In this document: positions 1-64,000 of the stretch, one piece after another
How positions within the stretch are numbered: position 1 is the stretch's first letter
Layout of the letters: every line of letters starts with the position of its first letter
NCBI GenBank assembly: GCA_001898645.1
Contig: MKUQ01000054.1
Coordinates: 1 to 64,000, forward strand
Source: Burkholderiales bacterium 70-64
GTDB taxonomy: Bacteria > Pseudomonadota > Gammaproteobacteria > Burkholderiales > Burkholderiaceae_E
DNA length: 64,000 bases
Direction: 5' to 3'
Notes under the pieces: generated by a model
The model's database searches: none
The model's input: the letters and a program-made list of their open reading frames with translations, nothing else
Told to the model about the DNA's origin: nothing
Translations under genes and position numbers: made by a program

Positions 1-70
1 AACGCCATGGTCCGCACCAACCAACCCTGGAACAACTCCCTTCACGCGACTTGACTCGGAAGACGGTTAC

Positions 71-2287
71 TCAGAACCTCGCGCTCACCGTGACCGCCAC
101 GGTCCTCGGCGCGCTGGCGTAGTAGGCCGTGGAGCCGTTCAGGCTGAAATCGTTGGCCGAGATCTGCGAGATGTAGCGGCGGTCGAACAGGTTGAGTGCC
201 GCTACCTCGAGATGGATGCCGTGGGCGAAGTCGTAGCCGGCGGCGAGGTCCACCACGGTGTAGCCGGCGACCGGCTGGGCCTGGACGGAATCGCCGTAGC
301 GGCGGCCGACGTAGCGCACGATGGGCGATACGGCGAGGCTGCCGTGGCGATAGGTGGCGCCGCCCTTGAGCACGGTCCGCGGGGCATTGGGGATCTGCTT
401 GCCCTTGGTGGCCAGGGAGGCTCCGCCGCTCAGGGTCGGGGTGTCCTGGTCGTAGGTCTCCGAGGCCAGGGAGCCCGAGCCGAAGATGGACCAGGCGTTG
501 CCGATCTCGTAGCCTGCCTCGAGCTCGATGCCGTATTGCGTGGTCTTGGCCGTTCCCTCGTAATACGACAGCGTTCCGCCGAGGGCGGGGTCGACGACCT
601 GCACCTGCCGGTTCTGGTTCCTGGCCAGGAATATCGTGGGCACCACGGTCAGCCGGTCGTTGCGGTAGCGCATGCTGAGATCGATCTGGTCCGAGAGCTC
701 CGGCTTCACCCGGTCGACCAGCGACTGGAGGGTGATGCCGCGGGCGACGAAGGCGGCCTCGTTGCTGATGTAGTTGCTCGCCTGCGGGCCCCAGTCCGGA
801 CGCCCGAACTTGCGGCCGTAGGAGACGCTGGCGCTCCACGAGGGGCTCAGCTCCTGCAGGATGCCGAGGTTGGGCAGCAGCTCGCGATGGTGCTTGGCGG
901 CCACCACGGCATTGGGGTCGGCGACCGGGTTGAAGCTCCAGATCTGGTCGAGGGAGGCGTCGGGCAGGCCGGCGGTGCGGTAGTACTGCATCCTCGGCGC
1001 CTCGAGATCCATGTAGCGCAGCCCGCCGCTCACCACCGTCTTGCCGAAGGTGCCGGTGAGCTGGGCGTAGGGGCTGTTGACGAGGAAGTTGTCGATCCTG
1101 GACAGGGTGGACCAGCTCGAGAACACCAGGCTGCCGTCGGCGGCCACCGTGAACTTCCTCTGGTCGGTGGGCGGAGGCGGCGGCTTCATGGACTGCATCC
1201 AGTAGCCGACGACGAGGTCGGTGGCGGTTCCGAAGCGGCCCTGGTACTCCAGCACCATGCCGGTGTTGTCGTTCTGCTGGCGCCAGATCTGCACGCCCGC
1301 CGAGGCGCCGGAGCCGTTGGCGGAATACTGCCGGCCGTCGTTGTGCCAGTAATAGGGCTTGAAGACGAGGTGGTGGCCGGCCGCCAGCGTGACGTCGAGG
1401 TTGGCGAGGGCGGCGAAGTCCTCGTACTCGACGCGATTGAACCGGTAGTAGTTGATGTCCGTTGCAGCGACGCCGGTGCGCGAGGTGTTGTAGTCGAAGC
1501 GGTAGTTGCTCCCGAGGTCCTGCGCCTGGGCATAGGTGAGGGCGCGGTTGGAATCGGCCTCGAACCTGTTGTGGACCACGTTCAGGTCCACCTTGACGCG
1601 GTCTCCCAGTTGCGAGCGGATCCCCAGCATGACGTTGTCGCGCGACTCGCCGCCCGAGCCTTTCCACTTGTCGGCCGCCGCGGTGGAGGCCGAGACGAAG
1701 AAGCGGGTTCCGCTCTCGCCCAGCGCACCGGAGTCGAGCCGCATGAACGTGCGGCGGAAGTCGAAGGAGCCGAACGCCTGCTTGCCGAGCAGCCCGAATC
1801 GGTCCCCGGGGCCGAGCAGGCGCTGATCAACGGCCCCCGAGGCGTTGGAGATGGCCAGGCCCTGGCCGGCCTGCAGCCCGCCCCGATAGAGATCGACCTG
1901 GGCGACGTTCTCCAGGTCGAAGAGATCGGTGCCGCCGACGATGCCCGTCAAGGGCAGGCCTTCGACGTTGCGGGCGAAATGGAAGTCGCCCTTGCCGCGG
2001 ACGTTGATGTTGCGGGTGGGGCTCAGGCCGTAGGGGTCCGGGCTCTCCACGACCACCGAAGGCATCAGGTTGAGCGGGGCGTACTGGCTGGTCTGGCCGG
2101 GGCCGCCCAGCAGGTCGAGGCCGGAGCGGGTGACGCTGCTCCTGGGCGTCGGCTGCGGGTCGGACACCATCACCCTGGGCTCGCCCGAATCTCCGGAAAC
2201 GACCACCTCCTGCAGCGTGGGATCGGCGGCGAAGGCCGGGGCGGCGGCGAACAGGGCCGCCACGGCGGCCGACATCAGAGTACGCAT
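71..2287 (-). CDS. TonB-dependent outer membrane receptor
   Basis: Signal peptide MRTLMSAAVAALFAAAPAFA, plug-like NINVRGKGDFHFARNVEGLPLTG, C-terminal beta-barrel ending in aromatic F (VTVSARF). The ORF-track start at 3541 is an artefact; the ATG is at 2287. Confidence 0.9.
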   Translation of the reverse strand: MRTLMSAAVAALFAAAPAFAADPTLQEVVVSGDSGEPRVMVSDPQPTPRSSVTRSGLDLLGGPGQTSQYAPLNLMPSVVVESPDPYGLSPTRNINVRGKGDFHFARNVEGLPLTGIVGGTDLFDLENVAQVDLYRGGLQAGQGLAISNASGAVDQRLLGPGDRFGLLGKQAFGSFDFRRTFMRLDSGALGESGTRFFVSASTAAADKWKGSGGESRDNVMLGIRSQLGDRVKVDLNVVHNRFEADSNRALTYAQAQDLGSNYRFDYNTSRTGVAATDINYYRFNRVEYEDFAALANLDVTLAAGHHLVFKPYYWHNDGRQYSANGSGASAGVQIWRQQNDNTGMVLEYQGRFGTATDLVVGYWMQSMKPPPPPTDQRKFTVAADGSLVFSSWSTLSRIDNFLVNSPYAQLTGTFGKTVVSGGLRYMDLEAPRMQYYRTAGLPDASLDQIWSFNPVADPNAVVAAKHHRELLPNLGILQELSPSWSASVSYGRKFGRPDWGPQASNYISNEAAFVARGITLQSLVDRVKPELSDQIDLSMRYRNDRLTVVPTIFLARNQNRQVQVVDPALGGTLSYYEGTAKTTQYGIELEAGYEIGNAWSIFGSGSLASETYDQDTPTLSGGASLATKGKQIPNAPRTVLKGGATYRHGSLAVSPIVRYVGRRYGDSVQAQPVAGYTVVDLAAGYDFAHGIHLEVAALNLFDRRYISQISANDFSLNGSTAYYASAPRTVAVTVSARF

Positions 2288-3390
2288 CAACAGGTCCTCG
2301 GGGTTGAACGGGGTGGCGCGAACACGGCGGTCAGGCCGAGCTCGCCGAGATAGCGGGAGATCCGCGGCATGTTGTCGTGCACCACGGTGCGCTCGCCGAC
2401 CGGGATGGCGCGGGCCTCGCCGCCGGCCTTGCCGCGCGGATCCTTCATCGAGGCGGAGGCGCCGAGCACCTGGTTGCCGCCGCCGGCGAGCCACCAGAGA
2501 GCGAGGTCGTCCGGGTCGTTGCCGGCGGCCAACCCGAGGTCGAGGGTGGGGCAGAGCAGGCGGGCAACGGCGGTCAGTCGGACCAGCGGCCACGGCGAGC
2601 AGCGCACCCCGCCGGCCGCAGCGCCGGGGAACGGCATGTAGCGCGACAGCCGCAGGTGGCCGAGCATGGAGAAGCGGCGCAGGAAGAGCAGATGCTCGAT
2701 GCGGTTCTCGTCGGTCTCGCCCAGGCCGACCAGCATCATCGAGCGGATGGGCATGCGCTCTTCTTCGCAGAACTCCAGCAGGCGTATGCGCGCGGAGAGA
2801 CTGTCCGAGGGCTTGAAGCGCGCGAACAGCTCCGCATCGAGCACTTCCAGCGAGCTGGTGACGGCGGACACGCCGAGATCCTTGAGGGCGCGTACGCCGC
2901 TGCGGGTCAGCGAGGGCCCGACGTTGACCTCGATCTCGACGTCCACCGCCTCGCGGATCGCCGTCACCAGCTCGATCATGCGGCGGTCGTAGCCGTCGGC
3001 CGGTTCGCCATCCACCGGCAGCCGCGTGCCGCCGGAAAGGTGCAGGTGGCGTATACCGAGGCCGGCGATGGCGCGCGCGGCGGCGACGATGTTCTCGGCG
3101 CTCGCCGCCTTGCGGGAGAAGAAGGTGCAGTAGGTGCACAGCTCCTCGAGCTCGCACGCCGTGACCGCCGATATGCCGGCCGACCACCAGGGGTTGCGGC
3201 CCAAGTGCCGGTCGCGCAGGCGCGCGGCGATGTCGAAGAGCCCGCTGGCGAAGGCGGGATCGGCCGATCGGCGGTAGAGATGGAGCAGGTCCGCCTTGCT
3301 GCAATCGCCGGGCAACCCGCCTTCGGCGGGGAGCATCGCTCGTGCCGCCACGGCGGATTCGAGGCTGTCGATGAGGGTGCTGGCGATCAT
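2287..3390 (-). CDS. BioB-like radical SAM protein with CX5CX2C cluster motif
   Basis: CELEELCTYCTF cluster motif (checked in DNA), HLSGGTR, GLGET-x-E-N-R motif typical of BioB-like radical SAM enzymes; adjoins the TonB receptor on the same strand. Confidence 0.85.
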   Translation of the reverse strand: MIASTLIDSLESAVAARAMLPAEGGLPGDCSKADLLHLYRRSADPAFASGLFDIAARLRDRHLGRNPWWSAGISAVTACELEELCTYCTFFSRKAASAENIVAAARAIAGLGIRHLHLSGGTRLPVDGEPADGYDRRMIELVTAIREAVDVEIEVNVGPSLTRSGVRALKDLGVSAVTSSLEVLDAELFARFKPSDSLSARIRLLEFCEEERMPIRSMMLVGLGETDENRIEHLLFLRRFSMLGHLRLSRYMPFPGAAAGGVRCSPWPLVRLTAVARLLCPTLDLGLAAGNDPDDLALWWLAGGGNQVLGASASMKDPRGKAGGEARAIPVGERTVVHDNMPRISRYLGELGLTAVFAPPRSTPRTC

Positions 3391-3395
3391 TGGGA

Positions 3396-3421
3396 TCGAT
3401 ATATATGGTCGTATATATCGA
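3396..3421. promoter_or_regulatory. AT-rich inverted repeat (candidate operator) TCGATATATA-tggtcg-TATATATCGA
   Basis: Perfect 10-bp arms with 6-bp spacer, 5 bp upstream of the radical SAM ATG. Related TCGAAATATACGACC at 3514..3528. Confidence 0.6.
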
Positions 3422-3618
3422 CAGGCAAAAAAAGAGCCGGGCGAGCAGGCGGTTCCGGGTGGATGAACGGCGGATTCGTTCGATGCCGCAATCCGCCACC
3501 GGCGTCATATTACTCGAAATATACGACCGTGCATAACGCATCCGATTCGCGCATCTGGTGCGAACGACCGCGGCCCGGACCGCGCAGCAGCTCTCTTCAT
3601 GCGCTCGATCACGCCCGC

Positions 3619-4434
3619 TCAGCTTTGCCCGAACTCATCGCCCAGCTCGACGCTGCGCCGCTGCGCGGCCGCCAGCGCGTCGGCCACCAGCCGGCGCAGC
3701 TCGCCGGCCTCCATGACGGCCAGCGCCGCGGCGGTGGTGCCGCCCTTGGAGGTGACGCGCTCGCGCAGGGTGGCAGGCGGCTCGCCGGACTGCAGCGCGA
3801 GCTGCGCGGCCCCGGCGACGGTGTGCAGGGCCAGTGCGCGCGCCTGTGCGGCATCGAGCCCGAGGGCCAGCGCGCCCTGCTCGAGCGCTTCGATGAACAG
3901 GAACACGTAGGCCGGGCCGCTGCCGCTGACGGCGGTCACGGCGTCGAGCATGGATTCGTCGTCGACCCATACCGTGGGCCCGACGGCGCCGAGCACCTGC
4001 TCGGCCATGGCGCGGTCGGCCCTGCCGGCCCCCGGCAGGGCGGCCAGGCCGGTGATGCCTTTGCCGACGAGCGCCGGGGTGTTGGGCATGGCGCGCACGA
4101 CACGCTGGTGGCCGCCGAGCCAGCGGGAGAGATCGCGCGCGCGGATGCCGGCCGCGATGCTCACCACCAGGACCTCGCCGGACAGCGGCGGCAGCGCGGC
4201 GATGGCCTCGCGCATGTGCTGCGGCTTGACCGCGAGCAGGACCAGATCCACGCCGTCGAGGGCGGCCCGGTCGGCGCGCTCGAAGGCGGCGATGCCGAAG
4301 CGCTGCTGCAGCGCCTCGCGCTGGGGCGCCGACGGCTCGACCACCCGCATCGCCTCGGCCGGCATGCCTTGGGCGAGCAGCCCCCCGAGCAGCGCGGTGG
4401 CCATGTTGCCGCCGCCGATGAATCCGATCCGCAT
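3619..4434 (-). CDS. proC: pyrroline-5-carboxylate reductase
   Basis: MRIGFIGGGNMATALLGGLL N-terminus, VSGSGPAYVFLFIEAL, VTSKGGTTAAAL motifs. Confidence 0.95.
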   Translation of the reverse strand: MRIGFIGGGNMATALLGGLLAQGMPAEAMRVVEPSAPQREALQQRFGIAAFERADRAALDGVDLVLLAVKPQHMREAIAALPPLSGEVLVVSIAAGIRARDLSRWLGGHQRVVRAMPNTPALVGKGITGLAALPGAGRADRAMAEQVLGAVGPTVWVDDESMLDAVTAVSGSGPAYVFLFIEALEQGALALGLDAAQARALALHTVAGAAQLALQSGEPPATLRERVTSKGGTTAAALAVMEAGELRRLVADALAAAQRRSVELGDEFGQS

Positions 4435-4495
4435 GGCTGGGAACTCCTGGGCTCCGGTGGGAAAACTCCAATGTAGCGCTTCGCGATGCAGCGCT

Positions 4496-6091
4496 TCACC
4501 GCGCCGTCGGTTCGCCGCGGGCGCGCCGCATGAAATGCGACGCGCGCACGCCCAGGGCCAGCAGCACCAGCAGGTACAGCAGGGCGCCGCCCGCCACCAG
4601 GCCCAGCACCAGGCCGATGCGCGCGAAGGGTGCGGCCTGCATCGCCGTCCAGTCGAAGCGCGGCACGATGGCCACGAGCGCGACGCCCATCGCCGTCGAG
4701 GCGGCGATGGTCTGCGCGAGGAACTTCGTCCAGCCCGGCGAGGGCTGCCAGGCGCCGCGCCGGCGCAGGCCGGCCATCAGCAGGCCGGCGTTGGCGAGGG
4801 CACCGATCGAGATCGAGACCGTCAGGCCGGTGTGCGCGAGCCACGGCACGGTGAGCAGGTTCAGCAGCTGCGTGACGACCAGCACGAAGATGGCGATCTT
4901 CACCGGCGTGCGGATGTCCTGCCGGGCGTAGAAGCCGGGCGCGAGCACCTTGATCGCGATCAGGCCGATCAGGCCGATGGCGTAGCCCGAGACGGCCAGC
5001 CGGGTCATCTCGACGTCGTGCGCACCGAAGCGGCCATAGTGGAACAGCAGCGCGGTGAGCGGCTCGGCCATGGCGGCCAGGCCGACCATGCACGGCAGCG
5101 CCAGCACCACGCACAGGCGCAGGCCCCAGTCGAGCAGGGCGCTGTACTCGTCGTGATCGCCGGCGGCGCGCGCGCGAGACAGGCTGGGCAGCAGCACGGT
5201 GCCCAGCGCCACGCCGAGCAGCGCGGTGGGAAACTCCATCAGGCGATCGGCGTAGGAGAGCCACGAAACGCTGCCCGCGGCCAGGTGCGAGGCGATCTGC
5301 GTATTGATGAGCAGGCTGATCTGCGCCACCGACACCGCCAGCACTGCCGGGCCCATCAGCTCGAGCAGGCGGCGCGTGCGCGGGTCGGCCAGCGCCTGGC
5401 GCAGGTTCAGGCCGATGCGCGGCAGCATGCCGATGCGGGCGAGCGCCGGGATCTGGATGGCGAGCTGCGCGATGCCGCCGAGCACCACGCCGACGGCCAG
5501 CGCGTAGACCGGCGGGTCGAAGCGGCGCGCCAGCCCGAGCGCGGCGCCGATGAAGCTCAGGTTCAGCAGCACCGGCGTGAAGGCAGGGATGGCGAAGTTG
5601 CGCCAGGTGTTGAGGATGCCGGCCGCCAGCGCGACCATCGAGATGAAGAGGATGTAGGGGAACATCCAGCGCGTCATGGTGACCGCTGCCGCGAAGGCCG
5701 CGGGTTCGGCGCGCAGGCCCGAGGCGATCAGCCAGACCAGCGCGGGGGAGGCGAGCACCCCGAGGATGGAGACCGCTACCAGCGACCAGAACAGCACCGT
5801 GGCCACGCGATCGACCAGCGCCCGGGTGGCGGCCAGGGCAGCGTGCGGGTCGCCGCCGTCGCGCTCGGCGTGCGTGCGCGATTCGGCCAGGATGGGCACG
5901 AAGGCCTGCGAGAAGGCCCCCTCGGCGAACAGCCGGCGCAGCAGGTTGGGCAGGCGGAAGGCGACGAAGAACGCGTCGGTGAGCGCGGAAGCGCCGAAGA
6001 TCGAGGCGGTGATGTTCTCGCGGATCAGCCCGGTGATGCGCGAGAGCAGCGTCAGGGCGCTGATGGTGGAGGCGGCCCGCAGCAGGCTCAT
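4496..6091 (-). CDS. murJ: lipid II flippase MurJ
   Basis: [50 protein letters not shown], multi-TM. Confidence 0.95.
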
Positions 6092-6158
6092 GCGCCCCCG
6101 CCGCGAGGGCGTCGCCGGCCCCGCGCCGGGCGGGCGGCGCAGGAGGCGCGGCCGCGAC

Positions 6159-6188
6159 TTGCGAGGCAGGCAGGAATTCGGTTATTAT
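6159..6188 (+). promoter_or_regulatory. candidate sigma-70 promoter of rpsT
   Basis: TTGCGA - 18 nt - TATTAT upstream of rpsT in an otherwise GC-rich spacer. Confidence 0.45.
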
Positions 6189-6282
6189 TCAAGGCTTTCC
6201 GGAATGTTTCCGGGGCTTGTTTCGTTGCGGCGCGCCCGCGCGAGCAGACAGGCCGCCGGGTCGACAAAAGAGCGATTCTCTC

Positions 6283-6546
6283 ATGGCCAACATTGCTTCC
6301 GCCCGCAAGCGCGCCCGCCAGGCCGTCAAGCGCAACCTGCACAACTCGAGCCTGCGTTCGCGCCTGCGCACCGCGATCAAGTCGGTGCGCAAGGCCATCC
6401 TGGCCGGCGACAAGGCGGCGGCTGCACGCACGCTGCAGTCGGCGCAGGGCGTGATCGACCGCATCGCCGACAAGAAGATCGTCCACAAGAACGCCGCGTC
6501 GCGCTACAAGAGCCGCCTGTCGGCCGCCATCAAGTCGATGAGCTGA
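6283..6546 (+). CDS. rpsT: 30S ribosomal protein S20
   Basis: [33 protein letters not shown]...[18 protein letters not shown]. Confidence 0.97.
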
Positions 6547-7315
6547 GCGGCGAGGCGGGCAGGGGCGAGCGCATCGAGCGCTCGCCGAACAGCGCGCTGC
6601 CTATCCTCACGATGGTGGCGCCTTCGGCCACCGCGGCCTCCAGGTCGGCCGACATTCCCATCGAAAGCGTATCGAAGCAGCGGGCGGCCTCGCCGTCCAG
6701 CGCGGCCTTCACGCGCGCGTGCAGCTCGCGCAGCGCGGCGAAGCGCGCGCGCTGAAGATTCACGTCGTCGGTCGGCTCGGGGATCGCCATCAGCCCGCGC
6801 AGGCGCAGGCGGGGCAGCGCGGCCACGGCCAGGGCCAGGGCGAGCGTCTCGCCGGGCGCCGCACCGCTCTTGCTGGCCTCGCCCGACACGTTGACCTGCA
6901 GGCACACGTCCAGCGTGCCGAGCCCCTCCGGGCGCTGCTCGGAGAGCCGGTGCGCGATCTTCTCGCGTTCCACCGAGTGCACCCAGTCGAAGTGCGCGGC
7001 GATCGGGCGCGTCTTGTTGGACTGGATCGGGCCGATGAAGTGCCAGGCGAGCGGTCCGCCCGGCGCCGCGGCCGACCACTCGTCGCGGCAGGCGGCGATC
7101 TTGTCGAGTGCTTCTTGCAGGTAGTTTTCGCCGAACGCACGCTGGCCCAACGCGGCGAGCTCGAGCACCTGCGAGGCGGGCTGGGCCTTGCTGACCGCCA
7201 GCAGCCGGACCGAATCGGGCGCACGGCCGGCCGATTCGCAGGCCTGCCGGAGGCGGCCGAGCACCTGTTCGTAGCGTTGGCGCAACGCGGGATTGCCGTT
7301 CATCGCGTGATTCAC
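6530..7315 (-). CDS. YggS/PLPBP family pyridoxal phosphate homeostasis protein
   Basis: [51 protein letters not shown] motifs; tail overlaps rpsT convergently. Confidence 0.93.
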
Positions 7316-7419
7316 CGTTGCGCCCTGCCGGGACTGTCCGGGCGGTCGCGGGTTTCGAAGATAACAGGAATGCCGGAGATTCCGCAGCCCGCGGGGCCGG
7401 CCCTGAACGAGGATGCGTG

Positions 7420-8463
7420 ATGGATATCGCTGAACTGCTGGCCTTCGCGGTGAAGAACAAGGCTTCCGACCTGCACCTGTCGGCCGGCCTGCCGCCGATG
7501 ATCCGCGTGCACGGCGACGTGCGCCGGATCAACCTGCCGCCGATGGAGCACAAGGACGTGCACGGCATGATCTACGACATCATGAACGACACGCAGCGCA
7601 AGGAGTACGAGGAGCACCTGGAGTGCGACTTCTCCTTCGCCATCCCGGGGCTGGCGCGCTTCCGGGTCAACGCCTTCCTGCAGCAGCGCGGCGCGGGCGC
7701 GGTGATGCGCACGATCCCCTCGAAGATCCTCACGCTCGAGGAGCTGAACGCGCCCAAGATCTTCTCCGAGATCGCGATGACCCCGCGCGGGCTGGTGCTG
7801 GTGACCGGCCCGACCGGCTCGGGCAAGTCGACCACGCTCGCGGCGATGGTGAACCACGTCAACGAGAACCTGTACGGACACATCCTCACCGTCGAGGACC
7901 CGATCGAATTCGTGCACGAGTCCAAGCGCTGCCTGATCAACCAGCGCGAGGTCGGCCCGATGACGCTGTCGTTCAACAACGCCCTGCGCTCGGCCCTGCG
8001 CGAGGACCCCGACGTCATCCTGGTGGGGGAGCTGCGCGACCTCGAGACGATCCGCCTGGCGCTGACCGCAGCCGAGACCGGCCACCTGGTGTTCGGCACG
8101 CTGCATACCTCGTCGGCCGCCAAGACGATCGACCGGGTCATCGACGTGTTTCCCGCCGCCGAGAAGGACATGGTGCGCGCGATGCTGTCGGAATCGCTGC
8201 GCGCGGTGATCTCGCAGTCGCTGCTCAAGACCAAGGACGGCAACGGGCGGGTCGCGGCGCACGAGATCATGATCGGCACGCCGGCGATCCGCAACCTGAT
8301 CCGCGAGGCCAAGGTGGCCCAGATGAACTCGGCGATCCAGACCGGCGGGTCGATCGGCATGCAGACGCTCGACCAGTGCCTGACCGACATGGTGCGCAAG
8401 AACGTCATCTCGGTCTCCGAAGCCCGCGCCGTCGCCGCGGTGAAAGAAAATTTCCCGGGTTGA
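7420..8463 (+). CDS. pilT: type IV pilus retraction ATPase PilT
   Basis: MDIAELLAFAVKNKASDLHLSAGLPP, Walker A GPTGSGKSTTLAAM, LVGELRDLETI. Confidence 0.95.
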   Translation: MDIAELLAFAVKNKASDLHLSAGLPPMIRVHGDVRRINLPPMEHKDVHGMIYDIMNDTQRKEYEEHLECDFSFAIPGLARFRVNAFLQQRGAGAVMRTIPSKILTLEELNAPKIFSEIAMTPRGLVLVTGPTGSGKSTTLAAMVNHVNENLYGHILTVEDPIEFVHESKRCLINQREVGPMTLSFNNALRSALREDPDVILVGELRDLETIRLALTAAETGHLVFGTLHTSSAAKTIDRVIDVFPAAEKDMVRAMLSESLRAVISQSLLKTKDGNGRVAAHEIMIGTPAIRNLIREAKVAQMNSAIQTGGSIGMQTLDQCLTDMVRKNVISVSEARAVAAVKENFPG

Positions 8464-8538
8464 CATGAAATGTCAACCCGGGAAATTTCGGCGCAGGCTA
8501 ACGTCCGCGAATGCGGACGTTAAGGCGGCGAAGCCGCC
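8448..8538. repeat. triple hairpin between pilT and pilU
   Basis: 19-bp perfect arms AAATTTCCCGGGTTGACAT/gaa/ATGTCAACCCGGGAAATTT (8448..8488) covering the pilT stop; TAACGTCCGC/gaat/GCGGACGTTA (8499..8522); GGCGGC/gaa/GCCGCC (8524..8538). Confidence 0.85.
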
Positions 8539-8596
8539 GTGCCGAAGCCAAAACTTTTCGGGTTGACGAACAGCCCCACCCACATCGAGCCCCACC

Positions 8597-9730
8597 ATGG
8601 AACGCGAACAAGCCTCCAAGTTCCTGCATGACCTGCTCAAGCTGATGCTGGCGAAGAACGGCTCGGACCTGTTCCTGACCGCCGAGTTCCCGCCCGCCTT
8701 CAAGGTCGACGGGAAGGTGCTGCCGGTCTCGAACGCGCCGCTCACGGGTCAGCATACGGTCGAGCTCGCGCGCGCGCTGATGAACGACAAGCAGGCCGCC
8801 GAGTTCGAGGCCCACAAGGAGGTGAACTTCGCCATCAGCCCCGGCGGGATCGGCCGCTTCCGCGTCAATGCGTTCATGCAGCAGAACCGGGTCGGCATCG
8901 TGCTGCGCACGATCAACACCGAGATCCCGACCTTCGAGCAGCTCCAGCTGCCCTCGGTGCTCAAGGACCTCGCGCTGACCAAGCGCGGCATGATCATCAT
9001 GGTGGGCGCCACCGGCTCGGGCAAGTCGAACACCCTGGCCGCGGTGGTCGGGCACCGCAACGAGATGAGCTATGGCCACATCGTGACCATCGAGGACCCG
9101 GTGGAGTTCGTGCATCCGCACCGCAACTGCATCGTCACCCATCGCGAGGTGGGCGTCGACACGGAGAGCTGGGAGGTGGCCCTGAAGAACACGCTGCGCC
9201 AGGCGCCCGACGTGATCATGATCGGCGAGATCCGCGACCGCGAGACGATGGAGCACGCGGTGGCCTTCGCGGAAACGGGTCACCTGTGCCTGGCCACCCT
9301 GCACTCGAACAGCGCCAACCAGGCGCTGGACCGGATCATCAACTTCTTCCCCGAGGAGCGGCGCGCCCAGCTGCTGATGGACCTGTCGCTGAACCTGAAG
9401 GCGATCGTGTCGCAGCGGCTGATCCCGATCGCCACCGGCAAGGGCCGGGTGCCGGCGGTCGAGATCCTGCTGAACTCCCCGCTGATCGCCGACCTGATCT
9501 TCAAGGGCGAAGTCGGGGCGATCAAGGAGGTCATGAAGAAGAGCCGGGAGCTGGGCATGCAGACCTTCGACCAGGCCCTGTTCGACCTGTTCGAGGCCGG
9601 GCGCATCACCTACGAGGACGCGCTGCGCAATGCGGATTCGGTCAACGACCTGCGGCTGAACATCAAGCTGAACAGCAAGCGCTCGGAACGCGACCTCAGC
9701 CGCGGCATCGAGCACCTGGACATCGTGTGA
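8597..9730 (+). CDS. pilU: PilT/PilU-family twitching ATPase
   Basis: MEREQASKFLHDLLKLMLAKNGSDLFLTAEFPPAFK, GATGSGKSNTLAAV, MIGEIRDRETMEHA. Confidence 0.93.
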   Translation: MEREQASKFLHDLLKLMLAKNGSDLFLTAEFPPAFKVDGKVLPVSNAPLTGQHTVELARALMNDKQAAEFEAHKEVNFAISPGGIGRFRVNAFMQQNRVGIVLRTINTEIPTFEQLQLPSVLKDLALTKRGMIIMVGATGSGKSNTLAAVVGHRNEMSYGHIVTIEDPVEFVHPHRNCIVTHREVGVDTESWEVALKNTLRQAPDVIMIGEIRDRETMEHAVAFAETGHLCLATLHSNSANQALDRIINFFPEERRAQLLMDLSLNLKAIVSQRLIPIATGKGRVPAVEILLNSPLIADLIFKGEVGAIKEVMKKSRELGMQTFDQALFDLFEAGRITYEDALRNADSVNDLRLNIKLNSKRSERDLSRGIEHLDIV

Positions 9731-9758
9731 CGAAAGGATCCCGTTCGGAGTCCTGGCT

Positions 9759-9980
9759 TCAGTCCTTGTGCCGGTAGCGGATGCGGCCCTTGGTGAGGTC
9801 ATAGGGCGACAGCTCCATCGTGACCCGGTCGCCGGGCAGCACGCGGATGCGGTTCTTCTTCATCTTGCCGGCCGCATAGGCGGAGATCTCGACCCCGTTG
9901 CTCAGCGTGACGCGATAGCGCGTATCGGGGAGCACCTCGGCGACGACGCCTTCCATTTCGATCAGCTCTTCCTTGGACAT
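9759..9980 (-). CDS. infA: translation initiation factor IF-1
   Basis: [73 protein letters not shown]. Confidence 0.95.
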
Positions 9981-10132
9981 GTCGGTTCCCGCGATGTGGC
10001 GAACCCTCCATGATACGCCGCCGGCCCTTGCAGCCCTGAGAATGTGAGCGGTGCGGCGGCCGCGCCGGCGGCACGGCGCAACTGCCGGCGCGCGGGTTTG
10101 CTTCGCCTGGGCCGATCGTCTATAACGCCGCA

Positions 10133-11272
10133 ATGTCCGCATTCGAATCGCGCCGGATGGGCCCGCTGCCTCGCGCCGCGCTGGCCGCCTCGATGCTCGC
10201 GATGCTGGCGATGCTTGCGCCCGGCGGCGCGCGTGCCGACACCATCACGCTGCACAACGGCGACCGGCTCACCGGCCGCGTCCTGCACCTCTCGCCCGCG
10301 ACCCTGACATTCGAGACGACCTGGGCCGGGGAGCTGAAGATCCCGCGCTACGAGGTGCGCGCGATCGAGACCGACAAGCCGGTCACGGTGCTGCGCGAGC
10401 GCGCCGGGGCGACCGAGTGGGCCACCCTGAAGCCGGCGGGCTCGGGCCAGGTGGTGCTGGTGCCCGAGGCGCCCCCGGCGCCGCGGCCGGAGCAGCCGCA
10501 GACGGAATCGTCGCCGCCGCCCGCGCAGGAACCGCCGCAGGCCGAGATCGGGCCGCCCGCACCCGTCCCGCTGCCGCAGGTGCGCTACCTCAACCCGAAG
10601 CCCGAGGAGAGCGGCGAGGGCGTGTCCTACGAGGGCCGCCTCACGGTATCGGGCGCTCATGCGCGCGGCAACGACTCGAACGAGCGCCTCTACGCAGAGG
10701 GCGATCTGGCCGCGCGCGCCATCGACTGGCGATACGCTCTCAACGGCAAGCTCAGGCAGGAGCGCGACCACAGCGCCTCCACCGCGTCGAACTGGCTGGT
10801 GTCGGGCAATTTCGACCGTTTCCTCGATGCCGACGACTTCGGCTACCTGCGGGGATCGGTCGAGCGCGATCGATTCCGCGACCTCGCGCGGCGTACCGCC
10901 ATCGGCGCGGGCTACGGGCGCCAGCTCCTGCACACGCCGCGCGCCAGTTTGTCGTTGCGCGGCGGCCTGGACGGGATCGACGTCCGGCGCTTCGCGGGCG
11001 ACAACGAATCGTGGCCGGCCCTCGGCTGGGGGCTCGAGGCCAAGTACCGCATCGATGCCTGGTCGGCCGAGCTGTTCCACGACCAGCAGGGCTTCTGGAA
11101 CCTGGAGGACACGGCGCAGATCACGCTGCGCAGCCGTAGCGGCGTGCGCGTGCCCTTCGCCTCCGGGCTCACCGCCTCGCTGCAGCTGAACTTCGACTGG
11201 GATCGCATTCCCGCCGCGGGCCGCCATGCCGCCGATGCGACGTGGCTGCTTGGCCTCGGCTATGCATGGTGA
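10133..11272 (+). CDS. DUF481 (YdiY-like) family outer membrane protein
   Basis: [44 protein letters not shown], then a beta-barrel-like C-terminal half. Confidence 0.75.
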
Positions 11273-12215
11273 GCGCCCCCGCCGCAGCGGGCGGGCAGCA
11301 TTTGCGGTCGTCGTCCTGGCGGCAGCCGTCGCTTCGTGCGCGACGGGGCTGGCGCCACGCGGCGCCGATTCCGCAGCCGGACCGGAGCGCGGTGTCCGTG
11401 AGCCAGCGCCGGATGGCGCCGCCGCCGACGCGGATGCGCCAGGAAGCGCTCCCCGCGTCGATCCGGCCGCGGCAGCGACTGCGTATGCCGGCGCGCGCAC
11501 CTACGCCGGAACGCTGTCCTGTGCCGGATGCGCGGAGCGCTCGCTGGCCCTGACGATTCTTGCCGACGGTACGTTTCGCCTGCGGCAGGCGGAAGCGGTC
11601 GCGACCGGGCAGGGGCAAGGAGACATTCGCGAAGGAGATGCCCGCGAGGGGAATGCCGGCGAGCCGCGACGGCCGGTATCGTACGAGTTCGGCCGCTGGA
11701 CCGCCTCGCCGCAGGCGGCCGATGTGCTGGAGCTGCACGGCAACGGTGGAGCGTCGTGGCTGCTGCGGCGCGTGGCGCCCGACGCCCTGCTGCTGCTCGA
11801 CAACGAGGGGCGGGAGATCCGCGGCCTCGAGGGCGCGGCGCTGGCGCGTGCGGCGCGCATCGAGCCGTTGAGCGGCCCGTTCCGGCTGGTCGGGCGCTAC
11901 CGCTACGAGGAGGGGCGCCGCCCGGTGTTCATGGAATGCCTCACCGGCCAGCGCCTGCCCGTGGTGCCGGGCGTGCCCCAGGACGGCACGCCGCGCTCGG
12001 CGCGCATGCTGGCGCACGCGCAGGCCGCGCTCGACGGCGCGCTCGCGGCCATGAGCCAGGAGCCGGGCGAGGCGGTGCTGGCGGTGGTGCGCGGCTACCT
12101 GGTGCCGAGGCAGGCGCAGGCGGCGAGCCCGGAGCGCGAATCGCTGGTGGTGGCCGGCTTCGAGCGCGCCATGCGCGACGGGCGCTGCGAAGACGCGATG
12201 CGGAGCCTCAGGTGA
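11262..12215 (+). CDS. lipoprotein with NlpE-like copper resistance domain
   Basis: Lipobox-like VVLAAAVASC; AGTLSCAGCAERSLALTILADGTFRL resembles the NlpE N-terminal CxxC module. Confidence 0.6.
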   Translation: MHGERPRRSGRAAFAVVVLAAAVASCATGLAPRGADSAAGPERGVREPAPDGAAADADAPGSAPRVDPAAAATAYAGARTYAGTLSCAGCAERSLALTILADGTFRLRQAEAVATGQGQGDIREGDAREGNAGEPRRPVSYEFGRWTASPQAADVLELHGNGGASWLLRRVAPDALLLLDNEGREIRGLEGAALARAARIEPLSGPFRLVGRYRYEEGRRPVFMECLTGQRLPVVPGVPQDGTPRSARMLAHAQAALDGALAAMSQEPGEAVLAVVRGYLVPRQAQAASPERESLVVAGFERAMRDGRCEDAMRSLR

Positions 12216-12601
12216 GCCCCGACCGCCTGTTCCTCCTCCTCGGTGCCCTCTCGGGCATGATCTCCGTGCTCGCCGGCGCGCTCGGCGCGCACCTGCTGAA
12301 GGCGCAGCTCGCCGCCGGAATGCTCGAGATCTTCGAGACCGCCGTGCGCTACCAGATGTTCCACGCCCTCGCGCTGGTCGTGGTGGCGTGGGCGGTGGGG
12401 CGTTTCGAGGGGCGGTCGGCGCCGCTGGCGGGCGTGCTGTTCGTGCTCGGCAGCGTGCTGTTCTGCGGCAGTCTGTACGCCTACTCGCTGTCGGGCCTGC
12501 GTGCGTTCACGATGGGCGCCCCGTTCGGCGGGGCGGCGCTTGCCGCCGGCTGGGCGTGTCTGGCATGGACGGCGCTGGCGGCCCAGCGTCGTTCTCATTG
12601 A
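12212..12601 (+). CDS. DUF423 family membrane protein
   Basis: GALSGMISVLAGALGAHLLKAQL...FETAVRYQMFHALALV; GTG start. Confidence 0.85.
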   Translation: MSPDRLFLLLGALSGMISVLAGALGAHLLKAQLAAGMLEIFETAVRYQMFHALALVVVAWAVGRFEGRSAPLAGVLFVLGSVLFCGSLYAYSLSGLRAFTMGAPFGGAALAAGWACLAWTALAAQRRSH

Positions 12602-14066
12602 GGGCGACGCGCGCGGCGCGCCCGAAGATCTCGAAGCCGTAGAGGCGGCACTCGATGGCGCCGTTGTACAAGGGCGTGCGGCGGCGCTCCTTCATGCCGA
12701 GCTGGGCGGGCAGGTCGCGATCGCTGCTCAGAAGCCAGGCCTGCCAGCCGGCAAACGAAGAGCGCAGCGCCTCGCCGAACGCGCGCATGGCCTGCTCGTG
12801 GCGCGATGGGTCGGCGGACGGCGCGCTGCGGTGGGTCGCCGCGCGGCGGTCGGCTGCCGTGCCACGGCTGGCTGCTGCGTTGCGCCCGGCTGCCGCGTCG
12901 CGCCCGCTGGGCGCATGGCTGCCGGCGGTCGCGTCGCCGGCGGCGATCCGTTCGCCGTAGGGCGGATTGGTCACGATGAAGCCCGGCCGTTCGAAGGGCG
13001 GGCGCGCATGCGCCGCATCCCCTGCGCGGAAGGCGATCGCCTGCGGCGGGAGCCCGGCGCGTTCGAGGTTGCGCCGCGCCCGTTCGATCGCGTGCGGGTC
13101 GAGGTCGGATCCTGCCAACAGCGGGGCCACATCTGTATCGGCGCCCGCGCCCGCGAGCGCCCGGCCGGCGGCCTGCGCGCGCCGGATCGCGTCGGCGCGC
13201 AGCGAAGCCCACAGCGCGGCATCGTGATCGAGCAGCTTCTCCAGGCCGAAGGCGCGCGACAGGCCCGGCGCGAGGTCGAAGGCGATCTGCGCCGCTTCGA
13301 TGACGATCGTGCCCGAACCGCAGAAGGGGTCGTACAACGGGATCGCGGGCGTCCAGCCGGCCAGGGTCAGCAACCCCGCGGCAAGGTTCTCCTTGAGCGG
13401 AGCCTCGCCCTTGTCGTCGCGCCCGGCGCGCCAGCCGCGCTTGAACAGCGGCTCGCCGCTCAGGTCCAGATACAGCGTGGCCTGGCGGTCCTCCAGGTAG
13501 GCGAACACGCGGGCATCGGGCGCGCGCGTGTCGATCGAGGGACGCTGGCCGGTGCGCTCGCGCAGCCGGTCGACGATGCCGTCCTTGATGCGCAGGGTGG
13601 CGAAGTTCAGGCTGCGCAGCGGCGAGCGCACCGCGCTCAGATCCACGCGCAGCGTGTGGCGGGCGTCGAAGCAGCGCTCCCACTCGACGCCGGCGGCCAG
13701 GCGGTAGAGATCGTCGTCGCTGCGATAGCGGCGCTGCGCGACGCGGCGCAGCACGCGGCTGGCCAGCCGCGACCACAGGTTCACCGCGTAGGCCGCGCGC
13801 CGATCGCCCGCGAACAGGACGCCGCCGGCCACCGCACGGCAGTGCGTCGCGCCCAGGCCAGAGAGCTCGGCGGCCAGCGCGGCCTCGAGCCCGCGCGGGC
13901 AGGCTGCGAAGAGCTCGGCGGAACCGGCGCATTCGGCGGAAGCGACAGGGGAAGGTTCCGCCGCCGTGGGCGCGGTTGCGGCCATGGCTGCCGCGGACGC
14001 AGTCGCGCGCACGGTGGACGCGCTCGCCATCTCGCCGGACCCGGCACGCCGACCCGGCCGATGCAT
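12507..14066 (-). CDS. THUMP-domain class I SAM RNA methyltransferase (RlmL-type)
   Basis: ACPRGLEAALAAEL, YDPFCGSGTIVIEAA, FIVTNPPYGERI; low-complexity insert after NPPY. Confidence 0.85.
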   Translation of the reverse strand: MHRPGRRAGSGEMASASTVRATASAAAMAATAPTAAEPSPVASAECAGSAELFAACPRGLEAALAAELSGLGATHCRAVAGGVLFAGDRRAAYAVNLWSRLASRVLRRVAQRRYRSDDDLYRLAAGVEWERCFDARHTLRVDLSAVRSPLRSLNFATLRIKDGIVDRLRERTGQRPSIDTRAPDARVFAYLEDRQATLYLDLSGEPLFKRGWRAGRDDKGEAPLKENLAAGLLTLAGWTPAIPLYDPFCGSGTIVIEAAQIAFDLAPGLSRAFGLEKLLDHDAALWASLRADAIRRAQAAGRALAGAGADTDVAPLLAGSDLDPHAIERARRNLERAGLPPQAIAFRAGDAAHARPPFERPGFIVTNPPYGERIAAGDATAGSHAPSGRDAAAGRNAAASRGTAADRRAATHRSAPSADPSRHEQAMRAFGEALRSSFAGWQAWLLSSDRDLPAQLGMKERRRTPLYNGAIECRLYGFEIFGRAARVALNENDAGPPAPSMPDTPSRRQAPPRRTGRPS

Positions 14067-14071
14067 CGCCT

Positions 14072-14503
14072 TCAGAACGGCTTGACCACGACCAGCACCA
14101 CTGCGGCCAGCAGCGCGAGGACGGGGAATTCGTTGAACCAGCGGAACCAGACGTGCGAGTGCCGGTTGGTGCCGCCGGCGAAGCCGCGCAGCAGCCGCCC
14201 GCAGCCGTAGTGGTAGGCGAGCAGCAGCGCGACGACGGCGAGCTTGGCATGCATCCAGCCGCTGCCGCTTCCGATGCCGTAGCCCAGCCACAGCCACAGC
14301 CCGAGCGCGACGGCCAGCGCCATCAGCGGCTGCATGAAGCGCCATAGCTTGCGCGCCATCAGCAGCAGCCGCTCGCGCTCGGCTCCGGGGCCCTCGACCA
14401 TGGCGAGGTTGACAAAGATGCGCGGGAGATAGAACAGGCCGGCGAACCAGCTCGTCACGAAGACGATGTGCAGGGCTTTCACCCAGAGGTAGCCGGTGGT
14501 CAT
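14072..14503 (-). CDS. HemJ/CopD family membrane protein
   Basis: WVKALHIVFVTSWFAGLFYLPRIFVNLA..., HAKLAVVALLLAYHYGCGR. Confidence 0.8.
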   Translation of the reverse strand: MTTGYLWVKALHIVFVTSWFAGLFYLPRIFVNLAMVEGPGAERERLLLMARKLWRFMQPLMALAVALGLWLWLGYGIGSGSGWMHAKLAVVALLLAYHYGCGRLLRGFAGGTNRHSHVWFRWFNEFPVLALLAAVVLVVVKPF

Positions 14504-14538
14504 CGTGTGGTTGCGCGCGCAACAAGAAACCGCATCGT

Positions 14539-15822
14539 TCAGCCGCGCACTTCGCCGTGCCCGAACACGACGTACTTGAGGGAGGTGAGCCCTTCGAGGC
14601 CCACCGGCCCGCGCGCGTGCAGCTTGTCCGTCGAGATGCCGATCTCGGCGCCCAGGCCGTACTCGAAGCCGTCGGCGAAGCGGGTCGAGGCGTTGATCAT
14701 CACCGAGGAGGAGTCCACTTCGCGCACGAAGCGCATCGCGCGTGCGTGGTCGCTGGTGACGATCGAATCGGTGTGCAGCGAGCCGTAGGTCGCGATGTGC
14801 TCGATGGCGGCATCGATGCCGGCGACGACGCGGATGGCGAGGATGGGCGCGAGGTACTCGGTGCGCCAGTCCTCTTCGGTGGCTTCGCCGCAGGCGATGC
14901 CGGCCGCGGCGAGGATCTCGCGCGTGCGCGCGTCGCCGCGCAGCTCGACCCCCTTGTCGGCGTAGACGCGCCCGAGCCGCGGCAGCACGGCCGCGGCGAT
15001 ACCTTCGGCCACCAGCAGCGTCTCCATCGTGTTGCACGGCGAGTAGCGCTGCGTCTTGGCGTTGTCGGCGATGCGGATCGCCATCTCGGGATCGGCGCCG
15101 TCGTCGATGTAGACGTGGCAGATGCCGTCGAGATGCTTGATGACCGGCACCTTCGATTCCTTCGCGATGCGCTCGATCAGCGACTTGCCGCCGCGCGGCA
15201 CCACGACGTCGACCCACTCGGGGTGCGTGATCAGCGCGCCGACCGCGGCGCGATCGGTGGTCTCGATCACCTGCACCGCGTCCTGCGGCAGGCCGGCGCT
15301 GCGCAGGCCTTCGCGGATCAGCGCCGCGAGCGCCTGGTTGCTGTGGATGGCCTCGGAGCCGCCGCGCAGGATGGTGGCGTTGCCGGACTTGATGCACAGG
15401 CCGGCGGCGTCGATGGTGACGTTGGGGCGCGACTCGTAGACGATGCCGATCACGCCCAGCGGCACGCGCATCTGCCCGACCTGGATGCCGGAGGGCCGGA
15501 AGCGCAGGCCGGTGATTTCGCCGACCGGGTCGGGCAGGGCGACGATCTGCTCGAGGCCGGCCGCCATGGATTCGATGACCGCGCCGGTGAGCGCGAGCCG
15601 GTCGACGAAGGCGGCGTCGTGGCCGGCGCTGCGGGCGGCGGCGAGGTCCTTCGCGTTGGCCGCGGCGAGCGCCGCCGCCTCGCGGCGGATGGCCGCAGCG
15701 GTGGCGAGGAGCGCGCGATCCTTGGTCGCACTGGCCGCGCGCGCCATCTCGCGGCCGGCCGAGCGGGCGCGCCGGCCGACGTCGGCCATGTACGCGTCGA
15801 TGTCGATACGCTGGATGTCCAC
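14539..15822 (-). CDS. proA: glutamate-5-semialdehyde dehydrogenase
   Basis: [39 protein letters not shown], full length. Confidence 0.96.
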
Positions 15823-15823
15823 G

Positions 15824-16846
15824 TCAAATCTCTGCGAGGGTCGGGGCGCCGGCCAGCGACATCACCAGGATCTCCAGGCCGTGCCAGGCATCGGTAGGGT
15901 CGATGCCCTTGATCATTCTATCGGTGCGCGCCGCGCGCTGCAGGGCGGCGCGCACGGTGTCCTCGTCCAGGCGCGCGAGCGCCTGGACGAACGAGCGCTC
16001 GCGCGGGCCGAACACGCGCGCTTCGCGCAGGGCCTGCGCTTGCGGCCGGCCGGCGCGGCGCGCCTCGTGCAGGCGCAGCAGGGTGCGCAGCGCATCGGCG
16101 ATCGCCCAAAGGATCAGCGGCTCCGCCTCGCCCTCGGCGCGCAGGCCGTCGAGGCTGCGCAGGGCGCGCGCGGCGTCGCCGGCGAGCATGGCCGCGACGA
16201 GGTCGAAGGCGTCGTAGCGCGCGACGTTGAGCACCGCCGCGCGCGTCTCCTCCGGCGGCAGCTCGCCGCGCGGGAACAGCAGCCCGAGCTTGCCGATCTC
16301 CTGGTGGGCGGCGAGCAGGTTGCCCTCGACGCGCTCGGCGATCCACTCGAGCGTGGCGCGGTCGGCGCGCTGCCCCTGGCGCGCGAGCCGGGCGGCGATC
16401 CACTGCGGCAATTGCGCGCGCTCGAGCGGCCAGACCGGCACCACGAAGCCGGCGCGCTCGATCGCGGCGAACCAGGCCGACTCGGTGCTGGTGCGGTCCA
16501 GCCGCGGACCCGAGACCAGCAGGCGGGTATCCTCGCCCAGCTGCGCCACGGCCGTGCCGAGCGCCTGGCCGATCTCGCGGGTGGGCCTGGCCGTCAGGCG
16601 CAGCTCGATCAGCCGCCGGCTGGCGAACAGCGACAGCGAGCCGGTCTCGGCGAGCAGCGCATCGGCGCGAAACCCGCGGCCGCCATCGAACACCTGGCGC
16701 TCGCCGAAGCCGGCGGCGCGCAGGGCGTCGCGCACCGACTGCGCCGCCTCCTGCACCAGCAGCGGCTCGTCGCCGTGGATCCACACCAGCGGCGGTACGC
16801 CGCGCGCGAGCGCGGCCTCGAGCGCCTCGAGGCGGACCTGCGTCAC
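15824..16846 (-). CDS. holA: DNA polymerase III subunit delta
   Basis: [46 protein letters not shown] start overlapping lptE stop. Confidence 0.9.
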
Positions 16847-17355
16847 CGGCGGATCGCGGCCAGGCGCCGCAGCAGCTGCTGGACCAGGTCGGACTGCATT
16901 TCCTTGTACAGCAGCTCTTCCTCCTGCTGCTTGGCCACGACGTCGATGTCGCTGGCCGTGATGTCGCGGCGCAGGACGATGGTGGTGGGCGCCAGCAGCA
17001 CGGCGCTGTCGCGGTCGACGACCCGGAAGGTGAAGCGCAGCCGCAGCTGGTATTCGCGCGGCCGCCCGGTGCTGGAGAACCCTACCACTTCCTTCTCGCG
17101 GGTTTCTTCCAGCACCTCCAGGCGCGCCTCGGCCTGGCTGGCCTCGTCGACCAGGCGCGTGTCCTGGGCCACGCGCACCAGCCGGCGGAATTCGGCCCCG
17201 ATCGCCGAGGACGGCGCGAAACCGGTGTACAGCGTCTTGAACGGCAGGGCGGCCGAACGGCGCAGCTGGAACCCGCAGCCGGCGAGCAGGCCCGGCGCCG
17301 CTGCGGGCACGATCACGGCCAGGGTTCGCAGCGCCGCGCGCCGGTCGGGACGCAT
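16843..17355 (-). CDS. lptE: LPS-assembly lipoprotein LptE
   Basis: Lipobox LLAGCGFQLRRSAALPFKTLYTG, position between holA and leuS. Confidence 0.85.
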   Translation of the reverse strand: MRPDRRAALRTLAVIVPAAAPGLLAGCGFQLRRSAALPFKTLYTGFAPSSAIGAEFRRLVRVAQDTRLVDEASQAEARLEVLEETREKEVVGFSSTGRPREYQLRLRFTFRVVDRDSAVLLAPTTIVLRRDITASDIDVVAKQQEEELLYKEMQSDLVQQLLRRLAAIRR

Positions 17356-20028
17356 TCAGACGACGACGTTGACCAGGCGGCCGGGCACCACCACGACCTT
17401 GCGCGCCGGGCGGTCCCCGGCGTGGCGCGCGAAGGCTTCGTGGGCCAGCGCCGCGGCCTCGATCGCGGCCCGGTCGGCCGCGGCAGGCACTTTCAGCGCC
17501 CCGCGCACCTTGCCGTTGACCTGCAGCACCAGCTCGATCTCGTCCTGCGCGAGCGCCGCTTCGTCGACCACCGGCCACGGCGCGTCGAGCAGGTCGCCGT
17601 GGGCCTCGGCGTAGCCGAGCGCCTGCCACAGCGCGTGGGTGACGTGCGGCACCACCGGGTACAGCACGCGGATGAGGATGGACATCGCCTCGCGCATCAC
17701 TGCGTCGGTCTCGGGCGAAGCCGCGAGCCCGGCGCCCTCGATGGCGTTGAGCATCTTCATGGCGGCCGAGACCACGGTGTTGTACTGCTTGCGCTGGTAG
17801 TCGTAGTCGGCCTGGCGCAGGACGAGGTGGATCTCGCGCCGCAGCGCCTTGTGCGCCGGCTCGAGCCGGGCCGGATCGGGGACGGCGGCGGGCGCGCCCC
17901 GCAGCGCGGCGTGCCGGGCGAACGCGCAGGCCCACAGGCGGCGCAGGAAACGCTGCGCGCCTTCGACCCCGGCGCCCGACCACTCGAGGGTCTGCTCCGG
18001 CGGCGAGGCGAACATCACGAACAGGCGCGCGGTGTCGGCACCGTACTGGTCGATCAGCGACTGCGGGTCGACGCCGTTGTTCTTGCTCTTGGACATCGTG
18101 CCGATGCCCTCGTAGTCCACCGGCAGGCCGTCGGTCTTCGAGCGGCAGCCGACGGGCTTGCCCGTCTCGTCGTGCAGCCAATCGATGTCGTCGGGCCAGA
18201 AGTACTCGATGCCGCCCTTGTCGGTGCGGCGCGAGTAGATGTGGTTGAGCACCATGCCCTGGCACAGCAGGTTGGTGAACGGCTCGTCGAAGCGCACCAG
18301 GCCGCGCGCCGCGTCGCCGGGGAAGTCGCCGCGGATGTCGCGCATCACCTTGGTCCAGAAGCGCGCGTACAGCAGGTGCAGCACCGCGTGCTCGATGCCG
18401 CCGATGTACTGGTCCATCGGCATCCAGTAGTCGTTGCGCGCGTCGACCATCGCCTCGGCGTTGTCGTGCGAGCAATAGCGCATGTAGTACCACGACGAGT
18501 CGACGAAGGTGTCCATGGTGTCGGTCTCGCGGCGCGCGGGCTTGCCGCACTTCGGGCAGGTGCACGCCAGGAAGCGCGCGTGCCTGGACAGCGGGTTGCC
18601 GCTGCCGTCGGGCACGAGATCCTCGGGCAGCACCACCGGCAGCTCGGCGTAGGGCACCGGCACCGCGCCGCAGGCCTCGCAGTGGATGATCGGGATCGGG
18701 GTGCCCCAGTAGCGCTGGCGCGAGATGCCCCAGTCGCGCAGGCGGAACTGGACGCGCTTCTCGCCCAGGCCGCGGGCGGCGAGGTCGGCGGCGATGGCAT
18801 CGACGGCGGCCTCGTAGGCCAGGCCGTCGTACCTGCCCGAGTTCACGCAGCGCCCGCGGCCCTTGTCCTCGTACCAGCCCTGCCAGGCCTCGGTGGAGAA
18901 GGGCTGGCCCTCGACGTCGATCACCTGCCGGATCGGCAGGCCGAACTTGCGCGCGAAGGCGAAGTCGCGCTCGTCGTGCGCCGGCACGCCCATCACCGCG
19001 CCGTCGCCGTAGCTCATCAGCACGTAGTTGCCGACCCATACCTCGATGCGTTCGCCGCTCAGCGGGTGGGTCACCGTGAGGCCGGTGGGCCGGCCGTCCT
19101 TCTCGCGCGTGGCGAGCTCGGCCTCGGTGACGCCGCCGCGCTTGCATGCCTCGACGAAGGCCGCCAGGGCGGGATCGGCGGCGGCTGCCGCCGCGGCGAT
19201 CGGATGCTCGGGCGCGACCGCGACGAAGGTCACGCCCATGATGGTGTCGGCGCGCGTCGTGAACACGTACATGCGCCCGTCGCCGATCAGCTCGCCGCGT
19301 GCGTCGCGGATGTCGTGCGGGAACGCGAAGCGCACGCCGGTCGAGCGCCCGATCCAGTTCTCCTGCATCAGCTTGACGCGCTCGGGCCAGCCGAGGCCTT
19401 CGAGATCGGCCAGCAGCTCGTCGGCGTAGCGCGTGATGCCGAGGTAGTACATCGGGATCTCGCGCTTCTCCACCGGCGCGCCCGAACGCCAGCCGCGCCC
19501 GTCGATCACCTGCTCGTTGGCGAGCACCGTCTGGTCGACCGGGTCCCAGTTGACGGTGCCCGTCCTGAGGTAGGCGATGCCGTGCTCGAGCATCTTCAGG
19601 AACAGCCACTGGTTCCACTTGTAGTACTCGGGCGAGCAGGTCGCGACCTCGCGCTTCCAGTCGATCGCCAGCCCCATGGCCTGCATCTGGCCTTTCATGT
19701 GCGCGATGTTGTCCCAGGTCCACTTCGCCGGGGCCACCCGGTTCTTCATCGCGGCGTTCTCGGCGGGCAGCCCGAAGGCGTCCCAGCCCATGGGCATCAG
19801 CACGTTGTAGCCGTTCATCCGCAGATGCCGGTACATCACGTCGTTGATGGTGTAGTTGCGCACGTGCCCCATGTGCAGCTTGCCCGAGGGGTAGGGCAGC
19901 ATCGAGCAGGCGTAGAACTTGCCCTTGGGGAAGCGCGGATCGTGCTCGACGGCGCGGTAGGCGTCGATGGCGCTCCAGTGGGTCTGCGCGGCTGCCTCGA
20001 TCGCGGCGGCGTCGTACTTTTCGTGCAT
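17356..20028 (-). CDS. leuS: leucyl-tRNA synthetase
   Basis: [27 protein letters not shown]-type [13 protein letters not shown]. Confidence 0.97.
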
Positions 20029-20080
20029 GGTGCGGGTGATCCGGGAAAGGCCGGACAAACCTGCAAGTTTACACGGCACC

Positions 20081-20197
20081 TCAGCGCGGCCGGCGCCGCG
20101 CGCGATCGCGCGCGGGCCAGTTCTTCACCGCCCAGGCGATCACGCCGGCGAGCACCGCGACGTTGAGGCCGATGCCGATGATCCAGAACGCGCTCAT
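20081..20197 (-). CDS. 38-aa predicted single-TM peptide, not in ORF track
   Basis: [41 protein letters not shown] overlaps the stop of the upstream ligase gene (ATGA), hydrophobic stretch then basic tail. Confidence 0.45.
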
Positions 20198-21771
20198 GGG
20201 GACTCGGGCGAGACGGCCGGCCCCGGCGCGTGCGGGAATCCGCCCGCGCGCAACGCCGCCTTGTCGATCTTGTTCACGCCGGTCTTGGGCAGGGCGGCGA
20301 CGAGCTCGATGCGCTCGGGAATCTTGTAGCGCACCAGGTTGGCCCGGCAGTGCTCGACGAGGGCCTCCGCATCGACCCCGGCGCCTTCGCGCAGCGCCAC
20401 GAAGGCGTGCACCGACTCGCCGCGGCGCGCGTCGGGCCGGCCGATGACGGCGGCCTCGAGCACGTCGGGGTGCAGCATCAGCACTTCCTCGACCTCACGC
20501 GGATAGACGTTGTAGCCGCCGACGATGACCATGTCCTTCTTGCGGTCGCGGATGTAGAGGTAGCCGTCGTCGTCGAGCTCGCCGATGTCGCCGGTGTAGA
20601 GCCAGCCGTCGCGCAGCGCCTGGGCGGTCTCCTCGGGGCGGTCGCGATAGCCCTGCATGATCTGCGGTCCGCGCGCGCGGATCTCGCCGCGTTCGCCCGC
20701 CGCGAGCACGCGCGTGCCGCTTTCGACGTCGACGATCTCGATCTCGGTGCCCGGCGCCGCCACGCCCACCGAGCCGGCCTTCACCGGGCCGCCGGCGGGG
20801 TTGAACGACAGCACCGGCCCGGCCTCGGTCTGGCCATAGCCTTCGTAGACCGGCGCGCCGACCGCTTCGCGCCAGCGTCGCAGCGTCTCCTGCGGCAGGG
20901 CCGAGGCGCCCGAGTAGCAGGTGTGCACGCGATGCCAGTCGGTGCGCGCGAACGCCGGATGCGCCATCAGGCCGGTGAAGATGGTCGGGCTGCCGGGAAA
21001 GATGGTGATGCGCTCGCGCTCGATGGCCGCCAGGACTTCGTCGGGGTGGTAGCGCGGCAGCACCACCAGGCAGGCGCGCGAGTAGGCGGCCAGGAACAGG
21101 CCCATGGCCATCGCGTAGCTGTGGAAGAGCGGCATGACGCACAGCACGCGCTCGTTTTCGCCCTCGACCGGCAGCAGCGCCTGGCGCTGCGCGACGTTGG
21201 TCATCACCGCGCGGTGGCTCAGGTTCACCCCCTTGGCGCGGCCGGTGGTGCCGCCGGTGTACTGCAGCAGGGCCGGGTCGCCGGGTTCGGGTGCGGGATC
21301 GGGCAGCGCCGCCGGCCGTCCGCGCCAGGCGTCGAGCAGGCGCGAGGCGGGCCCGAGCGCGAGCACCCGGCCGACGCCGGCGGCGCGGGCCGGCGCGGCC
21401 AGGGCATCGGCCAGCGAGTCGTCGACCAGCAGCAGCGCCGGTTGCGCGTCGCGCAGCAGGGCATCGAGCTCGCGCGCCGTGTACAGCGGGTTGAGCGGCA
21501 CCAGCTGGGCGCCGGCGGCCTGCACCGCGAAGGCGGCCACGCACGCCTCGAGCGAGTTGGCCAGCACCGTGGCGACGCGGCCGCCGCGCACGCCGAGCGC
21601 CGCCAGCTCGCCGGCGAAGCCGGCCACGCAGGCCAGGTAGTCGGCGTAGTCGAGCCGGCGCTGCCCGAATGCCAGGGCCGGCGCGTGCGGGGCGCGGCGC
21701 GCGGCGTCGGCCAGCAGCGCGGCGCTGGTGGCATGAACGTGCGGCAATGCGGCGGCCGGGCCTGTCGACAC
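20194..21771 (-). CDS. AMP-dependent acyl-CoA synthetase/ligase
   Basis: LQYTGGTTGRAKGVNLSHRA, YEGYGQTEAGP, GWLYTGDIGELDDDGYLYIRDRKKDM. Confidence 0.85.
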   Translation of the reverse strand: MSTGPAAALPHVHATSAALLADAARRAPHAPALAFGQRRLDYADYLACVAGFAGELAALGVRGGRVATVLANSLEACVAAFAVQAAGAQLVPLNPLYTARELDALLRDAQPALLLVDDSLADALAAPARAAGVGRVLALGPASRLLDAWRGRPAALPDPAPEPGDPALLQYTGGTTGRAKGVNLSHRAVMTNVAQRQALLPVEGENERVLCVMPLFHSYAMAMGLFLAAYSRACLVVLPRYHPDEVLAAIERERITIFPGSPTIFTGLMAHPAFARTDWHRVHTCYSGASALPQETLRRWREAVGAPVYEGYGQTEAGPVLSFNPAGGPVKAGSVGVAAPGTEIEIVDVESGTRVLAAGERGEIRARGPQIMQGYRDRPEETAQALRDGWLYTGDIGELDDDGYLYIRDRKKDMVIVGGYNVYPREVEEVLMLHPDVLEAAVIGRPDARRGESVHAFVALREGAGVDAEALVEHCRANLVRYKIPERIELVAALPKTGVNKIDKAALRAGGFPHAPGPAVSPESP

Positions 21772-21889
21772 TGCGTATCCTTCCTGCGCGGCGGGGAGGA
21801 AAGTATAGGGCCGGCGGCCGCCCCCCGGGAGGCGCCGACTTGCCTTATGCTTGCGCTGCGTCGCGAATTTCCCTTCGGGAGGTGTGCCC

Positions 21890-22699
21890 ATGTACGACCG
21901 GATCCTGGTTCCCCTTGACGGTTCGGTTTTTTCCGAAGAAGTGGTCCCTTACGCAGCGGGGCTGGCCGGCGTGCACGGCACCGGCCTGGTGCTGCTGAGG
22001 GTCGTCGAGAAGGAGTCCGAGCGGGGCGAGGCCACGAGCTACGTCGAGAAGCTCGCCGCCGGGTCCTCGGCGCGCGGGCTGTGCGTCGTGGGCAGCGGCG
22101 ACATCGCCGATGTCATTCTCGAGGAGGCCCGCCGCGTGCCGGGCACGCTGGTCGCGATGACCTCGCACGGGCGCTCCGGCCTGGTGGAAGCCATCCTCGG
22201 CAGCGTGGCGCTGCGCCTGGTGCGTGGCGGCGGCGCGCCGGTGCTGGTGTACCGCCCCACCGGGGCGAGCGGGCACGGCGGAGCGCCGGTGAAGATCACG
22301 AGCGTCGTGCTGCCGCTGGACGGCACCCAGCTCTCGGAGGCGATGGCCCCGCAGGCCGCCGAGCTGGCCCGCTGGATCGACGCGGAGCTGGTCGTGGTCG
22401 AGGCCATCAGCGCCAATGCCACCGCGGGCGCCGACATCCCGGCCGGCGACGTGATGGAGTCGTCCTACGTGCGTTCCAAGGCCGGCGAGTTCGCGACGCG
22501 CTACGGCGTGCGGGTCAGCTGGGAGGTGCTGCACGGCGAACCGGCCGAGGCGATCGCCGGCTACCTCGAGGGACGCCGCGATGCGATCCTGGCGATGATC
22601 ACCCGCGGGCGGCGCGCGATCGAGTCGGCATTCCTCGGCAGCGTGACCTCCGGCTGCCTGCGCAAGGCCGGCGTGCCGGTGCTGATGCGCCTGCCCTAG
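21890..22699 (+). CDS. tandem universal stress protein
   Basis: MYDRILVPLDGSVFSEEVVPYA..., second copy SVVLPLDGTQLSEAMAPQAAEL; SHGRSGL...GSVALRLVRGGGAPVLVYRP. Confidence 0.85.
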   Translation: MYDRILVPLDGSVFSEEVVPYAAGLAGVHGTGLVLLRVVEKESERGEATSYVEKLAAGSSARGLCVVGSGDIADVILEEARRVPGTLVAMTSHGRSGLVEAILGSVALRLVRGGGAPVLVYRPTGASGHGGAPVKITSVVLPLDGTQLSEAMAPQAAELARWIDAELVVVEAISANATAGADIPAGDVMESSYVRSKAGEFATRYGVRVSWEVLHGEPAEAIAGYLEGRRDAILAMITRGRRAIESAFLGSVTSGCLRKAGVPVLMRLP

Positions 22700-22735
22700 G
22701 AGCCTGCCGGATTCCCAGGAGGCGCTCCGCGACTC

Positions 22736-23536
22736 ATGAGCCTCCTCCCGACTCCGGGGCCGGAGCAGGCTTCCGAGGAGGCCGTTCCGGCGGGCTCGGC
22801 GATCCTGCGGGCGGTCCGCGTCATGGAGACGATCGCCGCCAGCCACGTGCCGCCGCAGCTGGCGGAGATCTGCAAGGCCGTCGGGCTGCCCAAGCCGACG
22901 GTGTTCAGGATCCTGTCGACGCTCGAGACCGCCGGCCTGGTCGGGCGCGAGCCCGGCAGCAAGCGCTACCACTGCGGGCGGCGCCTGAGCGGGCTGGCCG
23001 CCGAAGTGCTGCTGACCTCGCCGTCGTTCGCTGCCCGGCACGCGATCCTGCAGGAGCTGGTCGAGCAGATCGGGGAGACCTGCAACCTGACGATTCCCAA
23101 CGGCGGCGAGGTGATGTACCTCGACCGGGTCGAGGCGGCGTGGCCGCTGCGCGTGACGCTGAGCGCCGGATCGAGCGTGCCGCTGCACGCATCGGCCAGC
23201 GGCAAGCTGTTCCTCAGCCACATGCCCAGGCGCTCGCGCGAGCGCTTCCTGCGCCAGAGCCCGCTGATCCGTCATACGCAGCACACGCTGGTCGAGCCCC
23301 GCATCCTCCTGGAGGAGCTCGATTGCATCCGCCAGCAGGGTTACGCCACCGACAACGAGGAGTACCTCGCCGGCACCTGCTGCCTCGCCGTGCCGGTGCA
23401 CAACGCCGACGGACGGGTGGTCGCGGCGCTGGCGATGCACGCGCCGACGCCGCGCACCGGGCTGGACGAGGCGATGCAGTTCCTGCCGGCGATGCAGGCG
23501 GCGGCCGGCGCCGTGGCGCGTACCCTCGACTGGTAG
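22736..23536 (+). CDS. IclR-family transcriptional regulator
   Basis: HTH LAEICKAVGLPKPTVFRILSTLETAGLV plus IclR effector domain. Confidence 0.9.
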   Translation: MSLLPTPGPEQASEEAVPAGSAILRAVRVMETIAASHVPPQLAEICKAVGLPKPTVFRILSTLETAGLVGREPGSKRYHCGRRLSGLAAEVLLTSPSFAARHAILQELVEQIGETCNLTIPNGGEVMYLDRVEAAWPLRVTLSAGSSVPLHASASGKLFLSHMPRRSRERFLRQSPLIRHTQHTLVEPRILLEELDCIRQQGYATDNEEYLAGTCCLAVPVHNADGRVVAALAMHAPTPRTGLDEAMQFLPAMQAAAGAVARTLDW

Positions 23537-23540
23537 CGAC

Positions 23541-24758
23541 ATGACCATCCTGGTCCTGAACAGCGGATCGTCGAGCTTCAAGTTCGCGGCCTATCGCTAC
23601 CCCCTGGGCGCCGCGGCCCCGGGCGATGCGCCGGCCGATCGCTCCGCCGTGCACATGGGGCCGGATGAGCTGCTGCGCGGCCAGGTGCAGGGCCTGCCCG
23701 ACGCGCCGGTGTTGAGCTGGCGGGCCGACGGCGTGCATCGCGCCGAGATCGCGCTGCCCACGCCCGCCGACCAGCGCCGCGCGCTGCGGGTGGTGCTCGA
23801 GCGGCTGCAGGCCGAAGGCCTGATCGACCGCCTCGAGGCCGTCGGCCACCGCGTCACCCACGGCGGCGAATCGCTGGTGGCACCGCACCGCATCGATGCC
23901 TCGACGCTGGCGCTGCTCGAATCGCTGCAGCCGTTGGCACCGCTGCACCAGCCGTACTGCATCGCGGGCATCCAGGCGATGATGGCGCTGGCACCCGAGG
24001 TGCCGCAGGTGGCCTGCTTCGATACCGCTTTCCATGCCACGCAGCCGCGGCTGCACACCACCATGCCGCTGCCGGCCAACTGGCGCGATCGCGGCATGCG
24101 GCGCTACGGGTTTCACGGCCTGTCCTTCGAGTGGATCGCGCAGCAGCTTCCCGCGTTGCTCGGGGAGGAGGCGGCCGAGGGGCGGGTGATCGTCGCCCAT
24201 CTGGGCAGCGGCGCGAGCGTGTGCGGCATGCTCGGGCGCCGTTCGGTGCGCACCTCCATGGGCCTGTCGACGCTGGACGGGCTGGTGATGAGCACCCGGC
24301 CCGGCGCGCTCGACATCGGCGTGGCGCTGTATGCGCTGCAGGAGCTGCACATGGACGTGGCCGAGCTGGACCGGGGCCTGCACTGCGCCTCGGGCCTGCT
24401 CGGCCTCTCCGGCATCTCGGGCGACATGCGCGTGCTCGCCGACAGCGACGACCCGCGCGCGCGCTTCGCGATCGAGATGTTCTGCCAGCGCGCCGCCCAG
24501 GAGATCGCGGCCACCGCGGTGGCGCTGGGCGGCTGCGATGCGATCGTGTTCACCGCCGGCATCGGCGAGCACAGCAGCGCGGTGCGCGAGGCCATCGTCG
24601 GGCTGCTCGGCTGGATGGGGCTGCGCATCGACGCCGGGCGCAACGCGGTGCACGGGCCGCGCCTGCATGCCTCCGATTCTGCGGCGGGCCTGTGGGTCGT
24701 GCCGACCGACGAGGAGCGGGTGATCGCCCGGCATACCGCGGCGCTGCTGAACGCGTGA
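23541..24758 (+). CDS. ackA: acetate kinase
   Basis: MTILVLNSGSSSFKFA, RYGFHGLSFEWIAQQ, FTAGIGEHSSAVRE. Confidence 0.93.
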   Translation: MTILVLNSGSSSFKFAAYRYPLGAAAPGDAPADRSAVHMGPDELLRGQVQGLPDAPVLSWRADGVHRAEIALPTPADQRRALRVVLERLQAEGLIDRLEAVGHRVTHGGESLVAPHRIDASTLALLESLQPLAPLHQPYCIAGIQAMMALAPEVPQVACFDTAFHATQPRLHTTMPLPANWRDRGMRRYGFHGLSFEWIAQQLPALLGEEAAEGRVIVAHLGSGASVCGMLGRRSVRTSMGLSTLDGLVMSTRPGALDIGVALYALQELHMDVAELDRGLHCASGLLGLSGISGDMRVLADSDDPRARFAIEMFCQRAAQEIAATAVALGGCDAIVFTAGIGEHSSAVREAIVGLLGWMGLRIDAGRNAVHGPRLHASDSAAGLWVVPTDEERVIARHTAALLNA

Positions 24759-24784
24759 GGGAATCTGCGATTCCTTCACGCGTT
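24750..24784. terminator. bidirectional hairpin between convergent ackA and pta/ptb-like gene
   Basis: AACGCGTGAGGGAATC-tgc-GATTCCTTCACGCGTT, 16-bp arms with one mismatch; covers the ackA stop codon. Confidence 0.75.
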
Positions 24785-24804
24785 CCGCGGGTGAGGCGTG
24801 CCGC

Positions 24805-25731
24805 TCAGGCGGCGGCGCGGTCCTGGAGCCAGTGCGTGTAGAGGTTGGCCAGCACGCAGCTGTTGATGCGCGTCGCGACGCTGTCGGCACGGCTGGTGAG
24901 CAGCACCGGTACCGCGGCGCCCAGCACCAGCCCGCCCAGCTCGGCGCCGGCCAGGTAGGCGGCCTGCTTGTAGAGCATGTTCCCGGCTTCGATGTCGGGC
25001 ACCAGCAGGATGTCGGGGTCGCCCGCGACCCTGGAGACGACGCCCTTTTCCTGAGCGGCGCGCGCCGAGATCGCGATGTCGAAGGCGAGCGGCCCGTCGA
25101 CGATGCCGTACCGGATCTGGCCGCGCTCGGCCATCTTGGACAGCGCGGCCGCCTCGATGGTGGCCGGCATCGCCGGGTTGACCGTTTCGGTGGCCGCCAG
25201 CACGGCCAGCTTCGGCGCGGCCACGCCGAGGGCGCGGCACAGGTCGATGGCATTGCGCGCGATGTCGGCCTTGTCGTTCAGGTCGGGAGCGATGTTCACC
25301 GCCGCATCGGTGAGCGCGAGCAGCTTGGGAAATGCGGCGAACCCGAACACGAACACGTGGCTGAGCCGCCGCCGGGTGCGCAGGCCGGCATCGCGCCTGA
25401 CGATCGCCGACACGTATTCATCGGTGTGCAGGCTGCCCTTCATCAGGGCGCTCACCGCCCGGTCGCGTGCGAGCAGCGCCGCGCGGTGCGCCGCTTCGGG
25501 GGCATCGTCGGGCGTATCGACGATCTCGAAGCGGTCGTGCTGCATGCCGTGCTCGCGCATCAGCTCGATCATGGCTGCCTGCGGCCCCACCAGCACGGGC
25601 TCGATGTAGCCCGCATCGGCCGCTTCGAAGGCCGCATCCAGGGCGGCGAACGACAGCGGGTAGACGACCGCGGTGCGGGCCGGCTCCAGTTGGCGCGCGC
25701 GCGCGCGCAGCGGGTCGAACAGCGAGCTCAT
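24805..25731 (-). CDS. phosphate acetyl/butyryltransferase family protein
   Basis: ALMKGSLHTDEYVSAIV, FPKLLALTDAAVNIAPDLNDKADIARNAI, DILLVPDIEAGNMLYKQAAYLAGAELGGLVLGAAVPVLLTSRADS. Confidence 0.85.
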   Translation of the reverse strand: MSSLFDPLRARARQLEPARTAVVYPLSFAALDAAFEAADAGYIEPVLVGPQAAMIELMREHGMQHDRFEIVDTPDDAPEAAHRAALLARDRAVSALMKGSLHTDEYVSAIVRRDAGLRTRRRLSHVFVFGFAAFPKLLALTDAAVNIAPDLNDKADIARNAIDLCRALGVAAPKLAVLAATETVNPAMPATIEAAALSKMAERGQIRYGIVDGPLAFDIAISARAAQEKGVVSRVAGDPDILLVPDIEAGNMLYKQAAYLAGAELGGLVLGAAVPVLLTSRADSVATRINSCVLANLYTHWLQDRAAA

Positions 25732-25760
25732 GAGCCGGATGGTATCGGGTTCACGCGGGA

Positions 25761-25782
25761 CGATCGTAGGGTGAACAGGCCC
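25761..25782 (-). repeat. solo copy of the GGGCCTGTTCACCCTACGATCG terminal repeat
   Basis: Matches the TIR outer 22 nt of the 49801..50065 element; abuts the fahA TAG stop. Confidence 0.8.
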
Positions 25783-27092
25783 TAGTCCAGCGCCGGCAGC
25801 ACCGTGCCGCGGCATTCGCCGAAGCCGATGCGCACGTAGCCGGGCTTCTCGCACCAGCCGCGCAGGATCACCGTGTCGCCGTCCTCCAGGAAGCGGCGCG
25901 TTTCGCCGTTGGCGAGCGCCGCCGGCTGCCTGCCGCCGGCCGTCAGCTCGATCAGCGCGCCGCCCTCGGCCGCGGTCGGCCCCGACTGGGTGCCGCTGCC
26001 GAGCAGGTCTCCCGGATTCAGGTTGCAGCCGCCCACCGCGTGGTGCGCGACCATCTGCGCGATGCTCCAGTAGGCATGCCGGAAGCTGGTGTGCGAGAGG
26101 CGGCACGGGCCGGCCGCGGCGGCGCGCATGGCCTCGCTCTCGAGCCAGGCCTCGAGCTGCACGTCGATCGCGCCGTGCGCGCGATCCTCGGCCGAGTCGA
26201 GATAGGCGAGCGGCTGGGGGTCGCCGGCCGGGCGCGTCCAGGCGAGGCGATACGGTTCGAGCGCCTCCATGGTGACGATCCACGGCGAGACGGTGGTGGC
26301 GAAGTTCTTGGAGAGGAAGGGACCGAGCGGCTGGTACTCCCAGGCCTGGATGTCGCGCGCCGACCAGTCGTTGAGCAGGCACAGCCCGAACACGTGCTGC
26401 CCGGCCTCGGCGATGGGGATGGGGCGGCCGGAGGCATTGCCCGGGCCCACCCAGATGCCCAGCTCGAGCTCGTAGTCGAGCCGCGCACAGGCGGCGAACG
26501 CCGGGGCGGCGGCACCGGGGGACAGGACCTGGCCGTGCGGCCGGTGAAAGCGCTGGCCGCTCACACCGATGGAGGAGACCCGGCCGTGATAGCCGATCGG
26601 GACCCACTTGAAGTTCGGCATCAGCGGGTTGTCGGGGCGGAACAGCCGGCCGATGTTGGTGGCGTGATGGACCGAGGTGTAGAAATCGGTGTAGTCGCCG
26701 ATCTGCGCCGGCACCGTGTACTCGGCCTCGGCCTGGGGGACCAGGCAGCGGGCCAGCGCGCCGGCCTGCGGCGCGCCGGCGCGCAGCAGGCGCGACAGCG
26801 CCAGCCGCAGGGCCGACCAGTGGCGCGGGCCGAGCGCCATCAGCCCGTTCAGCGTCGGGTTGCCGGCCAGCGTCGCCGCGTCGCTCGCGGCGCCCTCGAA
26901 GACGCCGGTGCCGCGCGCGGCGGCGAGGTCGAGCACCTGGTCGCCGATCGCCACGCCGCCGCGCCACGGCTCGCCCGAGCCGTGCCGGCGGAACACGGCG
27001 AGCGGCAGGTTCTGGACGGGGAAGTCGCAACCCGCCGCGTTGGCCGATTCGACCCAGCTGCGCAGGGCGGCGTCGTGGGTTTCGTTGGTCAT
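25782..27092 (-). CDS. fahA: fumarylacetoacetase
   Basis: [55 protein letters not shown]. Confidence 0.94.
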
Positions 27093-28459
27093 GGCCTGCC
27101 CGTGAAGTGCTTCTTCAGGCCCTGCCAGCACTCGATGTAGTCGCGCTGCAGCGGAGCGGACTCGAGCGCGAAGCGGGTGGGCCGGATCGGCAGCCGCGTC
27201 TCGAACATGAAGGCCATCGTGTCGCGGATGTAGGTGGGCTTGCTGGTGTCGGCCTTGCTTGCGATCTCGAAGCTCGCGGCGTCGGGGCCGTGGGCCGTCA
27301 TGCAGTTGTGCAGGCTGGCGCCGCCGGGCACGAAGCCGCCCTGCTTGGCATCGTAGCTGCCGTGCACCAGGCCCATGAACTCGCTGGCGATGTTGCGGTG
27401 GTACCAGGCGGGGCGGAAGGTGTCCTCCATCGCGAGGATGCGCGGCGGGAAGATGGCGAAGTCGATCATGTCGACCCCCGGGGTGTCGGAGGGCGACTGC
27501 AGCACCAGGAAGATCGAGGGATCGGGGTGGTCGAAGCTGATCGAGCCGATGGCGTTGAAGCGGCGCAGGTCGTACTTGTAGGGCACGCTGCTGCCGTGCC
27601 AGGCGACCACGTCGAGCGGCGAGTGGTCGATGGGCGCCGACCACAGATGGCCGAGGAACTTCGCGACGATCTCGAACCGGCCCTCGACGTCCTCGTAGCG
27701 GGCCACCGGCGTCATGAAGTCGCGCGGGTTGGCCAGGCCGTTGGAGCCGATCACGCCCAGGTCGGGCAGGCGGAACGGTGCGCCGAAGTTCTCGCACACG
27801 TAGCCGCGCACCGCATCGAGCGTGCCGCCGGCCGATTTCAGGTCGGGCAGCTCGACGCGAAAGCGCACGCCGCGCGGGATGACCGCGATCTCCTGCGGCT
27901 CGATCTCGAGCATGCCCAGCTCGGTGGCGATGTGCAGGCGCCCGAGCTGCGGCACGATCAGCAGCTCGCCGTCGGCGTCGTAGAAGACGCGGTCGGTCAT
28001 GGAGGCGTTGGCGCGGTACATGTGGATCGCGCAGCCGCTCATGGAGGCCGGATCGCCGTGGCCGGCCATGGTGACCAGCCCCTGCACGAAGTCGAGCGGG
28101 CGGCCCGCCTCGGGCAGCGGCAACGGATCCCAGCGCAGCTGGTGCGGCGGCGTTTCGATCGCCGTGAAGTCGTTGGTGATCAGGCCGTCGTCGATGCGGC
28201 GGAAGGCGCCGTGGGTGGCGCTGGGGCGGATGCGGTACAGCCAGGTGCGCCGCAGCGCGGCGCGCGGCACGGTGAATGCGGTGCCCGAGAGCTGCTCGGC
28301 ATACAGGCCGTAGGGGCAGCGCTGCGGCGAATTGCGGCCGACCGGCAGGGCGCCCGGCAGCGCCTCGCTGGCGAACTCGTTGCCGAAGCCGGTCTGGTAG
28401 CGCGGCGTCGACGCCGCGGCGGCGTCCGCGGAGCGGGTGATCGGTTCCATCTTGCCCAT
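27089..28459 (-). CDS. hmgA: homogentisate 1,2-dioxygenase
   Basis: [43 protein letters not shown], full length; overlaps fahA start. Confidence 0.95.
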
Positions 28460-28619
28460 GGGGTATTCCTCCTCGGGAATCGGTGGCGGCATGACCGGGC
28501 GCCCGCCGTATCGGTCCGGTCGATGGCGATGCCGTCATCATGGACCGACGAGCGTCATTGGACAACGGAAGCGCATATCAGTGAAGATAGTCATTCGTAT
28601 CAATTGAAAAGAGATATTT

Positions 28620-29558
28620 GTGAATTTATCGGTCCGCCAGCTGCGCGCCTTCGTCGAGGTGGCGCGCCTGGCCAGCTTCACGCGGGCGGCCGAGCGCGTG
28701 CACGTCACGCAGGCGGGGCTGAGCGCGATGATCCGCGAGCTCGAGGCGCAGCTCGGCGCGCGCCTGTTCGAGCGCACCACCCGCTCGGTGACGCCGACCT
28801 CGGCCGGGCGCGCGCTGCTGCCCAGCGCCGAGCGCGTGCTCGCCGAGCTGGAGCGCGCGCGTGAGCGCATCGCCCGCATCGACAGCGCCGCGTCGGCCCG
28901 CGTGGCGGTCACCGCGCTGATCGCCGCCCACGTGTTGCCGCCGGTGATCGCGCGGCTGCACGCCGCCCACCCCGGGGTGGCGCTCGACATCGTGGACGCC
29001 GGGCCCCAGGAGATGCAGCGCATGGTCGAGCGCGACGAGGTCGATCTCGCGCTGGGCGCCTTCCTGCGGCCGGCCGCCGGCATCGAGCGGGTGGCGGTGT
29101 TCCGTTTCGGCCTGGCGCTCGCCACGCTGCCTTCGCATCCGGGGCTGGCGCAGCGCGCCGGCGGGTCGCCGGGGCGCGGCGGCGGCACGCTCCCCTGGCA
29201 GCGGCTGCGCGGCGAGCCGCTGATCGGGCTGGCTGCCGACAACCTGCTGCAGCAGCGCATCGACGTCGTGCTCGCGCGCCACGGCGTCGAGCCCTCGATC
29301 GCGGCGCGCTTCAACACCCTCGAGACGGTGCTCGCCATGGCGGCGGCCGGCATCGGCTCGGCGATCGTGCCCACCTTCACCCGCCCGGCCTGCCGGCGCT
29401 ACGGCCTGCGCATGATCGGGCTGCGCGCGCCCGAAGCCGGGTTCGACTTCTACCGGATCAGCCGCAAGGGCGCCGCGTTCGGGCCGGCCGTGGCGCTGCT
29501 GATCGGGCTGCTGCGCGAGGAGGTCGACGCCATCGCAGCCGGGGCGCGCGAGCCGTGA
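28620..29558 (+). CDS. LysR-family transcriptional regulator
   Basis: MNLSVRQLRAFVEVARLASFTRAAERVHVTQAGLSAMIRELEAQLGARLFERTTR; divergent from hmgA-fahA; GTG start. Confidence 0.9.
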   Translation: MNLSVRQLRAFVEVARLASFTRAAERVHVTQAGLSAMIRELEAQLGARLFERTTRSVTPTSAGRALLPSAERVLAELERARERIARIDSAASARVAVTALIAAHVLPPVIARLHAAHPGVALDIVDAGPQEMQRMVERDEVDLALGAFLRPAAGIERVAVFRFGLALATLPSHPGLAQRAGGSPGRGGGTLPWQRLRGEPLIGLAADNLLQQRIDVVLARHGVEPSIAARFNTLETVLAMAAAGIGSAIVPTFTRPACRRYGLRMIGLRAPEAGFDFYRISRKGAAFGPAVALLIGLLREEVDAIAAGAREP

Positions 29559-29593
29559 ACCGGCGTGCGCGCCGGAGATCTCGTACGGCCGTA

Positions 29594-30451
29594 TCAGCGA
29601 AAGACGACGGTCTTGCTGCCGTTCAGGAGGATGCGGTGCTCGGCGTGCCATTTCACCGCGCGCGCCAGCACGACGTTCTCCACGTCGCGGCCGATGCCGG
29701 TGAGCGTGGTCACGTCCATCGAGTGATCGACGCGTTCGACGTCCTGCTCGATGATCGGGCCCTCGTCGAGCGCGCCGGTCACGTAGTGCGCGGTGGCGCC
29801 GATCAGCTTCACGCCGCGGTCGTGCGCCTGGCGGTAGGGCCGGGCGCCCTTGAAGCTCGGCAGGAACGAGTGGTGGATGTTGATCGCGCGGCCTTCCAGG
29901 CGCCGGCACAGGTCTTCGGAGAGCACCTGCATGTAGCGCGCGAGCACCACCAGCTCGACGCCCTCGGCGTCGGCCACCTCCATCAGGCGCGCCTCGGCCT
30001 GCGCCTTGGCGACCGGGCTCACCGGCACGTGATGGAAGGGAATGCCGTAGGAGGCCACCAGCTGGTAGAAGTCGCGATGGTTCGACACCACCGCGCGGAT
30101 GTCGATCGGCAGCAGGCCCGAGCGGTGCCGGAACAGCAGGTCGTTCAGGCAGTGGCCGAGCCGGGAGACGAGGATCAGCGTCGGGGTCGGGCGCGCCGCA
30201 TCGAAGAAGCGCCAGCGCATGCCGAACGACTCGCCCACCGGGGAGAAGGTTTCCTGCAGCGAGGCCACCGTCGCCGTGCCGCCCGGGATCGACTCGAACT
30301 GCACGCGCATGAAGAACAGGCCGGTGGCGCGGTCGTTGTACTGCGCCGCCTCGAGGATGTTGCCGCCGTGGTCGCGCAGGAAGCCCGATACCGCGTGGAC
30401 GATGCCGGGACGGTCCGGACAGGAAAGCGTGAGGATGAAGCCGTCGTTCAT
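29594..30451 (-). CDS. purU: formyltetrahydrofolate deformylase
   Basis: LTLSCPDRPGIVHAVSGFLRDHGGNILEAAQYND, VSNHRDFYQLVASYGIPFHHVP, INIHHSFLPSFKGARPYRQAHDRGVKLIGATAHYVT. Confidence 0.95.
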   Translation of the reverse strand: MNDGFILTLSCPDRPGIVHAVSGFLRDHGGNILEAAQYNDRATGLFFMRVQFESIPGGTATVASLQETFSPVGESFGMRWRFFDAARPTPTLILVSRLGHCLNDLLFRHRSGLLPIDIRAVVSNHRDFYQLVASYGIPFHHVPVSPVAKAQAEARLMEVADAEGVELVVLARYMQVLSEDLCRRLEGRAINIHHSFLPSFKGARPYRQAHDRGVKLIGATAHYVTGALDEGPIIEQDVERVDHSMDVTTLTGIGRDVENVVLARAVKWHAEHRILLNGSKTVVFR

Positions 30452-30454
30452 GAT

Positions 30455-30910
30455 TCAGCCGCGGCTCAGCGGCGGCCAGCGCAGCAGCGGCCCGAGCGCG
30501 TCGAGGGTGTTCTTGAGGATCAGGCCGTACTCGGTGTCGCCTTCCATCACCAGGGCGCGCTCGAAGAACAGGCGGTCGGCGTCTTCCTCGCCGCGCAGCA
30601 GGCGCAGGTAGCTCGCCGCATCGGCGGCCACGCGCAGCGTCACCGGGCCGCCGTCGGCCACGGCGCGAAAGCCGGCGGCGGTGAGCATGACGCGGCAGCG
30701 CAGGCCGAGGTCGCACACCTCGATCTCGACCACCTGCCCGGCGAGCTGCTGCGCGACATCGGGCGCGAGCCGCGGGCGCAGCAGGCGATCGAGTGCCAGC
30801 GCGAGGGCGAACGAAGGCGGACGGATGGGCAGGCGGGCGACCAGCGTGCGCAGGGCGGCCGGCACCGGCAAGGCGGTGCTGCGCGGCGGTGCGGTGTCCA
30901 GGCTGTTCAT
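30455..30910 (-). CDS. ubiT: SCP2-domain ubiquinone biosynthesis accessory protein UbiT
   Basis: SCP2-like lipid-binding domain (LRVAADAASYLRLLRGEEDADRLFFERALVMEGDTEYGLILKNTLDAL), adjacent to ubiU/ubiV. Confidence 0.8.
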   Translation of the reverse strand: MNSLDTAPPRSTALPVPAALRTLVARLPIRPPSFALALALDRLLRPRLAPDVAQQLAGQVVEIEVCDLGLRCRVMLTAAGFRAVADGGPVTLRVAADAASYLRLLRGEEDADRLFFERALVMEGDTEYGLILKNTLDALGPLLRWPPLSRG

Positions 30911-31836
30911 GTCCAGCTCCTTTCGAGTCCGGGGCGGCGGTGCGCGAAGCCGTCGACGAGACCGCCGGGCAGGCTCAGCGCCTCGAGCGCGGCCCGGGCC
31001 TCGCCGGCATCGCCGCCGTGGTTGAAGACCTTGTCGAAGCATGCCAGCACTTCGCCGAAGCCCTGGGCGGTGGGCGACAGGCGCAGGCGCGTGGCGCCGG
31101 CTTCGCGCAGCGCCGCGGCTTCGCCGATCAGGCAGTGCTGCCCGGCCGACTGCGTCTGGATGCCGTTCAGGGTGAGGAAGGGCTCGCCTTCGGAAGTGGC
31201 CAGCAGCAGCCCGTCGGGGTGCTCGATGCAGCGGAAGCCGCATTCGTCCTTGTTGAGGTGATAGTGGCGCGCGGTGAAGCAGCGCGCCGAGAAGGCCAGC
31301 GGCAGCCGGCCGAAGGCGAACACCTCGGTGGCGATGGGGGTATCGGCCTGCGGGCCGCCGGACACCGGCGCCTGCGGCGGATTGACGCGCCCGATGGCGT
31401 CGAGCGAGAGCTCGACCGGCGCCACCCAGCGTACGGCGCCGAGCGCCGCGTGCTCGAGCAGGGCGGGGCGGCTGTACACGTTGACGTGCGGGCCCAGCAC
31501 GAAGGGCCGGCCGGCCAGGGCGCGCAGCGCCGAGGCGTCGCCGGCCTCGACCAGGTAGGTCTCCTGGGCGGTGATGCGGCGCATCTCGCGCAGGTCGGAT
31601 TCGGATTCGAGCAGCGCCTGGCTGGCGAACACCACTTCCTTGCCGCAGGCGGCGAGGTCGTGCGCGAGCGACAGCCAGTCTTCGGGCTTCATCTCGTGGC
31701 GGCGCGAGCACACCACCTCGCCCAGCACCACGGTATCGGCCGGTGAGTCGGCCACGGCGCCGTAGAACTCGATCAGGGTCTTGCGCGGCCAGTAGTAGAG
31801 GACCGGTCCGACAGTGAGCCGGATGCGTGGGTTCAT
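30907..31836 (-). CDS. ubiV: U32 peptidase-family protein UbiV
   Basis: LTVGPVLYYWPRKTLIEFYGAVADSPADTVVLGEVVCSRRHEM; pairs with UbiU. Confidence 0.88.
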   Translation of the reverse strand: MNPRIRLTVGPVLYYWPRKTLIEFYGAVADSPADTVVLGEVVCSRRHEMKPEDWLSLAHDLAACGKEVVFASQALLESESDLREMRRITAQETYLVEAGDASALRALAGRPFVLGPHVNVYSRPALLEHAALGAVRWVAPVELSLDAIGRVNPPQAPVSGGPQADTPIATEVFAFGRLPLAFSARCFTARHYHLNKDECGFRCIEHPDGLLLATSEGEPFLTLNGIQTQSAGQHCLIGEAAALREAGATRLRLSPTAQGFGEVLACFDKVFNHGGDAGEARAALEALSLPGGLVDGFAHRRPGLERSWT

Positions 31837-31849
31837 CCCGGATCCTCCT

Positions 31850-32899
31850 TCAGCGCCACGGGCGGTTGTAGGCGCCCAGCGTGTGCTGCTGGCCCTCGGA
31901 CCAGCGGCCCAGCGCCGCCACCCATTGCGGCTGCACCGCGAAGCGCGCCGGCTGGGCGGCGCAGTGGTCGATGGCGGCGCGCCACACGCGCGTGACCTGC
32001 TCGACGTAGGCCGGGCTGCGCTGGCGCCCCTCGATCTTGATCGCCGAGATGCCGAACTCCATGAGCTGCGGCAGCACCGCCAGCGTGTTCAGGCTGGTGG
32101 GTTCCTCGAGCGCGTAGTCGCGCACGCCCTCGACGTGGAAGCGCCCCTTGCACAGGGTGGGGTAGCCGCGCGGCTCGTCGGGCGCGTAGCTGTCGATCAG
32201 CACGCCGTTGAGCCGGGCGCGCACGCCCTCGGGCGCGTCTTCCCAGCGTACGGCAGCGGGCGGCGAGCACACGCCGGCGGTGTTCGGCGACTGCCCGGTG
32301 GCGTAGGAGGACAGGGCGCAGCGCCCCTCGACCATCACGCACAGGCTGCCGAAGCCGAACACCTCGATCTCGGCGCTGGTGTGCCGGCACACGTGGCCGA
32401 CCTGCGACAGCGTCAGCACCCGCGGCAGCACGGCGCGCTGGATGCCGTAGCGCTCGCGATAGAACTCGATGGCCTCGTAGGTGGTCGCCGAGGCCTGCAC
32501 CGACAGGTGCAGCCGCAGTTGCGGATGATGGTCGCGGGCATAGGCCAGCACCGCGGTGTCGGCGCAGATCAGCGCGTCGGCGCCGAGCTCGGCAGCGGTG
32601 TCGACGGCGCGCCACCAGCGCTCGGGCTCGCGCGCGTCGGCGTAGGTGTTGAGCGCCATCAGGACCTGCGCGCCGCGCGCGTGGGCATAGGCCATGCCTT
32701 CGCGCGCCTGGGCGAGATCGAAATTCAGGCCGGCGAAGTTGCGCGCGTTGGTCGCGTCTTTCAGGCCCATGTAGACCGCGTCGGCACCGGCGTCGATGGC
32801 GAGCTTCAGCGCCCGCAACGACCCGGCCGGGCACACCAGGTGCGGCTTGCGCACGGCGGCTTCACGACGTTCGCTCATTCCCCTTCCCTCCGTGTTCAT
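31850..32899 (-). CDS. ubiU: U32 peptidase-family protein UbiU
   Basis: LVCPAGSLRALKLAIDAGADAVYMGLKDATNARNFAGLNF, SLCVMVEGRCALSSYATG, KIEGRQRSPAYV. Confidence 0.88.
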   Translation of the reverse strand: MNTEGRGMSERREAAVRKPHLVCPAGSLRALKLAIDAGADAVYMGLKDATNARNFAGLNFDLAQAREGMAYAHARGAQVLMALNTYADAREPERWWRAVDTAAELGADALICADTAVLAYARDHHPQLRLHLSVQASATTYEAIEFYRERYGIQRAVLPRVLTLSQVGHVCRHTSAEIEVFGFGSLCVMVEGRCALSSYATGQSPNTAGVCSPPAAVRWEDAPEGVRARLNGVLIDSYAPDEPRGYPTLCKGRFHVEGVRDYALEEPTSLNTLAVLPQLMEFGISAIKIEGRQRSPAYVEQVTRVWRAAIDHCAAQPARFAVQPQWVAALGRWSEGQQHTLGAYNRPWR

Positions 32900-34242
32900 C
32901 CCGGCCGCCCGTCGCTGCGCGGCCGGCCGTACCAGCGCACGTAGCGTGCGCTCCAGGCGAGCATCACCGCCGCCCACGCTGCGGCCGCTGCCAGCAGCAG
33001 CGCTTCGTGGCCGAGGCGCCAGCCGGGCTGCCAGGCGGGCAGCGCGGTGGCCGCCAGCCGCAGCGCCACCGCGGCCTGCAGGCCGAGGAAGAGCGCCCAG
33101 GCCAGGCCGTCGACGCTGTGGGCGCGGCCGTCCTGGCCGGCGCTCACGCGCGTGACGAAGGCCAGCTGCGTGGAGGCGAACGACCCCATGCCGAGTGCGT
33201 GCAGTGCCGCCAGGCGCGGCTCGGGTGTGCCGTGGCCGCTCCAGGCCAGCCAGGCCGCGAGCGCCTGCAGGGCCAGTGCGATGCCCAGCCACACGAACCC
33301 CACGTGCAGCATGGCGAGCAGGTGGATGCGCAGGTTCTGCACCCGCGCCCAGCGCAGCGCCAGCCCTCCCACCGCCAGGGCCGCGGCGCCGTCGAGCACA
33401 GCGGTGGCCAGCGTGGCGGCGTCGTGCTCCGACAGGCCGGCGGCGAGCGGCGGCTGCACGGCGAGCACGGCGAGCCACGTCCACAGCAGCCAGTTCGGGT
33501 GCCTCTCGTCGAGGCGCGGCGCGGCGACGTCGAAGAAGGGCACCATGCGATGCGAGGCCGCGGCGAACACCGGCGCGAGAAACCACCACAGGCCGGCCGA
33601 GAGCGCGATCTGGACCAGCAGCGGCTCGCCCAGCGCGATCCCCGAGGCGGCGAGCCACAGCGCGGCGGCCCCGATGCCGCAGGCAGCGGCGATGACGCGC
33701 AGGTGCGTGCGATCGGCCGCGCGGCCGGCGCGCACCATCTGCACGAGGCGGGTGGTGAACAGGCTCCAGGCGCTGGCGACGATCGCCAGGCCGACGGCGG
33801 CCAGCGGCGCGCCGGCATGCGCTCCGGCGAGGAAGGCGCCCCAGCCCGTCAGCCAGGCGAAGGCCACCGGCAGCAGCACCCGCGCGTCCACCGCCGGCAG
33901 GGCGAGCCAGCGCGGTCCGGCGGTGAACAGGAAGCCGGCGAAGAACATGGGCATGAACGAGAAGATCATCAGCAATGCGTGCGCGTGCGCCGAGCCCACC
34001 GCCCACGAGACCGACAACCCGGGTCCGAGGCGCCACGCGAGCACGGCGAGCCACCACAGCGCGCCGGCCGACAGCATGGCCGCGCCGACGCTGAAGCCCA
34101 GGCGGTGCGGAGCGGAGAGCAGCCGGACGAATCGCCAGGGTTCGACCGGGCCGCCGCCCCGCGCGGGGCGTTGCGGGCGGCCGGCGGGGGAGAGGGACAC
34201 GCGAGTCGTCTGGGTCGCAATGGCGAAACGCCAACTTGCCAC
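32896..34242 (-). CDS. nnrS: NnrS family heme/copper membrane protein
   Basis: HAHALLMIFSFMPMFFAGFLFTAGPRWL, SHRMVPFFD, multi-TM. The start is uncertain; a GTG at 34200 fits the predicted promoter better. Confidence 0.85.
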   Translation of the reverse strand: MASWRFAIATQTTRVSLSPAGRPQRPARGGGPVEPWRFVRLLSAPHRLGFSVGAAMLSAGALWWLAVLAWRLGPGLSVSWAVGSAHAHALLMIFSFMPMFFAGFLFTAGPRWLALPAVDARVLLPVAFAWLTGWGAFLAGAHAGAPLAAVGLAIVASAWSLFTTRLVQMVRAGRAADRTHLRVIAAACGIGAAALWLAASGIALGEPLLVQIALSAGLWWFLAPVFAAASHRMVPFFDVAAPRLDERHPNWLLWTWLAVLAVQPPLAAGLSEHDAATLATAVLDGAAALAVGGLALRWARVQNLRIHLLAMLHVGFVWLGIALALQALAAWLAWSGHGTPEPRLAALHALGMGSFASTQLAFVTRVSAGQDGRAHSVDGLAWALFLGLQAAVALRLAATALPAWQPGWRLGHEALLLAAAAAWAAVMLAWSARYVRWYGRPRSDGRPG

Positions 34243-34283
34243 TATAGCTGACAGGACAGTACGAAAGCCTTGCGCGACATCAA
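34241..34283 (-). promoter_or_regulatory. candidate FNR/ANR/DNR-type site TTGATgtcgCGCAA plus -10 TATAGT
   Basis: Minus strand 34283..34270 TTGATGTCGCGCAA (8/10 of TTGAT-N4-ATCAA); TATAGT at 34246..34241, spaced as in a class II FNR promoter. Confidence 0.5.
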
Positions 34284-35104
34284 GCGGATCGGGCCTGCAG
34301 CAGCGCGATCATGGCATCGATCAGCCCCGTCACCTCGGCCTGGCGTGCGAGGACGAAGCGCGCCGCGCTGGGCCCGCGGGGCTCCACGCGCACCGTCAGC
34401 CAGCCGGACGGTGCGCGCTCGAAGACGATCTCGTCGGTGTCGTCGTCGCCGGTGTACACCACGCTGCGCGCCTCGTGGCGCGCGGCCAGCGCGCACAGCG
34501 CCTCGAATTTGGTGACCGAGCCCGGCGGCAGCAGGTTCACCACCCGCGTGCCGCCGATCACGCACGGCGCCGGCTCGAGGCGCTGCACCAGCGCGTGCAG
34601 CAGTGCTCCGGCGCGTTCGGGATCGCGCGCCTCCCGGTAGTGCAGCGACAGCGTCAGGCCCTTGTCCTCGATCAGGATGCCGGGATCGTCGAGCGATTCG
34701 CGCAGCATTGCTGCCAGTGCGTTCGCCCAGGCGCGGCAGATCGAGCGTGCGTGCGCCGACGCTGCGGCCCTGCCGCCGACCGTCTCGTCGCCGACCGCCT
34801 CATCGCCAGCTGCCGCACCGTCGGCCGTCTCGTTGCCGTGGTTGCCGACGAGATCCTGCACGCCGACGTCGGCACGCGCACGCAGGTCGTCGATGGAGCG
34901 CCCGGAGACGATCGCCAGCGGCGCCAGCGCGGCCAGCCTGCGCAGGCCGGCGGCCACCGGCTCCGGCAGCTGCGCCATCGAGGGGTGCGCGACGATGGGC
35001 GCCAGCGTGCCGTCGTAATCGAAGGCGACCAGAGCCGGCCGCGCCAGCGCCCGGCGCAGCGCCGCGCGGCCGGCCGGGCCGAGGATCGGGGAGAACGGCT
35101 TCAT
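34280..35104 (-). CDS. otsB: trehalose-6-phosphate phosphatase
   Basis: [55 protein letters not shown]. Confidence 0.92.
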
Positions 35105-35117
35105 GAGCAGGGCAGCT

Positions 35118-37388
35118 TCATGTCTTCGGCGCCGTGTCGGTCTCGCCCAGGCGCGCGTGCAGCCGCGCGCGCCGGCGCAGGCGTCCTGCGTCGAGCAGCA
35201 TGCGTCCGGCCCAGCGGTACACGTTGAACTCGCGCACCAGCTGCCGCATGCTGTGCATGCGTGCCTGCTGCTCGGCCTCGGGCATGGTCAGGGCGGCGTG
35301 CAGGGCCTCGGCCACCTGGTCGATGTGGTAGGGGTTGACGATCAGCGCCTCGTGCAGCTCGCGCGCGGCGCCGGCGAACTGGCTGAGCACCAGCACGCCG
35401 CGCTCGTCGTCGCGCGCGCCGATGAATTCCTTGGCGACCAGGTTCATGCCGTCGTGCAGGCTGGTCACCACGCACACGTCGCAGCCGCGGTAGTGCGCCT
35501 GCACCGACTCGCTGTCGTGATGCTCGACGAGCAGGCGCACCGGCGGCGGTCCGTTGCCGCCGAAGCGCTCGTCGATGTGCGCGGCGAGCTCGCGCACCTG
35601 CGCCTGGAAGCGCTGGTATTCGTCGAGCGCCGCGCGCGAAGGCGCTGCGATCTGGATCAGCGTGAAGCGGCCGATCCATTCGGGGTGCAGCTCGAGCAGG
35701 CGCTCCACGGCGCGCAGGCGCTCGATGATGCCCTTGGTGTAGTCGAGCCGATCCACGCCGAGCGCGATGCAGTGCGACTCCGGCAGCTCCCAGCGCTCGC
35801 GCAGCGCGGCCCGTGCCGCGGCGACCCGTTCGGCGGGCGGCGTCTCGGACGCGGGGGGATCGGGCCAGGCGATCGAGATCGGGTAGGCCTCGACCCGCGT
35901 CGGCTGCCCGGCCACGGTGATGGTGGAGGATTCGTGCTCGATGCGCGCCTCGAGGAAGCGGTCCACGGTCTCGAGGAAGTTCTTGCAGTGGTAGCGGGTG
36001 TGGAAGCCCAGGATGTCGCTGCCCAGCAGGCCCTCGAGGATCTCGCGCTTCCACGGACAGATGCCGAACGACTCGGGGTTGGGCCAGGGGATGTGCCAGA
36101 AGACGATGATCGTCGCCTTCGGCAGCTGCTCGCGCACGTAGCGCGGCACCAGCGCGAAGTGGTAGTCCTGCACCAGCACCACCGGATCCTCGGTCTTGGC
36201 CTCGGCCACCACGGCGTCGGCGAAGCGGCGGTTGACCAGACGGTACTGCTCCCAGTCGGCGCTGCGGAACACCGGACGCACGTGGGCGATGTGGCACAGC
36301 GGCCACAGCCCCTCATTGGAGAAGCCGTAGTAGTAGCCGGCTTCCTCGGCCTCGGTGAGCCACACCCGGCGCAGCGTGTAGGAAGGGTTGCGCGGCGGCA
36401 CCCCGACGCGGTCGCGGGCGTCGACCGTCTCGCGGTCGGCCGAGCCGCTGCCGTGCGCGATCCAGGTGCCCGAGCAGGCCCGCATCACCGGCTCGACCGC
36501 GGTGACCAAGCCGCTGGCGGGCCGCCGCACCACGGGTCCGTCCGGGCCGGTCTCGTGGATGTAGGGCTCGCGGTTGGACACCACGATGATCTCGTCGCCC
36601 GAGAGCTGCTCGCGCAGCAGCGTGCGCAGGGTGTGCGGGGTCCATTGCAGCGTCGTGTCGTCGTGCAGCCTGCGTTCGCTCTCGATGTCGCGCAGCATGT
36701 CGCGCAGGTCGCCGAGCAGCGGCGTCATCTCGGGCGCCGGCGCCGGTGCCAGTGCCGGCGCCGCCGGGCTGGCCCGCGACATCTCGGCGCGCAGCATGTC
36801 GCGCACGCTGGCTATCCAGCCGCGCAGGCTCAGGTGCGCCATCAGCACGGTGATCGCAGTGACGATCAGGCCGGTCAGCAGGAACACGCCGATCACCCAG
36901 GTCCGCGCATCGGCGCTGCGCCGGCGCACGAAGTTCATGTCGTGAGCGACGAGCAGCGTGCCGAGCGAGCGATCGCCCTGCGCGAGCGGCTTGGCCGTTA
37001 CGTGCAGCCGGCCTTCGATCAGGCCGCGTGGGGCGGTCGCGATGGCCGGCCCGACCTGGCAGCCCAGCGATGCCGGCCAGGCGCTGGTATGCACCATCAT
37101 GGTGCCGTCGTCGGTGCACAGGGCCAGCGCCTCGAGACGGTCGTCGCGGGTGGTGCGCTCGAGACGCTCGCGGATCGCCGGGAGATCGCCGGCGGCCAGC
37201 GGTGCGGCGATCAGCGCCTGGACCGAGTCGGCGACGAGCCCCGAGCGGATCTCCACGTCGCGCACGAACCATTTCATGGTCAGCGCGTCGACCAGCGGGA
37301 CCACCAGCAGCGCGAGCACGAACAGCGCCAGCGCCAGCGGCACCACGAAGCGCAGCGACAGCCTGAGCGTGCGCATCATCGCGGGCAT
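35118..37388 (-). CDS. otsA: trehalose-6-phosphate synthase with N-terminal two-TM membrane/sensor module
   Basis: GT20 motifs [53 protein letters not shown]-terminal TM1, about 110-aa region, TM2. Confidence 0.92.
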
Positions 37389-37513
37389 GCTCCGTCCGGG
37401 TGCACACCCGCTCCGACCGGCCGGCCGCGGCGGGCGCCGACGCACGCGGCTATCGCGCAAATCGGCCGGCGCGTGCATACTTTCTGCCTGCAGCCGCCAC
37501 GGATCGAAGAGAG

Positions 37514-38077
37514 ATGAACATGAACTCCGTATCCGGCCCCGAGCATCAAGCCATCTCCCGCGCGCCCGCCCAGCCCGCCCAGCCCGCCGAACGCGCCGCC
37601 GCCATGCCGGAGCACCCGCCCGAGGCGGTCGAGGCGCTCCAGCACTTCAGGATGATCTTTCGTTCGGTTCGCCGTCATTTCCATGACGTGGAAGAGCGCT
37701 GCGGCATCAATGGTTCCCAGGCGTGGGCGCTGGCGGTCGTCGCGCGTGCGCCCGGCATCCGCGTGAAGGACTTGGCGCGCGCCATGGCGGTCCAGCAGTC
37801 CACCGCCAGCAATCTCGTCGAGCAGCTCGCGCGCCAGGGGCTGCTGCGACGCATGCGCGATCAGCGCGATCAGCGCATCGTGCTGCTCTACCCGACGCAG
37901 GCCGGCGAGGACGCGGTCGCCCATGCTTCCAAGCCCTTGGTGGGCATCCTTCCGGACGCGCTGTCGCGCCTCGGACCGAAGCGGCTGACGGTGCTCAATC
38001 GCCTGCTGCACGAGATCGTGGCGGCCATGCAGGTCGAAGGTGCCGAGGCGAAGCACCTGCCCATCGCCGACTTCTGA
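37514..38077 (+). CDS. MarR-family transcriptional regulator
   Basis: [65 protein letters not shown]. Confidence 0.85.
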
Positions 38078-38310
38078 GAACGTTGAAGGAATCTGCTGCG
38101 CGGTCCGATCTCGCGCCTGTGATGCTCGCCGCACTCCGGTACGGCTGCGCTTCTCGCCGCGACCTCGGACCGCTCGCTGCGATTCCTTCGCACGTTCCGA
38201 GCGCGCGCGGCAATCCGATGCGGCAATTCCCGCACGCGCCGTAGCTCCGCCACGGTTGCGCTTTGCGCCTTGCTTGCACCCCGGCCGGGGGCTCACCCGG
38301 GCTCGATTTC
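38078..38310. repeat. structured palindromic intergenic element after the marR gene
   Basis: Imperfect ~40-bp inverted arms (38078..38119 vs 38157..38197) starting immediately after the MarR stop; apical module and 38240..38310 related to the interior of the 49801..50065 element. Confidence 0.65.
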
Positions 38311-38364
38311 ACTCTGAAAGACTCCTGGGCCAAGTATAGTGGCTGCGATCCCTGGGCACGATTC

Positions 38365-39378
38365 ATGAGCATGGAGCGTCGAAAGCCCGCATCGGACGCG
38401 CAGTGGCTGTTCGCCGACGTCGGCGGCACCAACGTGCGCGTGTGCCGCTGGCAAGGCGATGCCGGTGCGGGTCCCATCGCCCGCTCGCCGGCCGATGCCT
38501 TCGATACGCTGGACGCGGCGCTGCGCGCGCTCGCCGGCGCGCACGCGCTGCTGCCCGACCACTGCGCGCTGGCCGTGGCGGCGCCGGTGCACGATGCGCC
38601 CATGCCGATGACCAATCGCGGCTGGGTCCTCGATGCCGCGGTGCTGCGTCGCGCGCTCGGCCTGCAGGCGCTGCGCGTGGTCAACGACTTCGTCGCGGCG
38701 GCCGCCGGCATCGCCGCGCTCGATGCCGCGGCAACGCAGACCGTGCGCGCGGGCGTGCCGCGACCGGCCAGCCGGCTGCTCCTCGGGCCCGGCACCGGCC
38801 TGGGCGTGGCCGCGGTGCTCGATGCAGGCGGCAGCGCCGAGCGCATCGTGGCCAGCGAGGGCGGTCACATGGGTTTCGGCTACCCCGAGGACGCGCTCGC
38901 TCCGCTGCTCGCGGCGATGCACGCACGATGGGGCCGCCGCCTGTCGTGGGAGCGGCTGCTGAGCGGCGACGGGCTCGCTCGCCTGCACGCGTGGCAGGCC
39001 GGGCTGGCCGCGCCTCTCGAGGCCCGGCAGGTGAGCGCGTGTGCGGCCGCAGGCGACCCTGCGGCGCGGCGCGCCGTGCAATGGTTCTGCCGTCTGCTCG
39101 GAGCGTGCGCCGGCGACTTGTGCCTGGCCTTCGGCGCCGACGGCGGCGTCTGGCTCACCGGCGGCGTGCTCGACGGCCTGGGGCAGGCTTTCGATGCTGG
39201 CGCATTCCTCGAGGCGTTCGACGACAAAGGGCGCTATCGGGCGCGTCAGCACGAAGTGCCGGTGCATCGCGTGCTCGCCACCGACCTGGCGTTCCGCGGC
39301 CTGGCGCGCATCACGCGCACGGCCTGCCGCGCGCCCGGTCTGCTGGTCACGCCGGCGGGCATCGAGGCGCTGCATTAG
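38365..39378 (+). CDS. glk: glucokinase
   Basis: WLFADVGGTNVRVCRW, LLLGPGTGLGVAAVL, ASEGGHMGFGYPEDALAPLL, VWLTGGVLDGL. Confidence 0.9.
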   Translation: MSMERRKPASDAQWLFADVGGTNVRVCRWQGDAGAGPIARSPADAFDTLDAALRALAGAHALLPDHCALAVAAPVHDAPMPMTNRGWVLDAAVLRRALGLQALRVVNDFVAAAAGIAALDAAATQTVRAGVPRPASRLLLGPGTGLGVAAVLDAGGSAERIVASEGGHMGFGYPEDALAPLLAAMHARWGRRLSWERLLSGDGLARLHAWQAGLAAPLEARQVSACAAAGDPAARRAVQWFCRLLGACAGDLCLAFGADGGVWLTGGVLDGLGQAFDAGAFLEAFDDKGRYRARQHEVPVHRVLATDLAFRGLARITRTACRAPGLLVTPAGIEALH

Positions 39379-39407
39379 GGCCTGCTCACCCTGCGATCGA
39401 CCCCGCG
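39378..39407 (+). repeat. solo copy of GGGCCTGYTCACCCTRCGATCGACCCCGCG
   Basis: 28/30 identity to the TIR; the first G is the last base of the glk TAG stop. Confidence 0.8.
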
Positions 39408-39519
39408 CCCGGAGGGGTGGGCGATTTGGTAAAATGACACATTTCCCCGACACCACGGCGTGTGCGGCTTCCCCGAAAAGGGAAGCCCGCCTGCGCACGC
39501 CATGCAAAGGAGATCGTGC

Positions 39520-39978
39520 ATGCAGGAAGCTCTTCGCTCGAATCCCGACAGCGGTGTCCTGGACGCACCCCTGCCGCAGCCGTCCGGCGATTCGACGCGC
39601 GTGTACTTCGCCGGCGACTCGACCCGCGTCGATCGCCAGTATCACGACGCGATCCGCGACCAGGCGCAGCGCTTCATCGCCGGACCTGGCGGCACGCTGA
39701 TCGTGTCCGGCCACGCCAACCCGGTCGACGAGCCGGAGGCGGCGGTGCGGCTCAGCATGGACCGCACGCAGGCGGTGGCCGCGCTGCTCGAGCAGTTCGG
39801 CGTGCAGAGCCACCGCATCGTGCGCGTGAGCCATGGCGCCAACGCGCCGCTCGTCGACGTGTCCGACGAGGCGTCGAGCTGGCTCAACCGCTGCGTCGAG
39901 ATCCGTCCCGGCGCGCTCGCGCCGCGCCAGCCGGTGTGGTCGCAGCGCGGCCGCAAGCCGGCGCGGGGACGTTCGTAG
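39520..39978 (+). CDS. OmpA-like C-terminal domain protein
   Basis: FAGDSTRVDRQYHDAIRDQAQRFIAGPGGTLIVSGHANPVDEPEAAVRLSMDRTQAVAALLEQFGV; no obvious signal peptide. Confidence 0.6.
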   Translation: MQEALRSNPDSGVLDAPLPQPSGDSTRVYFAGDSTRVDRQYHDAIRDQAQRFIAGPGGTLIVSGHANPVDEPEAAVRLSMDRTQAVAALLEQFGVQSHRIVRVSHGANAPLVDVSDEASSWLNRCVEIRPGALAPRQPVWSQRGRKPARGRS

Positions 39979-39990
39979 GGTGAACGGGCC
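39963..39990 (-). repeat. diverged solo TIR copy at OmpA-like stop / uvrD start
   Basis: CGCGGGGACGTTCGTAGGGTGAACGGGCC; contains the TAG stop and the candidate GTG start. Confidence 0.6.
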
Positions 39991-42340
39991 GAATTCCGGC
40001 CTCCTGGCCCACCTCAACGAGCAGCAGCTCGCCGCCGTCACCCTGCCGCCGCAGCACGCGCTGATCCTCGCCGGCGCCGGCAGCGGCAAGACGCGCGTGC
40101 TCACCACGCGCCTCGCCTGGCTGATCACCACCGGCCAGGTCAGCCCGCACGGCGTGCTGGCGGTCACCTTCACCAACAAGGCAGCGCGCGAGATGCTCAC
40201 GCGGCTGGGCGCCATGCTGCCGATCGCCACGCGCGGCATGTGGATCGGTACCTTCCACGGCCTGGCCAACCGCATGCTGCGGGCGCATCATCGCGACGCG
40301 GGGCTGCCGCACACCTTCCAGATCCTCGATTCGCAGGACCAGCTCGCAGCGATCAAGCGCCTGCTCAAGGCGCTCAACGTCGACGACGAGCGGTTCCCGC
40401 CGAAGAACCTCCAGCATTTCATCAACGGAGCCAAGGAGGAAGGGCGCCGGCCGCGCGATGTCGAGGCCTTCGACGACTACGCGCGCCGCCAGGTCGAGCT
40501 GTACGCCGCCTACGAGGAGCAGTGCCAGCGCGAGGGCGTGGTCGACTTCGCCGAGCTGCTGCTGCGCAGCTACGAGCTGCTCGAGCGCAATGCCCTGCTG
40601 CGCGAGCACTACCAGGCCCGCTTCCGGCACATCCTGGTCGACGAGTTCCAGGACACCAACACGCTGCAGTACCGCTGGCTGAAGCTGCTCGCCGGCGACA
40701 CCGCCGTGATGTTCGCCGTCGGCGACGACGACCAGAGCATCTACGCGTTTCGCGGCGCCAATGCGGCCAACATGGCGGCGTTCGAGCGCGAGTTCCGCGT
40801 CTCCAACCTGATCAAGCTCGAGCAGAACTACCGCTCGCACGGCAACATCCTGGAGTGCGCCAACGCGCTGATCGCCCACAACACCCGGCGCCTGGGCAAG
40901 AACCTGTGGACCGAGGCCGGCGAGGGCGAGCCGGTGCGCGTATACGAGGCGACCAGCGACGCGCAGGAGGCGCACTGGCTGGTCGAGGAGATCCGCGGCC
41001 TGATCGGCGAGGGCTGGGCGCGCGCCGACGTCGCCGTGCTGTACCGCTCCAATGCCCAGTCGCGCGTGATCGAGCACGCGCTGTTCTCGGCCGGCATCGC
41101 CTACCGCGTCTACGGCGGGCTGCGCTTCTTCGAGCGCGCCGAGATCCGCCACGCGCTCGCCTACCTGCGCCTGATGGAGAACCCGAACGACGACGGTGCG
41201 TTCCTGCGGGTGGTGAACTTCCCCGCCCGCGGCATCGGCACGCGTACGCTCGAGGCGCTGCAGGATGCCGCGCGCACCTCCAACCGGAGCCTGTTCACCG
41301 CGGTCGACGCACTCTCCGGCGCCGCCGCGGGCAAGCTCGCCGGCTTCGTGCGCCTGATCGAGGGCCTGCGCGCCGAGACGCGGGCCATGTCGCTGCCGGA
41401 AGTCGTCGAGCACGTGGTCGATCGCAGCGGGCTGCTGGCGCACTATCGCGGCGAGCGCGAAGGGCAGGACCGCATCGAGAACCTGCGCGAGCTGGTCAAT
41501 GCCGCAGCCGGCTTCCTCGCCGAGGAAGGCATCGTGGCCGGCACGCCGGCCAATGTCGGCGTGGCCGCTGCCGCGCCGGCACCGGCGCCCGGAGGGGAGC
41601 CCGGGGATGCGGCCGCGGACGCGGTGCTCGAGGCCGATGCGCCCGGTGCGGCCCAGCTCACGCCGCTGGCGGCTTTCCTGGCCCACGCCTCGCTCGAGGC
41701 CGGGGACAACCAGGCCGGCGAGGGCAGCGACGCGGTTCAGCTCATGACCGTGCATGCGGCCAAGGGGCTGGAGTTCGCGGCGGTGTTCATCACCGGCCTC
41801 GAGGAAGGGCTGTTCCCGCACGAGAACTCGATCTCCGAGATCGCCGGGCTCGAGGAGGAGCGCCGGCTGATGTACGTGGCGATCACGCGCGCACGCAAGC
41901 GGCTGTACCTGTCGTTCTCGCAGACGCGCATGCTGCACGGCCAGACGCGCTACAGCCTGCGCTCGCGCTTCCTCGACGAGCTGCCGCCGGCGCTGCTGAA
42001 GTGGCTCACGCCGCGCACGCAGGCCGGTGCCCAGGCCGGCCGCCGCGAGGGCTGGGGCGGCGCCTGGGAGGGCTACGCCGGAGCCACGCCGCGGTCCGCG
42101 CGCGGGCGCGAGCACGATACCGGCCGCCTGACGCCGGCCGAGCAGCGCGCCGCGGGGGGCTTCGATCGCGGCATCCCCTTCCGCGTGGGCCAGGGCGTGG
42201 CGCACGCGCGCTTCGGCGAGGGCGTGATCGTCGGCATCGAGGGCAGCGGCGAGGATGCGCGCGTGCAGGTGAACTTCGGGCGCGAGGGCCTGAAGTGGCT
42301 GGCGCTGTCGGTGGCGCGGCTCGAGGCGCTGAAGGCGTGA
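39980..42340 (+). CDS. uvrD: UvrD/Rep-family DNA helicase
   Basis: LNEQQLAAVTLPPQHALILAGAGSGKTRVLTTRLAWL, ILVDEFQDTNTLQYRWLKLL, VGDDDQSIYAFRGA, LMTVHAAKGLEF. Confidence 0.93.
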   Translation: MNGPNSGLLAHLNEQQLAAVTLPPQHALILAGAGSGKTRVLTTRLAWLITTGQVSPHGVLAVTFTNKAAREMLTRLGAMLPIATRGMWIGTFHGLANRMLRAHHRDAGLPHTFQILDSQDQLAAIKRLLKALNVDDERFPPKNLQHFINGAKEEGRRPRDVEAFDDYARRQVELYAAYEEQCQREGVVDFAELLLRSYELLERNALLREHYQARFRHILVDEFQDTNTLQYRWLKLLAGDTAVMFAVGDDDQSIYAFRGANAANMAAFEREFRVSNLIKLEQNYRSHGNILECANALIAHNTRRLGKNLWTEAGEGEPVRVYEATSDAQEAHWLVEEIRGLIGEGWARADVAVLYRSNAQSRVIEHALFSAGIAYRVYGGLRFFERAEIRHALAYLRLMENPNDDGAFLRVVNFPARGIGTRTLEALQDAARTSNRSLFTAVDALSGAAAGKLAGFVRLIEGLRAETRAMSLPEVVEHVVDRSGLLAHYRGEREGQDRIENLRELVNAAAGFLAEEGIVAGTPANVGVAAAAPAPAPGGEPGDAAADAVLEADAPGAAQLTPLAAFLAHASLEAGDNQAGEGSDAVQLMTVHAAKGLEFAAVFITGLEEGLFPHENSISEIAGLEEERRLMYVAITRARKRLYLSFSQTRMLHGQTRYSLRSRFLDELPPALLKWLTPRTQAGAQAGRREGWGGAWEGYAGATPRSARGREHDTGRLTPAEQRAAGGFDRGIPFRVGQGVAHARFGEGVIVGIEGSGEDARVQVNFGREGLKWLALSVARLEALKA

Positions 42341-42413
42341 GGCGAGGCGCCGCGGAGGCCGGGTTCGATCCCGACAGACTCCCCGGCGCTTGCGGCGTCC
42401 CGGCCGCAGGGAT

Positions 42414-43229
42414 CTACGGCGGCCCGGCCGACCCTGCGCCGCTGACCGGATCGCGGTAGCTCGACCAGAACGAGCAGTACACGGCGGTGATCAGCAGCAG
42501 CGACAGCGGCGAGAGCAGCATCGAGAGCAGGAACGGGCTCGAGCCGAGCGCCATCTGCAGCACGCGCACCAGCAGCGACCCTGCCAGCGCGATCCCGAAC
42601 CAGCCGATCGCGTAGACGACGAAGGCGCGCCGGTTGCGCCACACGCCGACCAGGCTGTAGAAGAGCGCCTGCGCCACCGGCGTGCGGTGCCAGGCGACGA
42701 ACAGCGGCGCGTACCACATCGCCATCTGCACCGGTGCATAGGTGAGCAGGAAGACGAGCGCCGCGATCACCAGCGCACCGTCCGAGACCGCGGGGTCGTC
42801 GCTGTGGATCTGGCCCGTGGCCAGGCGCATCAGCGTGCCCTCGTCGGCCACTGCCGCGAGCGCCAGCGCCGCCACCGTCGCCAGCGCGTTGACGGCGCCG
42901 AGCAGCAGCAGCGGCTTCCAGCGGCGGCCGCCGTCGTCGCGAAAGCCGGCGAAGAGCATGGTCGGCGTCGGCGTCGTGCCTTGGTCGGCGCTGCGCACCG
43001 CGTGCATCAGCCCGACCATCAGCACCGGCGCGAGCACCAGGGGCGCGATCGATCCGACCAGCGGAACCAGCACCGAGGCCGACAGCAGCAGCAGGTTCAT
43101 GAAGGTGATCGCCAGCAGGGCGATCGGCTGGCGGCGCAGCAGCCGGAAGCCGTCGGCGACCCAGCGCCAGCCGGCCGCCGCCGGCAGGGTGGCGATGCGC
43201 ACGGCCACCGGTTGCTCGGAGACCATCAT
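42414..43229 (-). CDS. BPSS1780-like multi-TM membrane protein
   Basis: GWRWVADGFRLLRRQPIALLAITFMNLLLLSASVLVPLVGSIAPLVLAPVLMVGLMHAVR. Confidence 0.7.
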   Translation of the reverse strand: MMVSEQPVAVRIATLPAAAGWRWVADGFRLLRRQPIALLAITFMNLLLLSASVLVPLVGSIAPLVLAPVLMVGLMHAVRSADQGTTPTPTMLFAGFRDDGGRRWKPLLLLGAVNALATVAALALAAVADEGTLMRLATGQIHSDDPAVSDGALVIAALVFLLTYAPVQMAMWYAPLFVAWHRTPVAQALFYSLVGVWRNRRAFVVYAIGWFGIALAGSLLVRVLQMALGSSPFLLSMLLSPLSLLLITAVYCSFWSSYRDPVSGAGSAGPP

Positions 43230-44212
43230 GCAAGCGCCGGGACGCCGCGGCGCCTGGCCCGCAGGATGCGCTCGAAGTGCGCGGGGTCCTTGGGCGTGAC
43301 CAGCTCGGCCGGGCGCGGCAGGTGCAGGTCGAACAGCCGCGACAGCCAGAAGCGCAGCGCGCCGGCGCGCAGCATCATCGGCCAGGCGGCGACCTCGGCC
43401 TCGTTCGGCGGGCGTGCCGTGCGATAGGCCTCCAGCAGCGCGGCCAGCCGCGGCGCGTCGAAGGCGCCGCTGGCCTGGTCGATGCACCAGTCATTGACGG
43501 CCACGGCGAGGTCGAACAGCCAGGTGTCGACGCCGGCGAAGTAGAAGTCGATCACGCCGCCGATGCGCGGCGAGCCGTCGGGGCCGGCCTCGAACAGCAC
43601 GTTGTCGCGAAACAGGTCGGCATGCACGGGGCCGGCCGGCAGGGCCGCATGGCGCGGCGAGGCGGCGAACGCTTCCTGCTCCGCCAGCTCGTCGTGCAGC
43701 AGGGCGGCCTGCTCGGCGTCGAGGAACGCCGCCACCGATGCGGCGGCGTGCCGGCACCAGGGCAGGCCGCGCGGGTTGGGCAGGCCACGCGGGTGGGGCG
43801 CGACTCCCGAGTAGTCGGCCGCCGCGCGATGCATGCGCGCCAGCAGTGCGCCGACTTGCGCGCAATGCGACGCCGCGGGCGCCTCGACCGCCTGTCCCGG
43901 CAGGCGCGTGAACAGGGCTGCCGGCTTGCCCTCGAGCCGGCCCAGCACTTCGCCGCGCCGGTCGGCGACCGGGTCGGGGCAGGGCACGCCGCGCTGCGCG
44001 AGATGGTGCATCAGCGAGAGGTAGAAGGGCAGCTCCTCGAAGGCCAGCCGCTCGAACAGCGTGAGCACGAAGCGGCCGCTGGTGGTGGTGACGAAGAAGT
44101 TGCTGTTCTCGATGCCCGAGGCGATGCCCTCGAAGCCGCACAGCTCGCCCAGCGCGTAGCCCTCGAGCCAGCGCGCGAGCGCCTCGCGCGTGACGGACGT
44201 GAAGACGGCCAT
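43226..44212 (-). CDS. thrB: homoserine kinase (aminoglycoside phosphotransferase-fold type)
   Basis: MAVFTSVTREALARWLEGYALGELCGFEGIASGIENSNFFVTTTSGRFVLTLFER. Confidence 0.93.
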   Translation of the reverse strand: MAVFTSVTREALARWLEGYALGELCGFEGIASGIENSNFFVTTTSGRFVLTLFERLAFEELPFYLSLMHHLAQRGVPCPDPVADRRGEVLGRLEGKPAALFTRLPGQAVEAPAASHCAQVGALLARMHRAAADYSGVAPHPRGLPNPRGLPWCRHAAASVAAFLDAEQAALLHDELAEQEAFAASPRHAALPAGPVHADLFRDNVLFEAGPDGSPRIGGVIDFYFAGVDTWLFDLAVAVNDWCIDQASGAFDAPRLAALLEAYRTARPPNEAEVAAWPMMLRAGALRFWLSRLFDLHLPRPAELVTPKDPAHFERILRARRRGVPALA

Positions 44213-44227
44213 GTCGTGCGGGCCGGG

Positions 44228-44962
44228 CTACAGGTAGAGCATGCGTTCGCGTTCGTCGGGCGTGGGTACGAAGCCGCGCGTCTGGTAGTGGTCGAAGATC
44301 GCCTCGACCACCTGCGCGGGATCGTCGATCACCTGGATCAGGTCGAGGTCTCCCGGCGAGATGAGGTCGTTGCCGAGCAGCTGCTCGCGCATCCATTCGA
44401 GCAGGCCGCGCCAGAAGGCGCCGTCGACCAGGATGATGGGGATGCGCCGCCCCATGCGCGTCTGCACCATGGTGAGCATCTCGCACAGCTCGTCGAGCGT
44501 GCCGAAGCCCCCGGGCACGGCGACGAAGGCGGTGGCGTACTTGGCGAAGGCGACCTTGCGCGCGAAGAAGTGCCGGAAGGTGAGCGAGATGTCCTGGTAG
44601 CCGTTGCCGTGCTGCTCCATGGGCAGCTGGATGTTCAGCCCCACCGAGGCCGACTTGCCCGCGTAGCCGCCGCGATTGGCCGCCTCCATGATGCCGGGGC
44701 CGCCGCCCGAGATGATGGCGAAGCCGGCATCGGAGAGGCGGCGCGCGATGTCGACGGTGAGCTCGTACCAGCGATGGCCGGGGCGCACGCGCGCGCTGCC
44801 GAAGATCGACACCGCGGGGCGGATCTCGGCGAGCCGCTCCGTGGCCTCGACGAACTCTGAGATAATTCCAAAGATATGCCATGACTCGCGCGCCTTCAGC
44901 GAAGTCGAGCGTTCCTGGCTCGCCACCGCGCGCAACTGCGGCACCTGTTTGCTGCTGGACAT
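44228..44962 (-). CDS. LOG-family (TIGR00730-type) protein
   Basis: AVSIFGSARVRPGHRWYELTVDIARRLSDAGFAIISGGGPGIMEAANRGGY, PGGFGTLDELCEMLT. Confidence 0.88.
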   Translation of the reverse strand: MSSSKQVPQLRAVASQERSTSLKARESWHIFGIISEFVEATERLAEIRPAVSIFGSARVRPGHRWYELTVDIARRLSDAGFAIISGGGPGIMEAANRGGYAGKSASVGLNIQLPMEQHGNGYQDISLTFRHFFARKVAFAKYATAFVAVPGGFGTLDELCEMLTMVQTRMGRRIPIILVDGAFWRGLLEWMREQLLGNDLISPGDLDLIQVIDDPAQVVEAIFDHYQTRGFVPTPDERERMLYL

Positions 44963-47807
44963 GTCGGAAAAAAAAACGCTTCTGCTGGTTGACGGCTCGA
45001 GCTTCCTGTATCGAGCATTTCACGCACTGCCGGATCTGCGCAGCAAGACGGGTGAGCCCACCGGCGCCATCTACGGCATGGTGGCGATGCTACGGCGTCT
45101 GCGTGCCGACGGCAAATTGGGTGGCGGGGCGACCCGCGGCGCGGTGGTCTTCGATGCGCCGGGCAAGACCTTCCGCGACGAGTGGTACCCCGCGTACAAG
45201 GCCAATCGCAAGGAGATGCCCGAAGACCTGGCGCGCCAGGTCCCGGTCATCCACGAGCTCGTGCGCGCGCTCGGCTGGCCGCTGGTGATGATCGAGGGCA
45301 TCGAGGCCGACGACGTGATCGGCACGCTGGCGGCGCAGGCGCGGCGCCAGGGCATGGGCACCGTCGTGTCCACCGGCGACAAGGATCTCGCCCAGCTCGT
45401 GGCCGACGACGTGGTGCTGGTCAACACCATGGTCGGGCGCGAAGGCGGGCCGGTGGAGCGACTCGATCGCGACGGCGTCAAGGCCAAGTTCGGTGTGCCG
45501 CCGGAGCGCATCGTCGACTGGCTGACCCTGGTCGGCGACGCGGTCGACAACGTGCCGGGCGTCGACAAGGTCGGCCCGAAGACCGCGGTCAAGTGGCTCG
45601 ACCAGTACGGCTCGCTCGATGCCGTCGTCGAGCACGCCGGCGCGATCGGCGGCGTGGTGGGCGAGAACCTGCGCAAGGCGCTCGACTGGCTGCCGGTGGC
45701 GCGCCGGCTGGTCACCGTCAAGACCGACTGCGAGCTGGCGCCGCACGTCGGGTCGATCGACGATACGCTCGCCCTGGCCGACGAGGACCCCGCCGCGCTC
45801 AGGGCGCTGTTCGAGCGCTGCAACTTCCGCACCTGGCTGCGCGATCTCGAGGCGCGCGCGGCGGCCGCGGCGCCGGCCGGCGGGGCCGCTGCGGGGGCCG
45901 CTTCGGGGACCACGTCGGGGGATGCTCCAGGAGCTGCTGCCGCGCCGCAGGCCGGCACCGGCTCCGCGGCGCCCGGTGAGGGCGCATCCGCCGCCGATGC
46001 CGGCCTCGACTACGAAACGGTGCTCGAGGCCGGGCAGCTCGAGCGCTGGATCGCGCGCATCGAGTCGGCCGCGCTGGTCGCGCTCGACACCGAGACCACC
46101 TCGCTCGATCCGATGCGCGCCGAGCTGGTCGGCCTGTCGCTGTCGGTCGAGCCGTTCCAGGCCTGCTACGTGCCGCTGGCGCACCGCTATACCGGAGCAC
46201 CGGAGCAGCTCGCGCGCGAGCAGGTGCTCGAGAGGCTGCGCGCCTGGCTCGAGAGCTCGGCGCGCGCCAAGGTGGGCCAGAATCTCAAGTACGACACGCA
46301 CGTGTTCGAGAATCACGGCATCCGGCTGGCCGGCATCGAGCACGACACGCTGCTCGAGAGCTACGTGCTCGAGGCGCACCGCAACCACGACATGGATTCG
46401 CTCGCCGAGCGGCACCTGAACCGGCGCACCATCACCTACCACGAGGTGGCCGGCAAGGGCGCGAGCCAGATCGGCTTCGAGCAGGTGCCGATCGATCGGG
46501 CGGCGCGCTACGCCGCCGAGGACGCCGACGTGACGCTGCACCTGCACCGCACGCTGTATCCGCAGATCGCCGCCGATGCGCGGCTCGATCGCGTCTACCG
46601 CGAGATCGAGATCCCGGTCTCGCGCGTGCTGCAGCGCATGGAGCGCAACGGCGTGCTGATCGACGCCGAGGCGCTGGCGCGCCAGTCCGACCAGCTCGGG
46701 CGCAGGATGCTCGAGCTCGAGCGCCAGGCGGTCGAGGCGGCGGGCCAGCCGTTCAACCTGAACTCGCCCAAGCAGCTCGGCGAGATCCTGTTCGGGCGTC
46801 TCGGCCTGCCGGTGGTGAGGAAGACTGCGAGCGGCGCGCCCTCGACCGACGAGGAGGTGCTGGCCAAGCTCGCCGAGGACTACCCGCTGCCGCGCATCCT
46901 GCTCGACTGGCGCGCTCTCGCCAAGCTCAAGAGCACCTACACCGACAAGCTGCCGAAGATGGTCGACCCGCGCAGCGGCCGCGTGCACACCAGCTACTCG
47001 CAGGCGGTGGCGGTCACCGGCCGGCTCGCCTCGAGCGATCCCAACCTGCAGAACATCCCGGTGCGCACCGGCGAGGGCCGGCGCATCCGCGAGGCCTTCG
47101 TCGCCGCGCCGGGCTGGCGCATCGTCTCGGCCGACTACTCGCAGATCGAGCTGCGCATCATGGCGCACATCTCGGGCGACGAGGGGCTGCTGCGCGCCTT
47201 CGAGCAGGGTATGGACATCCATCGCGCCACCGCGGCCGAGATCTTCGGCATCGAGCCGGCCGAGGTCAGCGCCGAGCAGCGCCGCTACGCCAAGGTGATC
47301 AACTTCGGGCTCATCTACGGCATGAGCGCCTACGGCCTGGCGAGCAACCTCGGCATCGAGCGCGACGCCGCGAAGAACTACATCGAGCGCTATTTCGCAC
47401 GCTATCCGGGCGTGGCGCGCTACATGGAGCGCACGCGAGAGCTCGCGCGCCGCCAGGGTTATGTCGAGACGGTGTTCGGCCGCCGCCTGTGGCTGGCCGA
47501 GATCAACAGCCCGAACGGCCCGCGGCGGGCCGGCGCCGAGCGCGCCGCGATCAACGCGCCGATGCAGGGCACGGCGGCCGACCTGATCAAGCTCGCCATG
47601 ATCGCGGTGCAGGGCTGGCTCGAGCGCGAGCGGCTGGGCGCCATGCTCATCATGCAGGTGCACGACGAGCTGGTGCTCGAGGTGCCCGAGGCCGAGCTCG
47701 AGCAGGTGTGCGCACAGGTGCCGGAGCTGATGACCGGCGTGGCCACCCTGGCCGTGCCGCTCGAGGTGCAGTGCGGGGTGGGCGGCAACTGGGAGCAGGC
47801 GCACTGA
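44961..47807 (+). CDS. polA: DNA polymerase I
   Basis: TLLLVDGSSFLYRAFHALPDL, FVAAPGWRIVSADYSQIELRIMAHISGDEGLLRAF, MQGTAADLIKLAMI, MQVHDELVLEVP. Confidence 0.97.
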   Translation: MSEKKTLLLVDGSSFLYRAFHALPDLRSKTGEPTGAIYGMVAMLRRLRADGKLGGGATRGAVVFDAPGKTFRDEWYPAYKANRKEMPEDLARQVPVIHELVRALGWPLVMIEGIEADDVIGTLAAQARRQGMGTVVSTGDKDLAQLVADDVVLVNTMVGREGGPVERLDRDGVKAKFGVPPERIVDWLTLVGDAVDNVPGVDKVGPKTAVKWLDQYGSLDAVVEHAGAIGGVVGENLRKALDWLPVARRLVTVKTDCELAPHVGSIDDTLALADEDPAALRALFERCNFRTWLRDLEARAAAAAPAGGAAAGAASGTTSGDAPGAAAAPQAGTGSAAPGEGASAADAGLDYETVLEAGQLERWIARIESAALVALDTETTSLDPMRAELVGLSLSVEPFQACYVPLAHRYTGAPEQLAREQVLERLRAWLESSARAKVGQNLKYDTHVFENHGIRLAGIEHDTLLESYVLEAHRNHDMDSLAERHLNRRTITYHEVAGKGASQIGFEQVPIDRAARYAAEDADVTLHLHRTLYPQIAADARLDRVYREIEIPVSRVLQRMERNGVLIDAEALARQSDQLGRRMLELERQAVEAAGQPFNLNSPKQLGEILFGRLGLPVVRKTASGAPSTDEEVLAKLAEDYPLPRILLDWRALAKLKSTYTDKLPKMVDPRSGRVHTSYSQAVAVTGRLASSDPNLQNIPVRTGEGRRIREAFVAAPGWRIVSADYSQIELRIMAHISGDEGLLRAFEQGMDIHRATAAEIFGIEPAEVSAEQRRYAKVINFGLIYGMSAYGLASNLGIERDAAKNYIERYFARYPGVARYMERTRELARRQGYVETVFGRRLWLAEINSPNGPRRAGAERAAINAPMQGTAADLIKLAMIAVQGWLERERLGAMLIMQVHDELVLEVPEAELEQVCAQVPELMTGVATLAVPLEVQCGVGGNWEQAH

Positions 47808-48589
47808 TGTCCACCCTGCCGATGATCGTCGTCGCCACGGTGCTGGGCGGGCTGGCCAGCGTGCTCGCGGCGGCCTGGCTGTCGCTGTCGCTGCTGGCCG
47901 GGATGGTGCACCGCATGGTCAGCCTGTCGGCCGGGCTGCTGCTGGCGATGGCGGTGCTGCACCTGATTCCGGAGGCCTTCGAGTCGCACGTCGAGCCGCA
48001 GGCGCTCTCGTGGACGCTGCTCGGCGGCCTGATCGGCTTCTTCGTGCTCGAGAAGCTGGCGGTGCTGCGCCACAGCCACCATCACGAAGGCGACGGGCAC
48101 GACCACCACCACGGCCACGATCGCGAGGAGGCGCGGCGCGGCGGCGTGCTGATTCTGGTCGGCGACACCATCCACAACTTCGCCGACGGCGTGATGATCG
48201 CGGCCGCCTTCATGGCCGACCCGATGCTGGGCGTGCTCACCACGCTGGCGATCGCCGCCCACGAGATCCCGCAGGAGATCGGCGACTTCATCATCCTGGT
48301 GCACGCGGGCTATACGCGCGCGCGCGCGCTGCTCTACAACTCGCTGAGCGGCCTGTCGGCGGTGGCGGGCGGCGTGGCCGGCTACTTCGCGCTGGCGCAC
48401 AGCCAGGACATGCTGCCCTACGTGCTGATGCTGGCCACCGCGAGCTTCATCTACGTCGCGCTGGCCGACCTCATCCCCGACATGCACCTGGCCACGCGCC
48501 GGCGCGGCGAGTGGTTCTGGCAGTTCGTGATGATGATGCTCGGCGTGGCACTGATCGCCCTGACCAGCGCCCTGGTGGGGGGGCATTGA
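47807..48589 (+). CDS. ZIP-family metal transporter
   Basis: His-rich loop HSHHHEGDGHDHHHGHD, GDTIHNFADGVMIAAAF, AHEIPQEIGDFIIL. Confidence 0.88.
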   Translation: MSTLPMIVVATVLGGLASVLAAAWLSLSLLAGMVHRMVSLSAGLLLAMAVLHLIPEAFESHVEPQALSWTLLGGLIGFFVLEKLAVLRHSHHHEGDGHDHHHGHDREEARRGGVLILVGDTIHNFADGVMIAAAFMADPMLGVLTTLAIAAHEIPQEIGDFIILVHAGYTRARALLYNSLSGLSAVAGGVAGYFALAHSQDMLPYVLMLATASFIYVALADLIPDMHLATRRRGEWFWQFVMMMLGVALIALTSALVGGH

Positions 48590-48608
48590 CGGTGCGCGGG
48601 CGGGCCCG

Positions 48609-49514
48609 GTGAGCATGGCCAGCCCGCGCGCGCTGTTCCTGCTGGCAGTGCTCACCCTGGTCTGGGGAACCAACTTCGCGCTGTTCCCGCTGGCGGTGCG
48701 CGAAGTCTCGGTGTGGACGTTCCGCGCCGTCGCCCTGCCCGCGTCCGGTGCCATCCTGCTCGCCGTGGCGCGGGCGCGCGGCCAGCCGCTGTCCATCGCG
48801 CGCCGGCACTGGCCGACGATGATCGTCTCGGCGCTCGCCTATCTCGCCACCTGGAACATCGCCAGCACCTATTCGGCGGTGCTGATCCCCTCGGGCCAGA
48901 CCGCGGTGCTGGGCTTCACCATGCCCTTGTGGTCGGCGCTCATCTCGTGGGCGGTGCTCGGCGAGCGGCCGGGCGTCCGCATGCTGCTGGCCATCGTGCT
49001 GGGCGCGGCGGCAGTGGCCCTGCTGATGCTGCCCGACTTCGGCGCGTACGCTCACGCGCCTCTCGGCCTGGCGCTCGGGCTGCTGGCCGGCCTGGGCTGG
49101 GCGGTCGGCACGCTGGTGCTGGCGCGCGGCGCCGTGGCCGCGCCCGCCCTGGTGCTGAGCGGCTGGCAACTGATCCTCGGCGGCGTGCCGATCGCGATCG
49201 GGGCGCTGGCATTCGGCGACGGCCGCTGGTTCGTGCCCTCGTGGCAGTCGATCGCCGTGATCGGCTGGATCACGCTGGTGCCGATGGCCATCGGCAACGC
49301 GTGCTGGTTCGCCATCGTCGGCCTGCTGCCGGCCGGCGTGGCCGGGCTCTCCTCGATCATGGTGCCGGTGATCGCGCTGGTGTCGGGCGCCCTCGTCCAC
49401 GGCGAGCCGCTCGGGCCGATCCAGACGGCGGCGATGGCCTGTTGCGCCGCCTCGCTGTGGCTGGCATTGTTCGAGCGTCGGCCGGCCGGCTCGCGGGCCC
49501 GGAGCAAGCCATGA
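48609..49514 (+). CDS. EamA (DMT) family transporter
   Basis: LVWGTNFALFPLAVREVSVWTFRAVALPASG, ten-TM pattern. Confidence 0.88.
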   Translation: MSMASPRALFLLAVLTLVWGTNFALFPLAVREVSVWTFRAVALPASGAILLAVARARGQPLSIARRHWPTMIVSALAYLATWNIASTYSAVLIPSGQTAVLGFTMPLWSALISWAVLGERPGVRMLLAIVLGAAAVALLMLPDFGAYAHAPLGLALGLLAGLGWAVGTLVLARGAVAAPALVLSGWQLILGGVPIAIGALAFGDGRWFVPSWQSIAVIGWITLVPMAIGNACWFAIVGLLPAGVAGLSSIMVPVIALVSGALVHGEPLGPIQTAAMACCAASLWLALFERRPAGSRARSKP

Positions 49515-50242
49515 AACTGAACGGCTCGTGTCATTGTCAGGCGGTGCGGTTCACGGTGGAGTCCGCCTCTCCGTATCCGTTCATGCGTTGCTATTGCTCG
49601 ATCTGCCGCAAGACCGCGGGGGCGGGCGGCTACGCGATCAACCTCGGCGCCGACCGGCGCACGCTGGTCGGCGAGGGCGCCGAGCACCTGTCCGTCTACC
49701 GCGCGAGCCTGGAAGACGGCAGCGAGAGCAGCGGCGAGCGCAACTTCTGCCGCCGTTGCGGCAGCGCGCTGTGGCTCTACGATCCCAACTGGCCGGACCT
49801 GGGCCTGTTCACCCTACGATCGACCCCGCGCCGGGGCCTGGCGAGCCGCCAAACGAGGCGCCGGCGACGCGCGTGGCGGTGCCACGCAAGGAGCCGGCAA
49901 CGAAGTGTGGCGGCTCGCCAGACCCCGGCCCGCAGGGTGAACCCGAAAACAGCACGCACTCGGCGTTGCAAATGCTCGCCGTGGCCCCGCCACGGCTGCG
50001 CTTTGCGCCTTGATTGCGTGCTGTTTTCGGGCTCACGCGGGGTCGATCGTAGGGTGAACAGGCCCAAGCACCCGCACGCCTCGGTCATCGACACGCCGCT
50101 GCCGGTGCCGCCCGAGCGGGTGCACATCATGCTCGGCTCGAAGGCACCATGGGTCGAGCCCGAGGTGCGCCCCGGCGACCGCAGCTTCGATCGGTACCCC
50201 GACGAATCGCTGGCGCAGTGGCACGCCCGCCACGGGCTGTAA
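49511..50242 (+). CDS. GFA-family glutathione-dependent formaldehyde-activating-like protein, interrupted in frame by a repeat element
   Basis: MKLNGSCHCQAVRFTVESASPYPFMRCYCSICRKTAGAG, CRRCGSALWLYDPNWPDL, then ~88 Arg-rich codons, then HPHASVIDTPLPVPPERVHIMLGSKAPWVE. Confidence 0.75.
   Translation: MKLNGSCHCQAVRFTVESASPYPFMRCYCSICRKTAGAGGYAINLGADRRTLVGEGAEHLSVYRASLEDGSESSGERNFCRRCGSALWLYDPNWPDLGLFTLRSTPRRGLASRQTRRRRRAWRCHARSRQRSVAARQTPARRVNPKTARTRRCKCSPWPRHGCALRLDCVLFSGSRGVDRRVNRPKHPHASVIDTPLPVPPERVHIMLGSKAPWVEPEVRPGDRSFDRYPDESLAQWHARHGL
49801..50065. mobile_element. 265-bp MITE-like element with perfect 30-bp TIRs and internal hairpins
   Basis: Left GGGCCTGTTCACCCTACGATCGACCCCGCG (49801..49830), right is its exact reverse complement (50036..50065); inner stems 49832..49851/49908..49927 (19/20) and 49942..49958/50015..50031 (17/17). 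No transposase ORF. Confidence 0.85.
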
Positions 50243-50333
50243 AGGGCACGGACCGGCCCGCGCCGCGATCCGGTCCCGCGCCTGCAACGGCCGCCGCACC
50301 GCCGCGCCTGCCGGCACGGCCCCGGCCGCCTGC

Positions 50334-50765
50334 CTACGGCTTGAGCTGCGCCCGCACCTCACCGCCCGGGTGCGCTGCGCTGTGGACGTTCACGTACAGC
50401 TTGCCGGCCTTGAACGACTCGTACTGCGCGTCGGTGAGCTTCGAGCCGCTCGGCACGACCCATTTGTCGGAACCTTCCTTGGTCAGCGGGATGATCACCG
50501 GGCCGTTGGCGCCGGCAGCGCCTTCGTGGATGTGCGCCATCGTTCCGGCGACCCCGGTGGTGGTCACCGAGCCGCTCACCGACTTGTCGGAGCCCACGGT
50601 GATCGTGCCGCTGCCCGCGGCGCTGGTCGTGACCGCCGGCACTTCGTCGCTCCCCTTCAGGGTGAGCTTCATCTCCTGTGCCCCGGCCGGGGCGAGCAGC
50701 GCGAACGCGGCGCCTGCCGCGAGTGCCGGCAGCATGGATCGGCGAATGCGGGTCAGGGTATGCAT
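50334..50765 (-). CDS. secreted CHRD-domain protein
   Basis: Signal peptide; LTLKGSDEVPAVTTSAAGSGTITV, AHIHEGAAGANGPVIIPLT, YVNVHSAAHPGGEVRAQL. Confidence 0.85.
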   Translation of the reverse strand: MHTLTRIRRSMLPALAAGAAFALLAPAGAQEMKLTLKGSDEVPAVTTSAAGSGTITVGSDKSVSGSVTTTGVAGTMAHIHEGAAGANGPVIIPLTKEGSDKWVVPSGSKLTDAQYESFKAGKLYVNVHSAAHPGGEVRAQLKP

Positions 50766-50911
50766 GGCGATATCCTCCTGCGGATCGGACCGCCCGGCGC
50801 GCCGGCCCGGCGCGTCCCGGATGGTCAGCGGAATTGTGCGCCGCTGCGGCGATTCGTGCAGCGGCGTACGCTGGCGCGCAGTTCCTCGTCGTTCTGCTCT
50901 GCCGAGCTTGG

Positions 50912-51283
50912 CGCGGTCGCGGCAGTCGGCGGGCGGCCGGGCCCAGGGGGGCGCGGCGCTGGGCACGGCGGTCGGTGCTGCGCGCCGGCGCCTCGTTTGG
51001 CGGCTCGCCAGGCCCCGGCGCGGGGTCGATCGTAGGGTGAACAGGCCCAGGTCCGGCCAGTTGGGATCGTAGAGCCACAGCGCGCTGCCGCAACGGCGGC
51101 AGAAGTTGCGCTCGCCGCTGCTCTCGCTGCCGTCTTCCAGGCTCGCGCGGACCGGCATGACGTTGGCACCGAGGCCGTTGCCTGCGCACGCCACCGCGGT
51201 ATCGGCAAAGGCGCCGGCCCCGGGCGGCCCGCGCCTTTGCTCGCGCCAATCGAAGCACGCAAAGTGACCGACGCACGCGAAGT
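50912..51283. repeat. mosaic of repeat modules plus a captured GFA-gene fragment
   Basis: 50912..50983 = exact reverse complement of 62701..62772 (72 bp); 50983..51150 = exact reverse complement of 49699..49866 (168 bp); 51141..51283 matches modules at 62081..62149 and 62350..62421. Confidence 0.85.
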
Positions 51284-51305
51284 GGCCGATCTTCGAGAAC
51301 CGTGA

Positions 51306-51878
51306 TTACAGGCTGGCGATCAGGCGCTCGAAGGCGGCTTCGTCGAACACGGTGTTGTCGAAGCGCAGCAGGGCCGGGTACTGGGCCGGGTCGGGATCGA
51401 AGCGCCGCTTGCGGTACTCGTCCCAGTGCGCGAGCTTGTAGCGATCGTTCGGATGGGCGCGGGCGATGATGCGCGCGCGGGCGGTGGCTTCGTCCAGCAC
51501 CACCCACACCACCGAGATGCGCGTCTCGGGCGGTACGCCGAGGGCGGCCGCGTCGAACAGCCGGCGCGATTTCACCTCGCGCGAGAATGGACCGACCAGC
51601 ACCACGTTGACGCCCAGCGCGAGGTTCTCGGCCGCGATGTGCAGCAGCCCCTCGTATTCCCGGTCGCGCAGGTTCTCCAGGTAGACCGGGCTGTCGCGAT
51701 CATCGGGGTCGCCGGTGAGCAGGCCCATCACGTGGGCGCTGTAGGCGCCGTAGACCGTGTCCTTGTCGAGCACGCAGAAGCTCTCGCCGGTGCGCGCATG
51801 CAGGCGCGGCACCGCGCGCAGCGCCAGGGTGGTCTTGCCGGCACCGGCATGGCCGGTGAAGAAGACGAGTCGTGCCAT
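51306..51878 (-). CDS. P-loop AAA/kinase-like protein
   Basis: MARLVFFTGHAGAGKTTLALRAVPRL Walker A; VLDKDTVYGAYSAHVMG. Confidence 0.75.
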   Translation of the reverse strand: MARLVFFTGHAGAGKTTLALRAVPRLHARTGESFCVLDKDTVYGAYSAHVMGLLTGDPDDRDSPVYLENLRDREYEGLLHIAAENLALGVNVVLVGPFSREVKSRRLFDAAALGVPPETRISVVWVVLDEATARARIIARAHPNDRYKLAHWDEYRKRRFDPDPAQYPALLRFDNTVFDEAAFERLIASL

Positions 51879-51887
51879 GACGTCGGC

Positions 51888-52742
51888 TCAGGGCCGGGCG
51901 CCGGTGGCCACCGGACGTGCGGGGTCGGCGCACCACTCGCTCCACGACCCCGGGTAGAGCGCGCCGCCGGGCAGGCCCGCCAGCTCCATGGCGAGCAGGT
52001 TGTGGCAGGCCGACACGCCCGAGCCGCAGTGGTGCACCAGCGAGGCCGGATCGTGCCCGTCCAGCAGGGCGGCGAATTCCCTGTGCAGCTCGGCGGCGGG
52101 TTTGAAGCGGCCGTCGGGGCGCAGGTTGTCCTGGAACGGCCGGTTGACCGCGCCCGGGATGTGCCCGGCGACCGGATCGAGCGGCTCAACCTCGCCGCGG
52201 TAGCGCTCCGGCGCCCGCGCATCGACGACGAGCCGGTGCGCGTCGCCGAGCCCGGCCAGCACCGCGGCCGCATCGACCTGCGCGACCCGCGGCGCGCGCA
52301 GCGTGAGCGTTCCGGGGCGCCGGTGCGCCCGGCCGGGCTCGCGGCTCAGCGGCCGGCCGGCCGCGCTCCATGCCGGCAGCCCGCCGTCGAGCACCGCCGC
52401 CTCGGCGTGGCCGAGCCAGCGCGCGAGCCACCACAGGCGCACGGCGAACATGGCGCCGGCATCATCGTAGGTGACCAGCTGCACGCCGTCACGCAGGCCC
52501 AGCTCCTCCAGCCGGCGACGCAGAGCCTCCCGGTCGGGCAGCGGATGGCGCCCGTTGCGGCCGGTCTTCGCGCCGGCCAGGTCGCTGTCCTGGTGCAGGA
52601 AGAACGCGCCGGGCAGGTGGCCCGCGGCCCAGGCCGCCGGGCCGTAGGCCGGATCGGCCAGGTCGTGGCGGCAGTCGACGACCACGCAGTCGTCGAGGTG
52701 CGCGGCCAGCTCGTCGACGCCGATCAGCGTGGTCCAGGCCAT
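51888..52742 (-). CDS. rhodanese-like sulfurtransferase (3-mercaptopyruvate/thiosulfate type)
   Basis: Two rhodanese domains; VVDCRHDLADPAYG..GHLPGAFFL, VVDARAPERYRGEVEPLDPVAGHIPGAVNRPF, VHHCGSGVSACHNLLAMELAG. Confidence 0.88.
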   Translation of the reverse strand: MAWTTLIGVDELAAHLDDCVVVDCRHDLADPAYGPAAWAAGHLPGAFFLHQDSDLAGAKTGRNGRHPLPDREALRRRLEELGLRDGVQLVTYDDAGAMFAVRLWWLARWLGHAEAAVLDGGLPAWSAAGRPLSREPGRAHRRPGTLTLRAPRVAQVDAAAVLAGLGDAHRLVVDARAPERYRGEVEPLDPVAGHIPGAVNRPFQDNLRPDGRFKPAAELHREFAALLDGHDPASLVHHCGSGVSACHNLLAMELAGLPGGALYPGSWSEWCADPARPVATGARP

Positions 52743-52761
52743 CGGCTCGCGCTCCGGCCGC

Positions 52762-53862
52762 TCAGATGGCCCCGAGGCGTCGGCGCAGGAACTCGTGGAA
52801 GTGCTGCATGCCGTCCTCCATGGGGCTCTGGTAGGGGCCGGCATCGTCCTCGCCGCGATCGAGCAGGGCCCGCCGGCCGGCGTCCATGCGCAGCGCGATC
52901 TCGTCGTCCTCGATCGCCGTCTCCATGTACGCGGCGCGCTCGGCCTCGACGAAGCCGCGCTCGAACAGCACGATTTCCTCGGGGTAGTAGAACTCGATGA
53001 TGTTGGTGGTCTTGCGCGGCCCGCGCGGCACCAGCGTGGAGATCACCAGCACGTGCGGATACCACTCGAGCATGACGTTGGGGAAGTAGGTCAGCCAGAT
53101 CGCTCCGTACCGCGGCAGCTCGCCGTTGCCGTAGCGCAGCACCTGCTCGTGCCAGGCCCGGTAGGCCGGCGTGCCGGGCCTGCGCAGGTTCTGGTGGATG
53201 CCGACCGTCTGCACCGAGTGCCACTCGCCGAACTGCCAGCGCAGGTCGTCGCACGAGACGAAGCGGCCCAGCCCCGGGTGGAACGGGACCACGTGGTAGT
53301 CCTCGAGGTAGACCTCGATGAAGGTCTTCCAGTTGTAGTCGCACTCGTGGATCTCGACGTGATCGAGCAGGTAGCCCGAGAAGTCGAACTCCGCGATCGG
53401 ATCGAGGCCGGCGAGATCGCGCGCCACGTCGCGCGGGCCCTCGAAGAGCATGCCGCGCCAGTTCTGCAGGGGCGTACGGCCGAGGTCAGCGCAAGGACGC
53501 TGCTCGAAGTGCGGCGCCCCGAGCAGCTGGCCGGAGAGATCGTAGGTCCAGCGGTGCAGCGGGCACACGATGTTCGCGGCCTTGCCGCGGCCGTTGAGCA
53601 TCACCGCCTGCCGGTGGCGGCAGACGTTGGACAGCAGCTCGACGCCCGAGGGGTTGCGCACCAGGATGCGGCCCTCGTTCTCGGCCGTCAGCGCGTGGTA
53701 GCTGCCGGTCTCGGGCACCATCAGCTCGTGGCCGATGTAGCCCGGCCCGTGCCGGAACAGGGTCGCGATCTCCCGCTGGTACAGCGCTTCGTCGAAATAG
53801 GCGGAGACGGGGAGTTGCGTGCGCGCAGGAGCGAGATGTTCGCGACGACCCAGATCCGACAT
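52762..53862 (-). CDS. Rieske [2Fe-2S] aromatic ring-hydroxylating oxygenase alpha subunit family
   Basis: CRHRQAVMLNGRGKAANIVCPLHRWTYDLSGQL Rieske motif; ECDYNWKTFIEVYLEDYHVVPFHPGL iron-binding region. Confidence 0.87.
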   Translation of the reverse strand: MSDLGRREHLAPARTQLPVSAYFDEALYQREIATLFRHGPGYIGHELMVPETGSYHALTAENEGRILVRNPSGVELLSNVCRHRQAVMLNGRGKAANIVCPLHRWTYDLSGQLLGAPHFEQRPCADLGRTPLQNWRGMLFEGPRDVARDLAGLDPIAEFDFSGYLLDHVEIHECDYNWKTFIEVYLEDYHVVPFHPGLGRFVSCDDLRWQFGEWHSVQTVGIHQNLRRPGTPAYRAWHEQVLRYGNGELPRYGAIWLTYFPNVMLEWYPHVLVISTLVPRGPRKTTNIIEFYYPEEIVLFERGFVEAERAAYMETAIEDDEIALRMDAGRRALLDRGEDDAGPYQSPMEDGMQHFHEFLRRRLGAI

Positions 53863-54053
53863 CCTGACCCTCCATGCAAAGTCGAAGGACGGAGCCAAGC
53901 CCGGCCTCGGGAGTGCCCCGGGACGGCCAACCGGCGCGTGCGGATGCGCCGGGAGGGCGAAGGATACCCTGATTGGCAGGCAAGGCAAGTCACCACGTGC
54001 CGGAATCCGGTCAAGCCGGTACGGCGGCGAAAAGAAAGTAAAATCACTGCTTT

Positions 54054-54317
54054 ATGACCCCCGACAGCCCCGGCGACGCGCCCCCGCTCGACCCCGCGCC
54101 CGAATCGTTCGAGGTCGCCCTGGGCGAGCTCGAGCAGCTCGTGCAGCGCATGGAGGGCGGTGCGCTCTCGCTCGAGCAGTCGCTGGCCGCCTACCGGCGC
54201 GGCGCGGCACTGATCGGCTGGTGCCGCAAGTCGCTGGCCGACGTGCAGCAGCAGGTGCGCATCCTCGAGGCCGACCTGCTGCGGCCCTTCGAACCCGACG
54301 CTCCGGAAGAGCCCTGA
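54054..54317 (+). CDS. xseB: exodeoxyribonuclease VII small subunit
   Basis: SFEVALGELEQLVQRMEGGALSLEQSLAAYRRGAALIGWCRKSLADVQQQVRIL. Confidence 0.93.
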   Translation: MTPDSPGDAPPLDPAPESFEVALGELEQLVQRMEGGALSLEQSLAAYRRGAALIGWCRKSLADVQQQVRILEADLLRPFEPDAPEEP

Positions 54318-55264
54318 TGAACGCGAGCCCGATCGCAGCCGCCCCGGCCGGTGCGGCGCCGGCGTCGTTCGAGCACTGGCTGGCCGCGCACGCGCAGCGT
54401 GCCGAGCGCGCCCTCGACGGCGCACTGCCGGCGGCCGTCACCCATCCCGCGCGCCTGCACGATGCGATGCGCTATGCCGTGCTCGGCGGCGGCAAGCGGG
54501 TGCGCCCCCTGCTCGCCTACGCCGCCGGCGAGGCCGTCGGCGCGAGTGGCGCCGCGCTCGATCGCGTGGGCTGCGCGGTCGAGCTGATCCACGCCTATTC
54601 GCTGGTGCACGACGACATGCCGTGCATGGACGACGACGTGCTGCGCCGGGGACGCCCGACCGTGCACGTGGTCTACGGCGAGGCGCTCGCCATGCTGGTC
54701 GGCGACGCGCTGCAGGCGCTCGCCTTCGAGACTCTGGCCGGCACCGTCGCGCACGGCGTCGAGGCGACGGCGGCGCTCGCCATGGTCGGCGAGCTGGCGC
54801 GCGCGGCCGGCTCCACCGGCATGGCCGGTGGCCAGGCGATCGACCTGGCCGCGGTGGGGGCGGAGCTCGATGCCGGCGCACTCGAAGACATGCACCGCCG
54901 CAAGACCGGCGCGCTGCTGCAGGCCGCGGTGCGCCTGGGCGGGCTGTGCGCGCCCGTCGCGACGACGCGCGCGGGCGGCGGCCGGCAGGCCGCGCTCGAG
55001 CGCTACGGCGAGGCGATCGGCCTGGCCTTCCAAGTGGTCGACGACATCCTGGACGTGGAGGGCGATTCGGCCACGCTGGGCAAGACTGCCGGCAAGGATG
55101 CCGAATGCAACAAGCCCACCTACGTGTCGATGCTCGGCATGGGCGCGGCCCGGGCACTGGCGGCGCGGCTGCGCGAGCAGGCGCATGCCGCGATCGTGCC
55201 GCTGGGCGCGCAGGGGCGGCGGCTGGCCGAGCTGGCCGACCTCATCGTGATGCGCAGCGCCTGA
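54317..55264 (+). CDS. ispA: polyprenyl (farnesyl) diphosphate synthase
   Basis: [21 protein letters not shown]-type motif, [58 protein letters not shown]. Confidence 0.93.
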
Positions 55265-55292
55265 GCGCCCGCCGCACCGGACCCGCACGACC

Positions 55293-57230
55293 ATGACCGA
55301 CGCTGCCGACGCCTATCCGCTGCTGCGCTCGATCGACGAGCCGGCCGCGCTGCGGCACCTCGATCGCGCGGCGCTGGCCACGCTCGCGCAGGAGCTGCGC
55401 GCCTACGTGCTCGAGTCGGTCTCGCACACCGGCGGGCACCTGTCGTCGAACCTCGGCACGATCGAGCTGGCGATCGCCCTGCACTACGTGTTCGATACGC
55501 CGCGCGATCGCCTGATCTGGGACGTCGGGCACCAGAGCTATCCGCACAAGATCCTCACCGGCCGCCGCGAGGCCATGGCCGGGCTGCGCCAGCGCGACGG
55601 CATCTCGGGCTTCCCACGGCGCAGCGAAAGCGAATACGACGCCTTCGGCACCGCGCATTCCTCCACCTCCATCTCGGCGGCGCTGGGCATGGCGGTGGCC
55701 TCGCGCAACAAGGGCGAGAACGCGGGGCCCGGGCGGCGGCGCCACGTGGCGGTGATCGGCGACGGCGCCATGACCGCGGGCATGGCCTTCGAGGCGATGA
55801 ACAACGCCGGCGTGACCCCCGACATCGACCTGCTGGTGGTGCTCAACGACAACGACATGTCGATCTCGCCGCCGGTGGGTGCGCTCAACCGCTATCTCGC
55901 GCGGCTGCTCTCGGGGCGCTTCTATGCCAAGGCGCGCGACGTCGGACGCGCCGTGCTCTCGAACGTGCCGCCGCTGTTCGAGCTGGCGCGGCGCCTGGAG
56001 GAGCACGCCAAGGGGCTGGTGGTGCCGGGCGGCACCCTGTTCGAGGCGTTCGGCTTCAACTACGTCGGGCCCATCGACGGCCACGATCTGGACAGCCTGG
56101 TGCCCACGCTGCAGAACCTGCGCGAGCTGCGCGGCGCGCAGTTCCTGCACATCGTGACCCGCAAGGGGCGGGGCTACAAGCTCGCCGAGGCCGATCCGGT
56201 GCTCTATCACGGGCCCGGGCGCTTCGATCCGCAGGAGGGCATCAGGAAGCCGGCCACGCCGCCGCGCCCCACGTTCACGCAGGTGTTCTCCGACTGGATC
56301 TGCGACATGGCGGCGCTCGACGAGCGGCTGGTCGCGATCACGCCGGCCATGCGCGAGGGCTCGGGGCTGGTGGAGTTCGAGAAGCGCTTCCCGCAGCGCT
56401 ACTTCGACGTCGGCATCGCCGAGCAGCATGCGGTCACCTTCGCCGCGGGCCTGGCCTGCGAGGGCCTCAAGCCGGTGGTGGCCATCTACAGCACCTTCCT
56501 GCAGCGCGGCTACGACCAGCTGATCCACGACGTGGCGCTGCAGAACCTGTCGGTGGTGTTCGCGCTCGATCGCGCCGGCATCGTCGGGGCCGACGGCGCC
56601 ACGCATGCCGGCGCCTACGACCACGCCTTCCTGCGCTGCATCCCCAACATGGTGGTGATGGCGCCGTCCGACGAGAACGAATGCCGCCAGATGCTGTACA
56701 CGGCGTTTCGCCACGACGGCCCGAGCGCGGTGCGCTACCCGCGCGGCGCCGGCATCGGCGTGCCGGTGTCGAAGGACCTCACCGCCCTGCCGATCGGCCG
56801 CGCCGAGCTGCGCCGCACGGGCGCGCGGCGCGTGGCGCTGCTCGCCTTCGGCACGCTGCTCGCGCCGGCGCTGGCCGCCGGCGAGGCGCTCGACGCGACG
56901 GTGGTCAACATGCGCTTCGTCAAGCCGATCGATGCCGCCCTGCTGTGCGAGCTCGCGCGTTCGCACGACGCCTTCGTCACCATCGAGGAGCACGTGGTGA
57001 TGGGCGGCGCCGGCAGCGCGGTGGCCGAGGCGCTGGCGGGCGCCGGCGTCGTGCGGGCGCTGCTGCAGCTCGGGCTGCCCGACCGCAACATCGATCACGG
57101 CGACCAGGCGCAGCTCCTGCACGCCGAGGGGCTCGACGCCGAGGGCATCGAGCGTGCGGTGCGCGAGCGCTTCGCCGCGCTGCTGAGCGCAGAGGGCGGC
57201 CCGCGACTGGTGCTCAGCCGCGCCAGCTGA
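55293..57230 (+). CDS. dxs: 1-deoxy-D-xylulose-5-phosphate synthase
   Basis: [49 protein letters not shown], full length. Confidence 0.97.
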
Positions 57231-57369
57231 CTTCCTGCGCCGCGGTCCCCGGCGCCGCCGGGAACGGCCTGGCCGGCATTTGTCGGCGGGCTTTACATGG
57301 GCGCCGCGGGCGGTGGGACAGTAGGCAAGACTCACAAGGAAATCAGGCGCTTACCCATGCAGGGAGTAT

Positions 57370-57385
57370 GGGCTTGATTCTTGCT
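57370..57385 (+). promoter_or_regulatory. candidate sigma-54 (-24/-12) promoter GGGCTTGATTCTTGCT
   Basis: GG-N10-GC spacing, 9/12 to TGGCACG-N4-TTGCW; 41 nt before the PEP-CTERM ATG. Confidence 0.5.
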
Positions 57386-57426
57386 TCAGTCCCGTGACGA
57401 ACGACGTTCGCGAGGAAGGCAAAATC

Positions 57427-58092
57427 ATGAAGACATCGACGCGCATCGGTCTGGGCTTGGCGCTCGGCCTCGCGTTCTCGGCCCCGGCATGGTCCGACCC
57501 GGTCTACTGGACCGACTGGACCACCGTTTCCACGGCAGCTCCCGGCGTCTCGGGCACGCTGACGATCGGCAGCGATACGGTAGGGGTGAGCTTCGCCGGG
57601 TCCTATGGTTTCGCGCAGGTCAGCGGCGGCACCAACTACTGGAGCCCCAATGCGCCCTACCTGAGCGCCACGGTGAGCAACGCGCCGCCCGCGGCCGACA
57701 TCATCGCGTTGAGCACGGGCGGCACCGCCACCATCACCTTCAGCCAGGCGGTCACCGACCCGCTCATCGCCCTGGTGAGCTGGAACGGCAACACGGTGGA
57801 CTTCGGCGTGCCGATCCAGATCCTGAGCTACGGCGCGGGCTACTGGGGCAACGGCACACCGGTTCTCAACGCCGCCGGCACCGGTTTCTTCGGCAGCGGG
57901 GAGGTCCACGGCGTGATCCGGCTGCCGGGTACCTACACGTCGATCAGCTTCACCCACACCTCGGAGAACTGGCACGGCTTCACCGTGGGCGTGGTCGGGC
58001 TCGGCGGCCCTCCGGGGCAGGTTCCCGAGCCGCTATCCCTGGCGCTGCTGGGAATCGGCCTGGCCGGCATGGCGCTCACGCGCCGGCGCTGA
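57427..58092 (+). CDS. PEP-CTERM sorting domain protein
   Basis: Signal peptide MKTSTRIGLGLALGLAFSAPAWS; C-terminus VPEPLSLALLGIGLAGMALTRRR. Confidence 0.88.
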   Translation: MKTSTRIGLGLALGLAFSAPAWSDPVYWTDWTTVSTAAPGVSGTLTIGSDTVGVSFAGSYGFAQVSGGTNYWSPNAPYLSATVSNAPPAADIIALSTGGTATITFSQAVTDPLIALVSWNGNTVDFGVPIQILSYGAGYWGNGTPVLNAAGTGFFGSGEVHGVIRLPGTYTSISFTHTSENWHGFTVGVVGLGGPPGQVPEPLSLALLGIGLAGMALTRRR

Positions 58093-58999
58093 CCGCGGCA
58101 CCTTGCAGGGCCAGCGTGCCGCTGCGCCCTGCGATCTCCCCCGTCGCCACCCGGTGGCGGGGCAGGCTTGCCGCATCGAGCGAGGCGAACACCGTGCCGG
58201 TGGGCACCAGCCGGTAACCCTGCGCCTTCCAGCCGGCGAGCAGGCGCTCGAAGGTATCGGCGAGCTTCATGCCCTCGAGCTCGGCGTGCAGCGTGTACAC
58301 GTGGCCGTGCGGCGGCGGTGGCGCGGCGGTGAGCCCCAGCAGGTGGCGATGGACGTTGGCCGGCGTCAGGTCGTCCAGCCCGATCAGCTCGTCGAACGTC
58401 GGCAGGGTGGTGGGCAGCTGCGGCACGCCGAGCGCGTGCCCCCGCGCATCGACCGGCTGGAACGGATGGGTGCCGCGCCCGTCGGAGGCGTAGTCGAAGC
58501 CGAGCTCGCGCTCCAGCGCGTAGGCCGCCTCGTTCATCTGCCAGCCGGCCGCGCCATGGGTGCGCGCCGGGGCCGCGAAGATCTCCTCGAAGCGCGCCGC
58601 TGCCCGGGCCATCTCGGCGCGCGTCCAGGCGGCGTCGCGCCGTGCCACCTCGTCCTGCCAGCGCACGTGGTCCCAGGTGTGGATGCCGGTTTCGAAGCCG
58701 CGCTCGCGCACCGAGCGCAGGAGCGCCGCTTCGCGCCGGCCGATGTCGGGCCCGGGCAGCAGCGTGCCGTACAGCAGCGTGCGTACGCCGTAGTGCTCCA
58801 CCACCGAGGTGCGCGCCACCTTGCCCAGGAAGCCCCTGCGAAACACGCGCTTGACGGCGCGGCCGGTGTGATCCGGCCCCAGGCTGAAGAGGAAGGTCGC
58901 CCCCGCGCCGTGGCGCTCGAGCAGGGCGAGCAGCCGCGGCACGCCCTCGCGCGTGCCGCGCCAGGTGTCGACGTCGATCTTCAGGGCGAGGTGCGGCAT
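58076..58999 (-). CDS. arnD: polysaccharide deacetylase family, ArnD-like deformylase
   Basis: LALKIDVDTWRGTREGVPRLLALLERHGAGATFLFSLGPDHTGRA, GIHTWDHVRWQD; arn cluster context. Confidence 0.86.
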   Translation of the reverse strand: MPHLALKIDVDTWRGTREGVPRLLALLERHGAGATFLFSLGPDHTGRAVKRVFRRGFLGKVARTSVVEHYGVRTLLYGTLLPGPDIGRREAALLRSVRERGFETGIHTWDHVRWQDEVARRDAAWTRAEMARAAARFEEIFAAPARTHGAAGWQMNEAAYALERELGFDYASDGRGTHPFQPVDARGHALGVPQLPTTLPTFDELIGLDDLTPANVHRHLLGLTAAPPPPHGHVYTLHAELEGMKLADTFERLLAGWKAQGYRLVPTGTVFASLDAASLPRHRVATGEIAGRSGTLALQGAAVSAGA

Positions 59000-59012
59000 G
59001 GCGCGCCCGGGC

Positions 59013-60059
59013 TCAGGTGTTGAGCGCGCGCGCGTCGACGATCTGGGTGCGATAGTGGTCGTAGATGCGCCGCAGCGCCTCGCGCATGTCGACGCGCGGC
59101 GCCCAGTCGAGGTCGGTCCGGGTGTTGTCGATCTTGGGCACGCGGTTCTGCACGTCCTGGTAGCCCTTGCCGTAGTACTCGCCCGAAGTGGTCTCCACCA
59201 CCGTCACGCGTGCGGCGTTGTCGCGGTACTCGGGGTACTCGCGCGCCAGCTCGAGCATCATCGCCGCCAGCTCGCGGATGGAGTAGTTGTTGGTGGGGTT
59301 GCCGATGTTGTAGATCTGGCCGTCGGCCCTGCCGTCGCGGTTCTCCACGATCTTCATCAGGGCCGCGATGCCGTCGTCGACGTAGGTGAAGGCGCGCTTC
59401 TGGTGGCCGCCGTCGACCAGCCTGATCGGCTCGCCGCGCACGATGTGCCCGAAGAACTGGGTGATCACCCGGCTCGAGCCCTCCTTGGGCGTGTGAATGC
59501 TGTCCAGGCCGCCGCCGATCCAGTTGAACGGCCGGAACAGCGTATAGCGCAGGCCCTGCTCCATGCCGTAGGCGTGGATCACGCGGTCCATCAGCTGCTT
59601 GGCGCACGAGTAGATCCAGCGCTGCTTGCCGATCGGCCCGCACACCAGCTCGGAGGTCTCGGGGTCGAACGCCTCGTCGCGGCACATGCCGTAGACCTCG
59701 GAGGTGGAGGGGAACACCAGGTGCTTGCGGTAGCGCACGCACTGTCGCACGATCGGCAGGTTGGCCTCGAAGTCGAGCTCGAACACCCGCAGGGGCTCGC
59801 TCACGTAGGTCGAGGGCGTGGCGATGGCCACCAGCGGCAGCACAACGTCGCACTTCTTGACGTGGTACTCGATCCACTCCTTGTTGATGGTGATGTCGCC
59901 CTCGAAGAAGTGGAAGCGCGGATGGTCCATCCACTCGCGCACCCGGTCGGTGCTCATGTCCATGCCGTGGACTTCCCAGTCGGTGGACTCGATGATGCGC
60001 CGGCTCAGGTGGTGGCCAATGAAGCCGTTCACGCCGAGGACCAGGACCTTCTTCGTCAT
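59013..60059 (-). CDS. arnA: UDP-glucuronic acid oxidative decarboxylase (ArnA C-terminal domain equivalent)
   Basis: KVLVLGVNGFIGHHLSRRIIESTDWEVHGMDMSTDRV, PSTSEVYGMC, YSCAKQLMDRVIHAYG. Confidence 0.88.
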   Translation of the reverse strand: MTKKVLVLGVNGFIGHHLSRRIIESTDWEVHGMDMSTDRVREWMDHPRFHFFEGDITINKEWIEYHVKKCDVVLPLVAIATPSTYVSEPLRVFELDFEANLPIVRQCVRYRKHLVFPSTSEVYGMCRDEAFDPETSELVCGPIGKQRWIYSCAKQLMDRVIHAYGMEQGLRYTLFRPFNWIGGGLDSIHTPKEGSSRVITQFFGHIVRGEPIRLVDGGHQKRAFTYVDDGIAALMKIVENRDGRADGQIYNIGNPTNNYSIRELAAMMLELAREYPEYRDNAARVTVVETTSGEYYGKGYQDVQNRVPKIDNTRTDLDWAPRVDMREALRRIYDHYRTQIVDARALNT

Positions 60060-60077
60060 GGGGACTCCGGTGCCGGC

Positions 60078-61091
60078 TCAGCCGGCGAGGGGGATGGCGG
60101 CGTCGCCGTAGGCGGCGCGAAAGGTATCGGCGTCGAACGGCGCGCCGGCCAGCGTGGCCTCGAGCACGCGCAGCCGTCCGCCGTCGGCGCACTCGATCGC
60201 GAGCGCGCCTTCGAGCACGCGCAGGCGCGGGGCGCCGGGCGCCGCGGCGGCGCGGGGACTGCCGGCGTCGGCGGCATCGCCGGTAGCGACGGTGTCGTCG
60301 GCGTCATTGCCGTTACCGGCGTCACCGGTGCCCGCCGCCGGCTCTTCGCGCAGCGTGCGCCAGATGGTCAGCCGGCCGCGTTCGAGATCGGCGAAGGCGC
60401 CCGGGTAGGGGCGGGTGAGCGCGCGCACGAAGTCGTGCAGGGCGCGCGCGCCGATGCCCGCGGGGATGCGGCCGTCCTCGGGGCGGCGCGCGCCGAAGTA
60501 GCTTCCCTCGGCGAGGTTCTGCGCGCGCGGCCGGGCGCTGCCGTCGAGCAGCCCCGGCAGGCTGCGCCACAGCACCAGCTCGGCGGCGACGCACACCTTG
60601 CCGAAGACTTCGCGCGCGGTGTCGTCGGGCAGGATGGGCACCGCCATCTGGTCGACGATGGCCCCGTTGTCGGGCTTCTCGTTCATCACGTGCAGCGTGG
60701 CGCCGGTCTCGGTCTCGCCGCGCAGCACGGCCCAGTTGACCGGCACCCGGCCGCGGTACTTCGGCAGCAGCGAGCCGTGCATGTTGTAGGCGCCGCGCGG
60801 GGCGGCGGCGAGCAGCGCGGCGCCCAGCATGCGCCGGTAGTAGAAGGAGAACAGGAAATCGGGCCGTGTTGCGCGAACCCGCTGCACCACTGCCGGGACG
60901 TTCGCATCCTCGGGCGAGATGACCGGGATGCGGTAGTCCGTCGCCGTGGCGCGCACGCTGTCGAACCAGCGGGCTTCGCCCGGGTCGTCGTCGTGCGTGA
61001 CCACCAGCGCGACGTCCACGCCGCGCGCGAGCAGCGTCTTCAGGCAGCGCACGCCGACGTCGTGGTAGGCGAAGACGACCGCGCGGTTCAT
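60078..61091 (-). CDS. UDP-L-Ara4N formyltransferase (ArnA N-terminal domain equivalent)
   Basis: VVFAYHDVGVRCLKTLLARGVDVALVVTH, FLFSFYYRRMLGAALLAAAPRGAYNMHGSLLPKYRGRVPVNWAVL. Confidence 0.87.
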   Translation of the reverse strand: MNRAVVFAYHDVGVRCLKTLLARGVDVALVVTHDDDPGEARWFDSVRATATDYRIPVISPEDANVPAVVQRVRATRPDFLFSFYYRRMLGAALLAAAPRGAYNMHGSLLPKYRGRVPVNWAVLRGETETGATLHVMNEKPDNGAIVDQMAVPILPDDTAREVFGKVCVAAELVLWRSLPGLLDGSARPRAQNLAEGSYFGARRPEDGRIPAGIGARALHDFVRALTRPYPGAFADLERGRLTIWRTLREEPAAGTGDAGNGNDADDTVATGDAADAGSPRAAAAPGAPRLRVLEGALAIECADGGRLRVLEATLAGAPFDADTFRAAYGDAAIPLAG

Positions 61092-62050
61092 GATCGATCG
61101 GGCCCGCCGCCGGCGTCGCGCTCCAGGATGCCGGCGATCACGTAGCGCGGCCGCTGGCGCACCTCCTGGTAGATGCGGCCGATGTACTCGCCGAGCAGGC
61201 CGATGCCGAACAGCGCGATGCCGATCAGCATGAAGGCGATGCCGAACAGGGTGAACAGCCCGCCTTCCTCGGGGCCGAGCACGATGCGCCGCGCAGCGAG
61301 GTAGACCACCAGCACCGCGGACAGCAGCGAGATCGCCATGCCGCCGAGGGAGAACAGCTGCAGCGGCACCAGCGAGAAGCCGGTCACGAGGTCGAAGTTG
61401 AGGCGGATCAGGCTGTATAGCGAATACTTCGATGTGCCCGCGAAGCGCTCCTCGTGGCCGACCACCACCTCGGTCGGGTTCTGCGCGAACTGCCAGGCCA
61501 GTGCGGGGATGAAGGTGTGCAGCTCGTTGCAGCGGTTGATCGTATCGACGATGCGCCGGCTGTAGGCGCGCATCATGCACCCCTGGTCGGTCATGCGGAT
61601 GCGCGTGATGCGCTCGCGGACGCGGTTCATCGCACGCGAGGCCACGCGCCGCCACAGGCGATCATCGCGCTGGCGGCGGATCGAGCCGACGTAGTCGTGG
61701 CCGGCGTCCATGCGCTCGAGCAGCAGGTGGATGTCCTCGGGCGGGTTCTGCAGGTCGGCGTCGAGCGTGACGATGCGCTCGCCGCGGCAGTATTCGAAGC
61801 CGGCGAGGATCGCCCGGTGCTGGCCGAAGTTGCCGTTGAACATCACCACTCGCGTGACGTCGGGGCGCAGGTGGAACTGGTCGGCCAGCAGCTGCGCCGA
61901 GCGGTCGTGGCTGCCGTCGTTGACGAACACGATCTCGTAGGGCACGCCCAGGGCGTCGAGCGCCGGGTACAGGCGCGCGAACAGTGCCGCCAGCACGGCC
62001 TCCTCGTTGTAGACCGGGATGACCACCGAGAGGTCGACGCGGGCGCTCAT
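61088..62050 (-). CDS. arnC: undecaprenyl-phosphate Ara4FN transferase-type GT2
   Basis: DLSVVIPVYNEEAVL, VTLDADLQNPPEDIHLLLERMDAGHDYVGSIRRQRDD, two C-terminal TM segments. Confidence 0.87.
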   Translation of the reverse strand: MSARVDLSVVIPVYNEEAVLAALFARLYPALDALGVPYEIVFVNDGSHDRSAQLLADQFHLRPDVTRVVMFNGNFGQHRAILAGFEYCRGERIVTLDADLQNPPEDIHLLLERMDAGHDYVGSIRRQRDDRLWRRVASRAMNRVRERITRIRMTDQGCMMRAYSRRIVDTINRCNELHTFIPALAWQFAQNPTEVVVGHEERFAGTSKYSLYSLIRLNFDLVTGFSLVPLQLFSLGGMAISLLSAVLVVYLAARRIVLGPEEGGLFTLFGIAFMLIGIALFGIGLLGEYIGRIYQEVRQRPRYVIAGILERDAGGGPDRS

Positions 62051-62082
62051 GTCAGCGGCTCCGCTGTGTGCTGTAGCCTGCG

Positions 62083-62815
62083 CGTGCGTCGGTCACTTTG
62101 CGTGCTTCGATTGGCGCGAGCAAAGGCGCGGGCCGCCCGGGGCCGGCGCACCGGTGCTTGCCCCCCGCTGCGCGGGGGGTGCCCTGCGATGCTCCAGCAC
62201 CGGCTGGCGCGGCGCAACTCGCTGCGCTCGCTACGCGAGCTGCGCTCGGACAGGGCGCCGCGAGAATGAAGCACGAAGCGCGCTGCGCGCGCCGCCGGTG
62301 CTGCTGCGCTTCTCGGCTGCGCACAGGCGCGCCGGCCCCGGGCGGCCCGCGCCTTTGCCGATACCGCGGTGGCGTGCGCAGGCAACGGCCTCGGTGCCAA
62401 CGTCATGCCGGTCCGCGCGAGCGGCGGCTTCGTCACTGCTGCGAGTACCGCCCACGCCTTCGGTCCTGCTCTCGTCCTCGCTCCGAACACCCCCCACGGT
62501 GCCCGAGCGGCAGTCGGCGGGCGGCCGGGCCCAGGGGGGCGCGGCGCTGTGTGCGGCGCCGCGCAGCGCAGTCTCGGGGTCGGCGCGCGTAGCGCGCTTC
62601 GTACTTCTGACTTGCGGCGCCCTGTTTGAGCGAAGCGAACGTAGTGAGCGCAGCGAGTTGCGCCGCACGACCCCGAGGCGAGCAGCGGAGGGAAGTCGGT
62701 GCGCAGCACCGACCGCCGTGCCCAGCGCCGCGCCCCCCTGGGCCCGGCCGCCCGCCGACTGCCGCGACCGCGACGACCCTGCAAGGACAGAGAGAGGAAG
62801 GAAGACCGGGTCATG
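62083..62815. repeat. palindromic repeat mosaic between arnB and arnC
   Basis: Perfect 28-bp inverted repeat (62122..62149 / 62329..62356) and perfect 41-bp inverted repeat (62508..62548 / 62724..62764), with paralogous cores in opposite orientation (~62206..62297 and ~62581..62668). Confidence 0.88.
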
Positions 62816-63943
62816 TCAGCGCAGCACCGGGCGCACCACGCGCGTGACCGCCTCGCACACGCGCAGCACGTCGTCGTCGCGCATGGCCGGGAACAGGGGC
62901 AGGGTGACCGTGCGCCGGCCGATGTCCTCGGCGACCGGAAAGTCGCCCTCGCGCAGGCCGCGCCGGCGATACAGGGTGAACAGGTGCATGGCCGGATAGT
63001 GCACCCCGACCCCGATGCCCTCGCGCTTCATCGCCTCGATGAAGCCGCCGCGATCCAGCTTCATGCGTGACAGCGGCAGCAGCGGCTGGAACATGTGCCA
63101 GTTGCCGTGCTCGAAGTCCTCCGGCGGCAGGTCGAAGCCGAGCGAGCGGTCGAAGTGGGCGAAGTAGAGCCGGGCCAGCTCGCGCCGGCGCGCGTTGAAG
63201 GCGTCCAGCCGGCGCAGCTGGCTCAGGCCGATGGCGGCGGCGATGTCGGTGAGGTTGGCCTTGCCGCCCAGCACGTCGACGTCCATCGATCCGTCGGCGA
63301 AGCGCGTGACGCCCTGCAGGCGCAGCTTCTCGAACAGGCGCGCTTCCTCTTCGTCGTTCATCACCAGGCAGCCGCCTTCGCCGCTGGTCATGTTCTTGTT
63401 GGCGTGGAAGCTGAACGAGACTAGGTCGCCGAAGCTGCCGAGGCGCTGCCCGCGCCAGCAGGCGCCCATCGATTGGGCGGCGTCTTCGAGCACGCGCAGC
63501 CCGTGCCTGCCCGCCAGCTCGTACAGGCGCGTGCGATCGGCCGGCAGCCCCGCCAGGTCGACCGGCAGCAGCAGGCGCGTGCGCGGCGTGATGGCCGCCT
63601 CGATGCGCTCGAGATCGATGTTGCGCGTACGCGCGTCGGCATCGACGAACACCGGCGTGGCGCCGACCGCCAGGATCACGTTGGCGGTGGCGACCCAGCT
63701 CAGCGGGCAGGTGATCACCTCGTCGCCCGGGCCGATGCCGGCCAGCCGCAGCCCCAGCTCGAGCGTGGCGGTGGCCGAGACGGCCACCCGCACCGGGCGC
63801 CCTGCGACGTATGTCGAGAGCGCGGCTTCGAATTCGCGGCACTTCGGGCCGGTAGTGAGCCAGCCCGAGCGCAGCACCTCGGCCACGGCGGCGATCGCGT
63901 CCTCGCCGATGTCCGGGCGCGTGAAGGGCAGGAAAGAGGTCAT
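62816..63943 (-). CDS. arnB: DegT/DnrJ/EryC1/StrS aminotransferase, ArnB-like
   Basis: FLPFTRPDIGEDAIAAVAEVLRSGWLTTGPKCREFEAAL, FSFHANKNMTSGEGGCLVMND. Confidence 0.9.
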   Translation of the reverse strand: MTSFLPFTRPDIGEDAIAAVAEVLRSGWLTTGPKCREFEAALSTYVAGRPVRVAVSATATLELGLRLAGIGPGDEVITCPLSWVATANVILAVGATPVFVDADARTRNIDLERIEAAITPRTRLLLPVDLAGLPADRTRLYELAGRHGLRVLEDAAQSMGACWRGQRLGSFGDLVSFSFHANKNMTSGEGGCLVMNDEEEARLFEKLRLQGVTRFADGSMDVDVLGGKANLTDIAAAIGLSQLRRLDAFNARRRELARLYFAHFDRSLGFDLPPEDFEHGNWHMFQPLLPLSRMKLDRGGFIEAMKREGIGVGVHYPAMHLFTLYRRRGLREGDFPVAEDIGRRTVTLPLFPAMRDDDVLRVCEAVTRVVRPVLR

Positions 63944-64000
63944 GGCCTGAGCACGACGACGCGGCGCGCGTCGCGGTAGACGACGCTCATCGGCAGGCCG
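63940..64000 (-). CDS. C-terminal end of an upstream gene, truncated by the window edge
   Basis: Minus-strand frame ...GLPMSVVYRDARRVVVLRP*, stop overlaps the arnB ATG. ArnT is plausible from context but cannot be confirmed. Confidence 0.4.
   Translation of the reverse strand, partial: GLPMSVVYRDARRVVVLRP

Follow-up and report, generated by a model that had tools for sequence, protein, structure and literature searches.

The GFA-Family Gene and Its Insertion

The stretch of DNA analysed here, a window of 64,000 nucleotides, contains at positions 49511-50242 on the forward strand an open reading frame (ORF) of 243 aa that belongs to the GFA (CENP-V/GFA) family. In a domain profile search with this ORF, residues 3-89 match PF04828 with an E value of 3e-15, and the protein carries the CxC, CxCxxC, and CxxC cysteine motifs of the GFA/CENP-V family. 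The gene is read through a 265-bp element located at 49801-50065. Before the element the frame reads CGSALWLYDPNWPDL, ending at 49801, and it continues from 50069 with HPHASVIDT, the frame being unchanged. This agrees with the first-pass annotation of this DNA, according to which no stop codon interrupts the element and the family C-terminus resumes in the same frame.

The element is missing from all eight same-genus orthologues, which are 79-85% identical and 154-155 aa in length. These orthologues have a single codon (Val) at the insertion point where the window has 89 codons, so that the net insertion is 88 codons, or exactly 264 bp, in frame; the earlier expectation that removal of about 264 bp would give a protein of family length is fully in line with this comparison. 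The 88 inserted residues are Arg-rich and are found in no homologue. The metal-binding Cys residues had been placed upstream of the insertion, and this is the case for all seven conserved Cys residues (7, 9, 27, 29, 32, 80, and 83). Distant relatives of the protein in the PDB are 3fac, 8ajq, and 1x6m; with the 88 residues interrupting it, the C-terminal part of the GFA/CENP-V fold is not continuous. Relative to sister species, dN/dS is approximately 0.1-0.3 for both halves of the gene, with no frameshift. These ratios indicate that the GFA gene was constrained until recently and carry no information on the time since insertion.

The left junction of the insertion is present a second time in the window. 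An exact 168-bp inverted copy of 49699-49866, composed of 104 bp of the gene and the left 64-66 bp of the element, lies on the reverse strand at 50983-51150, and these inverted repeats, 1.1 kb apart, bound a 1.45-kb segment. In the genome G009, the interval between the CHRD and AAA neighbours is shorter by approximately 340 bp.

Ends, Copies, and Target of the Element

The element is a two-armed MITE that occurs in multiple copies, with terminal inverted repeats (TIRs) and empty orthologous sites. Its left TIR (49801-49830, forward strand) is an IS5-type end beginning with GGGCCTGTTCACCCTACGATCG, and its right TIR (50036-50065, reverse strand) is a perfect inverted copy of the left one. By sequence comparison, the two match at 31 of 31 nt when the flanking T/A is included (49800-49830 and 50036-50066), 30 nt of which lie within the 265-bp element; the boundaries and the perfect 30-bp repeats reported previously were correct. 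No transposase-sized ORF is present in the element.

Four near-full copies, including that in the window, are found in the source genome, the other three being 98, 94, and 92% identical (contigs C56, C55, and C25), together with three one-arm copies (C60, C28, and C19) and many end fragments. The same-genus genome G004 contains at least 12 complete copies, and more are found in other genomes of the genus and the family, amounting to about 30 complete copies in relatives. Complete family copies number 34, and 16 of them are bordered by TA at both ends, often within CTAG. The window copy has no intact target duplication, its left flank ending in CCT and its right flank starting with AAG, as against the CTA and TAG that are usual in the family.

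The outer 18 bp of the element are also the ends of IS5-family elements on plasmids of Burkholderia gladioli and Cupriavidus, and an IS5-family element with near-identical ends (CTAGGGCGTGTTAACACTA) is present in the same-genus genome G014. Neither DUF4096 nor a match to the G014-type IS5 transposase was found in the source assembly (G000), a draft in 63 contigs, and plasmids contained no full-length match to the element. Judged by its sequence, the element is a non-autonomous MITE with IS5-family ends, and autonomous relatives of it are present in the same genus. The first-pass annotation had described a MITE-like element inserted in frame inside a GFA-family gene, a description that implies further copies elsewhere in the genome. 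Such copies exist, and the description is further upheld by the empty orthologous sites, the ends of IS5 type, and the family's TA/CTAG target.

Remnants of this MITE family also occur elsewhere in the window. Two armless ends (39376-39412 and 39958-39990) lie around a small OmpA-domain ORF (39520-39981, PF00691). The upstream ORF 38263-39378, glucokinase-like by eye, terminates at a stop codon that belongs to the left one, and a UvrD helicase gene (GTG at 39980, PF00580) begins at the right one. Intergenic DNA at 38237-38307 and 25745-25788 contains decayed pieces of the family, derived from the tip and the right end. In addition, four copies in G004 (L113, L117, L118, and L122) have one flank in common (GCGACCATACGA) and differ in the other, as if the MITE were at the end of a larger repeat.

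A Two-Armed Fold

Folding of a single strand of the element, modelled both as DNA and as RNA, gives a stem made of the two TIRs, from which two long arms, A and B, extend. The DNA fold has an energy of -130.8 kcal/mol, compared with a mean of -68.2 for shuffled sequences (z = -17). Arm A (49827-49932) has a stem formed by 49831-49854 and 49905-49928, and carries at its tip (49855-49904) a variant form of the conserved module described below. Arm B (49937-50036) is indicated by the fold and by compensating pairs. Between the arms lies an internal TIR-like direct repeat (49931-49942, forward strand; partner 50048-50059), and the one-arm copies may have arisen via deletion between the TIR and this repeat.

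In an alignment of 25 two-arm copies, changes on both sides were observed in 47 of 110 pairs. Cells with both-side changes number 146, compared with 25 in column shuffles and at most 21 in slid structures. The arm-B stems of L078 and L131, two distant copies, share only 24-36% identity with those of the window copy, whereas the tip shares 85%. Base pairing in the arms is kept, possibly through selection or through palindrome correction by template switching. No Rfam family reaches its gathering score in the window; weak Rfam matches in the element are palindrome matches far under the cut-offs, and a known structured RNA was rejected as a candidate.

A Tip Module Found Across Burkholderiales

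The conserved tip module of arm B (49960-50011, reverse strand) scores 76 bits with the covariance model R1, which was trained on 12 tips, the family of this copy being in the training set. The module is approximately 52 nt long and consists of GGCGCAAASCGCAG, a stem-loop, and GCGAGSATTTGCAACG; its AAC bulge is invariant, and it also has a GCA/GA internal loop. In other genera, the arm-B tip alone is matched, with different flanking stems. A strict tip pattern was present in 7 of 300 Burkholderiales genomes, where a reversed-pattern control gave no hits, and in 0 of 383 other Gammaproteobacteria. The pattern has a lower sensitivity than the covariance model, since the match in G127 is detected with the model only. 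With the covariance model, matches at E <= 1e-5 per genome were obtained in 44 of 200 Burkholderiales genomes and 31 of 108 sampled genera, counts that include the genomes supplying the training tips, which match by construction.

The TIRs around these tips are clearly different sequences. When elements with such other TIRs were compared with the window element, the aligned part was, for most of them, essentially the tip region alone. L239 differs in being a full two-arm relative, at 67%, and in L247 the alignment takes in the tips of both arms. IS630-family elements of Acidovorax and Janthinobacterium have ends that match one of these TIR types, CTAGTGTCCTGAGTCAGA, and two further types have no IS-end matches among plasmids. 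The tip pattern is absent from the autonomous IS5-type and IS630-type elements examined. The tip is shared, that is, among MITEs with unrelated ends.

Integron attC sites have boxes of the form GTTRRRY/RYYYAAC, which the tip motif does not fit, and attC was discarded as a candidate. Searches of the literature with the motif strings gave unrelated matches only, and the part of the literature covered on betaproteobacterial MITEs that have IS5 or IS630 ends contained no account of the tip, which is weak evidence of novelty. The two-armed fold and the conserved tip in MITEs of differing ends are what is new here. It was also observed that G134 has more than 20 identical tip matches, many of them less than 100 bp from contig ends; these MITEs therefore appear to break assemblies.

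Probable Consequences for the Gene and Possible Meaning of the Tip

A newly inserted element of 265 bp with a 2-bp TA duplication amounts to 89 codons, a multiple of three; the net gain of 264 bp in the window results from the target duplication not being intact. Moreover, 29% of dinucleotide shuffles of the element are open in the frame used. The other intragenic copies found contain stops. The copy on contig C56 (L214 1094-2059, G000) splits an RraA-like gene, with PF03737 on both sides in the same frame, and is length-neutral yet has in-frame stops; a copy in G022 interrupts a LysR-like gene, as its name was read by eye from the translation, and contains one stop. Because of the open shuffles and these stops, the open GFA frame is in itself no sign of use.

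AlphaFold was run for an orthologue and for the window protein with the same 13-sequence alignment. The orthologue gave a pLDDT of 74 and a pTM of 0.64, with a strand at 97-100 just past the insertion point. The window protein gave a pLDDT of 48 and a pTM of 0.43, part of this drop in confidence being accounted for by the insert having no alignment of its own. The insert, with a pLDDT of approximately 30, is predicted to be disordered, and the strand after it is not formed.

The most probable reading, to which we assign a probability of roughly 0.7, is that a non-autonomous IS5-type MITE was recently inserted in a conserved GFA-family gene and that the enzyme is most likely impaired or dead. 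The insertion looks recent given the 98% identical sister copy and the perfect TIRs. The MITE would have been brought into the gene by a transposase that recognised its TIRs in trans, and the ORF would have survived because the element is nearly length-neutral and can be read without stops in one forward frame. The enzyme would then be impaired by 88 Arg-rich residues that separate one strand of the GFA fold from the next, and an mRNA with a very stable double hairpin would likewise leave the gene impaired rather than improved. An intact ORF, dN/dS values of approximately 0.1-0.3 in both halves, and the absent target duplication are points against this reading. However, intact halves are compatible with damage, since a recent insertion leaves no time for visible decay.

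The opposite outcome, in which the insert is translated as part of a working 243-aa protein, as has been proposed for the Rickettsia palindromic elements, appears unlikely. The open frame with its net 88 codons and the seven Cys residues upstream would fit such a protein, and junctions unlike those of a plain insertion, the duplication having been lost, leave room for a later adjustment of the frame. However, the frequency of open shuffles, the stops in other intragenic copies, and the predicted disorder with loss of the next strand argue against it, and conservation of the peptide for its own sake is not seen, as changes between copies follow base pairing. The first-pass annotation had offered a disabled gene or an exon-like protein segment as alternatives; the evidence leans to the former, and protein innovation by the insert, though conceivable, is not positively supported. 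An artefact of draft assembly is a very improbable source of either the insertion or the inverted 168-bp copy. A draft in 63 contigs and an exact 168-bp repeat over a strong hairpin 1.1 kb away are typical of places where assembly fails, but the GFA junctions are in frame with conserved coding sequence on both sides, and independent copies of the element occur at other loci and in other genomes. An artefact is plausible for the second junction copy only, whose origin may lie either in a recent duplication by template switching or in faulty assembly.

A further possibility, to which we give somewhat less than even odds, places the emphasis on the element itself: the arms and tip would be under selection as a structured DNA or RNA module, the tip being used by some factor, and the GFA insertion would be incidental. 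The excess of changes on both sides of pairs, the tip that is retained in a distant family member as its stems diverge, and the presence of the module in MITEs with unrelated ends would lead one to think so. However, palindromes can be compensated by template switching or gene conversion between arms with no selection, and the shared tips could reflect recombination between MITEs. More tentatively still, the tip might be a functional hairpin module that non-autonomous elements with unrelated ends, served by unrelated transposases of the IS5 and IS630 types, have acquired separately across Burkholderiales, perhaps because the folded strand is recognised by a host factor that aids movement, replication, or persistence. 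Interruption of a gene is an ordinary event for a MITE. If the proposal for the tip is true, something besides the transposase selects the MITE interior, which is usually taken as filler, and the tip provides a concrete motif for tests of protein binding and mobility.

Comparison With Known Systems

The element closely resembles IS5-family MITEs in being short, lacking a transposase, having IS5-type TIRs and a TA/CTAG target, and occurring in multiple copies with autonomous relatives in the genus. There are also differences, in that the TIRs here are 30 nt long with only the outer 18 nt or so common to IS ends, and the two-arm interior is absent from the IS elements examined.

The Rickettsia palindromic elements and the in-frame MITEs ERIC and QMITE1 (review PMC10969869) are similar in that a palindromic element lies in a gene and the frame stays open. 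In Rickettsia, many such elements lie in frame within many genes and code for a peptide that is conserved. In contrast, there is one open case here, the other intragenic copies found have stops, and no conserved peptide is seen.

Finally, REP/BIME and other bacterial palindromes (PMC2817692, PMC3733652) are likewise hairpins with conserved features in many copies. REPs are 20-40 bp long, are GTAG- or CGTC-tagged, and are tied to tyrosine (RAYT) transposases, whereas the units described here have IS-type TIRs and TA duplications.
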